Shown one piece after another: positions 1 through 64,000 of a stretch of 64,000 nucleotides of DNA (its first letter is position 1; each line of letters opens with the position of its first letter). The translations under genes were made by a program, and so were the position numbers. The stretch lies in the NCBI RefSeq assembly GCF_900129645.1, contig NZ_FSQZ01000001.1, forward strand, positions 744,001 through 808,000, in the 5' to 3' direction. The notes beneath the pieces were generated by a model. It made no database searches. It worked only from the letters and a program-made list of their open reading frames with translations, and had not been told where the DNA came from. This stretch comes from Acetomicrobium flavidum. GTDB taxonomy: Bacteria > Synergistota > Synergistia > Synergistales > Acetomicrobiaceae.

Positions 1-172
1 ACTCATCAATGCCTTTGTCAGAACGATAATACAACTTTGCCCTAATGTCATCTTGGTCAATCGATATCTCAGATCCTATGCTGCCTGAAGCCTGGGCTAG
101 ATAGTAAAAGACCTCCTCAAGGTCAGCCCTGGCTTGCAAAATAATATACCACCAATAACTTTCATCCTTCAC
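1..172 (-). CDS. prmA: ribosomal protein L11 methyltransferase, N-terminal fragment (runs off the left edge)
   Basis: Only the first 57 codons are in the window. The reading frame opens at GTG (172-170) with a GGAGAGG ribosome-binding site six bases upstream and stays open to base 1. The N-terminus reads MKDESYWWYIIL followed by an acidic stretch and ARADLEEVFYYLAQASGSIG. The aromatic WW near the start and the following helix resemble the substrate-recognition domain of PrmA, which trimethylates ribosomal protein L11. Position supports the call: prmA follows dnaJ in many hrcA-grpE-dnaK-dnaJ operons. The catalytic domain is outside the window, so the call rests on a short N-terminus plus synteny. 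Confidence 0.65.
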   Translation of the reverse strand, partial: MKDESYWWYIILQARADLEEVFYYLAQASGSIGSEISIDQDDIRAKLYYRSDKGIDE

Positions 173-210
173 GCAGATCCTCTCCGTTCATTGTTCAGCT
201 AGATAAGAAC

Positions 211-240
211 AATCAAGGGGAGCTTTTGCCCCCCTTGATT
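211..240 (-). terminator. hairpin between dnaJ and prmA
   Basis: A perfect 10-bp inverted repeat, AATCAAGGGG and CCCCTTGATT, encloses a 10-base loop. On the minus strand the stem is followed by the moderately T-rich GTTCTTATCT. It lies just downstream of the dnaJ stop and upstream of prmA, so it may end or attenuate the heat-shock transcript. The T-tract is weak, so partial read-through into prmA is possible. Confidence 0.55.
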
Positions 241-267
241 AAATATATTCGATTGTGAGACGGCCCT

Positions 268-1401
268 TCAAGCAAATAATCCTCTTATTTTTTCAAGCAA
301 GCCTGAAGACTTGACAGGCACGTTCATCTCAAGGGCCAACGCCTCTATCAAGGCCTTCTGTTTATCCGTCAGATTACGGGGAACAGCCACATTTATGTGA
401 GCAACAAGGTCTCCGCGTCCGCTTCCTCTTTGTCGTGGCATCCCTAAACCCTTCAGCCTTTTTACCGTGCCCGATTGGGTACCGGGACTTATTTCCACCT
501 CTTCTTGCCCATCTAAAGTGGGCACAGTTACCTTGCCGCCCAAAGCGGCAACCGGGAAGGGCACATCGACGGTAACGTGAAGGTCGTCGCCACGCCTCTT
601 AAACACGGGATCTTCTTCCACCTCTATGACCAGATATAAGTCGCCTGGAGGCCCTCCGTTTTGACCCTCGTCACCCTCACCCCTTATCCTGAGACGAGTA
701 CCGCTGTCCACGCCCGGAGGCACCTTTACCTCAACTTTATGTCTTACCCTGGTCCTTCCGCGCCCGCCGCAATCCTTGCAAGGGTTATTGATTACATAAC
801 CCGACCCCCCGCAACGTTGACACGTACGCACCGTCACGAATTCCCCAAAGGGACTCCTCGATCTGCTTTCGACCTGCCCCTTGCCGCCGCAAACGGGACA
901 ACGTTCGGGAGAACTGCCCGGTGCCGCACCGCTGCCGCCGCAGGTGGCACATTTCTCCCATTTTGGGATGTACACCACCTTCGTGGCACCGTAGGCGGCC
1001 TCCCTCAAGGTAACGGTCAAGGGCATCTCCAAATCCATTCCCCTTTGGGGCATATTGGCCGACCTCCTGGAGCCAAAGCCGCCGAAGAAATCGCCAAACA
1101 AATCTCCAAAGAGGTCTCCGAAATTGCCGAAATCCCATGCCCCTTCGCCGCCTTGAGGAGGCATATCGCCAACGAAGCCAAACTGGTCGTATTGAGCCTT
1201 TTTTTGGGGATCGCTCAATACTTCATAGGCCTCGTTTATCAGCTTGAACTTCTCCTCCGCCTCTTTGTTGCCAGGATTGGCGTCGGGGTGATATTGGCGC
1301 ACCAGCCTCCTGTAGGCCTTCTTTATTTCTTCTTGAGAGGCGTCCCGCCCTACACCGAGTATTTCGTAGTAGTCCTTCCTCACATTAGCGGGACCAGACA
1401 T
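268..1401 (-). CDS. dnaJ: chaperone protein DnaJ (Hsp40)
   Basis: Co-chaperone that delivers unfolded proteins to DnaK and stimulates its ATPase in the cytoplasm. The 377-residue protein has the full type I layout. A J domain comes first (about residues 9-75) with the HPD motif in QYHPDANP. A Gly/Phe-rich linker follows (about 85-118). Next is a zinc domain with four CxxCxGxG repeats ([32 protein letters not shown]), then the C-terminal substrate-binding domains. The ATG is preceded by GAGGTGA and lies 11 bases after the dnaK stop. It is the last heat-shock gene before the hairpin at 211-240. Confidence 0.98.
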
Positions 1402-1412
1402 TCATGTCACCT

Positions 1413-3245
1413 CTATGCCTGTCCCTGATCTTTATATTGGGCATCCACCGTAGGACCGCCTGAACCATCCTGGGACGTGCTCTGTCCGGCCACGCCTGCG
1501 CCTGCTTGCCCCTGGGTTGCCTGGGAATAAAGCCTTACAGCCAACTCATTTAGGTCCTTGGTCAGATCCTCGCAGGCGGACTTTATGGCCAAGACGTCTT
1601 CCTTGCCCAAGGCTGCCTTTACCGCATCTATCTTCGACTGCACCTTCGTCCTTTCTTCCTGGGTCACCTTATCGCCAAGATCGCGAAGCAGCTTTTCGGC
1701 GTTATATACTGCGCTATCGGCCTCGTTTCTCGCGTCGGCCAACTCCCTTCTTCTCCTGTCGGCCTCCTCGTTCGCCTCGGCTTCCCTGCGCATGCGCTCT
1801 ATCTCCGCTTCCGACAGCCTGGACGACTGAATCGTTATGTGCTGCGCCTTGCCTGTAGCTAAATCTTTTGCGGTGACGTTTAATATTCCGTTGACATCGA
1901 TGTTAAACGTAACTTCGATCTGAGGCACGCCGCGCGGTGCCGGAGGTATGCCGTCGAGGAAAAACCTCCCTAGGGAGACGTTATCGGCTGCCATAGGCCT
2001 TTCGCCCTGAAGAACATGTATCTCCACGCGCGTTTGATTATCGGCAGCCGTAGTGAAGATCTGGCTCTTGGAGACGGGAATTGCCGTGTTCCTCTCTATG
2101 ATCTTCGTAAACACCCCGCCCAGGGTCTCAACTCCCAGGGAAAGGGGAGTGACGTCGACCAAGACGATATCCTTATGTTCGCCTGCCAAAATGGCCGCCT
2201 GAATCGCAGCGCCTATTGCCACGCACTCATCGGGGTTTATTCCCTTGGTAGGCTCTTTGCCAAGGAGTTCCTTGACCTTGCGCTGCACCATGGGCATGCG
2301 CGTGGCTCCGCCCACCAACAATATCTTGTCGATCTGGGCCGGAGTCAATCCCGAATCGGACAGAGCCTTTTGCACGGGCCCTACCACCCTTTCGAGCAAA
2401 TCGGCCGTCATCTCCTCGAACTTTGCCCTGGTTATCTCAAGTTCCAGGTGCTTGGGTCCATTTTGGTCGGCCGTTATGAAGGGCAATGATATGGTTGTCT
2501 CAGACATCGACGACAGCTCTATCTTTGCCTTTTCGGCAGCCTCCCGCAGCCTTTGCAGGGCCATCTTGTCCTTGCTCAAATCTATGCCTTCGCTGCGCTT
2601 AAACTCAGAGACCATCCAGTCGACAAGCCTCTGGTCCCAGTCATCACCGCCCAGGTGATTGTCACCGCTCGTAGCCATGACCTCGTAGACTCCATCTCCC
2701 ACATCCAAAATGGAGACGTCAAAGGTGCCGCCGCCGAGGTCGAAGACCAATACCTTGAACTCCCCGCCCTTATCCATGCCGTAGGCAAGGCACGCGGCCG
2801 TAGGCTCGTTAATTATCCTCAATACCTCGAGCCCAGCTATCTTGCCAGCATCCTTGGTTGCCTGCCTTTGGGCGTCGGTGAAATAGGCAGGAACCGTTAT
2901 TACGGCTTGCTTTACCTCCTCACCCAGGTAGTCCTCAGCGTCCTTTTTAAGCTTTTGAAGTATCATGGCCGAGATCTCCTGCGGAGTATATTCCTTATCG
3001 TCTATCCTGACCTTGTAGTCGCTTCCCATTTTACGCTTTATGGAAATTATGGTTCGCTCTGGGTTAATTACAGCCTGTCTTTTGGCCAATTGGCCCACCA
3101 GGCGTTCGCCGTCTTTGGTAAATGCCACCACCGAAGGAGTTAACCTGCTTCCTTCGGCGTTAGGTATTACAACTATGTTATCTCCTTCTTTTACAGCTAC
3201 GACGCTGTTGGTCGTTCCTAAATCGATCCCTACGATCTTACTCAT
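1413..3245 (-). CDS. dnaK: molecular chaperone DnaK (Hsp70)
   Basis: ATP-dependent chaperone of 610 residues. The nucleotide-binding domain shows the phosphate-1 motif (GIDLGTTNS at residues 6-14), phosphate-2 ([18 protein letters not shown]) and the adenosine motif (LVGGATRMP). A substrate-binding beta domain and helical lid follow. The tail ends in a Gly/Ser/Gln-rich stretch and lacks the EEVD-like end seen in some Hsp70s. The ATG overlaps the end of grpE by eight bases (ATGAGTAA) and has a GAGGTGG ribosome-binding site within grpE. Expected to be repressed by HrcA through the CIRCE at 4886-4912. Confidence 0.98.
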
Positions 3246-3822
3246 CGTTACCCACCTCTTCTTCGTTCAGTCTGCCTACAATCACCTTCGCAGGTCTGAT
3301 AATTTCTCCGTTTAAAGCATATCCCCTTAGGACTTCTTTGACTACTTTTCCGTCGCGATCGGCGCTTGTGACGGTTTCCACCGCAATTGCCTCATGAAAG
3401 GCCGGATTGAAGGGCTCATCCAGCGCCTTTATTGGCGTAACGCCAAAGCTTGCCATGACGCTTAAAAGATCCTGGTAGATCATATATATACCTCTGTAGA
3501 AATTTGACTCTTTATCAAAATCGCAATCCAAGGCACGCTCAAAGTTGTCGATTACTGGCAGTAGGTTCAGCACCAATTCCGCGACGATCATGTCCTTTTG
3601 CCTTTTAAGGTTGGATTCGGACCTTCTCTTGTAATTGTGAAAATCAGCCTTTATCCTTGCAGCCTCACTGTACAAGGCATCATATTGTTCCTTTAAAGCC
3701 GCAAGCTCTTTTTCCAGAGCTTCCTTTTCCTCAAGCAGCTTCAGCAATTCCCCAGAATTGTCATCGATGAGCAAATTTTTGAGCCCATCTTCGGGCTCTT
3801 TATTCAAGTCCTTATCGCACAA
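3238..3822 (-). CDS. grpE: nucleotide exchange factor GrpE
   Basis: Releases ADP from DnaK. The protein has a long N-terminal coiled coil (a Glu/Leu-rich segment ending [24 protein letters not shown]). The compact C-terminal beta domain contains [20 protein letters not shown] and ends near [20 protein letters not shown]. The frame is open to 3870. The best start is TTG at 3822, because GGGAGGA lies about eight bases upstream and this start falls after the hrcA stop; it gives 194 residues. Second gene of the CIRCE-controlled operon, overlapping dnaK by eight bases. Confidence 0.95.
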
Positions 3823-3848
3823 CTTCCAATTCCTCCCTCTTAAAAAGT

Positions 3849-4856
3849 CTAATTTAACAGATGTTCGCACAAAAGCTCAAGCACCCCTATGGTCTTCTCG
3901 TAGTCCATCCTGACAGGGCCAATAACGCCCAGGATCGTCCTTTTAGCGCCGCTTTCGGAGCTGGCCAGCACCAAAGAGCAGTCCTTCATCGCCTCGACCG
4001 GGTTTTCCTCGCCAATGATCACGCTTATCGGCTCTTCGGTAGCGCAAGCCTCGACGACCTTCCTAAACTCGTCCTCGTCCTCGAGCAATACAAGCAGAGA
4101 GCGTAACTTTTCGGCGTCCCTAAAATCAGGCAAAAGCAATACGTTGCTGGTTCCTCCGGTGAAGAACCTGTAACGGGACTTCTTTAGTACAAAATCAATT
4201 TCATCAAGAGTTTGACGACATATCTCTGCATAACGGACCAGCTCGTTAAAGACCTTTTCCCTTATGACATCGCGGGCCTCGAGCCATGACCGACCAGAGA
4301 CTATGTTGTTCAAATAGGAACTTAATTCGTCCAGCTCTTCCTGCTTAACCTCCTGATCGGCCCTTATGACGTCGTGATGTACAAGCCCGCCTTCAAGTAT
4401 TATCAGCAACAAAATATGGGCGCTGTCCACCTTTACCAGGTCCAACCTGTTCAACGTGGCGTCGTTCAAGACGGCAATGCCGGCAAGCGAGATATAGTGA
4501 GTTATGCTTCCCAAAAGTTGCGTGAGGTAGGACAAAGTCCTTTCCACGCTTCTTTTCTCTTCCTTTAAGACCTTGAGCTTTTCTCTTGCCAAGGAGGGCA
4601 CAGAAAGGGCCCTCTTTTGCAGGATCATATCCACGTAGACCCTGTATGCCTTGGACGTAGGAACTCGACCGGCAGACGTGTAAGGCTGGCATAAATAACC
4701 CGCCTCTTCCAGATCTGCCATCTCATTGCGTATCGTCGCAGCGCTCTTATTTGTCAGATATTTTTTAGATATGGTCCTGGAGCCCACGGGCTCCCCGGTC
4801 CTGATATACTCATGAACTATAGAATAAAGGATCTCCAGTTGCCGCTCCGTCAACAC
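3849..4856 (-). CDS. hrcA: heat-inducible transcription repressor HrcA
   Basis: Repressor of class I heat-shock genes; it binds CIRCE and needs GroEL for activity. The N-terminal winged helix starts LTERQLEILYSIVHEYIRTG and includes GSRTISKKY and SAATIRNEMADLEEAGYL. The rest is the GAF-like HrcA domain. The open frame extends to 4892, but that extra GTG lies inside the CIRCE operator. The GTG at 4856, five bases after GGGGGTGA, matches the usual family start and gives 335 residues. As first gene of its operon it is autoregulated. Confidence 0.96.
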   Translation of the reverse strand: MLTERQLEILYSIVHEYIRTGEPVGSRTISKKYLTNKSAATIRNEMADLEEAGYLCQPYTSAGRVPTSKAYRVYVDMILQKRALSVPSLAREKLKVLKEEKRSVERTLSYLTQLLGSITHYISLAGIAVLNDATLNRLDLVKVDSAHILLLIILEGGLVHHDVIRADQEVKQEELDELSSYLNNIVSGRSWLEARDVIREKVFNELVRYAEICRQTLDEIDFVLKKSRYRFFTGGTSNVLLLPDFRDAEKLRSLLVLLEDEDEFRKVVEACATEEPISVIIGEENPVEAMKDCSLVLASSESGAKRTILGVIGPVRMDYEKTIGVLELLCEHLLN

Positions 4857-4885
4857 TTTCTCACCCCCCGGAGCAAGGTAGACCG

Positions 4886-4912
4886 TTAGCACTTAAGGTC
4901 CATAAGTGCTAA
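4886..4912 (-). promoter_or_regulatory. CIRCE operator (HrcA binding site)
   Basis: On the minus strand the site reads TTAGCACTT, nine bases, then AAGTGCTAA. The classical CIRCE is TTAGCACTC-N9-GAGTGCTAA. The innermost base of each arm has changed together (C to T and G to A), so the dyad stays perfect and can be read as 10-bp arms around 7 bases. It sits between the promoter at 4928-4955 and the hrcA start. Confidence 0.93.
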
Positions 4913-4927
4913 TCGGCCGCAAAATAG

Positions 4928-4955
4928 ATTATCAACTTTATATGCGTATTGTCAA
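4928..4955 (-). promoter_or_regulatory. sigma-A-type promoter of the hrcA-grpE-dnaK-dnaJ operon
   Basis: A consensus -35 TTGACA (4955-4950) and a -10 GATAAT (4933-4928, five of six) are separated by 16 bases on the minus strand. The CIRCE begins about 15 bases downstream of the -10, so HrcA bound there would cover the transcription start. Confidence 0.8.
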
Positions 4956-5098
4956 GACAGGTCAAAATCTTGCCCCTACCGAGGCCTTATGGATCGCGGA
5001 ACATGCGACTAAAAAGATAGAGGTGGCTCATTTTGCCCCCTCTAATTTGGGTGTACAATAATTTTGATTACACAGATTCATTGCACTGGAGGATGGTG

Positions 5099-5755
5099 TT
5101 GTTGTCCAATAATACGCAAAAGACCAAGATATTGCTCATAAGGCACGGAGAATGCAGGGGTAACATAGAGGGACTTTTTAGAGGCCGAAGCGATTTTCCC
5201 TTAAACGAAAACGGAATACGGCAAGCCCAATGTCTCGCTGAAGAAATTGCCAATTTAGGTCCTATAGATTTCATCTTCACAAGTCCCCTGAAGAGGGCAT
5301 TTCAAACGGCGGAGATCATCTCAAAGAAGAACGGAGATGTTCCGGTAACGCCGTTGCAGGGCTTCACCAACATCTCCTTGGGCCCCTGGGAAGGCCGCAA
5401 GAAGGCAGAAATAATGCAGGAATACCCGGAGGAGTGGGCTCTATGGATAAATTGCCCAGAACGGTTGAAACTTCCCAATTCGGAAAGCATACCTGACGTA
5501 CAGAGACGTGCCTACTCAACGCTTGAGTTTCTCGTACAAAAATATGCAGGCAAAACATTTGCGATAGTAAGCCATCGCGCCGTCCTTAAACCCCTAATCG
5601 CTGCCTGCCTTCAAATAGCGGATCCCTACTTTTGGCGGATACACGTCGACACCGCATCCTATAGTATTATGATGTACGAGGAAGAAAGGGGATATTGCTT
5701 AACCCTGCTCAATCAAACGAAACATCTGGCAAACTTCACTAGCGAATGGATATAA
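5099..5755 (+). CDS. histidine phosphatase family protein (phosphoglycerate mutase-like)
   Basis: Branch-1 histidine phosphatase. The catalytic RHG motif is LLIRHGECRGN near the N-terminus, followed by FRGRSDFPLNENG; a second histidine is in AIVSHRAVLKPLIAAC. Such enzymes dephosphorylate small metabolites or sugar phosphates; the substrate here cannot be read from sequence. The frame is open from 5033, but a GGAGG at 5088-5092 points to a start at TTG 5099 (or GTG 5096 / TTG 5102). It overlaps the longest possible folP frame at the ATGGATATAA junction, so it may be the first gene of a phosphatase-folP-folK unit. A similar phosphatase is at 41831-42478. Confidence 0.85.
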   Translation: MLSNNTQKTKILLIRHGECRGNIEGLFRGRSDFPLNENGIRQAQCLAEEIANLGPIDFIFTSPLKRAFQTAEIISKKNGDVPVTPLQGFTNISLGPWEGRKKAEIMQEYPEEWALWINCPERLKLPNSESIPDVQRRAYSTLEFLVQKYAGKTFAIVSHRAVLKPLIAACLQIADPYFWRIHVDTASYSIMMYEEERGYCLTLLNQTKHLANFTSEWI

Positions 5756-5775
5756 GGGAAGGGGCTGAAAGTTCG

Positions 5776-6621
5776 ATGAAACCATTGGCGCTGCCCAGGG
5801 GGCGAAAGCTAAGCTTCAGCGGAAGACCGCTCATAATGGGAATTTTAAATCTTACCAACGATTCCTTTTTTCCTCAAAGCAGGATACCCGATATGACCTC
5901 TTTAATTGAGAGGGCAAGAAAAATGATAGACGACGGAGCGGACATCTTGGACATAGGGGCTGAATCCACACGACCGGGAGCGGACCCCGTACCGTTGGAG
6001 GAAGAAGAAAGAAGGTTGCTGCCTGCCCTTAAGGCATTGAGAAAGGAATTTCCTGACGTCGTCATCTCGGTAGACACCTACAAATCGGCAATAGCAGAGG
6101 CGGCCTTAGAGCTTGGGGCTGATATAATAAACGACATCTCCGGACTGTCGTTCGACCCCGACATGGCCAAAGTGGCGGCAAGATTTGGTGTCCCCGTAAT
6201 AATAATGCACATTAAGGGCACGCCAAAGGACATGCAAAGGGATCCACGGTACGAAGATGTAATAGGCGAAATAAAGGATTTTCTTAAGGAAAAAATTGAA
6301 TATGCCGTCAGCTGTGGGGTAAATCCGGAGCAAATTGTGATTGATCCAGGATTGGGCTTTGGCAAGGGGCATGATCACAACCTGCAGATATTAAAGCATG
6401 TCCAGGAGTTCAGGTCCCTGGGCAAGCCCATACTGATCGGCCACTCGCGAAAGGGAACCATAAGCAAAATACTAGGATGCAAAGGCCCCGAAGAAGCCCT
6501 TTACGGCACTTTGGCGATCTCAGCATATTGCGCCATGAACAAGATAGAAATAATAAGGGTTCATGATGTACTGGAAAACAGGCACGTGGTGGAAATGATT
6601 GATGCCATCCAAAGGGCTTAG
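5776..6621 (+). CDS. folP: dihydropteroate synthase
   Basis: Condenses 6-hydroxymethyl-dihydropterin diphosphate with p-aminobenzoate in folate synthesis. TIM-barrel signature motifs are present: IMGILNLTNDSFF (the family usually has TPDSF, so Asn replaces Pro), DDGADILDIGAESTRPGA, ISVDTYKSAIAEAALELGADIINDISG, and the phosphate/sulfa-loop motif LIGHSRKGTI. The frame is open from 5746, overlapping the phosphatase, but without a ribosome-binding site there. ATG 5776 gives 281 residues, the usual length, though its GAAGGGG is rather far upstream. folK follows after five bases. Confidence 0.95.
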   Translation: MKPLALPRGRKLSFSGRPLIMGILNLTNDSFFPQSRIPDMTSLIERARKMIDDGADILDIGAESTRPGADPVPLEEEERRLLPALKALRKEFPDVVISVDTYKSAIAEAALELGADIINDISGLSFDPDMAKVAARFGVPVIIMHIKGTPKDMQRDPRYEDVIGEIKDFLKEKIEYAVSCGVNPEQIVIDPGLGFGKGHDHNLQILKHVQEFRSLGKPILIGHSRKGTISKILGCKGPEEALYGTLAISAYCAMNKIEIIRVHDVLENRHVVEMIDAIQRA

Positions 6622-6626
6622 CTGCC

Positions 6627-7112
6627 ATGGCGTTAATAGGCATAGGGCTTGGGAGCAACTTGGGAGACCGCCTAAACAACTTGCGTTCGGCGGTCTGGCG
6701 GCTTGAAAATGAAGGCTTTTGCATCAAGAGCAAAAGCGACGTCTTCGAAACGCCGCCCTTTGGCGTGGAAGATCAGCCTTACTTTCTAAATGCTTGCTTA
6801 CTGGCGGACTTCTTTGAAGGTCCGCACGAAATATTGAGGCGACTGAAAGACATCGAGGTGAAATTGGGCAGAAAGCCACGATTGAGGTGGGGACCACGAG
6901 AGATCGACCTGGATATCCTCTTCATTGACAACTTGGTGCTAAACGATGAAGACTTGGTCATTCCCCACCCGCGACTTCACGAAAGGCCTTTCGTGATAGT
7001 TCCGCTGGCCCAAATTTGCCCAAAATGGAGGCATCCCTTGCTGGGCCTGACGATCGAGGAATTGTGCAAGGATATTGACACAACTTCGATTATCAGGATA
7101 ACAAATCTGTAA
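6627..7112 (+). CDS. folK: 2-amino-4-hydroxy-6-hydroxymethyldihydropteridine pyrophosphokinase (HPPK)
   Basis: Transfers diphosphate from ATP to hydroxymethyl-dihydropterin, making the substrate used by FolP. Clear motifs: IGLGSNLGDRLNNL at the N-terminus, VFETPPFGVEDQPYFLNAC, and the signature RWGPREIDLDILFIDN with the two metal-binding aspartates. Its 161 residues are typical. It is directly behind folP, so two successive folate steps are co-expressed. folB and folE are not in the window. Confidence 0.97.
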   Translation: MALIGIGLGSNLGDRLNNLRSAVWRLENEGFCIKSKSDVFETPPFGVEDQPYFLNACLLADFFEGPHEILRRLKDIEVKLGRKPRLRWGPREIDLDILFIDNLVLNDEDLVIPHPRLHERPFVIVPLAQICPKWRHPLLGLTIEELCKDIDTTSIIRITNL

Positions 7113-7146
7113 ACCTAAAGTTACAAGATGGGGGGAGATCTTGCTC

Positions 7147-7854
7147 ATGAAAAAACGCCTTTTCGTTGCAATTTTTGGGCTTTTGTTCGTTCTTTTGCCC
7201 TTCGTAAATACTGAAGCTTTAGCTTTTTTATCGATAGTCACGGCAAAGCAGTGCCCCCTTTATCTGGTCTTGGACGAGAAGGATGGCACAGTATCGCAGG
7301 CTTACCTCGGCACCCCTGCCGGCTCCTTTCCGATCAAATCCGTAGAAGGGTATCGTCCTATTCAAGAGGTGTTGCTGAACGCGAAAAACGACGATGGCAT
7401 CAACAGATTTCTATGGAGGTTGGAATTCGCCAAGCCTGACGATCCCATAGAAGTCATGCAGCTATGGGTGGCCTACATGCCAAGGGAAAAGACCATAGAA
7501 GTGGCTAGCGGCAAAACGGCACACAACGAATGGTATAGAATAGCATCGCAGTTGCCGTTGCCTGATGGCGTATTTCTCTTCGTCTCCTGCGAGCCGGACG
7601 GCCAGGATGAGCCCTTGTCTCACGTCTTTACCATAACGCTTACAAAAAAGGGGCTGGCCTTTGTGCCAATCCCCGAGGTGTACGAAAAGCTAATTCCTCT
7701 TGCCATAACTTTTTCTCAATCCAGGGGCACGTTTGACAGCGAAAGGACAAAACAAATCATAGGATGCTTAACGCACTTGGCCCAAAACGAAAATGTCGAC
7801 AATATTGCTAGGATATTGAACCTCAAGAAGGAATTCAAAGCGACCTGGCATTGA
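7147..7854 (+). CDS. uncharacterised exported protein
   Basis: Not recognised. The N-terminus MKKRLFVAIFGLLFVLLPFVNTEALAF is a typical signal peptide with cleavage near ALA, so the roughly 210-residue mature protein is probably periplasmic. GGGGGAG lies nine bases before ATG 7147; an in-frame TTG at 7141 is too close to it. The mature part is mixed alpha/beta, has three scattered cysteines and shows no known catalytic motif. It follows folK by 34 bases on the same strand and is convergent with the GH57 gene, so it may be co-transcribed with folate genes without a functional link. Confidence 0.7.
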   Translation: MKKRLFVAIFGLLFVLLPFVNTEALAFLSIVTAKQCPLYLVLDEKDGTVSQAYLGTPAGSFPIKSVEGYRPIQEVLLNAKNDDGINRFLWRLEFAKPDDPIEVMQLWVAYMPREKTIEVASGKTAHNEWYRIASQLPLPDGVFLFVSCEPDGQDEPLSHVFTITLTKKGLAFVPIPEVYEKLIPLAITFSQSRGTFDSERTKQIIGCLTHLAQNENVDNIARILNLKKEFKATWH

Positions 7855-7875
7855 CGGACACCTCAATACCCATTG

Positions 7876-10287
7876 CTACACCGGAAACATTACTCCCAAC
7901 AAAAGGCCAAGGCGTTTCATCGCATTTAAGACATTGCCTTCCAATGGCCTGCCATGCCTGAGCATGTCGGCCACTATGTCGAAGTATATGTTTTGCGCCT
8001 TCCATAAGTCTAACGTTACGTTTATCTGCGTCAAGAGCTCAATAATTTGACCTGCTTCGAATATCAGGTCAAAGTCTTCCTTACGTTCCTTGAAGTCCTT
8101 AAGCAGCGAACTGACCCTCTCACTGGCGATCCTGCTTACGTGATGCCTATCTATAGCTACGTTCCACTCCTTGATCTCTCCACATACCTTTGCCAATTCT
8201 TCCAGATCTATATTTGGCGACTCCAGGATCGCATTCAGCTTGCCGCTCAAGACAACGTCAACCGTAGCACGAAAGGCATCGGGCAAGGGAATATTCAGCT
8301 CGTTGAGCAATTTCATCGCTGGATAGTGCGTGTCATAAAGCTCCTCATAAGTTATCATGATGACGTCTAATACGTCCTCGACCAGGTTATTTACAATCGT
8401 ACACTGCTCGTCGCGAAATAAATGCTTTAGCGTAAAGGTCCTTCCGCCGAAGTGTCTGTCCATCTTTCTCACCATATCCGGAACGTCGTGGTTTTCGAAG
8501 GCGATTTGAAGCCCTTTAAGCATCTCTCTGTAAGAAATCTCATCCGCATAGCCGGACACGCCACAGAAAAGCTGTAACCCGCCGATATAGCATGAGGCAA
8601 ATTGCAAAAGCGCCTCCTCCCACGTGATTGTTGAATGGACGCTAGCCTTTCCCATATTCATGATGAACTTTCCCGAGCCCAAGCTTTTCAGTTCCAAACT
8701 TTTTAGTCTGTAACAATAGATTTCCCTTTCCCCATTGCCTTTCCCGTCAATGAACATGGACGACATTACACCGTGAGCGCATACCCTGGATAGGTCCAAA
8801 ACCTTGGGAAGAACGGCACGTTCGTATATCGCACGGCCGTCACCAGCGGTGGGATCGTTGCTCTTCGCTTCCTCCAGCATGTGCATGAAATTCCCCTCAA
8901 GATCTCTGCCACCAGCTTCTTTAGCCAACTGAATTGCGCGAGCGGCATATTTCATGATCTGAGCAGTCTCTATGCCCGATATATCGTCGAAAAACCATCC
9001 GCAGCTGGTGAACATCAGCATGGCATTTCTCGTCATCTCAAGGAGCTTTAATGCGACGACCTTCTCGCCCCCGGCAAGCTCCTTCGCAGCGTTCCGGCGA
9101 AAGAAGCCTTCGACATTTTCAACAGTCCGGTCTAAAACTACCTCCACGTAATCATCTCTGGCGCTCCAGGGATCCGACAAAAGGCCTTTGGAGAGATCCT
9201 CGTATATCCTACTTACATCCTTGCTTAACGATTCCACGGCTTGCCTTAAAGGCCTTCTCCACTTTTGATTCCAACCTGGGTGAGATCCCGTACTGCATCC
9301 GCAATCGTCGCACCACCTCTTTACGCCATGGGCGCAGCTCCATGAGGTATTTTCCAAAATTTCAACCTCATCTTGGGGTGGAAATTTTTCCAGGAATTCG
9401 CCGTAAACAGTCATCTTCGCCAAGCCCTGAGATTCTATGGAATATATGCAGTAGGCAAGCGCCATATCCCCGAATCTATGGTGGTGACCGTAAGTCTCAC
9501 CATCTGTGGCCACGTTTACCAATTGGGGATAATCCTCTTCTTCAAAGGCAGCCACGAGTCTTTGCGCGTAAAGTTTTCCGTCCTGCAAAAGCCCTCCAAA
9601 CGCCACGTCTTGGGCTATGGGCCCGTCATAAAAGAATATGGCTATTTCCCTTCCCGAAGGCAAGCGACAGAGATAGGCCTTTTTCTTATCCAAGCTTGCG
9701 GCGGTGATGTTTACCCAATTGCCACCCTCGAGAGGTCTTACGCGCCCTGCCTGATGAGGCGCCAGGATGGTAAATTTTATGCCCGATTCAGCCAATACCT
9801 CAAGCGTTTCCATGTCCACCGCCGTTTCGGGCAACCACATGCCTTCCGGAAATCGCTTAAACCTTCTCTCGAAATCCCTGATCCCCCAAAGCACCTGCGT
9901 CTTCTTGTCGCGGTAGCTCGCCAGGGGCATTATGACGTGGTTATACACCTGTGCTATTGCCGAACCGTGGCCGTTAAAGTTCTTCATGGCCACTTGATCG
10001 GCCGCAAGGAGCGATTCATAAACCCACGGAAAGTTTTTTTCCATCCAACCTAAAAGCGTGGGACCGAAATTGAAGCTGATCTTTGAATAGTTGTTAACTA
10101 TGGCAATTATATGCCTATCGCCGTTTAATATCCTGGAGGCCCCATTGGGAGCGTAGCACTCGTAGGTTATCCTTTCGTTCCAATCGTGGTAGGGGTGCGC
10201 GGAATCCTCTCTTTCGACGAACTCAAGCCACGGATTTTCCCGGGGAGGTTGATAGAAATGACCATGAATGCATATGTAACGGTCCAA
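7876..10287 (-). CDS. glycoside hydrolase family 57 protein with DUF3536-type C-terminus
   Basis: An 803-residue cytoplasmic enzyme with GH57 conserved blocks: HGHFYQPPREN (region 1), GHGSAIAQVYNH (region 2), EGMWLPETAVD (region 3, position of the catalytic Glu) and VATDGETYGHHHRFGD (region 4, position of the acid Asp). GH57 members are alpha-amylases, amylopullulanases, glucanotransferases or branching enzymes. The long C-terminal half resembles DUF3536, whose exact activity is unsettled. It lies two bases downstream of glgB on the same strand, so a role in glycogen-type alpha-glucan turnover is likely. No signal peptide is visible. Confidence 0.88.
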   Translation of the reverse strand: MDRYICIHGHFYQPPRENPWLEFVEREDSAHPYHDWNERITYECYAPNGASRILNGDRHIIAIVNNYSKISFNFGPTLLGWMEKNFPWVYESLLAADQVAMKNFNGHGSAIAQVYNHVIMPLASYRDKKTQVLWGIRDFERRFKRFPEGMWLPETAVDMETLEVLAESGIKFTILAPHQAGRVRPLEGGNWVNITAASLDKKKAYLCRLPSGREIAIFFYDGPIAQDVAFGGLLQDGKLYAQRLVAAFEEEDYPQLVNVATDGETYGHHHRFGDMALAYCIYSIESQGLAKMTVYGEFLEKFPPQDEVEILENTSWSCAHGVKRWCDDCGCSTGSHPGWNQKWRRPLRQAVESLSKDVSRIYEDLSKGLLSDPWSARDDYVEVVLDRTVENVEGFFRRNAAKELAGGEKVVALKLLEMTRNAMLMFTSCGWFFDDISGIETAQIMKYAARAIQLAKEAGGRDLEGNFMHMLEEAKSNDPTAGDGRAIYERAVLPKVLDLSRVCAHGVMSSMFIDGKGNGEREIYCYRLKSLELKSLGSGKFIMNMGKASVHSTITWEEALLQFASCYIGGLQLFCGVSGYADEISYREMLKGLQIAFENHDVPDMVRKMDRHFGGRTFTLKHLFRDEQCTIVNNLVEDVLDVIMITYEELYDTHYPAMKLLNELNIPLPDAFRATVDVVLSGKLNAILESPNIDLEELAKVCGEIKEWNVAIDRHHVSRIASERVSSLLKDFKERKEDFDLIFEAGQIIELLTQINVTLDLWKAQNIYFDIVADMLRHGRPLEGNVLNAMKRLGLLLGVMFPV

Positions 10288-10289
10288 AG

Positions 10290-12218
10290 TTACACCTTCC
10301 TCGAATCAGTTTTTTCATGTTTAAATATCACCGTTCCAAGGGGCGGCAACATCAAAGAAAGATGGTGCGGCCAGTTATGAAATGGGGCATTTATCGAGCT
10401 AGACCCCCCCATGTTTCCAAGACCGCTTCCTCCATACTCGACGGCATCGCTGTTTAACACCTCTTTCCAAAAGCCTTCCCTTGGCACGCCCACCTTATAA
10501 TCGAACCTTGGAACGGGCGTAAAGTTACACACTATTAAAAGCACATCGTCTCCATCCTTTCGAAGATAAGCGATCACGCTTTGTTCCCAATCCGAAAAGT
10601 CGGACCATTCAAAACCCCTGGGATCGTGATCATATTCATGGAGGGCTCGCTCGCTTGAATATAATCCATTCAGGTCCCTAACCCACCTGCTGACGCCCTC
10701 GTGAAAAGGATGCTGCAACAAATGCCAATCTAAGCTGGCATCGTGATTCCATTCGGACCACTGTCCGAATTCCTCCCCCATGAACAGCAACTTCTTGCCG
10801 GGATGGGTAAACATATAGCCAAAAAGAAGGCGTAGGTTCGCAAACCTTTGCCAATCATCTCCTGGCATCTTTGAAAGAAGGGATCCCTTGCCGTGGACTA
10901 CCTCATCGTGAGATAACGGCAACATGAAGTTTTCATTAAAGGCGTACCATATGCTGAAGGTAAGCTGATTATGGTGATATTTGCGGTATATCGGATCAAG
11001 CGACATGTAATGAAGGGTATCGTGCATCCACCCCATGTTCCACTTCATGCCAAAGCCTAAACCTCCTATGTAGGTAGGCCTAGTTACCATGGGCCATGCG
11101 GTGGACTCCTCGGCTATCGTCTGGACATCGGGGAAATCTCCATATATCACTTCGTTTAGCCGTTTAATGAAATATATGGCCTCCAGGTTTTCCTTTCCCC
11201 CATATTCGTTGGGTATCCATTCTCCCTCCTTCCTTGAGTAGTCAAGATACAGCATAGAAGCTACCGCATCGACCCTGATGCCGTCTATGTGGTATTTATC
11301 GAACCAAAATCTGGCACTGCTTATGAGAAAGGACCTGACCTCATGCCTGCCATAGTTGAAGATGTAGCTCTTCCAGTCGGGATGAAACCCCTTTCGGGGA
11401 TCGGCATGTTCGTACAGGTGCGTACCATCAAAATACACAAGGCCCTGTTCGTCGCCCGGGAAATGGGAGGGCACCCAGTCTAAGATCACCCCAATGCCTT
11501 CCTGATGCAGCCTGTCGATTAAGTACATGAAGTCCGCAGGGTTACCGTACCTGCTCGTGGGAGCAAAGTATCCCGTGATTTGATACCCCCAGGAACCATA
11601 AAAGGGATGCTCCATCACCGGCAAAAATTCCACATGGGTAAACCCCATTTCCTTGACGTATTTGGGAAGGTAATTGGCCATCTCTCTGTAAGTCAAAAAC
11701 CTATTTCCCTCTTCGGGAACGCGTCGCCAAGATCCAAGATGCACCTCATAGATCGAGATCGGCGATTTTAGCGAGTTGCGCGAAGCCCTTTCCTTCATCC
11801 AAGCTTCGTCCTTCCAACTGTAAGACAGGTCATAAACGACGGATGCGGTCTTGGGCGGCGTCTCGTAAAGGAAGGCATAAGGATCGCCCTTATCGACCTC
11901 ATATCCGTTATACATCGAAAAGATGTGATACTTATAGCGCGCCCCCTCGGGTAAACCAGGGATAAAACCTTCCCAAACACCCGAGCCGTCGTCCCGTGCC
12001 TTCAAATAGTGGCTGCACTTTGCCCAGCCGTTAAAATCCCCCATGACGGAGACGGCGCGGGCATTTGGTGCCCACACGGAAAAGTATGTGCCCCTCTTGC
12101 CATCGACATCCATGGGGTGAGAGCCCATCTTTTCATACAATCGGAAATGGCTACCCTGCTTAAACAGGTATATGTCGTAGTCTGACCACAAAGATACATC
12201 CCGTGTTACCCCTTCCAC
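10290..12218 (-). CDS. glgB: 1,4-alpha-glucan branching enzyme (GH13)
   Basis: Makes alpha-1,6 branches in glycogen. The 642-residue protein begins with a CBM48-type domain (about residues 27-115, [23 protein letters not shown]), followed by the GH13 barrel. Catalytic positions are visible: the nucleophile Asp in [17 protein letters not shown], the acid Glu in [10 protein letters not shown] and the transition-state Asp in [17 protein letters not shown]-terminal beta domain follows. The start is GTG 12218. No other glg genes (glgA, glgC) are in the window. The GH57 gene is its immediate downstream neighbour. Confidence 0.96.
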
Positions 12219-12269
12219 AAGATCACATCCTTCACCTAAAAGCGACGATAGGCTGCTTGCTTTTACTAA

Positions 12270-12275
12270 ATTATA
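12270..12275 (-). promoter_or_regulatory. possible -10 element for glgB
   Basis: TATAAT on the minus strand, about 50 bases upstream of the glgB GTG, in the 193-base divergent gap between glgB and the DUF554 gene. No good -35 is seen at 16-18 bases. The same gap has TATACT on the plus strand at 12321-12326, a weak candidate for the DUF554 gene. Nothing else was recognised in this gap. Confidence 0.4.
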
Positions 12276-12411
12276 CTATTTATTTGGACCATATTCGTCC
12301 TAGCTTTAGAAATCACGGGTTATACTGTAAAAGCGCGAATTGCAGGTAGAAGGATTTCTGCCTTGCGGGTAAAATTTCTTTCATATATCTTCAAAAGGGG
12401 AGGAAACTTAA

Positions 12412-13128
12412 ATGTACGACTTCATCGATGCCATTCCGGCAGCAGGATCTATCATAAACGCATTGGCTATAATCGTCGGAAGCATGATCGGCCTTATCAT
12501 ACAAAGAAGGTTGCCAGAGAGGATTACGATGGTGGCCTTTCAGGTCATAGGGTTATTCGTACTGGCGCTCGGAATGCAAATGACCTTTCAGGGCAAGAAC
12601 ATATTGGTGGTGATCTTGAGCCTGCTTGTAGGCACGATAATTGGCGAATGGATAGAGCTAGAGGAAAAGCTCCAGAACGGCCTAAAAAAGATGAGGACCA
12701 GGATGATAGAACGCGGATTTCAGTTTGGCGGAGATCACTTGGTCGAAGGTTTTCTGACGGCCTTTTTGCTTTTCTGCATGGGCTCTATGGCCATACTGGG
12801 GGCCTTTGAGGAGGGCGTGGGGAAGCCGCCCAATTTATTGCTGGTAAAATCCATGATGGATTTCGTCTCCTCGATCGCGTTGGCTTCCACGCTTGGCATC
12901 GGCGTGCTATTTTCTGCGATACCGCTTTTCATATATCAGGGAGGATTGACTTTAGGGGCCTTTTGCCTTAACGGCTTTATATCGGATATAATGATCGACG
13001 AGATAACGGCTGTGGGTGGGATAATGCTGTTAGGGCTAGCCTTTTCCATATTAAACTTGAAGCAGTTCAAGGTCTTCAACATGATACCTTCTTTATTGCT
13101 GGTGGTCGTATTTTCGCTCTTTTTGTAA
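12412..13128 (+). CDS. DUF554 family integral membrane protein (YqgA/YdfK-like)
   Basis: A 238-residue, strongly hydrophobic protein with about seven membrane segments. The N-terminus GSIINALAIIVGSMIGLIIQRRLPE and the segment VVILSLLVGTIIGEWIELEEKL are characteristic of DUF554. The family is widespread in anaerobes and its function is unknown; transport has been proposed. GGGGAGGAA precedes the ATG. It is followed after 64 bases by a small zinc-ribbon gene with its own -10. Confidence 0.85.
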   Translation: MYDFIDAIPAAGSIINALAIIVGSMIGLIIQRRLPERITMVAFQVIGLFVLALGMQMTFQGKNILVVILSLLVGTIIGEWIELEEKLQNGLKKMRTRMIERGFQFGGDHLVEGFLTAFLLFCMGSMAILGAFEEGVGKPPNLLLVKSMMDFVSSIALASTLGIGVLFSAIPLFIYQGGLTLGAFCLNGFISDIMIDEITAVGGIMLLGLAFSILNLKQFKVFNMIPSLLLVVVFSLFL

Positions 13129-13156
13129 AATGCATGAATGCACGGGCAAAGTCGTG

Positions 13157-13162
13157 TATAAT
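13157..13162 (+). promoter_or_regulatory. -10 element of the zinc-ribbon gene
   Basis: A consensus TATAAT lies 31 bases before the ATG at 13193, just after the DUF554 stop. The -35 (TGAATG at 13135-13140, 16-base spacing) is poor. Confidence 0.45.
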
Positions 13163-13192
13163 ATAGGCAAAGGAGAAATGGGAGGTGTCATT

Positions 13193-13354
13193 ATGAGAAG
13201 ATTTCGTTGCCTCGTATGCAAGCATGAATTTGAGGTAGAAGACGTCCCCCCGGTGATGAAGTGTCCAAAATGCCATACCCGATTTGTCGAACTGATAGAA
13301 GGAGAGCCCCTAAGGGGCAAACCATGGAGCAGTAAAAGCTTTAGCGTTAAGTAG
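13193..13354 (+). CDS. small zinc-ribbon protein (53 aa)
   Basis: A 53-residue protein with two CxxC knuckles, CLVC at residues 6-9 and CPKC about twenty residues later. It begins MRRFRCLVCKHEFEVED, which fits a rubredoxin- or zinc-ribbon-type fold. The frame is open to 13130, but ATG 13193 has a strong GGAGGTG six bases upstream and the first CxxC follows directly. Function unknown; such mini zinc ribbons may bind nucleic acid or carry iron. It has its own -10 and ends just before a strong terminator. Confidence 0.8.
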   Translation: MRRFRCLVCKHEFEVEDVPPVMKCPKCHTRFVELIEGEPLRGKPWSSKSFSVK

Positions 13355-13367
13355 CTGCATAATTTAT

Positions 13368-13409
13368 GACAAAAACAGCAAGGGGCAAAATCTCCTTGCT
13401 GTTTTTGTC
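13368..13409. terminator. bidirectional intrinsic terminator
   Basis: A perfect 16-bp inverted repeat (arms GACAAAAACAGCAAGG and its complement) surrounds a 10-base loop. The T-rich arms supply T-tracts on both strands, and the plus side continues into ATTTTTGC. It lies between the convergent zinc-ribbon and ArsA-like genes and overlaps the last two bases of the ArsA-like stop codon. Confidence 0.88.
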
Positions 13410-14346
13410 ATTTTTGCAACACCAACATGTCCGCTATAGTGCAAAGACCATCAAGGCCCCACACGTCATTATCGAGCAGTTCGATTTCGGCCAATACCTT
13501 ATCGCCGAACTTCTCGCGGATTTCCCTTAAGTACTTCTTTTGCAATTCCCGTCGCTTTTCCATGAAGGTTCCATCGACCTCCGACGGAATTATGCCGTTT
13601 ACGACGATGCCGGCTACGCTTATGCCTGAGTTTTCAAGATACTTCAAGGCGCGCTCCGTCTCAAAGATGGGGAGCCTTTCCGGAGTGACCACGAAGACGA
13701 AGGCGGTCTTGTCTCTATCGCTCAACACCTCCCAGGCTTTTTCGAACATGTCCTTTCTTTTTTGAAGGATGCGCAATATCGGATCGTCGCTTTTTGTGCC
13801 TGAGGCCCTTTCCAAAAGCTTCAAAGCCTTCTTACGCTTTTCGATAAGGCTATCCATCCAAAGGTCAAGCAATTTGGGCAATGACAAAAGCCTCAGGGTA
13901 TGTCCCGTAGGTGCGGTGTCAAAGACTACAATATCAAAGGAATCCTCTGCCTGCTCCATTATCTCGATGAACTTGTCAAAGATGGCCGCTTCTTCGGAGC
14001 CGGGCGACATATAGGCCGCATCTATTTGCTTTTGCAAGGCCTCCACCACGACATTGCTCACCACTCCCGAAAGCTGTCTTTTGATGCCCTCCATGTATTT
14101 CTTAGATTCCGCCTCCGGATCGATCTCCAGGGCAAAGAGCTTTTCTGCAAGCTGTGCACCTTTAGGGCCGATGCGTTTGTCAAAAATATCCGACAGGGAG
14201 TGAGCCGGGTCGGTGGATACCAACAACAGCTTTTTGCCCATCCTTGAGGCCTTTAGCGAAAAGGCTGCAGCACACGTAGTCTTACCCGTACCGCCCTTAC
14301 CGCCGAAGAAGACGTATTTTTTGTCGAACAAATCGGACGCATTCAT
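13408..14346 (-). CDS. ArsA/Get3-like ATPase
   Basis: P-loop ATPase of the anion-pump/tail-anchored-protein family, about 312 residues. The deviant Walker A is FFGGKGGTGKTTCAAAF. Switch motifs are STDPAHSLSDIFDK and VVFDTAPTGHTLRLL, and there is the usual VVTPERLPIFETERALKYL segment. It is a single-copy module, as in Get3, not the duplicated ArsA pump, and no arsB or arsR is nearby, so arsenite export is not supported. The frame is open to 14400, but ATG 14346 follows GGAGG by about ten bases and gives the normal family start. Confidence 0.9.
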   Translation of the reverse strand: MNASDLFDKKYVFFGGKGGTGKTTCAAAFSLKASRMGKKLLLVSTDPAHSLSDIFDKRIGPKGAQLAEKLFALEIDPEAESKKYMEGIKRQLSGVVSNVVVEALQKQIDAAYMSPGSEEAAIFDKFIEIMEQAEDSFDIVVFDTAPTGHTLRLLSLPKLLDLWMDSLIEKRKKALKLLERASGTKSDDPILRILQKRKDMFEKAWEVLSDRDKTAFVFVVTPERLPIFETERALKYLENSGISVAGIVVNGIIPSEVDGTFMEKRRELQKKYLREIREKFGDKVLAEIELLDNDVWGLDGLCTIADMLVLQK

Positions 14347-14399
14347 TTCGCAACATCCTCCAAATCCTTCTTTCGCCCACACGGGGCGATGGACTAACA

Positions 14400-14675
14400 T
14401 CAGAAGTCAAACTGGGCAGCCTTTTCCTCAAGCACAGTACCTCTGGTCATCATGCGCTGTTGCCAGCCTTCTATCTCATCGGCCAGATAAGGCAACAGTT
14501 CCAAAGTATAATAAGATGCCGGGTTAGGTATTCCTAACATATCGCCAAAGATAAGCAACATGAACGCATCGTTGGCACTCGATGCCTCCTTCATCACCAT
14601 GGGGTGAGTCCTGTTGATCGGCCTTAGTAAAGTCGAAAAAAAATCCCGCAAGAAGTTCATCGCTTTCTTCCACAT
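14400..14675 (-). CDS. small unknown protein upstream of the ArsA-like ATPase
   Basis: Not recognised. The 91-residue protein starts at ATG 14675 behind GGGGGTGATT. It has an amphipathic N-terminus (WKKAMNFLRDFFSTLLRP), a central segment FMLLIFGDMLGIPNP and an acidic C-terminal helix. It lies 53 bases ahead of the ATPase on the same strand and is probably translated from the same mRNA. A partner or regulator role for the ATPase is inferred from position only. Confidence 0.65.
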   Translation of the reverse strand: MWKKAMNFLRDFFSTLLRPINRTHPMVMKEASSANDAFMLLIFGDMLGIPNPASYYTLELLPYLADEIEGWQQRMMTRGTVLEEKAAQFDF

Positions 14676-14697
14676 CGCAATCACCCCCTTTGTATAA

Positions 14698-14731
14698 GCC
14701 TTCCAAGGAGCATCTATGCTCCTTGGAAGGC
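14698..14731 (-). terminator. hairpin downstream of cstA
   Basis: A perfect 16-bp inverted repeat (arms GCCTTCCAAGGAGCAT and complement) with a 2-base centre, six bases after the cstA stop. On the minus strand it is followed by TTATAC only, so it is a weak terminator or an mRNA-stabilising stem between cstA and the small gene before the ArsA-like ATPase. Confidence 0.6.
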
Positions 14732-14736
14732 AGCTA

Positions 14737-16377
14737 CTACGCCTGTTGTTTCTTGTTTTTTCCGGTTAACACGTTATAGCTTAATACAATTAAGACGATC
14801 GCCAACACGAAAAGAAGGGCCGCAAAGGACACCAAGGCGTAGTTTCCCCTTGCCACATTGGATTGCATCAAGAAGCCAAGCGCAGTGAGAGTGACGATGA
14901 ACATGAATATCATCGGAGCTATCAACATCTTGTTGTTCATGCCCCTGTTTGCAAGCCAGGTGGCTACCGCCAAAAGGGCCACCGCCGCCAAGAGCTGGTT
15001 GGCCGAACCGAACATGGGCCATATTACCTGCCAACTGGTAAATGCCAAATATACGGATAAGCCTATAGTTATTACGGAGGCGACATATCTGTTGGCAAAA
15101 AACGAAGTCGTCGAGGGAGCAGCCTTCTTCTCGGCAACCTCTGTAGAAACTGCCTCCTGGAAGAACTCCTGGAAGGCGAACCTCCCAAGCCTGCCTGCCG
15201 TATCAAGGGTGGTCAACGCAAAGGCAGATACGGCCAAGGCAGTGAAGGTCTTGCCGGTAGTGGCATCTACGCCAAAGCTGGTCATGAAAGTGGCCAGGCC
15301 GGTGGAAAAGACGTTCACGGGACCACCTTTCAGGAGTTCGGCGTAACCGTCCGCTGTAAGGTAAACGGCAGTAATCGTCGCAAGTATGGCCAAAGCTCCT
15401 TCTATGAGCATGCCACCATAACCTATGATCTTTGCGTCTCCTTCCCTATCAAGCTGTTTGGCGGTCGTACCCGATGCCACAAGAGAATGAAACCCAGATA
15501 TGGCCCCACAAGCTATTGTTATGAATAGCATGGGAAAAAGGTAGCCTTGTGTCGGATGCTTAAAAGCAGTCACTGCCGGCATCGAAATAGTCGGGTGGTA
15601 TAAAATAACTCCCAAAAAGCCGCCAATTATCATGGCATAGAGCAGGAAGGAATTAAGGTAATCTCTTGGTTGAAGCAATATCCATACTGGCAATATTGAT
15701 GCAGCGATAATATATATCGACAAGATTATCAGCCATGCAGTTTTGCTCAACGCCAGCGGGAAGAGCACGCCAAGCCAGATGCAAAGCGCTAAGATGGCAA
15801 CTCCAACTACTGTGCTAATCAGCAACGGTGCATTTCTCCTATAGATGGCGAAGCCGAAAGCCATGGCAAGCGGTATGAACAAAAGCGACGACGTAGCCGC
15901 CTGCGGCGTGGACACAAAGGTATCAGCCACTATGTTTGCGAAGGCAGCAATTATAAGCACAAGCGTCAGCCAGGAAAAAAGCAGGAAAAGCCTCTTAGCG
16001 CCCTTGCCCACGTTTACCTCTATGACGCCTCCGATGGACAAGCCCTTGTGCCTTATTGAGGCCATAAGCGAGCCAAAGTCGTGTGGAGCACCCATGAATA
16101 TGTTCCCGACTACTATCCAAAGCGTCACGGGCAGCCATCCAAAGACAGCTGCCAATACCGGGCCGTTAATGGGGCCCGCCCCGGCTATAGATGCAAAGTG
16201 ATGGCCCAACAGCACGGGCGCCTTTGCCGGGACATAATCAACGCCGTCGTAAAACTCATGGGCCGGGGTCTTCCCCTGTGGGTTCAGCCCCCACTGCTTA
16301 GCAAGCCAACCGCCGTAAAATATGTAAGCCAGGATGAAAAGCACGAAGGTAACCAACATCAACATAACACCGCTCAT
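14737..16377 (-). CDS. cstA: carbon starvation protein CstA (peptide/pyruvate transporter family)
   Basis: A 546-residue polytopic inner-membrane protein with about 15 hydrophobic segments. The N-terminus has YIFYGGWLAKQWGL and the family motif HHFASIAGAGPINGPVLAA, followed by IFMGAPHDFGSLMASIRHKG. CstA and its relatives take up peptides or pyruvate in enterics. It follows a 177-residue unknown gene after seven bases, and that gene has a clear promoter at 16940-16968. Confidence 0.95.
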   Translation of the reverse strand: MSGVMLMLVTFVLFILAYIFYGGWLAKQWGLNPQGKTPAHEFYDGVDYVPAKAPVLLGHHFASIAGAGPINGPVLAAVFGWLPVTLWIVVGNIFMGAPHDFGSLMASIRHKGLSIGGVIEVNVGKGAKRLFLLFSWLTLVLIIAAFANIVADTFVSTPQAATSSLLFIPLAMAFGFAIYRRNAPLLISTVVGVAILALCIWLGVLFPLALSKTAWLIILSIYIIAASILPVWILLQPRDYLNSFLLYAMIIGGFLGVILYHPTISMPAVTAFKHPTQGYLFPMLFITIACGAISGFHSLVASGTTAKQLDREGDAKIIGYGGMLIEGALAILATITAVYLTADGYAELLKGGPVNVFSTGLATFMTSFGVDATTGKTFTALAVSAFALTTLDTAGRLGRFAFQEFFQEAVSTEVAEKKAAPSTTSFFANRYVASVITIGLSVYLAFTSWQVIWPMFGSANQLLAAVALLAVATWLANRGMNNKMLIAPMIFMFIVTLTALGFLMQSNVARGNYALVSFAALLFVLAIVLIVLSYNVLTGKNKKQQA

Positions 16378-16384
16378 AAAAACC

Positions 16385-16918
16385 TCACCTCCAAAAAAGT
16401 AGTTTCTTCAAAAGGCCGTTAGGTTTAGCCTTCATCTCAAAGTCCATCCTAATGCGATTTCCGCTGCTGTTGCACCATAACTTCTCTTCGTTTAAATCCA
16501 CCAATAACAGCCTTAACTCGTACCAACCCTTCAGCCCAAGCGCAAAATAACGGCTCTGCTTTGCCCTTTTAATGAAACGTATAAGATCCTGCGAAACCCC
16601 TTTGCCCAATACTACCACCAACGCGAGAAAAGTGCACATATGGCCATCATTCGGAGCTACCCAAATTCCATACTCTTTGCTGATCCAATCATATAGGATA
16701 TGCAGATCCTGGAGCGATGCTTCATCGTAGTATTTTATCATCCTATAATCATGAGACTCGTAGCTGTCCAAGAGGTATCCAAGCACTGTACGTTCCGTCC
16801 TCACGTGACATTCGGCATACAGGTCAAAACGCCTTCCGGCTATTTCGTAATCTCTATGAACATCGAAATAATATCTATGCCTACTTTCAAGCATTGCCAG
16901 GTAATCAGATTTCTTCAT
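16385..16918 (-). CDS. unknown soluble protein encoded upstream of cstA
   Basis: Not recognised. The 177-residue protein is rich in Tyr and charged residues (SRHRYYFDVHRDYEIAGRRF, DSYESHDYRMIKYYDEAS). It has no signal peptide and one moderately hydrophobic stretch (CTFLALVVVLGKGVSQDLI). The ATG is preceded by AGAGGTG. It is first in a two-gene unit with cstA, so it may control or assist the transporter; this is inference from position. Confidence 0.7.
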   Translation of the reverse strand: MKKSDYLAMLESRHRYYFDVHRDYEIAGRRFDLYAECHVRTERTVLGYLLDSYESHDYRMIKYYDEASLQDLHILYDWISKEYGIWVAPNDGHMCTFLALVVVLGKGVSQDLIRFIKRAKQSRYFALGLKGWYELRLLLVDLNEEKLWCNSSGNRIRMDFEMKAKPNGLLKKLLFWR

Positions 16919-16939
16919 GCCGTAGCACCTCTTTGTCTA

Positions 16940-16968
16940 ACTTTAAAACAGACCATATCAAATGTCAA
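16940..16968 (-). promoter_or_regulatory. sigma-A-type promoter for the 16385-16918 gene and cstA
   Basis: Consensus -35 TTGACA (16968-16963), 17-base spacer, -10 TAAAGT (16945-16940, four of six). The -10 lies about 21 bases upstream of the ATG at 16918, so the leader is short. Confidence 0.7.
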
Positions 16969-16974
16969 AAATTC

Positions 16975-17004
16975 TTGAGCCTTAGACCGCAGTTGCAATA
17001 TACT
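16975..17004 (+). promoter_or_regulatory. possible promoter for rimI
   Basis: TTGAGC (16975-16980), 18-base spacer, TATACT (16999-17004) on the plus strand, ahead of rimI and back to back with the promoter at 16940-16968. Confidence 0.45.
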
Positions 17005-17068
17005 TTAACTATGCTTTATGTGCCTTCATCTCAAGTTGCAACAAAACAATATGAAGGAGCTAAGCGAG

Positions 17069-17563
17069 ATGTTATTGGTCGACATCGATTTTTGCAGTCT
17101 GGCGGATCTCGACGACATTTATGCCATAGAAGAGGCAGCACACGGACACCCCTGGCCCTACGAGATAATAGAGTCGGACCTCAGACACAAGACCGGCCAG
17201 ATATTTTACATCGGTGCAAGGTGGAACAGGGTTTTGTGCGGATTCGGTGCCTGTCGCCGGGAAAAAAACAGCCTCAAGATAATGAATTTAGCCGTCCACC
17301 CAGATTTTAGGCGTAACAAAATAGGGACGCAGCTTTTAATCGCCATGGGCGAGATAGGGATACGTCTCGGATGTAAAAGGGCCACCCTGGAGGTAAGAAT
17401 AACCAACTATGCGGCACAGCTTTTGTATGAGGAGCTGGGTTTCAGACGCATAAAGGTAATTCCCCATTATTACGAGGACAGCGAGGATGCCTTTTTAATG
17501 GAATCGCCGCTGCCGTTCCCGGCAATATCGGTAGCGACAAAAAATAACGGGACGCACCTTTAA
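17069..17563 (+). CDS. rimI: ribosomal-protein-alanine N-acetyltransferase RimI (GNAT)
   Basis: GNAT-fold enzyme of about 164 residues that acetylates protein N-termini, in the best-known case ribosomal protein S18. The N-terminal substrate loop reads IYAIEEAAHGHPWPYEIIESDL. The acetyl-CoA motif is LAVHPDFRRNKIGTQLL, and the C-terminal part has AAQLLYEELGFRRIKVIPHYYEDSEDA. The frame is open to 17018, but ATG 17069 lies nine bases after GAAGGAG. The end of the gene overlaps the terminator of the convergent aminotransferase gene. tsaB and tsaD are not adjacent. Confidence 0.9.
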   Translation: MLLVDIDFCSLADLDDIYAIEEAAHGHPWPYEIIESDLRHKTGQIFYIGARWNRVLCGFGACRREKNSLKIMNLAVHPDFRRNKIGTQLLIAMGEIGIRLGCKRATLEVRITNYAAQLLYEELGFRRIKVIPHYYEDSEDAFLMESPLPFPAISVATKNNGTHL

Positions 17564-17584
17564 ATTTAAAGAACGCGTCCCGTT
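17546..17584 (-). terminator. terminator of the envelope operon, partly inside rimI
   Basis: The arms AACGGGACGC and GCGTCCCGTT form a perfect 10-bp stem around a 19-base AT-rich loop that itself contains a palindrome (CTTTAAATTTAAAG). On the minus strand the stem is followed by ATTTTTTGTC, a proper T-tract, so it ends transcription of the aminotransferase gene. The left arm and T-tract lie in the last codons of rimI. The plus-strand side has no T-run. Confidence 0.8.
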
Positions 17585-17609
17585 AACGGCCGAAGGAACA
17601 AAATACGCT

Positions 17610-18815
17610 TTAAAGAGCTGCCTTTAACCCTGCCTTGATCCCGGATACGATCTTTTCTATCTTGGCGTCGTCCATTACGACATCTATGCCGAACATTACG
17701 GACCTGGACAGTATGTCCTCAGTCTGAGTCCATTCCACGGGACGATACAGCGGCATGTCCTCGGCGTAAGGACAGTCAAAGGGACAACGCACTCTGGAGT
17801 AGTATTTGCCTTCCCTCAATGTTGCCCAGTGCTTCGCGTAATGCCACGTGTTGTCGCTCAATATCGCACAGCCGACACCGGCTTCCGCACATGCCTTCTT
17901 AAAGCGCATTGCCGCGTCGCCATCGGGCAACATTAGCACCAGATGAGACGCTATTTCGCCTTCCCTATCGGGCAGATCCCTCAGAGAAAGACCCTCCACG
18001 TCGCCAATGGCATCCAAGATCTTTTTCTTGTTGTTCTTTTGCGCTTCGATGGCACGATCCAACTTCGACAGCTGCACCAAGCCTAAGGCGCCCTGCAATT
18101 CGCTCATCCTGAAATTAAAGCCCAGACAAGCCTTCTTCTCGGCTCCCCTCTCTATGTTATAGTCATGCAGGTGGCCATGATCGTGATAATACTCCATTCT
18201 CTTGTAGAGCTCTTCGTCGTCGGTAAATATCATGCCGCCCTCGCCCACCGTTATGACCTTGTAAGGATCCAAGCTAAAGGCACCCCAAATGCCCAGTCCG
18301 CCACAGGCCTTACCCTTGTAAGTAGCGCCTACTGCCTGACAGGCATCCTCTATTAGGTAAAGGCCATGCAGGTCACATATCTCCCTGAAGGCATCCATGT
18401 CGGCCGCTGCGCCAAACATATGGACGGGCATTATCGCCTTTGTGCGATCCGTGATTAGGCTTTCCACGGAAGCGGGATCCAAGTTCAAGCTCTCGTCGAT
18501 ATCGCCGAGCACGGGCACGGCCCCGCACTCAAGTATCGCCTCTATGCTCGCGATAAAGGTAAAGGCGCTAGTTATGATCTCGTCTCCGGGTCCTATTCCT
18601 AAGGCCTTTAGGCCAACATAAAGGGCCGCAGAACCGCTGCTTACTCCCAGGGCATACCTTGTGCCCACCCTTTTGGCGAAGGCCTGCTCAAATTCGGATA
18701 CGCGGTAGATCCCTTCCCTCACGCCTTGAAAGGAATACCTGTGCACGACCTTTCTCCTGATGACATCGGCCAAAGCCTCGATCTCCTTCTCGTCAAACAG
18801 CTCAAAACCAGGCAT
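17610..18815 (-). CDS. kdnA: DegT/DnrJ/EryC1-type sugar aminotransferase, probably Kdo8N transaminase (KdnA-like)
   Basis: A 401-residue PLP enzyme of the sugar aminotransferase family: SSGSAALYVGLKALGIGPGDEII (phosphate binding), LIEDACQAVGATYKG (the Asp contacting the pyridine ring) and the Schiff-base Lys in SLDPYKVITVGEGG (about K186). The Fe-alcohol dehydrogenase gene ends in TAATG with this start, so the two are translationally coupled. In Shewanella such a pair, KdnB and KdnA, oxidises C8 of Kdo and then aminates it to 8-amino-3,8-dideoxy-Kdo. Location right behind waaA and the kds genes supports that role. The specific symbol is an inference. Confidence 0.72.
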   Translation of the reverse strand: MPGFELFDEKEIEALADVIRRKVVHRYSFQGVREGIYRVSEFEQAFAKRVGTRYALGVSSGSAALYVGLKALGIGPGDEIITSAFTFIASIEAILECGAVPVLGDIDESLNLDPASVESLITDRTKAIMPVHMFGAAADMDAFREICDLHGLYLIEDACQAVGATYKGKACGGLGIWGAFSLDPYKVITVGEGGMIFTDDEELYKRMEYYHDHGHLHDYNIERGAEKKACLGFNFRMSELQGALGLVQLSKLDRAIEAQKNNKKKILDAIGDVEGLSLRDLPDREGEIASHLVLMLPDGDAAMRFKKACAEAGVGCAILSDNTWHYAKHWATLREGKYYSRVRCPFDCPYAEDMPLYRPVEWTQTEDILSRSVMFGIDVVMDDAKIEKIVSGIKAGLKAAL

Positions 18816-19978
18816 TACCTCATCGCCTCCTCGTAAATTTTGATGCAAAGTTCCTTATCGAAAGGCCTAGGGTTGTTTTCCATGGGCCTGCTGACGGCCA
18901 AGGCCTTTTCTGCCATCTCAGGAAAGTGTTTGCTCGTTATGCCGACCCCTAAAGAATCTAAGGTGGCGGGCAACTCCAGATCCTCGAGCAGTTCGTCGAA
19001 GGCATCGGCGCACATAAGCGCACCATCTCTGGGACTGACCTTGGTTCCTTCGTCGATATATCCCAACCACTTTAGGACATCCGTATAGCGATCAGGGCAG
19101 CTGAACGCGTTTGCCCTGACAACATGGGGCATTAGTAAGGCATTGCCTACGCCATGCCCTACGCCGAACATCCCTCCCAGCGGATAGGAAAGGGCATGGC
19201 AAGCCCCAACTCCGGCGTGCACCAATGCCAAGCCCGCCAAATAGGCGGCATACTGCATGTGGCTTCTGGCCTCCACATTCCTTCCGTTCCAAGTCGCGAT
19301 CCTTATCCATTTCCCTATTCGCTTGATGGCTTGTTGTGCAAACATATCGCTAAACCATGTCGCATATCTGCTGGTGTAGGCCTCCACCGCATGTATAAGC
19401 GCGTCCATGCCTGACGATGCGGTGACCTTGGGGGGAGCCGTAAGGGTCAGTTCTGGGTCAAGCAGGGCATAATCGGCAAACAGCTTGTCGTCGTTTATGC
19501 CTCCCTTAAAGCCATCACTTCTGCGAATCAAAACTGCAGTAAAGGTAACCTCTGAACCCGTCCCGGCCGTCGTGGGTATCATGACCTTCAAGACTCCCGG
19601 TTTTTTTACCAAGCCCAAACCCTGGTACCGGGCGGCAGATCCCTCGTTGGTGATCAGTACACTTACGGCCTTGGCAACGTCCATACAGCTGCCGCCGCCC
19701 AAGCCTATGACCGCCTGGGCCTTAAAATCCCTGGCGGCTGCAGCGGCCTTGTCGGTAGTTTCGACCGATGGCTCGGGCTCTACCGAATCAAAGGTCGCCA
19801 CTTCCTTGCCGGCTGACTTAAGTATCTCCTCGATCCTTTTTGCAGTCCCAAGCTTCACCAAATTTTCGTCGGTGACTAAAAATACCCTCTTTGCATCCTC
19901 GCCGATCACTTCGGCAACTTTCGCGACCACGCCTGCGCCAAAAAGCGCCCTTCCCGGAATGAACATCTCAAAGGACAA
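18815..19978 (-). CDS. kdnB: iron-containing alcohol dehydrogenase, probably Kdo 8-oxidase (KdnB-like)
   Basis: A 387-residue group III dehydrogenase with the NAD-binding motif GLGGGSCMDVAKAVSVL, TTAGTGSEVTFTAVL and metal-site segments GMDALIHAVEAYTS, GACHALSYPLGGMFGVGHG and GNALLMPHVV. It starts at TTG 19978 behind GGGAGGGA. Alone it could be any Fe-ADH, but it is 31 bases behind waaA and coupled by TAATG to a sugar aminotransferase at the end of a complete Kdo gene set. That context matches KdnB of the Shewanella 8-amino-Kdo pathway. A fermentative alcohol dehydrogenase is the main alternative. Confidence 0.7.
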   Translation of the reverse strand: MSFEMFIPGRALFGAGVVAKVAEVIGEDAKRVFLVTDENLVKLGTAKRIEEILKSAGKEVATFDSVEPEPSVETTDKAAAAARDFKAQAVIGLGGGSCMDVAKAVSVLITNEGSAARYQGLGLVKKPGVLKVMIPTTAGTGSEVTFTAVLIRRSDGFKGGINDDKLFADYALLDPELTLTAPPKVTASSGMDALIHAVEAYTSRYATWFSDMFAQQAIKRIGKWIRIATWNGRNVEARSHMQYAAYLAGLALVHAGVGACHALSYPLGGMFGVGHGVGNALLMPHVVRANAFSCPDRYTDVLKWLGYIDEGTKVSPRDGALMCADAFDELLEDLELPATLDSLGVGITSKHFPEMAEKALAVSRPMENNPRPFDKELCIKIYEEAMR

Positions 19979-20009
19979 GCTAAATCCCTCCCGTCAATTG
20001 GTAAATTCG

Positions 20010-21257
20010 TCATTTCAGATGCGAAGCTATCTCCTCCCATGCCAACTTTGAGGCGCCTCCTAAGCTTTCTACGTATTGTACAGCTTTTTCCCTCAAACCG
20101 GCATCGAACTTTATCGCATTTAGCCACGCCTGAGCAAGGTCTTTTTCGCCCCTAATCACGCGAGCCACGCCCAGGCGCTCAAGCTCCACGGCAGGCAGCG
20201 AGAAATCTTCCATGTGAGGACCAAATGCTATCGGCACCCCAAAGCAGGCCGGCTCTAACACGTTTTGGCCCCCCTTGGGCACTAAGCTGCCCCCCACGAA
20301 TGCTCCGGCGGCCAGGGAATAGAGCTCAAACAAAACTCCGACTTCATCTACTATCAAGACATCCCAATTTGGCTTCACCTCAGATGACAGGCAAGCCACA
20401 AACTTATTGCACGCTAAAGCACAAACTCCTCTCGCTCGTTCGGGATGCCTCGGGACCAATATCAGCTTTGAGCTTGGTACCTCCCCTTTAACCATACCAA
20501 AGGCCTCGAGCACCACGGTTTCCTCTCCCTCGTGTGTGCTGCCTGCAACAAAACAGATGTCAGATTCATTTACGTTAAGCCTCTTCTTTAGTTCTTTCGA
20601 ATCGACATAGCCTTTCCTGAAAAGAAGCGCATCTATCTTTATATCTCCTATTATCCTTACCCTACCTGTATCTACGCCCAAACGGAAAAGCTTATCGGCA
20701 TCCGACGTCGACCGCACCAAGATCTTTGAAAAACATTCAAGGGTTTCCCTCCAAAAATCTACGGCCCTACAGGCCTTCTTAAAGGAGCGGTCCGAAAACC
20801 TTCCGTTGACCAAGAAAGAGGGCACATTCCTTTTCTTCAGTTCGTGCAGAAGGAAAGGCCAAATTTCCGTCTCCAGGCCGATGTAAGCCTTCGGCTTTAG
20901 GCAGTCCAATAGGCGCCTTATCACCCAGGGCACATCCCAGGGGTAATAAAAGTGCCCGTCAACCAAGCCGGAGAGCAGCTTTTCTGCCATGCTTTTGCCC
21001 GTAGAGGTCACCGTCGAAATTAATATAGACTCGTCGTAACCGTACCGTCTCGCCTGCAGTATCAGGGGGAAGGCCGCCTGGACCTCACCCACGGATACGC
21101 CGTGAACCCAAATTGGGCGGCTTTTAAGCTTTTCAAACTGCTCAAGGTCAGGTTTGCCGATCCTATCGCCGAAACCTTCGCGATATCGAAACCTAAGGTA
21201 GGGGTAAAGCCCCAAGTAGGCAAGGCTTATCAGCAGGGAATAGGACCTTAGGTTCAG
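20010..21257 (-). CDS. waaA: 3-deoxy-D-manno-octulosonic acid transferase (Kdo transferase)
   Basis: Transfers Kdo (or Kdo8N) from its CMP form to lipid IVA at the inner membrane. GT-B enzyme with PIWVHGVSVGEVQAAFPLI, LISTVTSTGKSMAEK, KPKAYIGLETEIWPFLLHEL, FVAGSTHEGEETVVLEAF, and near the end GGSLVPKGGQNVLEPACFGVPIAFG. The first NTG codon is TTG 21215, which has no ribosome-binding site and would delete most of the usual membrane anchor. The frame is open to the TAG of kdsD. The codon right after that TAG is CTG (21257), five bases behind GGGGGTGG, and restores the anchor LRSYSLLISLAYLGLYPYL. A CTG start is therefore proposed (415 residues); 21215 is the conservative choice. Confidence 0.9.
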   Translation of the reverse strand: MNLRSYSLLISLAYLGLYPYLRFRYREGFGDRIGKPDLEQFEKLKSRPIWVHGVSVGEVQAAFPLILQARRYGYDESILISTVTSTGKSMAEKLLSGLVDGHFYYPWDVPWVIRRLLDCLKPKAYIGLETEIWPFLLHELKKRNVPSFLVNGRFSDRSFKKACRAVDFWRETLECFSKILVRSTSDADKLFRLGVDTGRVRIIGDIKIDALLFRKGYVDSKELKKRLNVNESDICFVAGSTHEGEETVVLEAFGMVKGEVPSSKLILVPRHPERARGVCALACNKFVACLSSEVKPNWDVLIVDEVGVLFELYSLAAGAFVGGSLVPKGGQNVLEPACFGVPIAFGPHMEDFSLPAVELERLGVARVIRGEKDLAQAWLNAIKFDAGLREKAVQYVESLGGASKLAWEEIASHLK

Positions 21258-22274
21258 CTAAGCCACCCCCGCCTTCAGCATATCGTGCAGGTGAACCATG
21301 CCTACCGGCAATCCGTCCTTCATCACCACGAGGACGCTCACTTCGTATTTTTCCATCAACAGGACGCCCCTTACAGCCAGCTCGTCCGCATCGATGGTCT
21401 TCGGATTTTTGGTCATCACCTCAGCGACGGGCATGGAAAGGACGCCCGCCTCTCCCCTATCTTCTATGAGCCTCCGCAAGTCGCCATCCGTAAATATGCC
21501 CTTTAACCTTCCTTCGCCATCTACCACGATGGTGGCTCCGTAACCTTTGCTCGTGATCTCGAACAACGCTTCCCTTACGGTCGCCTTTTCCGAGACGACC
21601 GGAAGCCTGTCGTCGCTTCCCATCACGTCGCACACCTTTAGGAGCAACCTCTTGCCCAAAGAGCCTCCGGGATGAAACAGGGCAAAGTCCTCTTTTTTTA
21701 GGTGTCGCATATCAGCCACCATCACGGCTAAGGCGTCACCTATGGCAAGCTGGACGATGGCGCTGCTGGTAGGCGCCAACCCCAAAGGATCGACTTCCCT
21801 GGTGACGCTGGCATCGATCACTATATCAGCTTCCTTGCCAAGCCTGGAGGAAACATTGCCCGTTATGGCTATTATGGGGATGCCGAAGCGCTTAAAGTAG
21901 GGGATAATCTCAAGCACCTCGTTCGTCTCGCCGCTGTTGCTCAAAAATATGCCCACGTCACCGCGACATACCATCCCCAGGTCGCCGTGGATGCCTTCGG
22001 TAGCATGCAGGAAGATCGATGGCGTACCCAGCGATGCAAAGGTGGCAGCGATCTTTTTGGCTATTATCCCAGATTTTCCAAGCCCGCTTAGGACAACACG
22101 ACCTTTGCAGTCAAATACAAGCTTTGCCGCCCTTATCATCTCCACTCCCAAGCGCGATGAGACGTTGATTAGCTCCTGTGCCTCCTGCGTCAGCACTTTT
22201 TTGCCTATGTCAAGCAACCTTTCTTCTTCGCTAGAAAGGACAAAAACATCCCTTTCGGTTGCCGTATCGTTCAT
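21258..22274 (-). CDS. kdsD: D-arabinose 5-phosphate isomerase (KdsD/KpsF)
   Basis: Makes arabinose 5-phosphate from ribulose 5-phosphate, the first committed Kdo step. A SIS domain (about residues 35-185) has [38 protein letters not shown] in two blocks, and [13 protein letters not shown]. Two CBS domains follow ([20 protein letters not shown] and [18 protein letters not shown]). The ATG overlaps the kdsA stop as ATGA. The stop TAG is immediately followed, in frame, by the probable CTG start of waaA. Confidence 0.96.
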
Positions 22275-23128
22275 CTGGGTAACACCTCCTCAATGTCGAC
22301 GTAACCGAGTTCGCTCTTTACCAGGTCATCAAGTGCGATCAATTGGGCAAGAAGGCCCTTCAAATCGGACAGCGCTATCATGTTGGGGCCATCGCTTTTT
22401 GCTTCGTCAGGGTTCGGGTGTACCTCCATAAAGAGGGCATCTATCCCTATGGATACTGCCGCCCTCGCCAAGGGCGCCACGAACTTTCTGTCGCCCCCGC
22501 TTGCACCGCCCAATCCTCCCGGCATTTGCACGCTGTGGGTTGCATCGAACATCACCGGACAACCAAATGACCTCATTATGGGGATGGAACGGAAATCCAC
22601 GATCAACTGTTTATAACCGAACGTCGTTCCCCTCTCGCACAATATGACCTGATCGTTACCGGCTTCCTTGGCCTTCTCCAAGACGAAACGCATGTCGTAG
22701 GGGCTCACGAACTGCGCCTTTTTTATGTTGAGTGGTTTGCCTGTTTTAGCCGCCGAGACGAGTAAATCGGTCTGCCTGCACAGGAAGGCCGGTATTTGAA
22801 GCACGTCTGCCACTTCGGCAACGGGTGCAGCTTGAGCAGGCTCGTGAATGTCGGTCAATACCGGCACGCCAACGGTCGATTTGACTTCGCCAAGCCACCT
22901 TAGGCCAACCTCAAGGCCCGGGCCTCTGAATGAATAAATGGACGTACGATTGGCCTTATCGAAGGAAGACTTAAATATATAGCGCAACCCCAGCTCGTCG
23001 CATATCCCCTTGACCTCGCTTGCCACTTCAAGGGCAAGCGGTAGACTTTCAAGCACGCAAGGACCAGCCACCAGGACGAAGCGTCCTTCCCCTATAACTA
23101 TATCTCCGACATTTACTTTTTTAACCAA
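22271..23128 (-). CDS. kdsA: Kdo-8-phosphate synthase
   Basis: Condenses phosphoenolpyruvate with arabinose 5-phosphate. A 285-residue TIM barrel with [10 protein letters not shown] near the N-terminus, [49 protein letters not shown] (in parts) and [12 protein letters not shown]. The Cys in AGPC is at the position that distinguishes metal-dependent (Aquifex-type) from metal-independent (E. coli-type, Asn) enzymes, so it is predicted to need a divalent metal. The TTG start has GGAGATG upstream and lies 16 bases inside kdsB. It is followed by kdsD with an ATGA overlap. Confidence 0.97.
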
Positions 23129-23865
23129 GGCAATTCATCTCCATGCTCTCTTAAATATTTCTCAAAGGCTAAGACGTCCTCCTGAGTATCTATCTCGATG
23201 GTGTCTCTCTTCGACTCCACGCACAATATGTCGAAGCCCATTTCAAGAATACGCAGCATCTCAAGGCTCTCGATCTTTTCCAAGGGAGTCTGCGGCCAGC
23301 TGTCAAATTCAAGCAGAAACTGCCGCCTGTAACAGTAAGGCCCTATATGCTTGAAGTATGCGGCGCCTTTATTTCTCTCGTAGGGAATGGGGGACCTGCT
23401 AAAATACAGGGCGCGCATGTTTCGGTCGAAAACGACCTTCACTACGTTGGGATTAGAAACTTCATCTGCATTTTCAATTCGCTTTGCCAACAATGCCACG
23501 CCTATATTCCTAGATTTGCCTAAAGCCTCGACTAGGGGGTCTATCATATCAGGACCGACCATGGGATCGTCGACCTGCACGTTTAAAACGATGTCTGCAG
23601 ACTTTCGTCTGGCCACCCACGCAGTCCTGTTGCTTCCCGACGGCAGCTCCGAAGGAGTCATAATCGCCTCAAACCCCTCTTTGCGGGCGAGGGCAGCTAT
23701 ATCCTCGTGATCGGTGGCAACCGCTATATCATCTACGTTGCAACCCGAAAGCCCTTTAAGGACCCAGGAGAGCAAAGGCCTGCCCCCCATCTCCATCAAA
23801 GGTTTGCACTGCAACCTGGTACTGCCGTATCGCGCCGGCACTACCGCTAAAATGCGATTACTCAA
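23113..23865 (-). CDS. kdsB: CMP-Kdo synthetase (possibly CMP-Kdo8N specific)
   Basis: Cytidylyltransferase of 250 residues that activates Kdo with CTP. The N-terminal nucleotide motif is [11 protein letters not shown] followed by KPL. The C-terminal half is normal: [47 protein letters not shown] and [13 protein letters not shown]. Two conserved motifs differ: QVDDP (97-101) where most KdsB have QGDEP or QGDQP, and SGSNR (76-80) instead of SGTDR. With a kdnB-kdnA pair in the same operon, the substrate may be Kdo8N. It starts with TTG, overlapping the end of the lpxK fusion gene by eight bases. Confidence 0.9.
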
Positions 23866-26161
23866 CGCTCAGCTTCACCTCTTCCTCATCGTTTATTTCA
23901 TTGAATACATCCAAAAACTTATCCTCTAAGAAGCAATAAAGGTCATGCCTGTGCTTCCAGCCCAATTCATATAAAAGATACCCCGTAACGTCTTCTATGC
24001 ATCCCGGTTGGCCCATCCTTCGCCTGCCCACCGAAGACATATACCTGTGCCTTTCGCGGTCCTTCAATATAGATACGACCTCTAGGGCAAGCCTTCGCGG
24101 ATCTCTTTTTACGAGCACCTCGGCATCGCCCAAGAGCTTTTTTTGGACCCTTTTTCCCTTGTCATCCACGGAAACTACAGGGACACCCAAGCCTGCACAT
24201 ACCTGATTGGCCGTGCCGCCGAGGCCAAGCAAAACGTCAGCCCTTCGCGCTGCCGTAGAGACCGGACAGAAGGCCGCCTTCACCTTCAGGTCATCCTTCT
24301 CCAAGATATCGCCACTTAAACAATAATCCTCGAGGCTTGATGCCATCTTATGCCACTCGATGCTGGGAGCTATGACCATCAGAAAGCTGGCCTTGAGCTC
24401 CCTTGAAACCAGCTCGGCAGCCCTTAAAAGCAGCTTCACGTCGTTGTAGGCGTCCTGCCTGCTGCCGGGGAGCAAAAGAACCCTGTAACCCTCCCCCGTT
24501 GGCCATAGGGCTTCATCGGCTTCATTATTATTATCACTTGCCAAATCCATAATTGGATTGCCTGCATAGACTGCATCGACGGAACTTTTTTTCAGCTCAA
24601 CGGCAGTCATTTCATCCCTGGTCCATACCCTTCTGGCCTTATTCCTTAGTATCCACCTTTCGATTACTAGGTGACCTCTAAGGTAGACGGTCTTTGCCGT
24701 GGCCAAAAGGATGGGGGGCATCCCCTGCCCCCATAATGCATGGAGCAACAGGTAGACATCGCCCACACACAATGGGGTCCTAATCGTTCCCCTCAAGCGA
24801 GACCAGGCATCCAGTTGCCTTTTTATATGACCAAACAACCCGGCTCTTATGTCCTTCAAAAGCTCAGAAAAGCTATACTTTATCACGCCCCCGCTCGGCG
24901 TATCGAAGGGCGGCGGGTAGACTTCTATTCCTGCATCCTCAAAGACCTTGCCCTTCCCCACCAGCGGGAAAGCATACATCTGAGCTTTAGGCAGGTCCCT
25001 TTTTAAACGACCGGCAAGCATGCACGCCATGGAATCCTCCCCATGTCCGTTGGACGAGATGACGATCTTGGGTCGCAGGGCCTTCGTCAGTGCAGCAAAA
25101 AAATTCGCTTCATCGTCGACCGTGGTCATAACGCTCGGAATAAATACGGGAAAAGAGGCCTTACCATCCCTGGGCAAATTGTAGACGTCCTTTTCGGTAC
25201 ATACGGCGACTTGAGCGCCGACAGCACTGCAGCGCCGCATGATGTCGTCAAGGTCATTTCTTGAGTACAAATGATGGTCTCTGTAGCGCAACTCCTCTTT
25301 GACATCAAACCCCATGCTTTCGATAAAATTTCGAAAGCTTTCGGGATTGCCTATGGCCGAAAATATCAAGACAGGCACGCCGGGCTTTAAGGGATCTGCA
25401 TCGACAAGCGCATCGCCGTCCCATCGCTGCCATTTTTCCAAGACCAGTTTCGAGGTAAAAAGAGGCTTCCCTGGCGCATATCCCTGAACAGCAGCTATTA
25501 AAGAATTAAGGTCGTCTTTGTCCACCTGGTCGGATTTCGTGATCACCACTATATGTGACCTCATTAAGTTTTTGGGTGGCTCGCGCAATATCCCTGCGGG
25601 GAAAAGATTGCCGTTGCCGAAGGGGCAAGTGGCATCGATCAACACTATGTCCACATCCCTGGCCATTCGCCTATGTTGAAAGGTGTCGTCGGAGATGGCT
25701 ATATCCACGCCTCCCTCCGAATGCAACCTCTCAAGGGCAGCAAGCCTGTCGAGTGAGACTGCGATGGGAACATCCGGCAACCTCGACGAAAGGAGCAGAG
25801 ACTCGTCTCCAACTTCATCTCGCTTTCCTTGGCCGTTTATCACGAGAAGGGGGCTCCTGCCCTTCTTCTTGCCTCCGTATCCCCTTGTGACAATGCCGGG
25901 CCTTAACCCCAACTCCAAAAACCTTCGCGCCAGCATCTCAACGAAGGGAGTCTTATTGGTCCCCCCCATGGTGATATTTCCGACGCTTATGACCGGAAGG
26001 GAGGACTCAAAGGAGGAATTGATGCCGTGATCGTACGCGAAGTTACGACATGACACGCCGATTTCGTAAAGCAATCCAAGGGGAGAAAAAAGCAACTTGT
26101 AGAGGAAGTTTTTGGCCTTACCTCTTGTATAATCTAAATACCTATTCAAGGGCCCAGACAT
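23858..26161 (-). CDS. lpxK: fusion: tetraacyldisaccharide 4'-kinase (LpxK) + LpxB-like glycosyltransferase domain
   Basis: A 767-residue protein, about twice LpxK length. Residues 1 to about 360 are LpxK, which phosphorylates the 4' position of lipid A: VGNITMGGTNKTPFVEML (P-loop with Asn where GTGKTP is usual), IVTRGYGGKKKGRSPL, DEVGDESLLLSSRLP, DDTFQHRRMARDVDIVLID and TEKDVYNLPRD. From about residue 364 a second module begins SNGHGEDSMACMLAGRL and contains LLLPGSRQDAYNDVKLLL and GLGGTANQVCAGLGVPVV, resembling the lipid-A-disaccharide-synthase-related family known from cyanobacteria. No stop or frameshift separates them. ATG 26161 is preferred over the 11-codon extension to 26194. Confidence 0.88.
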   Translation of the reverse strand: MSGPLNRYLDYTRGKAKNFLYKLLFSPLGLLYEIGVSCRNFAYDHGINSSFESSLPVISVGNITMGGTNKTPFVEMLARRFLELGLRPGIVTRGYGGKKKGRSPLLVINGQGKRDEVGDESLLLSSRLPDVPIAVSLDRLAALERLHSEGGVDIAISDDTFQHRRMARDVDIVLIDATCPFGNGNLFPAGILREPPKNLMRSHIVVITKSDQVDKDDLNSLIAAVQGYAPGKPLFTSKLVLEKWQRWDGDALVDADPLKPGVPVLIFSAIGNPESFRNFIESMGFDVKEELRYRDHHLYSRNDLDDIMRRCSAVGAQVAVCTEKDVYNLPRDGKASFPVFIPSVMTTVDDEANFFAALTKALRPKIVISSNGHGEDSMACMLAGRLKRDLPKAQMYAFPLVGKGKVFEDAGIEVYPPPFDTPSGGVIKYSFSELLKDIRAGLFGHIKRQLDAWSRLRGTIRTPLCVGDVYLLLHALWGQGMPPILLATAKTVYLRGHLVIERWILRNKARRVWTRDEMTAVELKKSSVDAVYAGNPIMDLASDNNNEADEALWPTGEGYRVLLLPGSRQDAYNDVKLLLRAAELVSRELKASFLMVIAPSIEWHKMASSLEDYCLSGDILEKDDLKVKAAFCPVSTAARRADVLLGLGGTANQVCAGLGVPVVSVDDKGKRVQKKLLGDAEVLVKRDPRRLALEVVSILKDRERHRYMSSVGRRRMGQPGCIEDVTGYLLYELGWKHRHDLYCFLEDKFLDVFNEINDEEEVKLSVE

Positions 26162-26228
26162 TTCGACCACCAACCGACAAACAATATGAGACACCGCAAG
26201 CTTTCAAGCCAAAAATACGGTAACGTTA

Positions 26229-26237
26229 ATTATATCA
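26229..26237 (-). promoter_or_regulatory. extended -10 promoter for the lpxK-kds-waaA-kdn operon
   Basis: On the minus strand TGATATAAT combines a perfect TATAAT (26234-26229) with the TGN extension. It lies about 70 bases upstream of ATG 26161, in the gap divergent from the Na/Pi symporter gene. No clear -35 is seen, which is acceptable for extended -10 promoters. Confidence 0.6.
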
Positions 26238-26300
26238 TCCAAAACCATTGAAAGTGTGCTATAAAATAACGTGAGGGAAATAACGAATGGGGGGCTCGAT

Positions 26301-27899
26301 TTGGGAACGATACTTATGGCATGCGGAGGCATAGCCCTCTTTTTATACGGAATGACAAAGATGGGAGAGGGCTTACAGAAGATCGCCGGAGACAAGCTGA
26401 GAAGGATCCTTGAGACGCTTACGTCGAGCCGCCTATCGGGCGTTGCCGTAGGGTTAATCGTTACGGCCATAATCCAATCGTCCGGTGCCACCTCAGTGAT
26501 GTGCGTAAGTTTCGTGAATGCAGGGATAATGAGATTTGAACAGGCCATCGGAGTGATAATGGGCGCAAACATAGGTACAACCGTGACAGCGCAGATGGTG
26601 GCCTTTAGGCTCGAACGAGCTGCTTTGCCAGCAATAGCGCTGGGGATGGCTTTGATGTTGCTGGGCAAGAGGAAAAGCGTAAAGGAAGGTTGGGCCGATT
26701 GCTTCATGGGCTTTGGCATGCTATTCTTGGGACTTTCCATCACCGGAGATGCCGTAATGCCTTTGCAATCTTACCCTCCATTTATAAACATCCTGTGCAT
26801 AGGAAGGACCAACCCCTTTTTAGGCGTGATAGTGGGAATAATATTTACGGCCCTACTTCAATCCTCATCGGCAGTCACCGGACTTTTGGTGATGTTGGCC
26901 TCGAGGGATGTGATGGATTTGGGGTCAGCTCTTCCGATAATACTTGGGGCCAACATTGGAACAACTTCGACGGCGCTTCTGGCCTCCATAAACACTTCCC
27001 TAGCCGCCAGAAGGACCGCCTACGCTCACCTTCTGTTCAATATTGTCGGGGTGGCGATATTTTTCCCATTTTTAAAACCATTTCAACGAATCGTAGCCTA
27101 TACCAGCACTGACATGGCAAGACAGATCGCTAACGCACATACTATATTCAACATCACGACCACACTGCTTTTATTGCCGCTTATGCCTCAATTCGCGTCC
27201 CTGGCGTGCAGGCTCGTCAAAGGTACAGAGCAGGCCATTGAGTACGGTCCCAAATACCTGGACGCAAAATTGGTCTCCGTCCCCTTCATGGCGGTGGTGC
27301 AGACCCAAAAGGAAGTCATAAGGATGGCAAAGCTGTGCCTTGAAAATCTGGAAACGGCAGTAGGGATATTTCGAGGAGATCCGAAGGCAGACAGGAAGCG
27401 TTTCGACAACATAGAGGAGACGATTGACGAGATCGAGGAGGCCATAAGCTATTACGTGGCAAAAGTCTTCCAGCAGAACGTAAATAGCGCTCAGGCAAAG
27501 ATATTAACTTCGGCCATAAGCATTTCCGCTGACCTTGAACGAATCGGAGATCATGCCACGGCGATCGTGGAACTTGCAGATTATAAAGAAAAACATAACC
27601 TCCCCTTTTCCCAGGAGGCCGTGGAAGAGCTGAACGAGATGCTGGACAAAGCGGTTGAATCGGTAAGGACCGTGGTCGAGGCGCTCGAGACCGGCGATAA
27701 ACGAAAGGCAGCTAGCATAATACCCATGGACGACGTGTTGGATGAGCTGGAAAGAAACCTCCGTTCCAGACACATACAAAGGTTGAACAAAGGAATATGC
27801 TATCCCGCTTCTGGCGTTGTATTTCTGGACATGCTGAGCCACCTGGAAAGGATAGGCGATCACGCCGTCAACATAGCGGAAGAGATAATGTCCGTTTAG
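26301..27899 (+). CDS. Na+/phosphate symporter family protein with C-terminal PhoU-like domain (NptA/YjbB type)
   Basis: About 532 residues. The membrane half (to about residue 310) carries the duplicated QSSGA/QSS signature of the family: AIIQSSGATSVMCVSFVNAG with MGANIGTTVTAQ, and LLQSSSAVTGLLVML with LGANIGTTSTALLAS. The cytoplasmic C-terminal half is helical and PhoU-like, with two ERIGDHA repeats. It is the only plus-strand gene in the 25-kb envelope cluster and separates msbA from lpxK. Its TAG overlaps the msbA TAA tail to tail. TTG 26301 behind GGGGGG is preferred; a GTG at 26271 is possible. Confidence 0.92.
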   Translation: MGTILMACGGIALFLYGMTKMGEGLQKIAGDKLRRILETLTSSRLSGVAVGLIVTAIIQSSGATSVMCVSFVNAGIMRFEQAIGVIMGANIGTTVTAQMVAFRLERAALPAIALGMALMLLGKRKSVKEGWADCFMGFGMLFLGLSITGDAVMPLQSYPPFINILCIGRTNPFLGVIVGIIFTALLQSSSAVTGLLVMLASRDVMDLGSALPIILGANIGTTSTALLASINTSLAARRTAYAHLLFNIVGVAIFFPFLKPFQRIVAYTSTDMARQIANAHTIFNITTTLLLLPLMPQFASLACRLVKGTEQAIEYGPKYLDAKLVSVPFMAVVQTQKEVIRMAKLCLENLETAVGIFRGDPKADRKRFDNIEETIDEIEEAISYYVAKVFQQNVNSAQAKILTSAISISADLERIGDHATAIVELADYKEKHNLPFSQEAVEELNEMLDKAVESVRTVVEALETGDKRKAASIIPMDDVLDELERNLRSRHIQRLNKGICYPASGVVFLDMLSHLERIGDHAVNIAEEIMSV

Positions 27900-29683
27900 C
27901 CATGTCCCGCGCTTGAGCTCTTTTCGCCCATCTGGAGGGAGTACAGCTCGGCGTACACGCCGTTTTGCTTCAGCAAGGCATCGTGATCTCCCTCTTCGAC
28001 GATCTTGCCACCCTCCAAGACGATTATGCGATCTGCATTTCTGACGGTTGAAAGCCTGTGGGCTATGACCAGAGATGTCCTTCCCTCCATCGCCCTTTGC
28101 ATTGATTCCTGTATGTGTTGCTCCATGGCTGCATCCAGGGATGACGTTGCCTCATCCATTATGAGAATCCTCGGATTTCTGACTATGGCCCGAGCAATGG
28201 CTATGCGCTGGCGCTGACCGCCGCTTAGGGTGACGCCCCTCTCGCCTATCTCTGTATCAAAACCATCCGGTAAGCTCTTTATGAAATCCAATATCCCGGC
28301 CTGCCATGCCGCCCGAACTATATCTTCATGAGTTGCCCATGGGCAGCCGTAGGCTATATTGTAGGCAATGGAACCCTTAAGCAATACGGGGTCTTGCGGG
28401 ACGATGCCGATGTGCTTTCGAAGCGCCTTTAAATCCAACTGTCTCACGTCATACCCATCTATCTTGATGCTTCCCCTGTTGGGATCGTAGAACCTTGGAA
28501 TTAAGTCGACCAAGGTGGATTTCCCGGCACCGGTGCGACCGACAATGGCAACCTTCTCGCCGGGCTCGATGTGAAGGTTGATGCCCCTTAGGATCCAAAG
28601 CTCGTCCTCGTAGGCAAAGTAGATATCCTCAAAGTCTATCATGCCCTTGACGTCCTCAAGCACTATGGGGTAGCGAGGCGGACGTACCTCTGTGGAGATA
28701 TTCAGCACCTCAAATATTCTGTCGGCAGCGGCCAATCCCCTTTGAAGTCCGGAAACTACCTTGCTTAACACCCTTACCGGCTGTACAAGTAAGCCCAAGT
28801 AACCTATGAAGGCTATCAATTCCCCCGGAGTGCTCCTGCCTCTTACGACCTCTCTTCCGCCTATCCATAAGATCAACGCCAGCGCCCCGATCAGGATGAC
28901 CTCGACGGCACCCTCTAAAACAGCATGAATTTGCATGCCATGCATGAGGGCGCGGAAGTTAGACACATTTTGGTTTTTAAATTTATCCAGCTCCTCGTCC
29001 TCTGTGGCAAAGGACCTCACTATCCTTATTGCAGAAAGGGCTTCCTGTGCTATGGCAACGACCCTGCCAAGTTCCTCCTGAATTTCGTAGCCCACAATGC
29101 GAAGCTTCTTTGAGGCTGCGTTTAAAACATATCCAGTCAACGGAAGGACCACAAAGGTGAGCAAAGCCAGTCGCCAGTTCAATGCCAAAAGAAATATTAT
29201 CACTGCTACAAAGGTAACGCTTTGTACGACCAGATCGATTACTACGTTAGTCACCAGGTTTTGAAGGGTCATCACGTCGTTCGTTATGCGGGAGATCAAA
29301 TCGCCTATGCGAGACTTATATAGGTATCTTAAGGACATCTTCTGCATGTGATCGTAAAGCTGAACCCTTATATCCATTATCACGCGTTGCCCCACCCAAC
29401 CCATCAAATAGGTCTGCCCATACGAAAATACCGCCTTGCACAGGTAGATTAAAACTATGCCTAGGGCCAGAAAATGAAGCAAGAATAGGTTTTTCTGTAT
29501 CAATACGTCATCGACTATGTTTTTGAGCAACCAGGGCGGCAACACCGCCAACAGGGAAGAAATGGACATGCAGGCGATAGCAGCAAACAATCTGCCCAAA
29601 TAGGGCTTTAAATAACTTATCAGACGCAGATAAGTGCTTCTCTGCGATCTGGTCAATATGAGTTTCTTCTTTAACCAAGACAT
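27896..29683 (-). CDS. msbA: lipid A export ABC transporter MsbA-like
   Basis: A 595-residue half-transporter with six N-terminal membrane helices (about residues 15-325) and a C-terminal ATPase: Walker A GRTGAGKST, Q-loop IVPQDPVLL, signature LSGGQRQR and Walker B ILIMDEATSSLD with the H-loop AHRLST. MsbA flips lipid A-core across the inner membrane. Position between lpxB-type genes and lpxK/kds genes supports lipid A as substrate over drugs. It overlaps the upstream lpxB-like gene by 13 bases. Its stop overlaps that of the plus-strand symporter gene. Confidence 0.9.
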   Translation of the reverse strand: MSWLKKKLILTRSQRSTYLRLISYLKPYLGRLFAAIACMSISSLLAVLPPWLLKNIVDDVLIQKNLFLLHFLALGIVLIYLCKAVFSYGQTYLMGWVGQRVIMDIRVQLYDHMQKMSLRYLYKSRIGDLISRITNDVMTLQNLVTNVVIDLVVQSVTFVAVIIFLLALNWRLALLTFVVLPLTGYVLNAASKKLRIVGYEIQEELGRVVAIAQEALSAIRIVRSFATEDEELDKFKNQNVSNFRALMHGMQIHAVLEGAVEVILIGALALILWIGGREVVRGRSTPGELIAFIGYLGLLVQPVRVLSKVVSGLQRGLAAADRIFEVLNISTEVRPPRYPIVLEDVKGMIDFEDIYFAYEDELWILRGINLHIEPGEKVAIVGRTGAGKSTLVDLIPRFYDPNRGSIKIDGYDVRQLDLKALRKHIGIVPQDPVLLKGSIAYNIAYGCPWATHEDIVRAAWQAGILDFIKSLPDGFDTEIGERGVTLSGGQRQRIAIARAIVRNPRILIMDEATSSLDAAMEQHIQESMQRAMEGRTSLVIAHRLSTVRNADRIIVLEGGKIVEEGDHDALLKQNGVYAELYSLQMGEKSSSAGHG

Positions 29684-30780
29684 TGCATTATCTCCTCCGC
29701 CAATCGCTTCGAGGCCCCGTATGACGATGTCAATTGGCCCATCAGTTCGGACGTTTTTTTAAGCCAATCGATGTCGTTTAAATATTCGATCATCGCCTCT
29801 GCAAGCTCCTTTGGCGTGTAATCTCCCACAAGTTCAGGGATCAAGTTTATACCTGTTATTCTATTAGGCCACGAGAGCATGCCCTTCTTTTTAGATAGGG
29901 ACTGCAACAGCCTATCTTTAACCAAGGGCAAACGCAACATAACTCCCTTAAGTCCGCTAAACGGTATATCGCTTAAAAAGGCGTAAGGCACTGCCACGAG
30001 AGTAGGCACCCTTAAATAAAGCAATTCCAACGTGTTAGTACCAGGCTGCGTCAACGCCAAATCTACGCCCCTTAAAGCAAACGGGGTGCTTTCCCTGGTT
30101 GGATTCAAGCCGGCTTCTTCCCATGCCTTTACCTCTTCGTCCAAAGAAAAAGGCGAAAGCAAGGTTATGACGTCTATATCCAATAAGCTTCGAAGATGGC
30201 CGTACAGTTCCCTTAAATAAGACAAGGCCCTTCGCCTTATGGCCGGCCTGCTGCCCGGGAAAAGGGCAACTTTTCGTGACGTGTACTTTTGAGCCGGTAA
30301 ACCCATTTTAGGGCCTTCGCCCACGTCAAGATCCAATCTCAGAGAATCGGCGACCAGATCGCCAATCACCAGGGGGGAAACGCCATCTTCTCGAATGTGG
30401 TCTGCCATGACCTCATAAGCGGTAAAGACCCTGGAACAACCGCGCAGTCCCCTTTTCCTGCCATAGGTATAGCAGAAAAGCTCCGCGCCGCTCATCCTCG
30501 ATAAAAACCTTCCAAACATCAAGTCTCCGCCAAGCTGTACGACTAACCCAACATCTCTTGCCCTGATCGACTCATAAAAGGTCTTTGCCCAATTGTAGGG
30601 ACCGATGATGCGATAAAAGGAAAGCCTGTGGGCACAGGTTCTTTCCATGCCGGAAGCGAACTGGCACGGGAGCAACCATAATACGGATCTGATCCCCCTT
30701 TTATCGAGCTCGTAAACCAAGGGCCTAGCCCAATCCCAAAGCTCTCCCGGACCGTTTGTAAGTATATATACCGCCTTCAT
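29671..30780 (-). CDS. LpxB-like glycosyltransferase paralogue
   Basis: A 369-residue GT-B-type protein. It starts MKAVYILTNGPGELWDWARPL, with NGPGE where LpxB has GEASGD. It also has VVQLGGDLMFG, VALFPGSRPAIRRRALSYL and LALTQPGTNTLELLYLRVPTLVAVPYAFL, which parallel the nucleotide-sugar site of LpxB. It overlaps lpxB as ATGA, so it is strictly coupled to it. The true disaccharide synthase is probably the upstream gene; this copy may add another sugar to lipid A/core or support LpxB. Its exact reaction is unknown. Confidence 0.75.
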   Translation of the reverse strand: MKAVYILTNGPGELWDWARPLVYELDKRGIRSVLWLLPCQFASGMERTCAHRLSFYRIIGPYNWAKTFYESIRARDVGLVVQLGGDLMFGRFLSRMSGAELFCYTYGRKRGLRGCSRVFTAYEVMADHIREDGVSPLVIGDLVADSLRLDLDVGEGPKMGLPAQKYTSRKVALFPGSRPAIRRRALSYLRELYGHLRSLLDIDVITLLSPFSLDEEVKAWEEAGLNPTRESTPFALRGVDLALTQPGTNTLELLYLRVPTLVAVPYAFLSDIPFSGLKGVMLRLPLVKDRLLQSLSKKKGMLSWPNRITGINLIPELVGDYTPKELAEAMIEYLNDIDWLKKTSELMGQLTSSYGASKRLAEEIMQCLG

Positions 30781-31880
30781 CGTCCCACCGTTTCGGCAAT
30801 GACGTCAGCCCAAAATTTGTACGCTCCGCGATCGCCCATCTTGCTTCTGGCCTTTGCCAGATCGTTGTGTACCTTTGTTGTGTCCTTCAAATACCTTAAC
30901 ACCGCCTCCAGCGCCGATGAAGCTTTGACCTCGCCTTGAAGCAGCTCGGGGTAAACTTCGCGCCCCAACAGTATGTTGGGCATGGCAACCCACTGCGTTT
31001 TAACCATGAGCTTGTAGACCAAATAGCTTAAAAACGAGGCCTTGTACAAAGCGACCATGAATTTATCCAACATCATGGCCTCCACGGCAGCTGTACCGCA
31101 GGCACCGATGACAAATTCCGACACGTACATCAGGTCAACTCCCTTGCCCTCAAAAAACGACAAGCCGCTATCCATTCTTTTTAGCGCCTGCCGATCGACG
31201 GAAGGCAAGCTTTTGGCGACAGAGACCACCGGATTATAGCCCATACGCTTCAGTTCGACGCCAACTTCCCTTAAAACAGGGGCAAGGCGCCTGACCTCTG
31301 TCGATCTGCTGCCCGGCAGGAGGGCAACTATGCGTTTTCCGCTATAGGCATTAATTACATCTTCGTCCGGGGCGTAATCGCACAGGTCATCCAGCAAGGG
31401 ATGTCCCATCCAGCGGCTTTCGACTCCCTTGTCGGTGTAAAAGCGGTGTTCGAACTCAAACAACGGGAAACACGTTACCTCAAGATCCCTGATCACATCA
31501 GCCCTCTTTGCCCGCCACGCCCAAGCCGTCGGCGGCGAGACATAAAAGATAGGGTTTCGATACCCCTTTCTTCGAATCGCCTTAATCAAGGGTATATGGT
31601 AGTCGGGGCTATCGATGACCACCACACAATCGGGCATCTCCTTCAGTACGGAATTTGCCATTCTATCTTTGAGGCGAGACAGCCTTAAAAGGCTTTTGAG
31701 GCCTTCCGAAATGCCCATGACCTGAAGCTCGCTGTAGCTCCAAACTTCATGCCCTCCCGACGTAGTGCCTTCGGGTCCGAGCATCCCCCAACAACGCCCC
31801 AGCCTGCCATCTAAGGCCTTTATGAGGCATCCGGCATAATGGTCGCCGGAGGCCTCACCGCAGCTTAAAAATAAGCTCAA
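30777..31880 (-). CDS. lpxB: lipid-A-disaccharide synthase
   Basis: Joins UDP-diacylglucosamine and lipid X to form the lipid A disaccharide. A 367-residue peripheral membrane enzyme beginning LFLSCGEASGDHYAG, with LQVMGISEGLKSLLRL, VVVIDSPDYHIPLIKAIRRKG, FYVSPPTAWAWRAKRAD, the hinge motif RWMGHPLLDDL and ALLPGSRSTEVRRLAPVL. These are all standard LpxB motifs. It starts at TTG 31880, overlapping the lpxI stop as TTGA with GGGGGTAAGG upstream, and ends in an ATGA overlap with the paralogue. Confidence 0.96.
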   Translation of the reverse strand: MSLFLSCGEASGDHYAGCLIKALDGRLGRCWGMLGPEGTTSGGHEVWSYSELQVMGISEGLKSLLRLSRLKDRMANSVLKEMPDCVVVIDSPDYHIPLIKAIRRKGYRNPIFYVSPPTAWAWRAKRADVIRDLEVTCFPLFEFEHRFYTDKGVESRWMGHPLLDDLCDYAPDEDVINAYSGKRIVALLPGSRSTEVRRLAPVLREVGVELKRMGYNPVVSVAKSLPSVDRQALKRMDSGLSFFEGKGVDLMYVSEFVIGACGTAAVEAMMLDKFMVALYKASFLSYLVYKLMVKTQWVAMPNILLGREVYPELLQGEVKASSALEAVLRYLKDTTKVHNDLAKARSKMGDRGAYKFWADVIAETVGR

Positions 31881-32683
31881 TGCCTTACCCCCAGAACGGA
31901 TATGTCGAAATCCGAAGCAAAACGCTTAAACTCGTCAGGTTTGATTATCACGGTCTTTCCTGCCTCAACGGCAAGGCACTTAAGACCGGCGTTCAACATG
32001 TTCTGTAACGTCCTAACTCCCACGGTAGGTAAATCGTATCGTTCGTCCTGATCGGGACGCATCATCTTTATGACTACGCCGCCCTTAGCCAGGCTGCCGG
32101 CCCTAAGCAACATGGCGTCCGTTCCCTCCATTGCCTCCACGGCAACTACTGCCTTTTTATGTACCACCAATGTCTGTCCAAAGGAGAGGGGAAGCAACAC
32201 CTTTGCAATGGCCTTGCCGTATTCCACGTCCTCAAGCTCGCCATTTGTCGGAAGCCTGCCGGCAAAATGCCCCTCAGGGGCAAGCCAATCGGAGATGATT
32301 TCCTTGTAGCCAATTACCTTAAAACCTTCTTTTTCCAAAGTCAAGACTATATTGCCGAGCAAGTTGTGATCGTCGCGAGATTCTAAGCTTTGAAGTAATT
32401 TTTTTAACTGCTCGTCGTGCAATCCCTGATGATACATCAGGGTCTTTGGCACTACCCCCGCCATAATTATTTCACAGACACCCCTACGCCTCATGTCTTC
32501 GATGACGAATCCCAAGTTCAGGCTGGAAAGTTCAATTAATTCCAGGGCAAACTTCGAGAGGGATGCCTCGTGTTCTCCAAAGGAATACACTATGGGAGGA
32601 TACCCCCGCGTGGTGAGACGACGCGCTATTTCAAGGGGCAGCCGACCATCACCTGCTATGATGGCAAGTCCTTTAAACTGCAT
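31877..32683 (-). CDS. lpxI: UDP-2,3-diacylglucosamine pyrophosphatase LpxI (DUF1009)
   Basis: Hydrolyses UDP-diacylglucosamine to lipid X, the step done by LpxH in enterics. The protein begins MQFKGLAIIAGDGRLPLEIARR and shows the DUF1009 features VPKTLMYHQGLHDEQLKKLL, FKVIGYKEIISDWL, VVAVEAMEGTDAMLLRAGSL and GVRTLQNMLNAGLKCLAVEAG. It is 268 residues long. The frame runs open to 32959 inside lptG, but ATG 32683 (or the TGATG-overlapping ATG 32689) is the homologous start with AGGTGA upstream. No lpxH is in the window. Confidence 0.95.
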   Translation of the reverse strand: MQFKGLAIIAGDGRLPLEIARRLTTRGYPPIVYSFGEHEASLSKFALELIELSSLNLGFVIEDMRRRGVCEIIMAGVVPKTLMYHQGLHDEQLKKLLQSLESRDDHNLLGNIVLTLEKEGFKVIGYKEIISDWLAPEGHFAGRLPTNGELEDVEYGKAIAKVLLPLSFGQTLVVHKKAVVAVEAMEGTDAMLLRAGSLAKGGVVIKMMRPDQDERYDLPTVGVRTLQNMLNAGLKCLAVEAGKTVIIKPDEFKRFASDFDISVLGVRH

Positions 32684-32688
32684 CGTCA

Positions 32689-33792
32689 TCACCTGTTGGC
32701 CCTTTTGGCCGTATAAGATCCGCACAACAAAAATATCAAGTTCGGGATCCAGGCCGCCGCAAGGGGCGAGAGGTAACCGCCCTGTCCCAGGGAACGGCAA
32801 AAGGACATGAAGACGTAGTAGGCGAAGACCAAGATGATCGACACGCCGATGCCCATGCCGGATCCAGACCGCCTGCTTCCGGCTCCTACCGAAGCTCCCA
32901 CCAGGGCCAGCACGACGCTTGCCCAAGGGACGGCCAGCCTGAGGTGCAAGAGGACCCATAGGGAATCGACGTCCACGCCCTGGATCTTCATCAATTTAAT
33001 ATAGCTGTAAAGCTCAAGGGCCGACATCTTTTTGGGATCCTGCGAGCTGGCAACTACCTGGGCAGGCGACAGCGGAAGCGTCAGTTGTTGTCTTTCGAAA
33101 CTGAAAAGAGGCTCTACCAAGCCTTCCTGGGTGACGTTAAAGACCTGGCCGTTGTAAAGCCACCACTCTCCGTCCTTCCATTCGCCGCCTTTGGCCGTCA
33201 TTATACGCACAAGCTTGTCGGAGTCGAACTCCTGTATCAGCACGTCGTCCATATTTCCCTCTTGAGGAAAGAGCTTCCCTATGTAGATGACCCTCGACAA
33301 TTTTCCGCCCTTCTCTTCCTTCAAAAACATCTGCTCCTTGAGCAACGCCGGCTTCTGTTTGGCCACCTCATACCTCATGACGTTATCGGCTGCCCTGTCC
33401 GTCAACGGAACTACGGTCTCATTGAAAAGGAGCGCACAACCGCCAACGATGATGCTGGCCAAGATTATGGGGCGCAAGACGCGATAGAAACTTATTCCGG
33501 AGGCCTTTATGGCCGTTAACTCCGACTGCGCCGCCATCTTTCCAAAGCTCAATATGGTCGCCAAAAGGGCTGCCATGGGCAACGTCAGCACCACCACGCC
33601 AGGCAGGCGATACAGAAACAACCTGAAAACGACCCCAAAGGGCACCCGGCTTTGTATGAGCAGATCGGCTATGTCAAAAAGCAGGTCTCCTGCGACAAGG
33701 AGGGTCGTAAAGACCATTACGCCGAAGACGAAGGTCGGATAAAATTCGTTTATGATGAACTTGTCCAGCAACCTAATTCGAAATCCGGCCAT
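32689..33792 (-). CDS. lptG: LPS export ABC transporter permease LptF/LptG
   Basis: A YjgP/YjgQ-family inner-membrane protein of 367 residues that extracts LPS with LptB. Three N-terminal helices (from FIINEFYPTFVFGVMVFTTLL, then the VFRLFLYRLPGVVVLTLPMAALLATILSFG region), a periplasmic beta-jellyroll (about residues 125-265) and three C-terminal helices (from LLHLRLAVPWASVVLALVGA). SELTAIKASGISFYRVLRP is the conserved cytoplasmic loop. Whether it is LptF or LptG cannot be told from sequence alone, and only one permease gene is present here. It sits between kdsC and lpxI. Confidence 0.9.
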   Translation of the reverse strand: MAGFRIRLLDKFIINEFYPTFVFGVMVFTTLLVAGDLLFDIADLLIQSRVPFGVVFRLFLYRLPGVVVLTLPMAALLATILSFGKMAAQSELTAIKASGISFYRVLRPIILASIIVGGCALLFNETVVPLTDRAADNVMRYEVAKQKPALLKEQMFLKEEKGGKLSRVIYIGKLFPQEGNMDDVLIQEFDSDKLVRIMTAKGGEWKDGEWWLYNGQVFNVTQEGLVEPLFSFERQQLTLPLSPAQVVASSQDPKKMSALELYSYIKLMKIQGVDVDSLWVLLHLRLAVPWASVVLALVGASVGAGSRRSGSGMGIGVSIILVFAYYVFMSFCRSLGQGGYLSPLAAAWIPNLIFLLCGSYTAKRANR

Positions 33793-33800
33793 GATGGCAC

Positions 33801-34271
33801 CTACCGTCCCCTCTTAAGGAGCATATCGGCAACTTCCCTGACGGCCCCTTGTCCGCCGCTTGAGGCCGTGACGTAATCTGCAGCTTCTTTCGTCTCCTGT
33901 CTGGCATTCGCCACCGCTACGCCGAGGCCAGCCCACTTGATGCATTCGATATCGTTGACGTCATCGCCCATGTAGGCAACTTCCTCAGGCTTCAAGTTCA
34001 GCTTTTCGGAAAGGGATACAAGGGTAGCCAGCTTATCCTTCACGCCATTAAATACAAAGGGTATGCCCAGGTCCTTTGCTCGTTGATCGGTGGAGGCAGA
34101 AAACCTTCCGCTTATAATCGCAACCTCGATGCCCTGGCGCCTTAGCATGGCAATTCCCATGCCGTCTTGGATGTCAAAACGTTTAAATTCATGGCCTTCG
34201 CCGTCCATGTAAACCGATCCGTCGGTCAACGTCCCATCCACATCCAGCGCCAAAAGCTTAATATCCATCAT
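33801..34271 (-). CDS. kdsC: Kdo-8-phosphate phosphatase
   Basis: HAD phosphatase of about 156 residues without a cap domain, producing free Kdo. Motif I is LLALDVDGTLTDGSVYMDGEG, motif II is in VAIISGRFSASTD, and motif III is EEVAYMGDDVNDIECIKWAGLGVAVANA. The family hallmark KRFDIQDGMGIAMLRRQG is present. ATG 34271 overlaps the lpxA stop (ATGA); a second ATG follows at 34268. It lies in the lpx half of the cluster, separate from kdsD-A-B. Confidence 0.95.
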   Translation of the reverse strand: MMDIKLLALDVDGTLTDGSVYMDGEGHEFKRFDIQDGMGIAMLRRQGIEVAIISGRFSASTDQRAKDLGIPFVFNGVKDKLATLVSLSEKLNLKPEEVAYMGDDVNDIECIKWAGLGVAVANARQETKEAADYVTASSGGQGAVREVADMLLKRGR

Positions 34272-35080
34272 TCCACATCTCCCATGAAGACGCGCGCGCT
34301 GGGCCATGGCACCAAGCCTCTCCTGGATCTATCGAAGAAGCTTACTATCTCAGTGATGATGGGATCGCCAAGGCCTTGCCTTCGCATCATCTCGACAGCT
34401 TGTCTTAAGGGCAATCCATTGTGATAAAGTTGTCTGTAAATTCGCTTTATATGCTCCCTTAACGTCGAGTCAAAGCCTGCACGCTGAAGGCCGACCTTAT
34501 TTATGCCGTAGATCCTTGCGGGCCTTCCGTCCGCCAGGACGAAGGGGGGGATATCCTTTACGACCTTGGATAGGCCTCCGATCATGCACAACCTGCCTAT
34601 CTTGACGAACTGATGTATTCCCACCATTCCCCCGAGATTGGCGTAATCTTCCACCTCACAGTAGCCGGCAAGCCCGCTTTTGTTTGCCACAATGACGTGA
34701 TTTCCGATCCTAACGTTATGTCCCACGTGAACACCCTCCATCAGAAACACGTCATCACCGATCACGGTAGATTGCCCTTCGCCCGTGGCACGGTGTATCG
34801 TCACGCCTTCCCTTATTATTGTGCGATCGCCCACGACGACCTTCGTCCTTTCGCCACGAAAGGAATGATCCTGCGGCTCCCCGCCTATGACAGCATTTTC
34901 ATATATCCTGCAATCCTGCCCAATCTGGACAAAATTAAATATCCTCACGTAAGCCCCTATCACGGTATTTTTGCCGATAAATACCTCATCTTCAATGATG
35001 CTGTAGGGACCTATGGTAACCCCTTCGTCCAGTTCGGCCTTGGAAGATACGATAGCAGTCGGATGTATGGTCCCCTTCAT
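34268..35080 (-). CDS. lpxA: UDP-N-acetylglucosamine acyltransferase
   Basis: First step of lipid A synthesis. A 270-residue left-handed beta helix built of hexapeptide repeats, beginning IHPTAIVSSKAELDEGVTIGPYS. It has VTIHRATGEGQSTVIG, the catalytic His region FLMEGVHVGHNVRIGNHV and YANLGGMVGIHQFVKIG, with the usual C-terminal helical domain after GINKVGLQRAGF. It starts two bases after fabZ and ends overlapping kdsC. Confidence 0.97.
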   Translation of the reverse strand: MKGTIHPTAIVSSKAELDEGVTIGPYSIIEDEVFIGKNTVIGAYVRIFNFVQIGQDCRIYENAVIGGEPQDHSFRGERTKVVVGDRTIIREGVTIHRATGEGQSTVIGDDVFLMEGVHVGHNVRIGNHVIVANKSGLAGYCEVEDYANLGGMVGIHQFVKIGRLCMIGGLSKVVKDIPPFVLADGRPARIYGINKVGLQRAGFDSTLREHIKRIYRQLYHNGLPLRQAVEMMRRQGLGDPIITEIVSFFDRSRRGLVPWPSARVFMGDVE

Positions 35081-35082
35081 GT

Positions 35083-35538
35083 CTATCCCCTCTGCAACAA
35101 ATTCTTGGCCACCACGAAGCTGAACAACGCTTCCGCAGCCATCTCATCGTTGACGCGTGCCACTGCCTTCACTTGCCCCACGCGTCCTCGCAACCTGCAA
35201 ACCTTTGCCTCGGTTATCAACTGATCTCCCGGACACACGGGCCTTCGAAACTTGGCCTTGTCCACGCCCGTCAGGTAGGTGACCATGCCCTGCATGTCGG
35301 GACGAAGGACTATCATCATGGCTGCAACTTGCCCCATCGCCTCCAAGACCAGGACGCCCGGCATGACGGGCTCGTCCGGAAAATGCCCCTGAAAGAAGGG
35401 CTCGTTAATGGTAACATTTTTAAGCCCCACTATCCTTCCTTCGTCAACCTCGAGTATCCTGTCCACCAATAAAAAGGGGTACCTGTGAGGGAGAAACTCC
35501 ATTATCTTGTGAATGTCAACATACTTCTCCAAGTCCAT
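35083..35538 (-). CDS. fabZ: 3-hydroxyacyl-ACP dehydratase
   Basis: Hot-dog-fold dehydratase of fatty acid synthesis. Motifs: IMEFLPHRYPFLLVDRI with the catalytic His, FFQGHFPDEPVMPGVLVLEAMGQ with the catalytic Glu, and TGVDKAKFRRPVCPGDQL. The ATG at 35538 is one base after the TG of the lpxC TGA (TGATG); a TTG nine bases further upstream is an alternative. fabZ between lpxC and lpxA is a common arrangement, balancing hydroxyacyl chains between LPS and phospholipid. Confidence 0.97.
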   Translation of the reverse strand: MDLEKYVDIHKIMEFLPHRYPFLLVDRILEVDEGRIVGLKNVTINEPFFQGHFPDEPVMPGVLVLEAMGQVAAMMIVLRPDMQGMVTYLTGVDKAKFRRPVCPGDQLITEAKVCRLRGRVGQVKAVARVNDEMAAEALFSFVVAKNLLQRG

Positions 35539-36392
35539 CAGCTCCAACCACCTTTACACAGCCGTCTTAATCGGTCCACCAAACGCAAGTGAAGCCTGTG
35601 GCCTGCCTTGTAACCGATCACGTGCGCCTGCAGGGGCAACCCCACTAACGCCAAATCGCCCAGTAAATCCAGGGCCTTATGGCGGGCACATTCATTGGCA
35701 AAACGCATCTGGGTATCGTTCAGCAGACCATCATTGCCGAAGACCAAGGCATTATGCAAGCTTCCTCCGCGGGCCAACCCTTCTTTTTTCAGCTCCTCCA
35801 CATCCTTGAGCCTGACGAAAGTCCTGGAAGGAGCAATCTCTTCGACAAACCTTGTTCTTGTAACCTCCGCGACAAAGGTTTGAGTCCCTATGGAGACGTC
35901 ATCAAAAGAGATCACGTAAGTGACCTTCAGATTTTCGCAGGGCAAGCACGCCACCCAGGCATCGCCAGATTCGTCCTCGACGCAAAGGGGAGAGCATACG
36001 CTATAAATCGTCTTTTCGGTACCTTCCCTCTCCCTTAGGCCAGCTTCTTCCAAAAGCTTGACCCATTGACCTGCACTGCCGTCAAATATGGGGATCTCGT
36101 CACCATCCACCAATACTATGATATCGTCAACGCCCATTCCGTAAAGGGCAGCCAGCAAGTGCTCCATCGTAAAGATCGTATGCCCGCTGGGCAATACAAC
36201 ACATGTTGAACGCCCAGGAGAGAATATATCGCACTCTCCTATGGGATAGGGCATTTGCCCCTTTACGGCGCCAATCATTATACCATCTCCCCCATCGGAG
36301 GGAAGCATTACAACCTTGCTAATCTTGCCGCTGTGTAATCCCAAGCCCTCGACTTCAATCGGCCTTTGAAGGGTTACCCTTTTCATCCTCAT
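35538..36392 (-). CDS. lpxC: UDP-3-O-acyl-N-acetylglucosamine deacetylase
   Basis: Zinc deacetylase and first committed step of lipid A synthesis. About 284 residues with two LpxC domains: VEGLGLHSGK, TIFTMEHLLAALYGMGVDDI with the first zinc His, SRTFVRLKDVEELKKEGLARGG and the zinc/acid-base segment ECARHKALDLLGDLAL. ATG 36392 has AAGGAG six bases upstream and is preferred to ATG 36407. The start lies 38 bases inside lpxD. Confidence 0.97.
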   Translation of the reverse strand: MRMKRVTLQRPIEVEGLGLHSGKISKVVMLPSDGGDGIMIGAVKGQMPYPIGECDIFSPGRSTCVVLPSGHTIFTMEHLLAALYGMGVDDIIVLVDGDEIPIFDGSAGQWVKLLEEAGLREREGTEKTIYSVCSPLCVEDESGDAWVACLPCENLKVTYVISFDDVSIGTQTFVAEVTRTRFVEEIAPSRTFVRLKDVEELKKEGLARGGSLHNALVFGNDGLLNDTQMRFANECARHKALDLLGDLALVGLPLQAHVIGYKAGHRLHLRLVDRLRRLCKGGWS

Positions 36393-37416
36393 TGCCAACT
36401 CCTTCATGCAAGCGTTCTAAACGCAAAAGCCTTTCGTAAATCTCTGGTAACCTCTGAGTCAAGGCCTGGATTTTTAGCTCCTCTCGATGATCCCGCGCCG
36501 GAAAGCCCGAGACCATCATGCCGGGCGGTATGTCCTTCGTAACTCCCGATTTGGCGGCCACTATGGAACCTTTACCTACCCTTGCGTGATCCTTGACCCC
36601 GCTTTGGGCAGCCATTATGACGTTATCCTCGATCACGGCACTTCCCGCGATCCCTGTCATGGCAACCAAGATGCAGTTAGATCCGACCTGTGCATTGTGT
36701 CCCACGTGGACGCAATCGCCTATCTTGGTACCTGAGCCGATGCACGTGTCTCCCAGGGTGCCCCTATCGATGCTGGTCAATGCCCCAACCTCGACTTCGT
36801 CTCCTATAACCAGACCCCCAACCTGTGGTATTTTGATCAATCTGCCATCCCTACTGCAGAAACCGAAGCCCTCGCAACCCAAAGAAGCGCCTGCATGGAT
36901 CAGACACCTCTTTCCTAACTTCACGCCATGATACAGGGTAACGTGAGGTTCAACGATCGTACCTTCGTCGATGAAGACATCTTTCCCCACGAATACGTGT
37001 GCCTCCAATACGACGTCATTGGCGATCTTTGCCCCTTCCCTTACCACGCAAAACGGACCGATGTAAGCCGAAGGATGCACTTCAGCGCTTTGCGATATCA
37101 CAGCAGTAGGATGTACCTCGCATTTAGGCGTTCGGGGCCTCTCGAAGAGCGAAAGCAGTTTGGCAAAGGCAATCTTCGGTTCTTCCACCTCAACACCGAT
37201 CCTGTCAGGCTCGAGCCAGCCAAGGGGCACCACTACGGGTACGTCTTTTACCAGCTTCCTGAAGGCACTTTTTTCCCATAATACACATATGCATTCCGGA
37301 GTGACCTCCTCCGGAGAGGCCACCCCTAAAATGAGCCTATCCGGGTCGCCCACGAGGCGACCGCATAAAAAGGATGCAACCTGTGAAAGTCTCCATGCAT
37401 CATCGAATTTCTTCAA
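36355..37416 (-). CDS. lpxD: UDP-3-O-acylglucosamine N-acyltransferase
   Basis: Adds the N-linked hydroxyacyl chain. The 353-residue protein has an N-terminal uridine-binding domain (about 1-100) and a hexapeptide beta helix from about HPTAVISQSAEVHPSAYIG. The catalytic His lies in GDCVHVGHNAQVGSN. SIDRGTLGDTCIGSGTKI and SGVTKDIPPGMMVSGFPA are standard LpxD segments. A C-terminal helix (QALTQRLPEIYERLLRLERL) follows. It is 25 bases downstream of the outer-membrane-type protein gene. Confidence 0.96.
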   Translation of the reverse strand: MKKFDDAWRLSQVASFLCGRLVGDPDRLILGVASPEEVTPECICVLWEKSAFRKLVKDVPVVVPLGWLEPDRIGVEVEEPKIAFAKLLSLFERPRTPKCEVHPTAVISQSAEVHPSAYIGPFCVVREGAKIANDVVLEAHVFVGKDVFIDEGTIVEPHVTLYHGVKLGKRCLIHAGASLGCEGFGFCSRDGRLIKIPQVGGLVIGDEVEVGALTSIDRGTLGDTCIGSGTKIGDCVHVGHNAQVGSNCILVAMTGIAGSAVIEDNVIMAAQSGVKDHARVGKGSIVAAKSGVTKDIPPGMMVSGFPARDHREELKIQALTQRLPEIYERLLRLERLHEGVGNEDEKGNPSKAD

Positions 37417-37441
37417 CGTTCTTCCCCTTCCCGAACAAAGA

Positions 37442-38674
37442 TCAAAAATTGCCTACCGCTCTAATGCTTACCTCGTCGTCATCTCGCTCGTCTATGTAAA
37501 GCTCCAAAGAAAGGTGTTCGGTAAATCGATAGCCTAATGCGGCATTGTTTTCATGTTCGTCGGAATGACGCCACCAGGCGTAAAAGGCCTTAAGGCCTCC
37601 TTCAATCCACAGGCGATACCAGGTCTTATCCTCTTCAAGCTCCCTTTCGGCTCCAAGCCAAAAGTTCTTGTAGGGAGACCACCTGAAACCAAGCCTTTCC
37701 TCGGTATCGCCATCATCCAATAACATTACTGCCTCTCCATAAAGCTCGATATCCCACGAATGGAGGGGCTGCGCCTTCCGCCCGAAATGCAGTCCGAGCT
37801 CGGTAGACTTATCCTCAGTGCCTGCGTAAGCCGCCCCCCAGACGTTAAGGGTATACCTTTTGCTTTCCACGTTCACATTGGCCTTTGCTATCTTAGAGGA
37901 AACAAACTGGGATTCAACTTCTATCCTTGCCGTGCCGGAAAGCCGAGTATCTTTGAGCCTTTCGTTCACAACCCGCTCTACGTCTCTCTCATGTTTAGCT
38001 GCCCAACCTACGGGGATCCCAATGAAGGGCGACAGGCTTTCAAGCAGCTTTTCTCGCATATCGTACTGCCAAAAGGACGGCAAAGACCTGGAAAATACGT
38101 GGGCATCTATCGCCAAGACCAGGTCTTGGCTTGCAGTAAAGGACAGCTCTACGACATAACATTCGTCTTTTTTGCTAACCATAACATGAGGCTCCCACCC
38201 TGGAAGGCGGGAGGAGGCTATATTGCGTACTTCCTTTAAAAAGACCTCATCGGCCCAACGTAGCGCTTCGACAGGCACGCCCTGCAAAAGGCTCAAAATC
38301 TCTTCTTTCATTCCTGAGGCGTCTAGGCGAAACCACTCATCGCAGGGTGGATAAAGCTTCGGAAATGTAACGTCTGCCTCCCAGCTGTCTGCCTTAACGG
38401 GAATAAGCTCTATAAATACATCGTCTTTACCGGCTATACGAAGGGCATTTACCCTGTAACCTTCAAAGATCCTCTCGGATACCATGGCAAGAAGCCTTTC
38501 CTGATCCTTTAACTCGTAGGATGGCATCTCATTCATGACAGCGATGATGCTTCCCCTTATGGCATCGGCAAGCCATTCGGGCGGACCTGCAACGACTACG
38601 CTGCATTCCGCCCCTTTAGGCCTGCAAAAAACTGCCCATAAAAGCAGAAAAGCTACCCCCCACAGGCGTTTCAT
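37442..38674 (-). CDS. uncharacterised exported protein with probable outer-membrane beta-barrel
   Basis: Not assigned to a family. A 410-residue protein with a signal peptide (MKRLWGVAFLLLWAVFCRPKGAECS). The middle part is mixed alpha/beta. The last 150 or so residues alternate polar and aromatic residues in strand-like segments (RYTLNVWGAAYAG, SWDIELYGEAVML, RLGFRWSPYKNFWLGAE, YRLWIEGGLKAFYAWW, LSLELYIDE), and the chain ends in Phe, as BAM substrates do. It occupies the place between bamA and lpxD where ompH/skp is often found, eight bases after bamA, but has no Skp-like coiled coil. Confidence 0.75.
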   Translation of the reverse strand: MKRLWGVAFLLLWAVFCRPKGAECSVVVAGPPEWLADAIRGSIIAVMNEMPSYELKDQERLLAMVSERIFEGYRVNALRIAGKDDVFIELIPVKADSWEADVTFPKLYPPCDEWFRLDASGMKEEILSLLQGVPVEALRWADEVFLKEVRNIASSRLPGWEPHVMVSKKDECYVVELSFTASQDLVLAIDAHVFSRSLPSFWQYDMREKLLESLSPFIGIPVGWAAKHERDVERVVNERLKDTRLSGTARIEVESQFVSSKIAKANVNVESKRYTLNVWGAAYAGTEDKSTELGLHFGRKAQPLHSWDIELYGEAVMLLDDGDTEERLGFRWSPYKNFWLGAERELEEDKTWYRLWIEGGLKAFYAWWRHSDEHENNAALGYRFTEHLSLELYIDERDDDEVSIRAVGNF

Positions 38675-38682
38675 GTCGCCCT

Positions 38683-40569
38683 TTAGAAAAGCTCACCGAA
38701 CCCGAAGTGCGTATAGGTCTCGTACTCTCCTTCGGCCAGATCTATGCGCAAGTTGCCAAGGGGAGTCCTCACGCGAACGCCTATGCCGTAGGAATCGTGC
38801 AGATCCGACAGGTCGAAGCTCGAAGATCGGCTTTCGCCATGACCTACGGTCCTATAAAGGTAATCTATCAAGGGATCGCTATCCCCCCAGGCGTTTCCGG
38901 CGTCGTAGAAGAATACCAGCCCAAAGGCCTGCTCGATGGGTATCCTAATCTCGAAGTTGGCCAAAAACATCTCCGTACCGTAAAACTCGTCCTCTTCATA
39001 ACCGCGAAGGTCCCTGTCTCCGCCCAAGAAATACTGATCCATGAATGGGATCTCGCCGCTTGAAAAGCCGGTCCTCACGCGGGCGGCGAAAATCACAGGG
39101 GTATCTTGCGTACCAAGGTCGATATCGAAGATCTCCCCTATCTTGGTTACGGGCGTGTAATATTTGGCTTCAAGCCAGTATTTGGTGAAGTTCCATTCGC
39201 TGCCCAGAAAATCCAGGGCCTGTTCTACGTTTAAGCTGACGACATCTCCCTTTGGATAGCTCAGGTACTCATCCAGCGTGGATCGTTGCAATCTGCCACT
39301 GATTGAGAAGGTCTTTCCCGACTGCATGTGTTCGTCGAAGTACATCCTTCGGATTTCTTTCTTAATTTCTTCATCAGTCTTGCCCGTATATTTCCCGGTG
39401 GTATCTCTCTTGGCAACCTCGACGGCCGCATTATCAAACTCAGTACTCCACTCTATATCTCCATAGGGAATATCCGAATCGTGCCAATCAAGCGTTGCAT
39501 ACCAGCTAAGCCTGGGATCGCGTTTGAACTTCTTGCCAGCCCCTATGGATATGCCTGTCCTGGACTCCTCGTATTCGAATACCGACTCTCCGCCAATATA
39601 GTTTTCTATGTCGTCCCACTCCCACTTATAGAGGTTTATCCTCCAGGAGTAGTAATCCGTGTCCATGTAGGGCTCCTCGTAAGTTATCCAATATTGTTCT
39701 CTGTCTCCCGTCTCAAATCCGACGGATGCGGTACGTCCCAACCCCTTCCAGTTGGTGTCCTCGTAAGACAGGCCTCCGCTCCATCCGCTGCTTGAGCCAT
39801 GCCCTATAGACAGGCCAATCCTGCCTGTCCTTTGCTCTTCCACCGAGACAACGATGTTAACTAGGCCGGGGTCCTCCGTTGGCTCAAACCCTACGTTTAC
39901 CGTCTCGAAGTATCCCAGCTTCTGCAGCTTATTTAGGGAATGCCTAAGGATCTTGGCGTTGAAGTGATCCCCTGGTTTAAGCTTTATCTCGCGCTCTATT
40001 ACGTAGGTCTTCGTCTTCTCGTTGCCCTGAATTGCGATCTCGCCAACCTTGGGCTCCAGGATCTTGACCGTAATGACGCCATCCTCTATCCGAACGTCCT
40101 GCACGCGCATCATGGCGTATCCGTCTTCCTGATATTTGTTTCTGATCCTCTCTAGGTCGTGCCTGAAGAAGACGGAGTTAAAGATGTTGCCAGGCTTCGT
40201 AAAGACAAGCTCTTTAAGTTCATCCTCGCTATATACTTCGTTTCCCTCAAACCTTATTTCCTTTACGACAGGGTTTTCCTGCACCACGTAAACTACCCTT
40301 GTTCCTCCTTCGACGGGTTCAACTCTTACGTCCACATAGGAAAAAAAGCCGAGGTTGTAAATGGCCTCCACGTCTTTGTCCAGCTGTTCTTTGTCCACCG
40401 GCTGATCGACCTTAACTCCGACGACCGATAATATGTAGTTTGCATCGACCTGTTGGTTGCCCTCCACCTTCAGCTCCACTACTTTAGGATAGGACTGGGC
40501 AAAGACAAAAGATGAGCTCGATAGCAAAAGAAGTGCACTAATCAATATAAGTCTTACGCAAAACCTCAT
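38683..40569 (-). CDS. bamA: outer membrane protein assembly factor BamA
   Basis: Omp85 insertase of the outer membrane, about 628 residues. The signal peptide is MRFCVRLILISALLLLSSSS ending VFA. Three POTRA domains follow (about 28-100, 101-175, 176-252; YNLGFFSYVDVRVEP and LNKLQKLGYFETVNVGFEP are typical), then a 16-strand barrel with the loop-6 motif FLGGDRDLRGYEEDEFYG and terminal FGFGELF. E. coli BamA has five POTRAs. The frame is open to 40728, inside the preceding gene; ATG 40569 (or TTG 40575) starts the signal peptide. Confidence 0.96.
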   Translation of the reverse strand: MRFCVRLILISALLLLSSSSFVFAQSYPKVVELKVEGNQQVDANYILSVVGVKVDQPVDKEQLDKDVEAIYNLGFFSYVDVRVEPVEGGTRVVYVVQENPVVKEIRFEGNEVYSEDELKELVFTKPGNIFNSVFFRHDLERIRNKYQEDGYAMMRVQDVRIEDGVITVKILEPKVGEIAIQGNEKTKTYVIEREIKLKPGDHFNAKILRHSLNKLQKLGYFETVNVGFEPTEDPGLVNIVVSVEEQRTGRIGLSIGHGSSSGWSGGLSYEDTNWKGLGRTASVGFETGDREQYWITYEEPYMDTDYYSWRINLYKWEWDDIENYIGGESVFEYEESRTGISIGAGKKFKRDPRLSWYATLDWHDSDIPYGDIEWSTEFDNAAVEVAKRDTTGKYTGKTDEEIKKEIRRMYFDEHMQSGKTFSISGRLQRSTLDEYLSYPKGDVVSLNVEQALDFLGSEWNFTKYWLEAKYYTPVTKIGEIFDIDLGTQDTPVIFAARVRTGFSSGEIPFMDQYFLGGDRDLRGYEEDEFYGTEMFLANFEIRIPIEQAFGLVFFYDAGNAWGDSDPLIDYLYRTVGHGESRSSSFDLSDLHDSYGIGVRVRTPLGNLRIDLAEGEYETYTHFGFGELF

Positions 40570-40585
40570 CCCCAAGATCACTCCT

Positions 40586-41215
40586 TCAGTTTGAAAACTC
40601 CACAGCTGTACCGCTTTGATCGCGTAGGGCCTTTTCCCCTCGCTGAACCAATTTAAGGAAATCTTCCAGCATAGTTTCCTCAAATGATACATCGCGGTGC
40701 CCATGCTCGCGTAGGTCCTTTTGCTCATTTTTTATCACATTTGATGAAGATGTGGGCTTGGAGGTCCTGGAAGAAGGACCTTTTATAATTTGCCCTTCGC
40801 CCCTCGCTTTACTCAGTTCGTAAGCCCGCGCCACGTTCGTATCGCTTAAGCTCTTCCTCAAAGCCAAGATAAACCGCTCTTCATCGTCTGTTATAAGGCT
40901 CATATGAAGTGAACTGCTTTCTCCTTTTGCAATCACGTTTGCCTCGTTTTGCCCATTAAAGCTATCCATGGAAACGGGCAAGGCAACGGCCATCAAAAAT
41001 ATAGCTGCGACAAATAGTGACGACAAAAGCTGCGAAATATTTCGCCGTCTGGGAGTACTGCCCGACACGGCAAGGGACAGGATTTCATCCTTGGCGATGC
41101 GCATCTCGGCCTCGGCACACTCAAGCTCCACGATGACATCCCTTGGATTTCCGCGCCTCCATGCCTCTAAGCTCCTATCTATCCATCGCCTTATTCTCAA
41201 AAGACGCCTTTCCAT
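40586..41215 (-). CDS. single-pass membrane protein, possible anti-sigma factor
   Basis: Not recognised. The 209-residue protein has a charged cytoplasmic-looking N-terminus of about 60 residues (WIDRSLEAWRRGNP, ECAEAEMRIAKDEIL), one membrane segment (about 62-82, LLSSLFVAAIFLMAVALPV) and a hydrophilic C-terminal region of about 125 residues. That topology resembles an anti-sigma factor. The gene is 30 bases behind a sigma-factor gene and 16 bases ahead of bamA. The anti-sigma role is inference; there is no clear zinc-type or RseA-type motif. Confidence 0.6.
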   Translation of the reverse strand: MERRLLRIRRWIDRSLEAWRRGNPRDVIVELECAEAEMRIAKDEILSLAVSGSTPRRRNISQLLSSLFVAAIFLMAVALPVSMDSFNGQNEANVIAKGESSSLHMSLITDDEERFILALRKSLSDTNVARAYELSKARGEGQIIKGPSSRTSKPTSSSNVIKNEQKDLREHGHRDVSFEETMLEDFLKLVQRGEKALRDQSGTAVEFSN

Positions 41216-41245
41216 GAAGGCCCCCTCCTGGATTTATGCCTTTAA

Positions 41246-41800
41246 TTAGGTTACCCCAAAGACCTTCTTCAGCTTCGCTATGGCTTTCCTTCTAATTCTG
41301 TAGATGTAGCTGATGTCCACCCCTTTCCTTCGAGCCAGCTCCTTGACGGTCAAACCCTTTATATGGATCGCCGTTATGATCTCGGCTTCGCTGGCGGTTA
41401 AAGACCCCATTGCCTCTTCAAGGTCTACAAGCCAGTCTTCATCGTAAAACAGTTCGCGCCGATGAAATGTCTCGTCTATTTCGACCGGCTCGGGCGCCTT
41501 GGCCTCGGACCTTTCCAGGAAATTGATCATATGACCCTTGACGCGATAATACGCATAGGTGATGAACTTAACCCCTCGCGTCGAATCGTACCTGTCAACG
41601 GCCTCTATGAGGGCTACCATGCCCTCCTGTATCAGGTCCTGATAGGAAGAGGGAGACACGTGCAACTTACTCGCAAGCCAAAACACCATTGGCCTATAAG
41701 AAATTATCACCTCTTCGCGCGCTTTTTCGTCACCCGATTTCACCTTTTCCCATAAATCTTTTTCAGGAAAGCCGTCCTTAAAAGCGGAGTCGAGGCGCAT
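41246..41800 (-). CDS. sigma-70 family RNA polymerase sigma factor (regions 2 and 4)
   Basis: A 184-residue sigma factor. Region 2 (about 30-100) reads YRPMVFWLASKLHVSPSSYQDLIQEGMVALIEAVDRYDSTRG followed by FITYAYYRVKGHMINFLE (quoted in two parts). Region 4 (about 125-180) has a helix-turn-helix, LTVKELARRKGVDISYIYRIRRKAIAKL in pieces. Regions 1 and 3 are short or absent, so it lies between ECF and group-3 sigmas. It directly precedes a membrane protein and bamA, suggesting a role in envelope gene control. Preceded by GAAGGAGACGG. Confidence 0.85.
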   Translation of the reverse strand: MRLDSAFKDGFPEKDLWEKVKSGDEKAREEVIISYRPMVFWLASKLHVSPSSYQDLIQEGMVALIEAVDRYDSTRGVKFITYAYYRVKGHMINFLERSEAKAPEPVEIDETFHRRELFYDEDWLVDLEEAMGSLTASEAEIITAIHIKGLTVKELARRKGVDISYIYRIRRKAIAKLKKVFGVT

Positions 41801-41830
41801 TTCACCGTCTCCTTCGTCTGATCGGTTTTG

Positions 41831-42478
41831 CTATATCAACACGGGAAGATTGGGCACCAGGCCCTCATCGTCGACCAGCAAATGCAAGGTATCGTTGGCA
41901 AAGGCGAGCATCACCCTGTCGCTTCCCAGTTCCATCGATGTCAAGCTGCAGTTATCTATGCGAATCCTCCAAGATGCCGAGATATCCATCGCAAAAAGTC
42001 CCGCCAGGGCAGCCCTTATAGACCCGCCGTGGGCGACGACCAGGATGTTTTCGCCTGCATCGTTTAAGATTTTCTTCATCCCGCAGGTAACGCGTTCTAC
42101 AACTTCGGTAAAACTTTCCCCCTTGGGGATCTTGACCTTTTCGGGATTTCTCCTCCAAAGCCGAAAGCTTTCCGCGTAAGACCTTTCTATATCGGGCGCC
42201 GTCAACCCTTCCCAGGCACCGAAGTTCATCTCGCAGAGCTCTTCGTAAAAGCCCTTTATGGGAACGCCCAGGGTCCTTGAGACTATATGCGCTGTCTCCT
42301 TTGCTCGAGAAAGCGGACTTGCATATATGGCGTCTATGTCTAAGGACGTCAACCTCAGAGCGGCTCTTTGAGCTTGTAAACGACCTTCCTCGTTTAGCGG
42401 AACGTCACTTTTTCCTTGATAGCGAAATTGTCCGTTCCATTCGGTTTTGCCGTGGCGCAACAAAAATATACGCCTCAA
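41831..42478 (-). CDS. histidine phosphatase family protein (CobC/GpmB-like)
   Basis: A 215-residue branch-1 histidine phosphatase: IFLLRHGKTEWNGQFRYQGKSD at the N-terminus with the catalytic His, YASPLSRAKETAHIV, the acid region EELCEMNFGAWEGLT and the second His in ILVVAHGGSIRAALAG. These motifs fit alpha-ribazole phosphatase or phosphoglycerate-mutase-like enzymes; without cobalamin genes nearby the substrate is open. The start is TTG 42478 behind AGGTGA. It precedes the sigma factor gene by 30 bases and may share its transcript. Confidence 0.85.
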   Translation of the reverse strand: MRRIFLLRHGKTEWNGQFRYQGKSDVPLNEEGRLQAQRAALRLTSLDIDAIYASPLSRAKETAHIVSRTLGVPIKGFYEELCEMNFGAWEGLTAPDIERSYAESFRLWRRNPEKVKIPKGESFTEVVERVTCGMKKILNDAGENILVVAHGGSIRAALAGLFAMDISASWRIRIDNCSLTSMELGSDRVMLAFANDTLHLLVDDEGLVPNLPVLI

Positions 42479-42500
42479 AAGTAATCACCTCATCGGATGT

Positions 42501-42506
42501 ATTATA
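42501..42506 (-). promoter_or_regulatory. -10 element upstream of the histidine phosphatase / sigma factor / bamA unit
   Basis: TATAAT on the minus strand, 22 bases before TTG 42478, in the 161-base gap downstream of csrA. No good -35 is seen. It could drive the phosphatase and the whole envelope cluster that follows. Confidence 0.45.
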
Positions 42507-42550
42507 AGTATAATGGCATAAAAAGTCTTTATCGCCATCATCCCGTATTA

Positions 42551-42581
42551 AAAATAAAAAGCCCCCGTCTCGTCAGGGGGT
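42551..42581 (-). terminator. csrA terminator
   Basis: On the minus strand CCCCC and GGGGG flank a nine-base loop and are followed by CTTTTTATTTTTAAT. This is a short GC stem with a strong T-tract, about 60 bases after the csrA stop. Confidence 0.75.
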
Positions 42582-42639
42582 CATATACGCGAACAGTTGT
42601 GTATCCAAGGAACCGAGAAATTAAAGCGACAACATCTTA

Positions 42640-42876
42640 TTAGTTTTCAGGATGCGATTTTTTAATGACAGAACCTAGGACTTCCACATCCCGCGTTTGG
42701 GCAGAAAGCCTGTTGGAGTCAGCCACCTCTTCGGTAAGTTCCTTGCGTAGCACCAAGACGTCCTTCGGCGCCCTGATCCCCAGACGGACCTGGCCCTTCG
42801 CAATTTCTACGACCATTACTTCGATGTTATCGTTGAGGATCAGAGACTGGCCTTCCTTACGAGAAAGCACAAGCAT
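42640..42876 (-). CDS. csrA: carbon storage regulator CsrA
   Basis: RNA-binding post-transcriptional regulator, 78 residues: MLVLSRKEGQSLILNDNIEVMVVEI in two blocks, then GQVRLGIRAPKDVLVLRKEL, the conserved RNA-contact segment. The C-terminal tail is a little longer than the 61-residue E. coli protein, as in many motile anaerobes. In FliW-containing bacteria CsrA represses flagellin translation and FliW binds it as an antagonist. Its start abuts the fliW stop (42877), and the mRNA ends at the terminator at 42551-42581. Confidence 0.97.
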   Translation of the reverse strand: MLVLSRKEGQSLILNDNIEVMVVEIAKGQVRLGIRAPKDVLVLRKELTEEVADSNRLSAQTRDVEVLGSVIKKSHPEN

Positions 42877-43377
42877 TTAAGGGGCACCCCCTTTGCCCGA
42901 TGCCCTTTGAGCCTCAAGGAAGGCATTTTTAATGTTTTCTCTTGTTGTATCATCAAAGATATAATGCCGTATTCCATAATCTTCTCTTTGACCTATCACT
43001 TGCTTGCCCAGACGCTCCGCAATGTTTATGACAATTGGGGCACGAACGTTAGCCGTTGCTTCCCACGGTGCATTTTCCGGAACGGCCACCACCACGAAAA
43101 AGCAAAGCTCGTTTAGTGGGGCTTTCAGGTCTTTTATGTCGCCTTCGCATAGCTGGGGGTCGTATTTGGGAATTATAAATTCCGGTGGCATCACGGGAAG
43201 GGCGACATCGCTATCTTCAAGGCTCTGAAGCCATTTTATGGGATTGCCTTCGTCATCGTCACCTAGAAGCAGCCATCTTTTGTGGTCATCGAAACCGGGA
43301 ATTCCCTTGGGGAAATAGAGGACATCGTCTTCGCTGTATTCTAACAACCCAAACCTAAGGGTCTTAAATTTTTGCAT
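42877..43377 (-). CDS. fliW: flagellar assembly factor FliW
   Basis: Binds CsrA allosterically and flagellin, coupling flagellin synthesis to export. About 166 residues with the family core ILYFPKGIPGFDDHKRWLLL-like N-terminus, WLQSLEDSDVALPVMPP and ATANVRAPIVINIAERLGKQVI. ATG 43377 lies nine bases after GGAGG; the frame is open to 43398. It lies 42 bases downstream of three tRNA genes with no terminator between, and directly ahead of csrA. Confidence 0.96.
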   Translation of the reverse strand: MQKFKTLRFGLLEYSEDDVLYFPKGIPGFDDHKRWLLLGDDDEGNPIKWLQSLEDSDVALPVMPPEFIIPKYDPQLCEGDIKDLKAPLNELCFFVVVAVPENAPWEATANVRAPIVINIAERLGKQVIGQREDYGIRHYIFDDTTRENIKNAFLEAQRASGKGGAP

Positions 43378-43418
43378 CAAATTTGCCTCCAGACGCAATC
43401 CACATCAAACGATACAGA

Positions 43419-43494
43419 TGGAGCCGGCGGGCGGACTTGAACCGCCAACCTGCGCATTACGAGTGCGCTGCTCTGCCTGTTGAGCTACACCGGC
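43419..43494 (-). tRNA. tRNA-Thr (anticodon CGT)
   Basis: 76 bases with encoded CCA. Acceptor arms GCCGGTG/CGCCGGC pair. The D-arm contains TAGCTCAACAGGCAGAGCA, the anticodon loop CTCGTAA gives anticodon CGT, and the T-arm reads GGCGGTTCAAGTCCGCC. The discriminator base is T. Last of three tandem tRNA genes, just upstream of fliW-csrA. Confidence 0.95.
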
Positions 43495-43515
43495 TTAGGC
43501 ACTTCAACTACACAA

Positions 43516-43591
43516 TGGCGGTCCCAACGGGATTCGAACCCGTGCCGCCGCCTTGAAAGGGCGGTGTCCTAGGCCTCTAGACGATGGGACC
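43516..43591 (-). tRNA. tRNA-Glu (anticodon TTC)
   Basis: 76 bases with encoded CCA. Acceptor arms GGTCCCA/TGGGACC, D-arm ATCGTCTAGAGGCCTAGGAC, anticodon loop CTTTCAA (anticodon TTC), T-arm ACGGGTTCGAATCCCGT, discriminator G. Middle gene of the tRNA cluster. Confidence 0.97.
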
Positions 43592-43610
43592 GCTTTAAAG
43601 TTTAAAAACC

Positions 43611-43686
43611 TGGTGAGCCGTGCAGGATTCGAACCTGCGACACCCGGATTAAAAGTCCGGTGCTCTGCCACCTGAGCTAACGGCCC
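43611..43686 (-). tRNA. tRNA-Lys (anticodon TTT)
   Basis: 76 bases with encoded CCA. Acceptor arms GGGCCGT/ACGGCTC pair with one G-T, D-arm TAGCTCAGGTGGCAGAGCA, anticodon loop CTTTTAA (anticodon TTT), T-arm GCAGGTTCGAATCCTGC, discriminator A. First of the three; a weak promoter-like TTGCTA / TATGGT pair lies in the 45 bases upstream. Confidence 0.97.
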
Positions 43687-43731
43687 CCATTTTAATTACC
43701 ATAAACCCCTCAACCGAGCAATAGCAAATTA

Positions 43732-45153
43732 TCACAGGTCGCAAGAATAGTCAACATCCCCTACCCATGTAGACAAAAATTTTTCTGCATCCTCGACCAA
43801 TTTTTTGCCCTCATTGATCTGACGCCTCACCTCAGCAAAAGAAGTACCGCCGTATGTATTGCGCCTTTCTACCGAAGAGCGGGGATTTAGGTTTGTGATC
43901 ATCTCCTCGTCGATCTGGGGGATAAGGTTGTACCACTCCGCCAAGCTCAAGTCCGAAAAACCCTTATTTTTGCTTAAGCACCACTTTACGGCCTTGCCAA
44001 CAAGCTCGTGAGCCCTTCTAAAGGGGATGCCCTTTAACACTAGGTATTCGGCTACATCCGTTGCAAAGATGAAGCCGTCGTCAAAAGCTTTTGATGCACC
44101 TTTAGCGTTTACCTCCACTCTCAAAATCAAAGGAGTCAGCACGTCAAGCATCCCGTGCAGGGTTTGCAATGTCCTCATCAGTCCGCGCTTGTCCTCTTGC
44201 AGGTCCCTGTCGTAGGCTAGGGGTATGCCCTTTAAAGTAACGGCGAGGTCAACGTAGCCGGCCAGGATCTGTCCGGTTTTGCCTCTAACCAGCTCTAGTA
44301 CATCAGGATTTTTTTTCTGCGGCATGATGCTTGAACCCGTGCAAAAGGCATCAGGAAGGTCCAATATACCGAACTCATCGCTGTTATATATTATCAAGTC
44401 CTCGGCCAGTCGGCTGCAATGCACGGCAAATAAAGATGCGAAGTGGTGAAAATCTGCTAAGTAATCCCGACTCGCTACGGAATCTATGCTGTTTTCCGTC
44501 GGCTTGCAGAAGCGGAGTAACTTGGCTGATAATTTGCGATCTAATGGAAGCGTAGAACCCGCCAGGGCCGCCGATCCCAAAGGACATTCGCTCAATGCCT
44601 CGAAGGCCGCCTTAAGGCGCAAGAAATCCCTGTTGAAAGCCCAAAAGTGCGACATCCAGTAATGCCCCATGCTGATAGGTTGGGCACGGCGCAGGTGGGT
44701 GTAACCTGGAACGACGAAATCGATATGGCTTTCGGCACGATCGAGCAAGGCCTCAAGAAAGGCCTTCAACTTGCTGCCTATCTGAATCAGCTGATCCCTT
44801 AAAAACAGCCGCAATGTCGTTGCTATCTGATCGTTGCGGCTCCTTCCAGTATGAAGCTTTTTGCCGACGTCACCCAGAAGTTCGGTAAGGCGAGCCTCTA
44901 CGTTCATGTGGACGTCTTCAAGCTCTATCTGCGGCTTTAGTTTCCCGCTTTTAACCTCTTCCAGCACCTGATCTAAGCCTCGGATGAGGGCGGCTTCCTC
45001 TTCAGCGCTTATCAAGCCAGCCGAGGCCAATGTCCTGACGTGAGCCTTGCTTCCCCTTATATCGGCCTCGGCCAGTTGCCAGTCCATATCCAGGGACTGG
45101 GTGAATTTTAGAACGACTTCAGCCGTGTCTTCACTAAACCTGCCCTTCCACAT
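43732..45153 (-). CDS. argH: argininosuccinate lyase
   Basis: Last step of arginine synthesis, releasing fumarate. A 473-residue member of the fumarase/aspartase superfamily: MWKGRFSEDTAEVV start, EDVHMNVEARLTELLGDVG, LHTGRSRNDQIATTLRLFLRD, YTHLRRAQPISMGHYWMSH, and the flexible signature loop TGSSIMPQKKNPDVLELVRG with the catalytic Ser. The start lies next to GGAG and about ten bases after GGGGGGT. It is four bases behind a Ppx/GppA gene. No argG is present in the window. Confidence 0.97.
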   Translation of the reverse strand: MWKGRFSEDTAEVVLKFTQSLDMDWQLAEADIRGSKAHVRTLASAGLISAEEEAALIRGLDQVLEEVKSGKLKPQIELEDVHMNVEARLTELLGDVGKKLHTGRSRNDQIATTLRLFLRDQLIQIGSKLKAFLEALLDRAESHIDFVVPGYTHLRRAQPISMGHYWMSHFWAFNRDFLRLKAAFEALSECPLGSAALAGSTLPLDRKLSAKLLRFCKPTENSIDSVASRDYLADFHHFASLFAVHCSRLAEDLIIYNSDEFGILDLPDAFCTGSSIMPQKKNPDVLELVRGKTGQILAGYVDLAVTLKGIPLAYDRDLQEDKRGLMRTLQTLHGMLDVLTPLILRVEVNAKGASKAFDDGFIFATDVAEYLVLKGIPFRRAHELVGKAVKWCLSKNKGFSDLSLAEWYNLIPQIDEEMITNLNPRSSVERRNTYGGTSFAEVRRQINEGKKLVEDAEKFLSTWVGDVDYSCDL

Positions 45154-45156
45154 CTC

Positions 45157-46095
45157 CTAATTTACCCCCCAACATATGCCCTTTACATCAACTGCATCCT
45201 TTTCGGTAACGGCATCGGCTAGCACTCCCCATAAAAGATCGCATTCGCTATGGGTATAGCGATCCGCGCCAAAAAACTCCAAGATCGCCGAGATAACACA
45301 AAGGCCGCTTACTATGATATCGGCCCTGGCGGGTTCAAGGCCTGTTAGATGTCTTCTAGCTTCCACATCCATTTGCTTCAAAAATTCAATCAGGCTTTCT
45401 ATATCTTTTTCTTCAATCCTAGTGGCATGCACCTTCGATGGATGGTAATTTTTAATTGGGATGCCCTTAAGGATCATTGCCGCCGTCGATGATGTGCCGC
45501 CAACGCCTATTATTTCCGCGACCTGCATCATCGAACCTTCCTTTAAAACCTCGCGCAATTTAGAACGTACATGGCTCTTAATGGCTACTGTATCTTCGTC
45601 AAACGATGCCTTTATCCTTATGGCTCCCAAAGGCAGGGAGACGTTAAAATTTTTGCAACACAGCTCCAAGCTCCCGCCCCCGAGGTCAAAGACCAAGGCG
45701 TCGTTCACATCCATCCCCAGCAGGGCACCTCTGTAACTGTAGAGGGCCTCCTGCCTGCCATCCAATATCCTAAGAGCAAGGCCGGTCTTTTTTTCTACGA
45801 TATCCGCTATTTCGTGGGCATTAGATGATGACCTCAGCGATTCCGTGGCAAAGATAACTCTGTTATTCAAAGGCACATGTAGGGCATCAAGCCTTTTCCA
45901 TGCTTCTTCTACAGTCAGCAGCGCCATGCTTAAGACATCTTCTTGTATCACGTATTCGCCATCCCTTAAACCTCGGCCCAGACGTATCGTCCAAATTCCC
46001 GAATCAAGGTAACATAGAAGCCCACTTGCCCTCTCAACTGCCAAAAACCTCAAAGAATTTGACCCTATATCCACAGTACCAAAGCGAGATGACAA
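45157..46095 (-). CDS. Ppx/GppA family phosphatase
   Basis: Actin-fold exopolyphosphatase / pppGpp phosphohydrolase family, 312 residues. N-terminal phosphate motif TVDIGSNSLRFLAVERASG, IFATESLRSSSNAHEIADIV, and the second phosphate motif [30 protein letters not shown] is the adenosine-type motif. It lacks the C-terminal HD domain of the long Ppx forms. It starts at TTG 46095 behind GAGGGGATAG. DUF501 and S1-domain genes lie upstream, a neighbourhood common in Firmicutes and Synergistota. Confidence 0.9.
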   Translation of the reverse strand: MSSRFGTVDIGSNSLRFLAVERASGLLCYLDSGIWTIRLGRGLRDGEYVIQEDVLSMALLTVEEAWKRLDALHVPLNNRVIFATESLRSSSNAHEIADIVEKKTGLALRILDGRQEALYSYRGALLGMDVNDALVFDLGGGSLELCCKNFNVSLPLGAIRIKASFDEDTVAIKSHVRSKLREVLKEGSMMQVAEIIGVGGTSSTAAMILKGIPIKNYHPSKVHATRIEEKDIESLIEFLKQMDVEARRHLTGLEPARADIIVSGLCVISAILEFFGADRYTHSECDLLWGVLADAVTEKDAVDVKGICWGVN

Positions 46096-46117
46096 CGCTA
46101 TCCCCTCACGTTTAAGG

Positions 46118-46630
46118 TCAATTTATGCAAAACCTGTCAGGTTCCTCGCATTCGACCGTCGACAAGCGCTCTTTGAGCCATGACTCTGCCGGGTGTTTGC
46201 GTAGCGCCAGCCACGAAGCCACCTGCAGATGGAGGCATTTGACGTTAAATTCGCTGCGACGGGCTATTCCGCCCACACCGGACAAACGCAGCCTGTCCAT
46301 CATGCCTTTCCTGGCCTTTTGCAAATATCGTCTTTCTCCTCGAGATAATAAAGCAAGCCTCAGCAAGGCGTGTTCTACGTTGAAATCAAGCCAATCTCTG
46401 TCATCTGCATTGTCCTTCATAAATTCCTCAAGCTGCTTTATACCCCCCAAGGCCTCCATCTGGCTGCACATCATCGCCAGAAAGGGACAAGACAGCCAAA
46501 AAGTCGTCGGGAAGGGTTTACCGCGAAAAAGGGGGACACACAGCAAAACCTGAGGCATCCCCCACCTGCAACGCCTAGCAATGCCCAGGGCAATCGCAGG
46601 CTCAAAGGATCTTCCCCTCATCTGATGCAT
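46118..46630 (-). CDS. DUF501 domain-containing protein
   Basis: About 170 residues. The segment IALGIARRCRWGMPQVLLCVP followed by GKPFPTTFWLSCPFLAMMCSQMEALGG in two parts is the DUF501 core (a small Arg/Cys-containing motif, then PFPT-WL-CP). Function unknown; the family is often next to Ppx/GppA and S1 or FtsB-like genes, as here. The frame is open to 46798, but the upstream part would pass through the hairpin at 46663-46702, so ATG 46630 (or 46621) is used. The ribosome-binding site is weak. Confidence 0.75.
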   Translation of the reverse strand: MHQMRGRSFEPAIALGIARRCRWGMPQVLLCVPLFRGKPFPTTFWLSCPFLAMMCSQMEALGGIKQLEEFMKDNADDRDWLDFNVEHALLRLALLSRGERRYLQKARKGMMDRLRLSGVGGIARRSEFNVKCLHLQVASWLALRKHPAESWLKERLSTVECEEPDRFCIN

Positions 46631-46662
46631 AAGAACACTGCTGTCCCTAGGCCGAAGTGGCC

Positions 46663-46702
46663 ATACATACAAAGGGGGCACATTGGCCCCCTTTGTATGT
46701 AT
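46663..46702. terminator. 17-bp stem-loop between the S1 gene and the DUF501 gene
   Basis: A perfect 17-bp inverted repeat (core ACATACAAAGGGGGC and complement) with a six-base loop starts just after the S1 gene. There is no T-tract on the minus strand; instead a second small stem (GGCC-ACTTC-GGCC) follows. It may attenuate or protect the mRNA between the two genes. Confidence 0.55.
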
Positions 46703-46718
46703 AAATCTGCACGATAAA

Positions 46719-47150
46719 TTATCTTTTGTTGCTGGCCTTACGCTTTCCGCTTTTTTTGGTATCGCCCAATTTTTGATACAGATCGGAGATCTTCTCATCG
46801 CTCAGCTTCATGAACTTCATGAGCTTCTTTTCGAAATCATCCTCGCCGTGCTGTTGGTGGGAAGATCTGACTTCACCATCGCCAGCAGCGGAAGAATGAA
46901 GCGCCTTAAGCGAAAGATCGATACGACCTCTCTCGTCGATCTTTATCACCTTAGCCTCAACTTCTTGTCCTAAGCTTAAAACATCTTCGACCTTCTTTAC
47001 ATACCCTTGAGCTATTTCGGATATATGTATCATTCCCCTTTGTCCATTCTCAAGCTTTACAAAAGCTCCATAGGGAGTTATCTTCTCCACCACACATTTA
47101 ACCACTTCATTGACCTTCACCGAGGTGGTCGTTTCTTGCCCGTTGCTCAT
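46719..47150 (-). CDS. S1 RNA-binding domain protein (YabR-like)
   Basis: A 143-residue protein with one S1 domain (about residues 10-85): NEVVKCVVEKITPYGAFVKLENGQRGMIHISEIAQGYV (in two blocks) and VKVIKIDERGRIDLSLKAL-type end. The C-terminal half is charged and disordered, ending in a Lys-rich tail. The family (YabR, general stress protein 13) associates with ribosomes or RNA, and details are unclear. It has its own promoter at 47214-47242 and is the first gene of the S1-DUF501-ppx-argH stretch. Confidence 0.88.
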   Translation of the reverse strand: MSNGQETTTSVKVNEVVKCVVEKITPYGAFVKLENGQRGMIHISEIAQGYVKKVEDVLSLGQEVEAKVIKIDERGRIDLSLKALHSSAAGDGEVRSSHQQHGEDDFEKKLMKFMKLSDEKISDLYQKLGDTKKSGKRKASNKR

Positions 47151-47213
47151 AAGATACCTTATACCTCCATTTGTTCGTTTTTTTAGATTCTCAGAAACTT
47201 TCTACGATGATAT

Positions 47214-47242
47214 ATGATAGCACAAACTACACCCTGTTTCGA
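47214..47242 (-). promoter_or_regulatory. promoter of the S1-domain gene
   Basis: On the minus strand TCGAAA (47242-47237), 17-base spacer, TATCAT (47219-47214), with the extended -10 TGC directly before it. It lies in the 99-base gap after the last gene of the motility operon. Confidence 0.6.
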
Positions 47243-47249
47243 TGCAGTC

Positions 47250-47858
47250 CTAACCACCTCCACCTATTTCGGGCTTCATGGGTACCCAAAGCCAAAACAC
47301 ATCCTCCCCTTTACTTTGTCCATCGAGCTTTCGACACAATAACAAACTATAAGGAACATCACTACCGCGTTCGTTTGAGTACCATACAAGTAATATGCCA
47401 TCTTTTTTGCTTAAGACCAATTTCACGACTTTGCTCCTAATTATAGGGCAAAATGCAGCAATGAGGATAGTCCCTTTCTCGCAAAATTTTCCCTTACTTG
47501 CGTAAACCGCTTTATTTGTCCTGGCTTGAGGCAGGGCCTTGCAGAGATTGACCTTCGAGCGGACCGAAGCAAGTTTATGTAATTTCACTTTTTTCAAATC
47601 TACGCCTCTCCACTCCAACATGGCTTTATTTACCTTAACATCATTGGCACACAAGCTTATGTTATATACCTTGAATACAACATCCTTGGGGAAGGACCAA
47701 TTTTCGGTTCTCACGCCGATATTTGGGTTCAATCGTTTAATTGCCACTTCAAAACCGGCATCCTTAACCTCCACAAGATGGCCTGCTAGCGGAATAGAGC
47801 AAACTTTGATCCTGCCAAACAAGAGGCGTTTTATGCGGTCCATAAAGCGTTCGTCCAT
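47250..47858 (-). CDS. unknown protein, last gene of the motility operon
   Basis: Not recognised. A 202-residue soluble, basic protein with mostly beta-type alternation (VCSIPLAGHLVEVKDAGFEVAI, KVVKLVLSKKDGILLVWYSNE), six cysteines and no signal peptide or membrane segment. The C-terminus ends KPEIGGGG. The ATG overlaps the preceding stop as TAATG. It is transcribed with fliA, fapA and the two genes before it, so a motility-related role is possible. Confidence 0.65.
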   Translation of the reverse strand: MDERFMDRIKRLLFGRIKVCSIPLAGHLVEVKDAGFEVAIKRLNPNIGVRTENWSFPKDVVFKVYNISLCANDVKVNKAMLEWRGVDLKKVKLHKLASVRSKVNLCKALPQARTNKAVYASKGKFCEKGTILIAAFCPIIRSKVVKLVLSKKDGILLVWYSNERGSDVPYSLLLCRKLDGQSKGEDVFWLWVPMKPEIGGGG

Positions 47859-48436
47859 TAGCTTTCCTCTATAACTACGTCCAATGCCTTTATTATTCGT
47901 TGAAATGGTTCGAGCAAGTCCATGTAACAGGCGGCTTCCTCTAGGATGTGCAAGACGGCTTCGATTTCCGTTTCCTGAAAGGAAAACCCAAAATGCACTC
48001 TGATAGGGGGACCGACCTCTTCTGCCTGTAAGAGCAAGCTTTCGCCGTCAGGCAACCGTTCAAAGGCACCCCTGCTTTCTAAGGGCGAACCGGCATATCG
48101 CTCTATTGAGATTACGTAGGTCTTTAGCAGCGAGCGAGCCGGTCCAATCAGCGACGGATCCTGGCAAATCAAAACTTCGGGCTTCTTTTCGATGGATTTA
48201 ATCAAATTCTGGAGAATCAATTCCTCTTTAAGATAGGCTTCTAAGGCATTCCCGTACAATACCTTCTCCAGCTTGCTGGGCCTTATGGGATCTACATACT
48301 TGAACTCAACGGGGATACCCCTGAGGTCTGTCATCATTGCTGCACCGGTATAAATATCTTTATCACTCTGGGACGAGACATACAAATAACCGATAAAAAG
48401 ATCTTTCTTTAACGATTGTCCGTAAAATTTAGGCAT
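47858..48436 (-). CDS. unknown protein of the motility operon
   Basis: Not recognised. 192 residues, no signal peptide. It contains KKDLFIGYLYVSSQSDKDIYTGAAMMTDLRG in pieces, SIEKKPEVLICQDPSLIGPARSLL and an acidic helical C-terminus. The start overlaps the end of the preceding gene by eight bases, and its stop is coupled (TAATG) to the next. Lying downstream of fapA and fliA, it is part of the operon, but no function can be given. Confidence 0.65.
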   Translation of the reverse strand: MPKFYGQSLKKDLFIGYLYVSSQSDKDIYTGAAMMTDLRGIPVEFKYVDPIRPSKLEKVLYGNALEAYLKEELILQNLIKSIEKKPEVLICQDPSLIGPARSLLKTYVISIERYAGSPLESRGAFERLPDGESLLLQAEEVGPPIRVHFGFSFQETEIEAVLHILEEAACYMDLLEPFQRIIKALDVVIEES

Positions 48437-48740
48437 AAATATCCAATCCCTCGTGTTTTTCTTCAGAATTTACGCCCGCATCAGCGTTAGCCAATTGACT
48501 TCTGCGTTTCTTTTTGCCGGAGAAATTTCCCTTTTTAGGGGAGTTGCGATCGTCAGCGGCCAATTTATTTGTTGCCGGAGTATTTTCCTTGCGCTTAACT
48601 TGAGACTGGTCGCGCTCTGCTGCCTCAATTGCCTCCTGTCTCATGGCAAACTGCGACGCCGAGGAAGCTGCATCCTTCGATAGAAGATCTTCCTGTCCCG
48701 CTTTTAACATCGTTATCTGCCACTGAATCGGACGCAACAT
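48429..48740 (-). CDS. small hydrophilic protein of the motility operon
   Basis: Not recognised. 103 residues, Ala/Lys/Glu/Asn-rich and probably disordered (KRKENTPATNKLAADDRNSPKKG, in part). It begins MLRPIQWQITMLKAG. It lies 14 bases after fapA and overlaps the next gene by eight bases. The length and composition could suit a small chaperone or adaptor; that is a guess. Confidence 0.6.
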   Translation of the reverse strand: MLRPIQWQITMLKAGQEDLLSKDAASSASQFAMRQEAIEAAERDQSQVKRKENTPATNKLAADDRNSPKKGNFSGKKKRRSQLANADAGVNSEEKHEGLDIYA

Positions 48741-48754
48741 GACGCCTCACCACA

Positions 48755-50347
48755 TTAAAAATAAGGTGAAAACTTAATCTCTCCCTTATCGTAATAAAAT
48801 GTCACGTATTCCATTTTCTCTTTAACCATATAAATGACACCACGCATATTTATTATGACACCCGGATAGCATACACCCTTAACCTTTACTCTGCACGCCT
48901 CATTTATCTTTGCTACCTCTTGCTCCAGTTTCTGCCTTTGTGCCTCGTAAAATTCCAAGTTATACTGCAACTGTAACTTCATCTTAGACAATTGCAACAT
49001 TAATGCTTTTTTAGGCTGATCGATCTTGCCTTGGGCTTCAAGCTTTCTTATGTAGTTGAGGTTATTCTCAATGCTATTAAGCTTCTCTCTAAAATCCTCC
49101 AGCTTTTCCAAGATTGACTTTAGTTCTTGTTGTAACGACGGCACAACCCCTACCTGAATCTCGGTCCTTGTTCCAATTTCGTTTCCAAGAGTGACACAGG
49201 ATATCTCAAAACCGGCAGATGAGCTTCCTCCAACTATAATGCCCTTCCTTCCGCCCATGACCGTTATCTTCTCCGTGGCCATGACGGTGCTGTGCATGAT
49301 TGATCTTTCCACTATGACATTGCTGTTGCTTTTAACATAAGCCTGATCTATAAATAACGCCATTATATCTGACTCTGCCTCTATGCTAGCCTTGCCCATC
49401 CCCCTTATTCCGCCGCGAATCATCACTTTGCCCCCGGCCCGCAACGTAGCGGCTTCCACTACACCGCCAACCTGAATATCGGACCCCGCAACCACACTGA
49501 AACCATCGCGTATCGACCCTTTAATTACAACGCTTCCTATAAAATTTATGTTTCCAACTCCATAATCCACATCTCCATCGACTTCGTAAACCGGCATCAC
49601 GTGCAGTTTCCCATCTTTAGGCACCAGATTGCCATCGATTGTGGCAATCAGTTTTAATCCATCTTCCGATATTTCCGTATTACTGCCTTTAGGGAGACTT
49701 TTATCCCTTGCTTGTCTCGCCTTTATGGGCTTACCTAAGACATTTATGCCGTCCCGGCCTTCCTTCGGAGGCGTCTTTTCAGCCAATACTTGACCCTTTA
49801 AGACGTTGATGACAGCACCCAGCTCCCTTAAATCCACTCTGGCAACGTTTGGATCTTCAATTTTTGGTTTTAACCTTTCCACATCAACTTTTAGAGCTAT
49901 TACGGCGTCCTCGCCGTTTACCGGCTTTATCCCCTCCGCAACCACTATCCATTGATGCCCCAATTTTTCCGAGCATATCCTTTCCAAGACACCTTCCTTG
50001 ATGCCGAAAACTACACCTCTCTTCTTTAGCTCTGCTTCCAAATCCTGGGGGGATGGCCAATTTCTTTCGTCCAGCGGAGGAATTATATGAATCGAGGCAG
50101 TAAGACCATCTTCGGATATTTCGACCTCAATTAAAGCTTCCCTGGCGCTGGGAGGGACTTGATCTGAAACCTTAACTATCTCACCTCTCCGTTGGTCTAT
50201 GATCTCTTCAATGAGGCCCTCTTCAACGTCTATACCCTGACGTTTAAGGTAGCCTATTATCTCAATTTTGCCAACTTCGATATCAGGCTTTACCTCTAAG
50301 TATACACCGTCTTCACGCACATAGACCGAAAAGGGCCGAGAGTCCAC
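48755..50347 (-). CDS. FapA family protein (DUF342)
   Basis: A 530-residue FapA/DUF342 protein. The N-terminal part (to about 170) is alpha/beta. The middle is a right-handed beta helix rich in Gly-Ile repeats (VDYGVGNINFIGSVVIKGSIRDGFSVVAG in pieces, GGVVEAATLRAGGKVMIRGGIRG). A coiled coil (about 405-480, ending in QRQKLEQEVAKINEACRV) precedes a short end domain. DUF342 proteins are commonly encoded beside fliA/che genes; some influence motility or polar localisation. Confidence 0.88.
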   Translation of the reverse strand: MDSRPFSVYVREDGVYLEVKPDIEVGKIEIIGYLKRQGIDVEEGLIEEIIDQRRGEIVKVSDQVPPSAREALIEVEISEDGLTASIHIIPPLDERNWPSPQDLEAELKKRGVVFGIKEGVLERICSEKLGHQWIVVAEGIKPVNGEDAVIALKVDVERLKPKIEDPNVARVDLRELGAVINVLKGQVLAEKTPPKEGRDGINVLGKPIKARQARDKSLPKGSNTEISEDGLKLIATIDGNLVPKDGKLHVMPVYEVDGDVDYGVGNINFIGSVVIKGSIRDGFSVVAGSDIQVGGVVEAATLRAGGKVMIRGGIRGMGKASIEAESDIMALFIDQAYVKSNSNVIVERSIMHSTVMATEKITVMGGRKGIIVGGSSSAGFEISCVTLGNEIGTRTEIQVGVVPSLQQELKSILEKLEDFREKLNSIENNLNYIRKLEAQGKIDQPKKALMLQLSKMKLQLQYNLEFYEAQRQKLEQEVAKINEACRVKVKGVCYPGVIINMRGVIYMVKEKMEYVTFYYDKGEIKFSPYF

Positions 50348-50367
50348 CTCTTTTTCACCTCACGCAC

Positions 50368-51141
50368 TCATATAATTTTTTGGTCCTCCGTCTTGAGCAT
50401 CACCTTCAATGAAGTCAAAGCTTTGCCGTGAATTTGAGATACCCTTGATTCAGTGACGCCAAGTGCCTCGCCAATCTCCTTAAAGGTGAGTCCTTCGTAA
50501 TAATAAAGCGATAATACCAGCTTTTCTTTTTGAGGCAATTTTTCCAGAGCACTCTTCAACTTCTCATGTTCATCGTTGCTCTCCGCCACTTCCTCCGGGC
50601 TGGGCGAGGAGTCAGGTATCAGCGCTCCCCTTTCAACTTCTCCTTCTTCCAAGGAAATTACCTCATCGAGAGAGATTACAAAACTGCGACTCATGAGCTC
50701 GTAAAGCTCCTTCAATTCTTTTTCGTCCATTCCAAGCTTTTTCATTAGTTCTTCATCGTCAATCTTGTTTCCCTGTTCCGCCAAGATTTCAATGGCCTTT
50801 TCCAGGCGCTGAATTTTATCGCGAGCGCTTCTCGAAAACCAATCATATCGCCTTAGCTCGTCAAGGATAGCTCCCCGAATTCGCGGAAAGGCAAAGGTAT
50901 TAAATGATACCCCGCGGGAAGGATCATATCTATCGATGGCATCCAATAACCCCATCACGCCAAAGCTCAGAAGGTCGTCCTGGCTTAGGCCTACCGGTAT
51001 CACTACCGACATCCTATTGGCCACATAACGAACCAATGGAAGGTGGATGCGAACAATTTCTTCCTTTAGCTCGCCTGATTTGGTAGCAATATATTGTTGC
51101 CAAATTTTATCCACGGCTTCCCTTGTTGGCCTTTTGGTCAA
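50368..51141 (-). CDS. fliA: flagellar sigma factor FliA (sigma-28/SigD)
   Basis: A 257-residue sigma factor for late flagellar and chemotaxis genes. Region 2: YVANRMSVVIPVGLSQDDLLSFGVMGLLDAIDRYDPSRG in two parts, then FNTFAFPRIRGAILDELRRYDW. Region 3: SARDKIQRLEKAIEILAEQGN. Region 4: LVLSLYYYEGLTFKEIGEALGVTESRVSQIHGKAL in parts. Position after cheD and before fapA matches SigD operons of Firmicutes. No flgM is in the window. Confidence 0.95.
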   Translation of the reverse strand: MTKRPTREAVDKIWQQYIATKSGELKEEIVRIHLPLVRYVANRMSVVIPVGLSQDDLLSFGVMGLLDAIDRYDPSRGVSFNTFAFPRIRGAILDELRRYDWFSRSARDKIQRLEKAIEILAEQGNKIDDEELMKKLGMDEKELKELYELMSRSFVISLDEVISLEEGEVERGALIPDSSPSPEEVAESNDEHEKLKSALEKLPQKEKLVLSLYYYEGLTFKEIGEALGVTESRVSQIHGKALTSLKVMLKTEDQKII

Positions 51142-51146
51142 TATTT

Positions 51147-52196
51147 TTACCTCCTGAAAACAAAAAATAACACAAAAAACCCAATCAACATAATCAATGT
51201 TAGAAAGACGAAGAAATATAAGGACTTTTTCCGCTGATTCGCCTTCTCCATAGTCCTAACCTTTAACTCTCCAGAGCTCTTGAATACACCTTCTATACCA
51301 TCTGATATAAAAAGTCGCACCATATAGGCACCGCTTGGCAATTGCTGCACGGATTTTACTTTAAAGACAGGCATTAATTTATTTGTCGCAAACAATCTAT
51401 TCATGAATTTCCCAAGAGGATAAGAGGAAGCGATCGACACCTCGATCTCATCGTTTTCCCTCAAGTCAGCTACAGCTTTACCTTTGATTACATCCAATCT
51501 CGGCACACACGCTAAAGTAACGCTCTTGACAGCCTGCTGTAAATTTTCTTGCCCCTCTTGCCCTTGAGGAATTCCTTCCTCTGCACTTTTCCCAGCAACT
51601 GGTGATAACTTATATCTTATTTGATTAAATTTCTCAATATCTATATCTAGTACTAAAGCGGATCTAAAAGTATTAGCAATCGCCTGTGATAGCGACTTTT
51701 GCAATTCAGCCAAGCTAAGGTTCGAGGTAAAAAGTCTATTCAAAGTCGTATTGGTAAAAAAATTGTACAACAGATCTTCGAACCTCCGTTGAGCCTGCTT
51801 ATATTTTACATTTTCAAGTTTGCATATATATGAAAATACAGATTCCCATGTTGCCTTGATATCAAAGCTTTGAGATAGACTTTCAAAATCCACCCAGCTT
51901 TTTAGGACTAAAATATCACCAGTAACTCCTTGGGCCACTAGGCAAAAGGCACCATTCAAGTCGCCTTGTCTTTTTGACTGAAATTTACCCTTAATCGCCA
52001 TGTAGCAAGGAGCAACATCTTTTATTATATCTATTAATTTTTCCAAATCGCCCTTACTATGCTCAAATATGGATTTGATATCCTCTACCGAAATGCCGGT
52101 CTGATCGGAAAGAAGTTGAACCATGTTAACATCAACCGAGCTCTCCTTTACTTCTTCTTTCAGTTTAAATTTGTCGTTTTTCTCTGCCTCCTTCAA
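51147..52196 (-). CDS. unknown C-terminally membrane-anchored protein between cheD and fliA
   Basis: Not recognised. 349 residues, charged N-terminus, no signal peptide. A helical region (VEDIKSIFEHSKGDLEKLIDIIKD) is followed by a central domain and a C-terminal beta-type domain (VSIASSYPLGKFMNRLF, GAYMVRLFISDGIEGVFKSSGELKVRT). The end is a single membrane segment (SLYFFVFLTLIMLIGFFVLFFVF) followed by RR, a tail-anchor arrangement facing the cytoplasm. The TTG start follows GGGAG by about ten bases. Place in the operon suggests a flagellar or chemotaxis role. Confidence 0.7.
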   Translation of the reverse strand: MKEAEKNDKFKLKEEVKESSVDVNMVQLLSDQTGISVEDIKSIFEHSKGDLEKLIDIIKDVAPCYMAIKGKFQSKRQGDLNGAFCLVAQGVTGDILVLKSWVDFESLSQSFDIKATWESVFSYICKLENVKYKQAQRRFEDLLYNFFTNTTLNRLFTSNLSLAELQKSLSQAIANTFRSALVLDIDIEKFNQIRYKLSPVAGKSAEEGIPQGQEGQENLQQAVKSVTLACVPRLDVIKGKAVADLRENDEIEVSIASSYPLGKFMNRLFATNKLMPVFKVKSVQQLPSGAYMVRLFISDGIEGVFKSSGELKVRTMEKANQRKKSLYFFVFLTLIMLIGFFVLFFVFRR

Positions 52197-52265
52197 TTTA
52201 GTCTAGCTCCCTTCAATATTACCTTTATCCTGTATTTCCTATTATAAAGATTTGATGCTGTATAT

Positions 52266-52757
52266 CTATAATTTTTTTACCTCGGAACCTATCACCTTTA
52301 CTATCATTATCCAATTATCAGTGTAAAACTCAACGCTACGCCCTTTATTGCCACCCACATCGCTAGCTACTAAGGGAATCCCGTACTGTTCGAGCATTTT
52401 TTTTGTGGTTTCGATATTGCGCTCACCGATAGCCAAGAAGGAGGCAGAGTTTTTTCCTGGGACCGAGAACATCTGAGCCCCTCCGGCCATTTTGGCCTTA
52501 AGCCTGGATTTCAAGGCCCCCAAAGCTATTAAGTCTTCAATCAGCTTGGGGACAGCCGTATCGGCGTATTTGCCAAGTTTTTTAACATCCTTGCCTTCGT
52601 GATTATTGGGCAACATGATGTGGCTCATACCAGCCACCTTGGCTATATCGTCATATATTACTAGACCTATACACGAGCCCAGGCCAAGGGAAGTAAGCAC
52701 CACGGGATGTTTAGCCACCACTATATCCCCCATACCAACATGATAGACTGACGTCAT
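52266..52757 (-). CDS. cheD: chemoreceptor glutamine deamidase CheD
   Basis: Deamidates receptor glutamines and binds CheC. About 163 residues with TSLGLGSCIGLVIYDD containing the catalytic Cys, AGMSHIMLPNNH with the catalytic His, and GAQMFSVPGKNSASFLAIGERNIETT in parts. ATG 52757 lies ten bases after GGGGGTG and overlaps the end of cheC's surroundings by none (five-base gap). The open frame to 52856 lies inside cheC. Confidence 0.95.
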   Translation of the reverse strand: MTSVYHVGMGDIVVAKHPVVLTSLGLGSCIGLVIYDDIAKVAGMSHIMLPNNHEGKDVKKLGKYADTAVPKLIEDLIALGALKSRLKAKMAGGAQMFSVPGKNSASFLAIGERNIETTKKMLEQYGIPLVASDVGGNKGRSVEFYTDNWIMIVKVIGSEVKKL

Positions 52758-52761
52758 GGTA

Positions 52762-53394
52762 TCAGAGCACCCCCAGCTTGGAAAGCAGCGTAGACAGAGA
52801 CTGAGGATCCGGCAAAAGCATGACATGACCGCCCAGAGAATTCTTGTTGCTGGCAACGCAAAGTTTAGTCTCAGATATTATGGCCACTTCTCCTGTCATA
52901 CCATAATAGGCAGCCAAAAGATCGAGTATGGCCCCCAACATATCGTGGGCAATGGCCGGAACCGTGACCGGCAAAGCGCAGTTTATCATGGCGCTTATGG
53001 CATTCAAAAAGGAGCTCAATACGATATTGCCTACCTCCACCAACAGACTGTCGGCAATTTGGTCAATTTGATCCTGGAGCATATCTCCAAGATCCTTTTT
53101 GATCAATATATTGACTAACTCTTGGGCCGTTTCTTCGCTCATTATCCATAACATATTTCCGGAAATTTCTCCCTCGAACCTTAGATAGACAGCACAAACC
53201 AACTCCGTGGGCGAGGCATATCTGTCAGTCAGCTCATATATGGACACCAATTCCGCCTTAGGAACATCCATGGTCACGACGGACCCCAGCAGTTGAGATA
53301 AAGCCGTAGCGGCATTGCCAGCCCCTATATTCACGGTTTCCCTGATTACATCCAGATGGAAAGGACTCAGCTTCCCCAGCTCGTCATATTCCAT
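52762..53394 (-). CDS. cheC: CheY-P phosphatase CheC
   Basis: About 210 residues with two pseudo-symmetrical phosphatase motifs: LSPFHLDVIRETVNIGAGNAATALSQL (in part; Glu and Asn active residues) and DQIADSLLVEVGNIVLSSFLNA. Both carry the E-x3-N pattern, so both sites should be active, as in Bacillus and Thermotoga CheC. It dephosphorylates CheY-P and stimulates CheD. It starts seven bases after cheA and is followed directly by cheD. Confidence 0.95.
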   Translation of the reverse strand: MEYDELGKLSPFHLDVIRETVNIGAGNAATALSQLLGSVVTMDVPKAELVSIYELTDRYASPTELVCAVYLRFEGEISGNMLWIMSEETAQELVNILIKKDLGDMLQDQIDQIADSLLVEVGNIVLSSFLNAISAMINCALPVTVPAIAHDMLGAILDLLAAYYGMTGEVAIISETKLCVASNKNSLGGHVMLLPDPQSLSTLLSKLGVL

Positions 53395-53401
53395 CTTTCT
53401 A

Positions 53402-55429
53402 TCACCAATTTCCGACGCCAGCCACATCCAATATCAAAGCAACCTTGCCATCACCCAAAATCGTGGCTCCCGCCATACCCCGAACCTTTGATAAGAGCTT
53501 CCCCAAAGGTTTTATAACTATATCCTGTTGGCCTATCAGTTCATCGACTATGAGACCACGACGTTTGCCGCTGGCACCTGCTCGTACCACAACGACGGGG
53601 AATTCCTCTCCATCTTGTTCAACTTCAGGATAATTTAATAATGTCTTCAAATTATGAAGCGATAGAATCTCCCCCCTAACAGTGGTAACCAGGGATCCAT
53701 GTACATGCTTGACATCTTGTTTATCTACTAATAATGTTTCCTCAACGTTTTCCAGAGATATTGCATAAGTTTCATCGCCTATGCGTATTAAAAGGGCAAG
53801 AACTATGGCCAATGTCAAGGGCAACTTTAGAATTACCTTTGTGCCCTCGTCCACCTTTGACGTTATGTAGAACTGCCCGCCAAGGGATTCAACCTTGCTC
53901 TTCACTACATCCATGCCAACCCCGCGACCAGATAGGTCGGTCACCTTATCGGAGGTGCTGAAACCCGGAAGGCATACGAGTGCCAGGGCATCTTCATCGG
54001 GCATTAGGTCAGCTTCCTCTTTAGTAATTAGCCCCTTTTCAATCGCCTTTTTCTTGACAACCTTCGGGTCAATTCCCTTTCCATCATCCATTACCTCTAT
54101 AACAACGCTGTTGCCCTCCTGGTAGGCCGCTATCGTGATTGAACCCCTGCGAGGCTTGCCTTTGGCTATCCTTTCCTGTGGCGGTTCTATTCCGTGATCG
54201 ATGGCGTTTCGCAAAAGGTGAATCATGGGATCCCCGATCTCATCTATCAATGTCCTATCGAGCTCCGTCTCGCTTCCCTCTATAAAAAGTTCGGCCTCCT
54301 TTCCCAAGCCCTTACATAAATCTCGTACCATCCTGGGGAACCTGTCAAAGACGTAAGCAACCGGCACCATCCTCAATTTTGTAACTATTTCCTGGATTTC
54401 CGTCGAGATCCTGCCCAACTGTAACAGCGGCTCCTCAAATTCACTTAAACCTGCCTCAGCTGCCAGCCGCTCAATGCGCGCCCTTCCTATGACCAATTCT
54501 CCTACCAAATTCATCAGTTTATCCAGCCTGCCTATATCAACTCTCACGGTAGTGCTCTGTTGTTTTTTTATAGAGCTCAAAGCACCGTTCAAAGCACTCT
54601 CTTGGCTCTTCGTCTCGACCTGATCATGACCGCCTTCATCTTTGTGGTTGGCGACTTCCTCAGCACCCAGCTCCTCGGGCTCAGATTCGATAATCTCGAC
54701 AGCAAAGGCATCGATATCGACAATTGATGAAATAATCTTTTCAACTTCATGTTTTGGTTCCTTAGTGGCAAGATAAACGAAAAAGCTATCATCGAAATTC
54801 TCTTTCTCGAGGTCCTCTATGGAGGGCACAGTTTTAATGATCTCACCTATCTCATCAAGACGCGTAATTACCAAGTATACCCTTGCAGACTTAAGGGCGC
54901 AATCTTCAGCCATCTTTACAAAAATCTTATAAACATCCATTCCTTGTTTTCTTGCCTTATCAAACCATCCCAATTCCAAGGAGCTTAAACTGTCAACCGC
55001 ATCGGGTTCTACCTTTTTAGCGATACTCTTGCCGTCTCGATTAAAGGCCGCCTTTATACCGCTTGCAACTTCTCGTAATTTGTCGCCCAATTCCCCCTCT
55101 TTGCCGCCTTCCCTGATTTTTCCGATAGCTGCAGAAAGAAGGTCTAGACATTTGAACATTAGATCGATATCCTCTGTCTTCAATTCGTATTCATCGTTTC
55201 GAACTAGGTCCAGCATATCCTCTAAAGCATGAGTCAAAGTAGATATGCCTTCGTAACCCATCGCTGCAGCCATGCCCTTAAGGGTGTGCGCAATACGAAA
55301 TATTTCATTAATGGTATCTCGAGAATGTGGATCTTTCTCGAGCAACAGGATTAAGTCGTTCAATTCCTCCAAATGCTCACTGGATTCATCCAAAAAGGCA
55401 GATAAATACTCGCTCATATCCATCGCCAT
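53402..55429 (-). CDS. cheA: chemotaxis histidine kinase CheA
   Basis: A 675-residue kinase. The P1 HPt domain has the phospho-His in RIAHTLKGMAAAMGYEG (about residue 48). A linker with a possible P2 domain spans about 140-260. The P3 dimerisation helices contain LDKLMNLVGELVIGRARIE. The P4 ATPase has HLLRNAIDHGIEPP (N box), EVMDDGKGID (G1) and DLSGRGVGMDVV (G2). The P5 CheW-like domain fills the C-terminus to residue 675. cheW, cheY and receptors must lie elsewhere. Confidence 0.97.
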   Translation of the reverse strand: MAMDMSEYLSAFLDESSEHLEELNDLILLLEKDPHSRDTINEIFRIAHTLKGMAAAMGYEGISTLTHALEDMLDLVRNDEYELKTEDIDLMFKCLDLLSAAIGKIREGGKEGELGDKLREVASGIKAAFNRDGKSIAKKVEPDAVDSLSSLELGWFDKARKQGMDVYKIFVKMAEDCALKSARVYLVITRLDEIGEIIKTVPSIEDLEKENFDDSFFVYLATKEPKHEVEKIISSIVDIDAFAVEIIESEPEELGAEEVANHKDEGGHDQVETKSQESALNGALSSIKKQQSTTVRVDIGRLDKLMNLVGELVIGRARIERLAAEAGLSEFEEPLLQLGRISTEIQEIVTKLRMVPVAYVFDRFPRMVRDLCKGLGKEAELFIEGSETELDRTLIDEIGDPMIHLLRNAIDHGIEPPQERIAKGKPRRGSITIAAYQEGNSVVIEVMDDGKGIDPKVVKKKAIEKGLITKEEADLMPDEDALALVCLPGFSTSDKVTDLSGRGVGMDVVKSKVESLGGQFYITSKVDEGTKVILKLPLTLAIVLALLIRIGDETYAISLENVEETLLVDKQDVKHVHGSLVTTVRGEILSLHNLKTLLNYPEVEQDGEEFPVVVVRAGASGKRRGLIVDELIGQQDIVIKPLGKLLSKVRGMAGATILGDGKVALILDVAGVGNW

Positions 55430-55452
55430 CAGCTCCGTTCTTTTGCTGCTCT

Positions 55453-56517
55453 TTATTGCTTTTGCCTTATTACGGCCATCTCCTCTAAGCGTTCAGGTAT
55501 GACATCAAGCGGAAGAACCTCATCCACACCACCAGATTCTACCGCTGCCTTAGGCATCCCGTATATCACGCAGGTCTCGCTCGATTCCGCTATTACGTAA
55601 CCTCCCTTTTGTCGAATTGCCTTTGCCCCTTCGGCCCCATCTCGCCCCATGCCCGTAAGTATTACACCTAAAGATGCTCCACCGACAGTGTCGGCCACGC
55701 TTAAAAACAAGAAATCCGCAGCGGGCTTAACCGAATGAAGTGGAGGCATGTCCGATAAACGAGATACCAACTGTCTCATCTTATTGTATTCTACTATAAG
55801 ATGACTACCCCCTGGGGCAACTACCGCCATACCGGGCTTCAATGGTAAATTGTCGTATCCTTCTACTACCTCAAGTTTAGAGACCTCGTTTAATCTCTCC
55901 GCAAAGCTCTTGGTAAAGCCCTTGGGCATGTGCTGAACGATAACTATTGGTGCTATAGATGTAGTTTCTATTTTTTCTAATATTCTCTGTATAGCCCGAG
56001 GCCCTCCCGTAGACGCTGCAATAGCAACCAATTCCACTTGGCCTTTCCTTGTAATTGGTGCTTTTTTTACCTCTATCATCGGCAAGACAGCAACGCCTGT
56101 AAGCTTCTCAACCGCGACAGAAGCAGCAGCAATGACCTTTTCTCTGAGTTCTTGAGCTACTGTCTTCATGTCCAATGATATGGTACCCGAGGGCTTGGTC
56201 ACGAAGTCGATCGCACCCAAAGCCAGAGCTTTTATGGTCGTTTCCGCTCCCTGACGCGTAAGGCTGCTTACCATGATGACGGGGGTGGGCTTAAGGCGCA
56301 TTATTTCCCTCAAGGCAGCAAGCCCATCCATCTGCGGCATTTCGACGTCAAGCGTAACCACATCAGGTTGCAATTTAATAACTTTTTCAACTGCCTCTTT
56401 CCCATTTCTAGCCCTGTCTATTACTTTAATGTGGGGATCCTCTTCCAATAAATCGGAGATGACCTTGCGCATGAAAGCCGAATCATCGACGACTAATACC
56501 TTTATCTGCTTAATCAT
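55453..56517 (-). CDS. cheB: chemotaxis methylesterase/deamidase CheB
   Basis: A receiver domain (about 1-120; VLVVDDSAFMRKV, phospho-Asp in VVTLDVEMPQMDG) is joined to the methylesterase domain with the catalytic triad in IAASTGGPRAIQ (Ser), VQHMPKGFTKSFAERL (His) and ILTGMGRDGAEG (Asp). ATG 56517 lies eight bases inside the pilZ gene behind AGGTGA. cheR is not in the window. Confidence 0.97.
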   Translation of the reverse strand: MIKQIKVLVVDDSAFMRKVISDLLEEDPHIKVIDRARNGKEAVEKVIKLQPDVVTLDVEMPQMDGLAALREIMRLKPTPVIMVSSLTRQGAETTIKALALGAIDFVTKPSGTISLDMKTVAQELREKVIAAASVAVEKLTGVAVLPMIEVKKAPITRKGQVELVAIAASTGGPRAIQRILEKIETTSIAPIVIVQHMPKGFTKSFAERLNEVSKLEVVEGYDNLPLKPGMAVVAPGGSHLIVEYNKMRQLVSRLSDMPPLHSVKPAADFLFLSVADTVGGASLGVILTGMGRDGAEGAKAIRQKGGYVIAESSETCVIYGMPKAAVESGGVDEVLPLDVIPERLEEMAVIRQKQ

Positions 56518-57187
56518 GAAGCCCGTCACCTGCATTTCTTAATTCTTTATCCCTTATGAATCTGATGAGCCTTTTTTCAACAAAGCGGGGATAACCTTCA
56601 AATTGCAACCCCATTTCGCGAAAAACTCCTTCATCTACAATACGAGCGATATTGGATATTAAAAAAATATTTTCACTGCTCAAGTTTACCCATAAATACA
56701 CTCTATGGCCCACATCCAAGCCCATCTCTTTCATTTTCGTCCTCAATCTCATGCCGCCCAAACTAATGTCGACGCAGCTAGCTTTTTCCCAGCGACCAAC
56801 CATAGGAAACATTTCCTCCAGTGAAAGCGGGAAGAACAAAATATCAACATTACACTGGACTCTGGCGTACCTTCGCCTTTGGATCTTGACGGGGTTTCCC
56901 GCAGGGACAAGCCACAATAACGAGACGTTGCCGCTCATGCTCCTGCGCAAGACCTTCATTGGAATCATCGTCGGCGGCTGTTTCTCGTACATCACCAGCT
57001 CTAAGATGGTATCCCTATATAATGGCACAAGCGCATTCTTAAAAAGTGGATGAGAGACAGCTACCAGATTATCTTTGACATCCTCGATCCTTGAAGGATA
57101 ACTGCCCTTATATAAGCCCGATGTGACATTTATTACGACCTTAGAGCTGATTCTTTCTTCCAAGAGGATAGACAGCAACTTGTCCAA
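56510..57187 (-). CDS. YcgR-like PilZ domain protein (c-di-GMP-responsive flagellar brake family)
   Basis: 225 residues. The N-terminal YcgR-type domain (about 1-100; VVINVTSGLYKGSYPSRIEDV) is followed by a PilZ domain with the c-di-GMP motifs RRRYARVQC (RxxxR) and DISLGGMRLRT (D/NxSxxG). Proteins of this type bind c-di-GMP and slow the motor or act on flagellar assembly. It lies between flhG and cheB, seven bases before flhG's stop ends, and overlaps cheB. Confidence 0.9.
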   Translation of the reverse strand: MDKLLSILLEERISSKVVINVTSGLYKGSYPSRIEDVKDNLVAVSHPLFKNALVPLYRDTILELVMYEKQPPTMIPMKVLRRSMSGNVSLLWLVPAGNPVKIQRRRYARVQCNVDILFFPLSLEEMFPMVGRWEKASCVDISLGGMRLRTKMKEMGLDVGHRVYLWVNLSSENIFLISNIARIVDEGVFREMGLQFEGYPRFVEKRLIRFIRDKELRNAGDGLHD

Positions 57188-57193
57188 TGACGT

Positions 57194-58078
57194 TCACCTC
57201 AATTGGAGTTGTCTCAAAAGTCGCATGCAAAAAGCCTTAATTCCTCTGCCAGTAGGAACCTCTTCAATCCCTTCTTCATTTTCTAGGTTAAAGATCTTTC
57301 GTGCAATCTGAATGACGCACTTTGAAGCTTCACAATTCGGGTCTGCGATGATAAAAGGTATTCCTATTTTCACGGCCTCCTCAACATGGGGATCTCTTAA
57401 GATATAACCAGCCATATTGAGATTTATGTCCAAAAAATCCCTTGCAGTGAATTGAAGCCTCGATGCAATCTCGAGGGCCTCTTTGTTTGATTTGGCCATA
57501 TTGATTATAAGATGCACTTCCGGTGACGCAGCGGCACTCAGAGACACCGCCTTAAGCAAGCCGTAACAATCTCTGATTGCAGTGGGGTCAGGCGAGGTAA
57601 CGAGGATCAATGAATCGGAGGCGATAGCAAATACCACTATGGAACGATGTATCCCCGCGCCCGTATCAATTAACAAGACATTGCCATATTCTTCCAAAGA
57701 TGAAAACTCCTCGATCAATTTAACTTGTTTTGTCATATCTAGGTCTGCCATGTCCTGTAAACCTGTCCCTCCAGGCAATATGTACACGTTCTCCTGTACC
57801 GAGACAAGTATTTCCGACAGCTTCTTTTCACCGCTTATTACATGTCCTAGATGGTATTTCGGATACATCCCAAACATGACATCCACATTTGCAAGGCCAA
57901 GATCACCATCAAGCACTATTGTCCGAATTCCCATGCTTCCCAGGGCCAAAGCCAGGTTGACCGACAGGCTTGTTTTGCCAACCCCGCCCTTGCCGCTTGC
58001 TACCGTATAAGTCTTTATGCCACCGGCGATCTTTCTCTTTAAATTCCTTAATTCGAAGGCTTGATCTTTCTTTTTCAT
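57194..58078 (-). CDS. flhG: flagellar number regulator FlhG (MinD-like ATPase)
   Basis: A 294-residue MinD/ParA-type ATPase with deviant Walker A VASGKGGVGKTSLSVNLALALG, Walker A' VLDGDLGLANVDVMFG and Walker B VLLIDTGAGIH. The N-terminal basic segment (FELRNLKRKI) resembles the DQAxxLR-type motif (here DQAFELR) that stimulates FlhF GTPase. The C-terminus has a possible amphipathic helix (FCMRLLRQLQLR). It lies five bases after flhF. Confidence 0.95.
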   Translation of the reverse strand: MKKKDQAFELRNLKRKIAGGIKTYTVASGKGGVGKTSLSVNLALALGSMGIRTIVLDGDLGLANVDVMFGMYPKYHLGHVISGEKKLSEILVSVQENVYILPGGTGLQDMADLDMTKQVKLIEEFSSLEEYGNVLLIDTGAGIHRSIVVFAIASDSLILVTSPDPTAIRDCYGLLKAVSLSAAASPEVHLIINMAKSNKEALEIASRLQFTARDFLDINLNMAGYILRDPHVEEAVKIGIPFIIADPNCEASKCVIQIARKIFNLENEEGIEEVPTGRGIKAFCMRLLRQLQLR

Positions 58079-58082
58079 CGCA

Positions 58083-59261
58083 TTAAACCCTTGTTTGTCT
58101 TAACGTCTCCAAGCCTAAAGCAAGCCTTGCAAGTCGAAGGGGTAAGGCCACTTCTATATCTCTCGGCACGTCTTGTCCTGTAGTAATGTATGATAAAGGT
58201 ACTTTGTAGGTCTTGATCAACCTAAATAAACTTCCCAGCGAAGGGGCCTCATCCAACTTCGTAAATATGATAGCATTGTAAGGAACCACATTAAGCTTTT
58301 CCATGACATCTGCCATGGTAGGATAAGAAAGATTAGCCGCTATTAAAAGATGGACACAATCAGGACGCAGGGCCTCATAAACCTTGCGATACTCTTCCAG
58401 TCGTAGGAGATCGTTTTGGCTCCCTCCCGGGAGGTCTGCCAACACAATCTCGGCATCGTGATTACTTAAAGCCCTCTCCACGTCGCCGGCGTTCGAGACA
58501 ACTTCCATGGGCACCTCCAGTATGCCTGCATATGTGCGCAATTGCTCCACTGCAGCTATGCGATAGGTATCGGCCCCAAGGAGCAAGACTTTTCTTTTAT
58601 GCCAAAGGGCAAATATGGCTGCGAGCTTGGCTATGGTGGTGGTTTTGCCCACACCCGTAGGGCCTATGAACATGGCCCTTTTGCCACCTAAGGCTGAGAT
58701 GAAATCCTTGCCCGTCACCAAGGTGTGATCGGCCAGAAATTCGTCGAGGGATTTATCCTCCTTGATGTTTGCATATTCCTTAACTATTTCCATAGCGATA
58801 AGGGGGTCGAAACCGCTTTGCATCAATCCTTCGTAAATGTTATCACTTCCAAGCGGGGCCAGGGTTTCAGGGGATTGCTTCTGATTATATCTATCCTTTT
58901 CTTCGATCGGCTTATGCGATAAAGCAACAGCCTCGTTGGATAATTCAAGGACATCTGAAAAGTTATTTGAGTCTTTATTTAATGCTACATCAAAGGAAGT
59001 AGTCGATGCGCCCTCAAGCAACTTCTGAAAGGCGATTAAGCGATCGCGCTTTCCTTGTTCAAGCTTTTCCTGTGCTTCATCGTCCTCCAAAATACCTGCA
59101 GTCACAATATATTTCCGTTTTTTAAACAACCCTAAAAATCCCCCACGTTTAACCGGGACGCTTGATAAGACGACGGCTTCGGGACCAAGCTTTTTTCTGG
59201 CCTTCTCAAAGGCCTCACTTTCCGCATCCACCTCATAAATTATCTGTTTGACGACCCGCAT
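58083..59261 (-). CDS. flhF: flagellar biosynthesis GTPase FlhF
   Basis: An SRP-family GTPase of 392 residues that places flagella. The N-terminal B domain (about 1-120; VDAESEAFEKARKKLGPEAVVLSS) is followed by an N domain and the G domain with G1 MFIGPTGVGKTTTIAKLA, LLGADTYRIAAVEQLRTYA, ADLPGGSQND and TKLDEAPSLGSLF. The end GQDVPRDIEVALPLRLARLALG is typical. Between flhA and flhG with gaps of two to five bases. Confidence 0.96.
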   Translation of the reverse strand: MRVVKQIIYEVDAESEAFEKARKKLGPEAVVLSSVPVKRGGFLGLFKKRKYIVTAGILEDDEAQEKLEQGKRDRLIAFQKLLEGASTTSFDVALNKDSNNFSDVLELSNEAVALSHKPIEEKDRYNQKQSPETLAPLGSDNIYEGLMQSGFDPLIAMEIVKEYANIKEDKSLDEFLADHTLVTGKDFISALGGKRAMFIGPTGVGKTTTIAKLAAIFALWHKRKVLLLGADTYRIAAVEQLRTYAGILEVPMEVVSNAGDVERALSNHDAEIVLADLPGGSQNDLLRLEEYRKVYEALRPDCVHLLIAANLSYPTMADVMEKLNVVPYNAIIFTKLDEAPSLGSLFRLIKTYKVPLSYITTGQDVPRDIEVALPLRLARLALGLETLRQTRV

Positions 59262-59263
59262 AT

Positions 59264-61336
59264 CTATTCCACCATCCCTAAAGATCTGACCTTAGTGCCC
59301 GGTTCTATTTCATTATATGAAACAACATGTACATCAGGCAGCTTGTTTTCGATGATCTTTCTCACAATAAACCTAACATCAGGATGGACAAGCAGCACCG
59401 GAAACTTGCCTTCCATGGCCATTCTCTCGGCGGCCTTAGCGATAAGGGAAGTCATTGAGTTTAATTCCTTTGGGTCCATCTGCAGCTGCCAACCCTGCAG
59501 CAGGTCTCCCTTTAAGGACTCTCTAATTTTTTGCTCCCAGGTAGGCGAAAGCGTCATCACCGTGATCTGACCGTCATCTCCCTTAAACCTGTGCGTTATG
59601 TGCCTGGAAAGGGCTTCTCTCACCCTTTCCGTAAGGAAATCTACGTTTCTTGAAATGCGGGCGTTATCGGCCAAAGCTTCGAATATGGTAACTAAATCGC
59701 GTACGGGTATGGACTCGCGCAACAAATTTTGAAGGACTTTCTGGACCTCGCCCAAAGATATCACGGACATAAGCTCCTCTACCACGGCAGAATAGTTTTC
59801 TTTGACCATATCTATGAGCTTCTGCACGTCCTGTCTTGAAAGCAGGTCAGCGCCATATTTTTTAATTGTTTCCGACAGATGCGTGGCTAACACTGACGGA
59901 GCGTCAACTACGGTAAAGCCCAATTCTTCGGCCTTTTCGCGAATTTCGGGAGATATCCAAAAGGCCTTAAGCCCAAAGGTGGGTTCCGTGGTAGGAATAC
60001 CCACAAGGGTCTCTTCTGTGCCCGATGTATTGATGGCCAAATAATGATCGGGGATCAGCTCTCCCTTTGCAATTTCCACTCCCCTTATCTTAATCACATA
60101 TTCCGTAGGCTTTAATTGAATGTTGTCTCTTATCCTTATAGGTGGAACTATAAGCCCCAGGTCGAGCGCCATCTGCCGCCTTATGGTGCTTATGCGTTCA
60201 AGCATATCCCCGCCCTGAGAGGGGTCCACTAGGGGTATGAGGGCATAGCCTATCTCAAGCTCCATAGGCTCCACTGTCATGAGCGGCAACACGCTTTCAG
60301 GCGTAGCCTGTGGGGCCTTGGCTTGCTGCGGCGCCTGTTCCTTTGGCCTCTCCTCGATACGCTTTTTTTCCTTGATCATACGATAGCCCAAGAAGGCTAG
60401 AAGTCCTCCAATCGTGGCAAAGGGCAAAAAGGGAAGCCCCGGCACTATCGCCAAAAGAAAGAGCATTCCGGCGCTGATCAACAAAGGCTTATGGTTTGAT
60501 ACCAGCGAATTTATCAGGTCCATACCAAGGCTCGCTTCCCCTGCAGCCCGTGTCACTATAACACCCGTTGCAGTGGAAAAAATAAGGGCAGGTATCTGGG
60601 CAACCAATCCGTCTCCAACGGTCAAAAGGCCGTAAATCTGCAAGGCCTGCGATGCGGGAACGCCTCTCTGCAGGACTCCGATAGCAAGACCGCCCAATAT
60701 ATTTATGACGGTGATTATAAGCCCTGCTATCGCATCTCCTTTTACGAATTTAGATGCACCATCCATCGCTCCGTAGAAGTCAGCCTCTCGCTGTATGCGA
60801 GCACGCCTTTGTCTTGCTTCCGCCTCATCGATGAGCCCTGAGTTTAAATCTGCATCAATGGCCATCTGTTTGCCCGGCATGCCGTCGAGCGTAAATCTGG
60901 CAGCAACTTCAGCAACCCGTTCGGCTCCTTTGGTTATCACGATAAATTGGATGACAACCAATATCAAAAACACTACCGCACCCACTACGTAGTTTCCTCC
61001 TACCACGAAATTTCCAAAGGCCAACACCACTTCTCCGGCGTATCCGTTTAAAAGAATTAGTCTGGTCGTTGAGACGTTGAGGGCTAGCCTATAAAGCGTG
61101 GCCAACAGCAGTATGGTAGGAAAAGCCGCTATTTCCAGGGCCTCTTTGACGTAAAAGGTCGAAAGCAGGGTAACTACGGCAAAAGTTATATTTAAGGACA
61201 AAAGCACATCCAAAAGCCTCGTCGGCATTGGAATGATCATCATCCCGACTATCAGCACGACCAATACTGCCATTGTCACATCTGCGAAGCGCAATATTCT
61301 CTTTTTGTCCGAGGTCCCTTCCCTAGCTGTGCCCAT
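59264..61336 (-). CDS. flhA: flagellar type III export protein FlhA
   Basis: A 690-residue export gate component. About eight N-terminal membrane helices span residues 20-320, including the conserved cytoplasmic loop FTLDGMPGKQMAIDADLNSGLIDEAEARQRR (in parts) and GASKFVKGDAIAGLIIT. The large cytoplasmic domain from about 340 ends with PVLLVHPDVRFIVRKIIENKLPDVHVVSYNEI. Its start overlaps the end of flhB by 14 bases. Confidence 0.98.
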   Translation of the reverse strand: MGTAREGTSDKKRILRFADVTMAVLVVLIVGMMIIPMPTRLLDVLLSLNITFAVVTLLSTFYVKEALEIAAFPTILLLATLYRLALNVSTTRLILLNGYAGEVVLAFGNFVVGGNYVVGAVVFLILVVIQFIVITKGAERVAEVAARFTLDGMPGKQMAIDADLNSGLIDEAEARQRRARIQREADFYGAMDGASKFVKGDAIAGLIITVINILGGLAIGVLQRGVPASQALQIYGLLTVGDGLVAQIPALIFSTATGVIVTRAAGEASLGMDLINSLVSNHKPLLISAGMLFLLAIVPGLPFLPFATIGGLLAFLGYRMIKEKKRIEERPKEQAPQQAKAPQATPESVLPLMTVEPMELEIGYALIPLVDPSQGGDMLERISTIRRQMALDLGLIVPPIRIRDNIQLKPTEYVIKIRGVEIAKGELIPDHYLAINTSGTEETLVGIPTTEPTFGLKAFWISPEIREKAEELGFTVVDAPSVLATHLSETIKKYGADLLSRQDVQKLIDMVKENYSAVVEELMSVISLGEVQKVLQNLLRESIPVRDLVTIFEALADNARISRNVDFLTERVREALSRHITHRFKGDDGQITVMTLSPTWEQKIRESLKGDLLQGWQLQMDPKELNSMTSLIAKAAERMAMEGKFPVLLVHPDVRFIVRKIIENKLPDVHVVSYNEIEPGTKVRSLGMVE

Positions 61337-62456
61337 ATCTTCCTCCGACGCTGTAAGTCAGCGACCTTTTATGCTTCAATTTATAGACGAACACAAGAAT
61401 CTCAGCAACTGCCTTGTATAGTTCCTCAGGGATTTTTTCGCCAATGTCGACGTTGTTGTATAGCACCCATGCCAAAGGTGGCCTTTCAATTATAGGCACG
61501 TTGTGTTTTTTTGCCTCTTCCCTAATTTTTCCGGCAATTATGCCCAACCCCTTAGCGATCACTACTGGTGCATCCATAAGCTTGCTGTCGTATTGAAGTG
61601 CAATGGCCACTCTCGTAGGGTTGGTTATGACGACATCGGCCTTCTTAACCTCCGACATCATCCTGCGCCTGGCCAACTCCCTCTGTCTTTGGCGAATCTT
61701 GCTCTTCAGTTGCGGATCTCCTTCCAACTGTTTATACTCTTCCTTTATCTCCTGCCTGCTCATCCTTATGGACTTCTCGAATTCCCATCTTTGGTATATA
61801 TAATCAAACAACGCTATGACAAATAGCGATATTGCCAGCTTTATAGAAAGGTCGAATATCATTTTAAGCAAAACCCCCAGGCCACTTAGAAGAGGCATCT
61901 GCATGGTCAAAAGGAGCTTTTCCATGCTTCCCTTAAGTCCTGCGTAAAGTACCCAAGAAAGCACGGCAGCCTTAAGCAAGCCCTTTATCAGCTCCACCAG
62001 CGATCTTAATGACAAGACCTTTTTCAAGCCTGAAGCCGGATTCAGCCTGTCCCATTTTGGGGCCAAAGGCTTAGAAGTTACGAAAAATCCAACTTGCGCA
62101 AAGCTTATTCCAAGCACAGCCAAAGCAGACAGACACCCTATGGGCAACCACGTCTTAAGAAAAACGATCACGCTTTGGGCGCCTGCGCGAAAGATCCATT
62201 GACCAGTCAAATTGACCTCATCGGAGATGTGAGAAAATTCAAAGACAAAGAAGTCCTTTAACGTATAAAAAATAAAGCCGCCCAAGAAAAAAAGTCCTAT
62301 TATACCAACCAGCACGCTTGCCGATGCTATCAGGTCAACGCTTTTGGCTGCCTGACCTTCCTCACGCGCCTTTCTTCTTTTTCTCGGAGTGGCAGGCTCC
62401 GTCCTCTCTTCGGCAAAAAGCTGTATGTTGAAAATAAGAAAATCGTTTACCGCCAA
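61323..62456 (-). CDS. flhB: flagellar type III export protein FlhB
   Basis: Substrate-specificity switch of the export apparatus, 377 residues. A short N-terminus (LFAEERTEPATPRKRRKAREEGQ) is typical, followed by four membrane helices (to about 220) and the cytoplasmic domain. The autocleavage motif reads NPTR (279-282) in VVITNPTRVAIALQYD, whereas the family usually has NPTH. Downstream VVIAKGLGIIAGKIREEA and IIERPPLAWVLYNNVDIGEKIPEELY (in parts) are standard. It overlaps fliR by ten bases. Confidence 0.97.
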   Translation of the reverse strand: MAVNDFLIFNIQLFAEERTEPATPRKRRKAREEGQAAKSVDLIASASVLVGIIGLFFLGGFIFYTLKDFFVFEFSHISDEVNLTGQWIFRAGAQSVIVFLKTWLPIGCLSALAVLGISFAQVGFFVTSKPLAPKWDRLNPASGLKKVLSLRSLVELIKGLLKAAVLSWVLYAGLKGSMEKLLLTMQMPLLSGLGVLLKMIFDLSIKLAISLFVIALFDYIYQRWEFEKSIRMSRQEIKEEYKQLEGDPQLKSKIRQRQRELARRRMMSEVKKADVVITNPTRVAIALQYDSKLMDAPVVIAKGLGIIAGKIREEAKKHNVPIIERPPLAWVLYNNVDIGEKIPEELYKAVAEILVFVYKLKHKRSLTYSVGGRYGHS

Positions 62457-63232
62457 ATCAACACACCTTCCAAACCAAAGACTATCGCTTTACCAATCTC
62501 GGCCTGAAGTATATCCACCAACAATGGTACCATGAACATCAAAATTAGCATCCCGAGCAATATCTTCAATGAAAAGCCCAAAACGAAGACGTTCATCTGC
62601 GGCACGGTCCTTGCGACAAAGCCAAGCCCTATATCTGCCAACACCATGGCCCCTGCAAAGGGCAGGGATATCTTAAGCGCCAGATAAAATACTTGAGCCA
62701 GCCATTTGCCAAATCCCGGATCTATGGCCCACGACCATTTCCATACTCCCAGGGGAAGTAATTTAAAACTTTGCACTAAGCTCTGAAATAACAAAAGATG
62801 GCCATTCCATCTCAAGTAGAACCACAACGCCAGCATAAACTTGAGTTGACCCAAAATCGAAACCTGGGCTTCGGAGAAGGGGTCCATTATGTTGACCATT
62901 CCCAGCCCCATCTGAATTCCCAAAAAGCCCCCGGCAACCTGAAATGCATAAAGCGGCAGAGATGCAAGAAATCCAATCCCAATGCCTATAAAAAATTCCC
63001 TGACGGCCGCTAGGATCAGCAATATTATATTGCTCTCAAACAAGGTATTAAGATCGGAAACGTTAAGCATTGGAGCAACTATGAGGGAAAGCAATAAAAC
63101 CAACAAAAACTTCAAAGGCACAGGATAGGATGGCGGACTAAAGGCCGGAGATGCAATGGTCATTCCAAGAAACCTTAACGAGCTAAGAAAAATAACAAAT
63201 AAATATTGTACGAGAGGCTCCTGAAAATTCAT
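62447..63232 (-). CDS. fliR: flagellar export gate protein FliR
   Basis: A 261-residue inner-membrane protein with about six hydrophobic segments: FVIFLSSLRFLGMTIASPAF, VPLKFLLVLLLSLIVAPML, AGGFLGIQMGLGMVNIMDPFSEAQVSILGQ in parts, ISLPFAGAMVLADIGLGFVARTVPQMNVF and a final pair. FliP5Q4R1 forms the export pore. The start overlaps the fliQ stop (four bases). Order fliP-fliQ-fliR-flhB-flhA is conserved across bacteria. Confidence 0.96.
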   Translation of the reverse strand: MNFQEPLVQYLFVIFLSSLRFLGMTIASPAFSPPSYPVPLKFLLVLLLSLIVAPMLNVSDLNTLFESNIILLILAAVREFFIGIGIGFLASLPLYAFQVAGGFLGIQMGLGMVNIMDPFSEAQVSILGQLKFMLALWFYLRWNGHLLLFQSLVQSFKLLPLGVWKWSWAIDPGFGKWLAQVFYLALKISLPFAGAMVLADIGLGFVARTVPQMNVFVLGFSLKILLGMLILMFMVPLLVDILQAEIGKAIVFGLEGVLIWR

Positions 63233-63489
63233 GGCACCAAGTTAGCCATATTTCCGAACAAATATCTTGCAAACTCGCTGACGTGACCAAACATCCATGG
63301 ACCGAGCAAGAAAAGCAGCAAAAATACCGCAAGAATTTTTGGTATGAACACTAAAGTCTGCTCCTGAATGGAGGTGGCCGTCTGGAGTATCCCTATTAAC
63401 AATCCTATAACCATGGTCACGAGCAGAACCGGCATGCTTGATAACAAGATTATCCATATGGCTTGTTGAAATACATCGCTTACCGACAA
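63229..63489 (-). CDS. fliQ: flagellar export gate protein FliQ
   Basis: A small two-helix membrane protein (VFQQAIWIILLSSMPVLLVTMVIGLLIGILQTATSIQEQTL in parts, VFIPKILAVFLLLFLLGPWM). TIQEQTLxFxPK-like sequence is the hallmark. TTG 63489 with AGGTGAGG just upstream gives 86 residues. A GTG at 63504 overlaps the fliP stop as GTGA and gives 91; it lacks a ribosome-binding site but could use coupling. Confidence 0.95.
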   Translation of the reverse strand: MSVSDVFQQAIWIILLSSMPVLLVTMVIGLLIGILQTATSIQEQTLVFIPKILAVFLLLFLLGPWMFGHVSEFARYLFGNMANLVP

Positions 63490-63500
63490 CTTCCTCACCT

Positions 63501-64000
63501 TCACTTAAAGCTGCTTACAACGCTGTATATGACCAAATCCCACCCGTCGGCCACGACGAAAAGGAGCACTTTAAACGGAAGAGATACCAACATCGGTGGA
63601 AGCATTATCATGCCCATGCTCAACAATATGCTTGCCACTATCATATCCACAACTATAAAGGGAATAAAGATCAGTATGCCCATTTGAAAGGCTTTTTTAA
63701 GCTCGCCTATCATAAATGCCGGTATCAATACCCTCGTTGGGACGTCATCATGGTTTTTCGGTTGGGGCATTTCCGCCAACGAGACCATTAACGACAATTC
63801 CTCGTCGCCAACCTGCGAGAACATGAAATCCCTTAGGGGTTTAATGGCCTTGCCGTAAGCTTCAGAAGTGGTCATCTTTCCTTCCACATAGGGAGTGATG
63901 GAGTTATTATATATCTGTTGCCAAACAGGAGACATCGTAAAAAAGGTCAAAAATAACGCCAAGGTGACCAATACCTGATTTGGCGGTAACTGCTGAAGTC
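63501..64000 (-). CDS. fliP: flagellar export gate protein FliP, C-terminal part (runs off the right edge)
   Basis: The last 165 residues of FliP; the 5' end lies beyond the window. The visible part starts LQQLPPNQVLVTLALFLTFF, the conserved FliP segment, then MSPVWQQIYNNSITPYVEGK, LRDFMFSQVGDEELSLMVSL, VLIPAFMIGELKKAFQMGILIFIPFIVVDMIVASIL (in parts) and GMIMLPPMLVSLPFKVLLFVVADGW. No stop interrupts the frame up to base 64000. First gene visible of the motility operon. Confidence 0.97.
   Translation of the reverse strand, partial: LQQLPPNQVLVTLALFLTFFTMSPVWQQIYNNSITPYVEGKMTTSEAYGKAIKPLRDFMFSQVGDEELSLMVSLAEMPQPKNHDDVPTRVLIPAFMIGELKKAFQMGILIFIPFIVVDMIVASILLSMGMIMLPPMLVSLPFKVLLFVVADGWDLVIYSVVSSFK

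Follow-up and report, generated by a model that had tools for sequence, protein, structure and literature searches.

In nearly all LPS, Kdo joins lipid A to the core. Does the gene pair that closes the Kdo cluster of Acetomicrobium flavidum (Synergistota) convert this sugar into its 8-amino form, Kdo8N, which has been called a hallmark of Shewanella (PMC6357163)? The relevant papers found in a literature search on Kdo8N concern Shewanella, and no LPS or Kdo sugar structures from Synergistota were found in that search. No enzyme or LPS from a member outside Shewanella is known to have been assayed. The chemistry has so far been tied to that one genus, and its genes are found here across several phyla. 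For the pair in the window (the whole 64,000-nucleotide stretch of DNA that was analyzed), we consider it highly probable that it forms a Kdo8N branch: after oxidation of Kdo at C8, KdnA would aminate the product, a dedicated KdsB would activate the amino sugar, and WaaA would transfer it.

The locus and its aminotransferase

The pair comprises an Fe-alcohol dehydrogenase (Fe-ADH; 158 bits to Pfam Fe-ADH and 167 bits to ADH_Fe_C) and a DegT aminotransferase (299 bits in Pfam), encoded on the minus strand, coupled by TAATG, and downstream of kdsB-kdsA-kdsD-waaA on the same strand. The preliminary description had given both the pair and its position, and both are confirmed, the former by Pfam and the sequence and the latter by the ORFs of the window and their profile matches. 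The features are as follows.

17610–18815, minus strand: kdnA, PLP-dependent aminotransferase, 401 aa, predicted C8 amination of 8-oxo-Kdo (5k8b match, motifs)
18813–18817, minus strand: TAATG stop/start overlap (...AGG-TAATG-CCT...), coupling of kdnA and Fe-ADH (sequence)
18815–19978, minus strand: Fe-ADH, KdnB-equivalent, 387 aa, predicted NAD-linked oxidation of the C8 alcohol of Kdo (Pfam, metal ligands, signature)
20010–21215, minus strand: waaA, Kdo transferase (NCBIfam PRK05749 families, 273 bits, under curated cut-offs)
21258–22274, minus strand: kdsD, arabinose-5-phosphate isomerase (TIGR00393, 300 bits, above cut-off; PRK10892, 322 bits)
22271–23128, minus strand: kdsA, Kdo-8-phosphate synthase (PRK05198, 414 bits, and TIGR01362, 394 bits, above cut-off)
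23113–23865, minus strand: kdsB of the KdnA-associated clade, predicted CMP-Kdo8N synthetase (KdsB tree; co-occurrence with KdnA)
23858–26194, minus strand: lpxK fused to an lpxB-related domain (TIGR00682 above cut-off, residues 39–340; TIGR03492, 209 bits against a cut-off of 219, residues 381–740)
33801–34307, minus strand: kdsC phosphatase, source of free Kdo, the predicted branch substrate (TIGR01670, 170 bits, above cut-off)

The DegT ORF as listed starts at a TTG (18848). The ATG at 18815 (MPGFELF...) is the start common to relatives and to Shewanella KdnA, and the kdnA coordinates given above therefore begin there. Genes resembling lpxD, lpxC, fabZ, lpxA, lpxB, and msbA were also recognized in the window (by reading, with no profile search); since lpx, kds, and waaA genes share the window, the pair closes a large lipid A/Kdo supercluster. 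The fusion of lpxK to an lpxB-related domain is a single reading frame, and a separate lpxB-like ORF lies at 30777–31880; in relatives, both domains adjoin in unchanged order. The order kdsB-kdsA-kdsD-waaA-ADH-kdnA is repeated in nine Synergistota neighborhoods from other genomes (L035–L039, L046, L051–L053, L074) and, given this recurrence, is not due to chance.

Among all solved structures, the closest relative of the window aminotransferase is Shewanella KdnA (PDB entry 5k8b; 324 bits, near full length), followed at a gap of 127 bits by perosamine synthetase (197 bits). The alignment with the S. oneidensis enzyme (SO2476; 8-amino-3,8-dideoxy-manno-octulosonate transaminase) extends over nearly the full length from MPGFELF on, although identity is 42%. 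The catalytic-Lys region and invariant DHGH-H and WH motifs are common to the aligned KdnA homologs, and the window protein has this region together with DHGHxH and WHY. Both DHGHxH and WH[YFW] are present in all 120 KdnA homologs collected, and neither was found in the six DegT paralogs sampled, two of which are encoded in the same genome as the window. DegT sugar aminotransferases, perosamine synthetase among them (3dr7, 3bn1), share the superfamily and PLP chemistry, but match the window protein about 127 bits more weakly, and the sampled paralogs lack its DHGHxH and WHY. In the KdnA tree (a quick tree with SH-aLRT support only), the homologs, including Shewanella KdnA, are split from DegT paralogs at a 100* branch. 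By best match, motifs, and tree, the window aminotransferase is a clear KdnA. Linkage of kdnA to a dehydrogenase and kdsB is likewise common to both organisms; the Shewanella order is kdnA-kdnB-kdsB (L146), whereas the window kdnA comes after waaA, as the last gene of a long lipid A/Kdo cluster.

Gene neighborhoods of kdnA

KdnA matches above 300 bits occur in 93 of 188 Synergistota genomes, approximately half of the sequenced species. In the KdsB tree, Synergistota sequences form a canonical clade (25 rows; 97/90) and a KdnA-associated clade, KdsB-N (41 rows; 100/99), into which the window KdsB falls. The co-occurrence table for the 188 genomes, from lists transcribed by hand, contains 88 genomes with both KdnA and KdsB-N, 5 with KdnA alone, 8 with KdsB-N alone, and 87 with neither (Fisher p ~3e-37, uncorrected for shared ancestry, the counts not being phylogenetically independent). 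For KdnA and either type of dehydrogenase, the corresponding numbers are 87, 6, 4 (dehydrogenase alone), and 91. None of the 188 genomes has both the window type and the KdnB type of dehydrogenase.

Four kinds of neighborhood surround kdnA in Synergistota. Kind A has either the window order, with waaA-ADH-kdnA at its end, or kdsB-ADH-kdnA; kind B has kdsB, a KdnB-type ADH, and kdnA; kind C has kdsB-kdnA, the KdnB-type ADH lying close by or at another locus, and its KdnA is 49–53% identical to that of Shewanella; and kind D, in early-branching families, has kdsD-waaA-ADH-kdnA. An ADH of the window/D type is found in 39 of the 40 KdnA genomes of kinds A and D, and the KdnB type in none; the KdnB type is present in 26/26 genomes of kind B and 22/27 of kind C. 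An ADH from kind B (L048) is recognizably of the KdnB type, scoring 192 bits against 3rf7, 173 against 5k8c, and 65 against the next structure. In the KdnA tree, the Synergistota group with KdnB-type dehydrogenases (B) is nested within the window-type group (A), and both have KdsB-N, which implies that the ADH type was exchanged while KdnA and KdsB were kept. Judged from these sequences, the two dehydrogenases look interchangeable.

Several apparent exceptions to co-occurrence lie at contig ends (G039, where kdnA itself is incomplete, G120, G156, G177, and G181). Real cases of KdsB-N without KdnA number two, G019, discussed below, and G145. The latter genome, 96% complete, has a KdnA-clade kdsB among unrelated neighbors (L177, 5384–6130) and no kdnA.

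Outside the phylum, at least 432 relatives of KdnA were found in a scan of 84,980 species, of which the best 80 belong to Desulfobacterota, Bacteroidota, Omnitrophota, Elusimicrobiota, Synergistota, and Shewanella. Within 2.5 kb of kdnA, an ADH of either type is encoded in 36 of these best 80, and KdsB in 24. Chitinophaga skermanii and Aequorivita lipolytica are examples of Bacteroidota with KdnA. A KdnB ortholog (at least 437 bits, 55–62% identity) was found in 30 of 34 genomes searched, nearly all of them genomes without an ADH close to KdnA. Of the points raised in the preliminary description, conserved linkage in other Synergistota and a wider distribution of the branch genes are both supported, the former by the recurring orders and the 188-genome co-occurrence, the latter far beyond Shewanella.

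These neighborhoods bear on whether the pair could make some other amino sugar, with a heptose, inosose, or nucleotide sugar as precursor, for example, its position in the Kdo cluster being coincidental. Both enzyme families are versatile, and the nearest characterized relatives of the ADH are unconnected with LPS. We nevertheless regard this as very unlikely, in view of the KdnA-specific motifs in every homolog collected, a PDB ranking that favors KdnA, and a kdsB linkage that appears in varied Synergistota neighborhoods and again in Desulfobacterota, Bacteroidota, and Shewanella.

The dehydrogenase partner

The preliminary description had taken the pair to be the same two enzymes as in Shewanella. 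This stands for KdnA, but the dehydrogenase cannot simply be called a KdnB. Among solved structures, it is closest to NAD-dependent methanol and propanediol dehydrogenases, with an NAD-dependent methanol dehydrogenase first at 231 bits; Shewanella KdnB (SO2477, PDB entry 5k8c, cd08184), the Kdo 8-oxidase, ranks 27th of 45 solved matches at 133 bits, is ~28% identical, and has a shorter C terminus. An AlphaFold model of the window enzyme (mean pLDDT 95, pTM 0.93) gives fold matches in the same methanol/propanediol dehydrogenase group, and KdnB is absent from its top 50. From this ranking, the ADH was at first thought to be an unrelated replacement of KdnB, an idea weakened by the tree of outsiders and the shared residues described below.

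With KdnB as query, window-type ADHs are the closest sequences outside the KdnB type, reaching 157 bits against 99 for any characterized enzyme in the set; the best PDB match outside the type scores 77 bits. Two very long paralogs of the window genome weakened the backbone of an earlier ADH tree, which was replaced. In the rebuilt tree, a 100/95 branch separates all KdnA-linked ADHs from all sampled characterized and unlinked ADHs (FucO, EutG, AdhE, YiaY, YqhD, DhaT, and MDH as outsiders), with the KdnB type on a very long branch of unsure placement in this unrooted tree.

All four metal ligands (D192, H196, H261, H275) are intact in the window enzyme, which shares them and its role in the operon with KdnB. 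Of 47 KdnA-linked ADHs, window and KdnB types alike, nearly all have a five-residue signature, E69/D76/G160/N162/Y265, with E69 and Y265 present in every one, and the full set was found in none of 17 unlinked or characterized dehydrogenases. FucO, DhaT, and the NAD-methanol dehydrogenases resemble the window enzyme in fold and metal site, but have an incomplete signature and His at the position of Tyr265 (7/7 characterized Fe-ADHs sampled). Thus, of the proposed correspondence with KdnB, the metal ligands and signature are kept, while the closest characterized homologs are methanol/propanediol dehydrogenases. Residues and tree together suggest kinship with KdnB, orthology being unproven, and on these comparisons the enzyme is better named a KdnB-equivalent than an ordinary KdnB.

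Unlinked Synergistota Fe-ADHs (L196–L200) mostly have Tyr at position 265 without the full signature of the KdnA-linked enzymes; they are possibly a sister group to these.

The low rank of KdnB, and its absence among the top fold matches, could also indicate that only the aminotransferase is active in the branch, the Fe-ADH being an unrelated housekeeping enzyme and 8-oxo-Kdo being supplied by another. This is the least likely of the alternatives, and very unlikely in our estimate. A housekeeping role is at odds with the near-complete presence of this ADH type in KdnA genomes of kinds A and D, which have no KdnB, with its position adjoining or overlapping kdnA in the neighborhoods read, with the signature that it has in common with KdnB, and with active-site decay where KdnA is gone. 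The last is seen in G019, which has kept the cluster and the KdnA-associated KdsB; the gene after the ADH is here a heptose kinase/adenylyltransferase, HldE-like by reading. In the G019 ADH (L175, 3440–4600), three of the four metal ligands (D192, H196, H261) are gone, as are E69, N162, and Y265, and by its residues it is a decaying or repurposed copy. An ADH that depends on KdnA would be predicted to lose its active site in this way, a prediction matched in this one case.

In another genome, without KdsB or a close KdnA match (G178), a window-type dehydrogenase is spread over two reading frames (L202, 2509–3587); this may reflect either pseudogenization or misassembly at a contig end.

KdsB and the predicted pathway

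Canonical and KdnA-associated KdsBs occur together in 21 Synergistota genomes, mostly of kind B, and in those examined the canonical gene is found close to waaA. On the plain reading of these sequences, the second, KdnA-associated enzyme would handle the KdnA product. The window genome has a single strong KdsB match and no second among the matches listed (down to ~154 bits). One two-KdsB genome (G129) contains, between waaA and the canonical kdsB, an unassigned gene of ~400 aa (L159, 3076–4287); a gap similar in size to this interval is seen in many relatives.

A KdsB clade for Kdo8N spanning phyla was not found, KdnA-linked KdsBs of different phyla not grouping together in the KdsB tree, and specialization is therefore argued within Synergistota only. 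The window KdsB resembles that of Shewanella (SO2478), which has been described as CMP-Kdo8N synthetase, in its KdnA linkage and in replacement of the canonical GDEP Glu (E. coli E101) by Asp here and Gln there; the two nevertheless belong to different clades of the tree. This position fails as a lone marker of specificity and gives no simple rule, because KdnA-linked Bacteroidota enzymes keep Glu. The differences at E. coli E101, I184, Q211, and R244, positions that are conserved otherwise, are candidate specificity determinants.

Specificity of KdsB for Kdo8N is itself a prediction, and the pair follows waaA in the window cluster; it might modify C8 at a later stage, once Kdo has been activated (CMP-Kdo) or transferred (Kdo-lipid A), so that KdsB need not be Kdo8N-specific. 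Such late amination is hard to reconcile with a separate KdnA-associated KdsB clade kept beside the canonical enzyme in 21 genomes. The Shewanella conversion, moreover, reportedly acts on free Kdo (work of Gattis et al. in 2013), and we consider late amination very unlikely.

In the Kdo8N branch that we favor, free Kdo would be supplied by KdsD, KdsA, and KdsC. The Fe-ADH is predicted to oxidize its C8 alcohol to the aldehyde, 8-oxo-Kdo, probably in a reaction dependent on NAD+ and a divalent metal; the choice of NAD is suggested by NAD-dependent relatives and anaerobic lineages. For KdnB, O2-linked activity and tightly bound NAD(H) in the crystal have reportedly been found. KdnA would then transaminate the aldehyde to 8-amino-3,8-dideoxy-Kdo (Kdo8N), with glutamate, the donor of the Shewanella enzyme, as predicted donor. 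With NH2 replacing OH, Kdo8N weighs about 1 Da less than Kdo, and in Shewanella its C8 gives a high-field signal near 44–45 ppm (PMC6357163). The specialized KdsB would convert this to CMP-Kdo8N, and WaaA would attach Kdo8N to lipid A. Mature LPS would thus carry an inner-core amine, with the effect on cationic peptides envisaged in the preliminary description as a possible consequence.

More broadly, Kdo8N may be a widespread inner-core sugar in at least Synergistota, Desulfobacterota, and Bacteroidota, may fully replace Kdo in the window lineage through a KdsB dedicated to Kdo8N, and may arise in strict anaerobes by C8 oxidation that a KdnB-equivalent runs on NAD and not O2; we put the chances of this whole proposal at even. 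If it is true, replacement of the C8 hydroxyl by an amine would be a common inner-core variation, altering surface charge and perhaps tolerance to polymyxin and bile salts, on which loss of Kdo8N is said to bear in Shewanella deletion work. The two-KdsB genomes and the exchange of dehydrogenases form a natural series for finding the determinants of Kdo8N specificity, and the same series bears on whether the O2-linked activity of KdnB reported in vitro is physiological.
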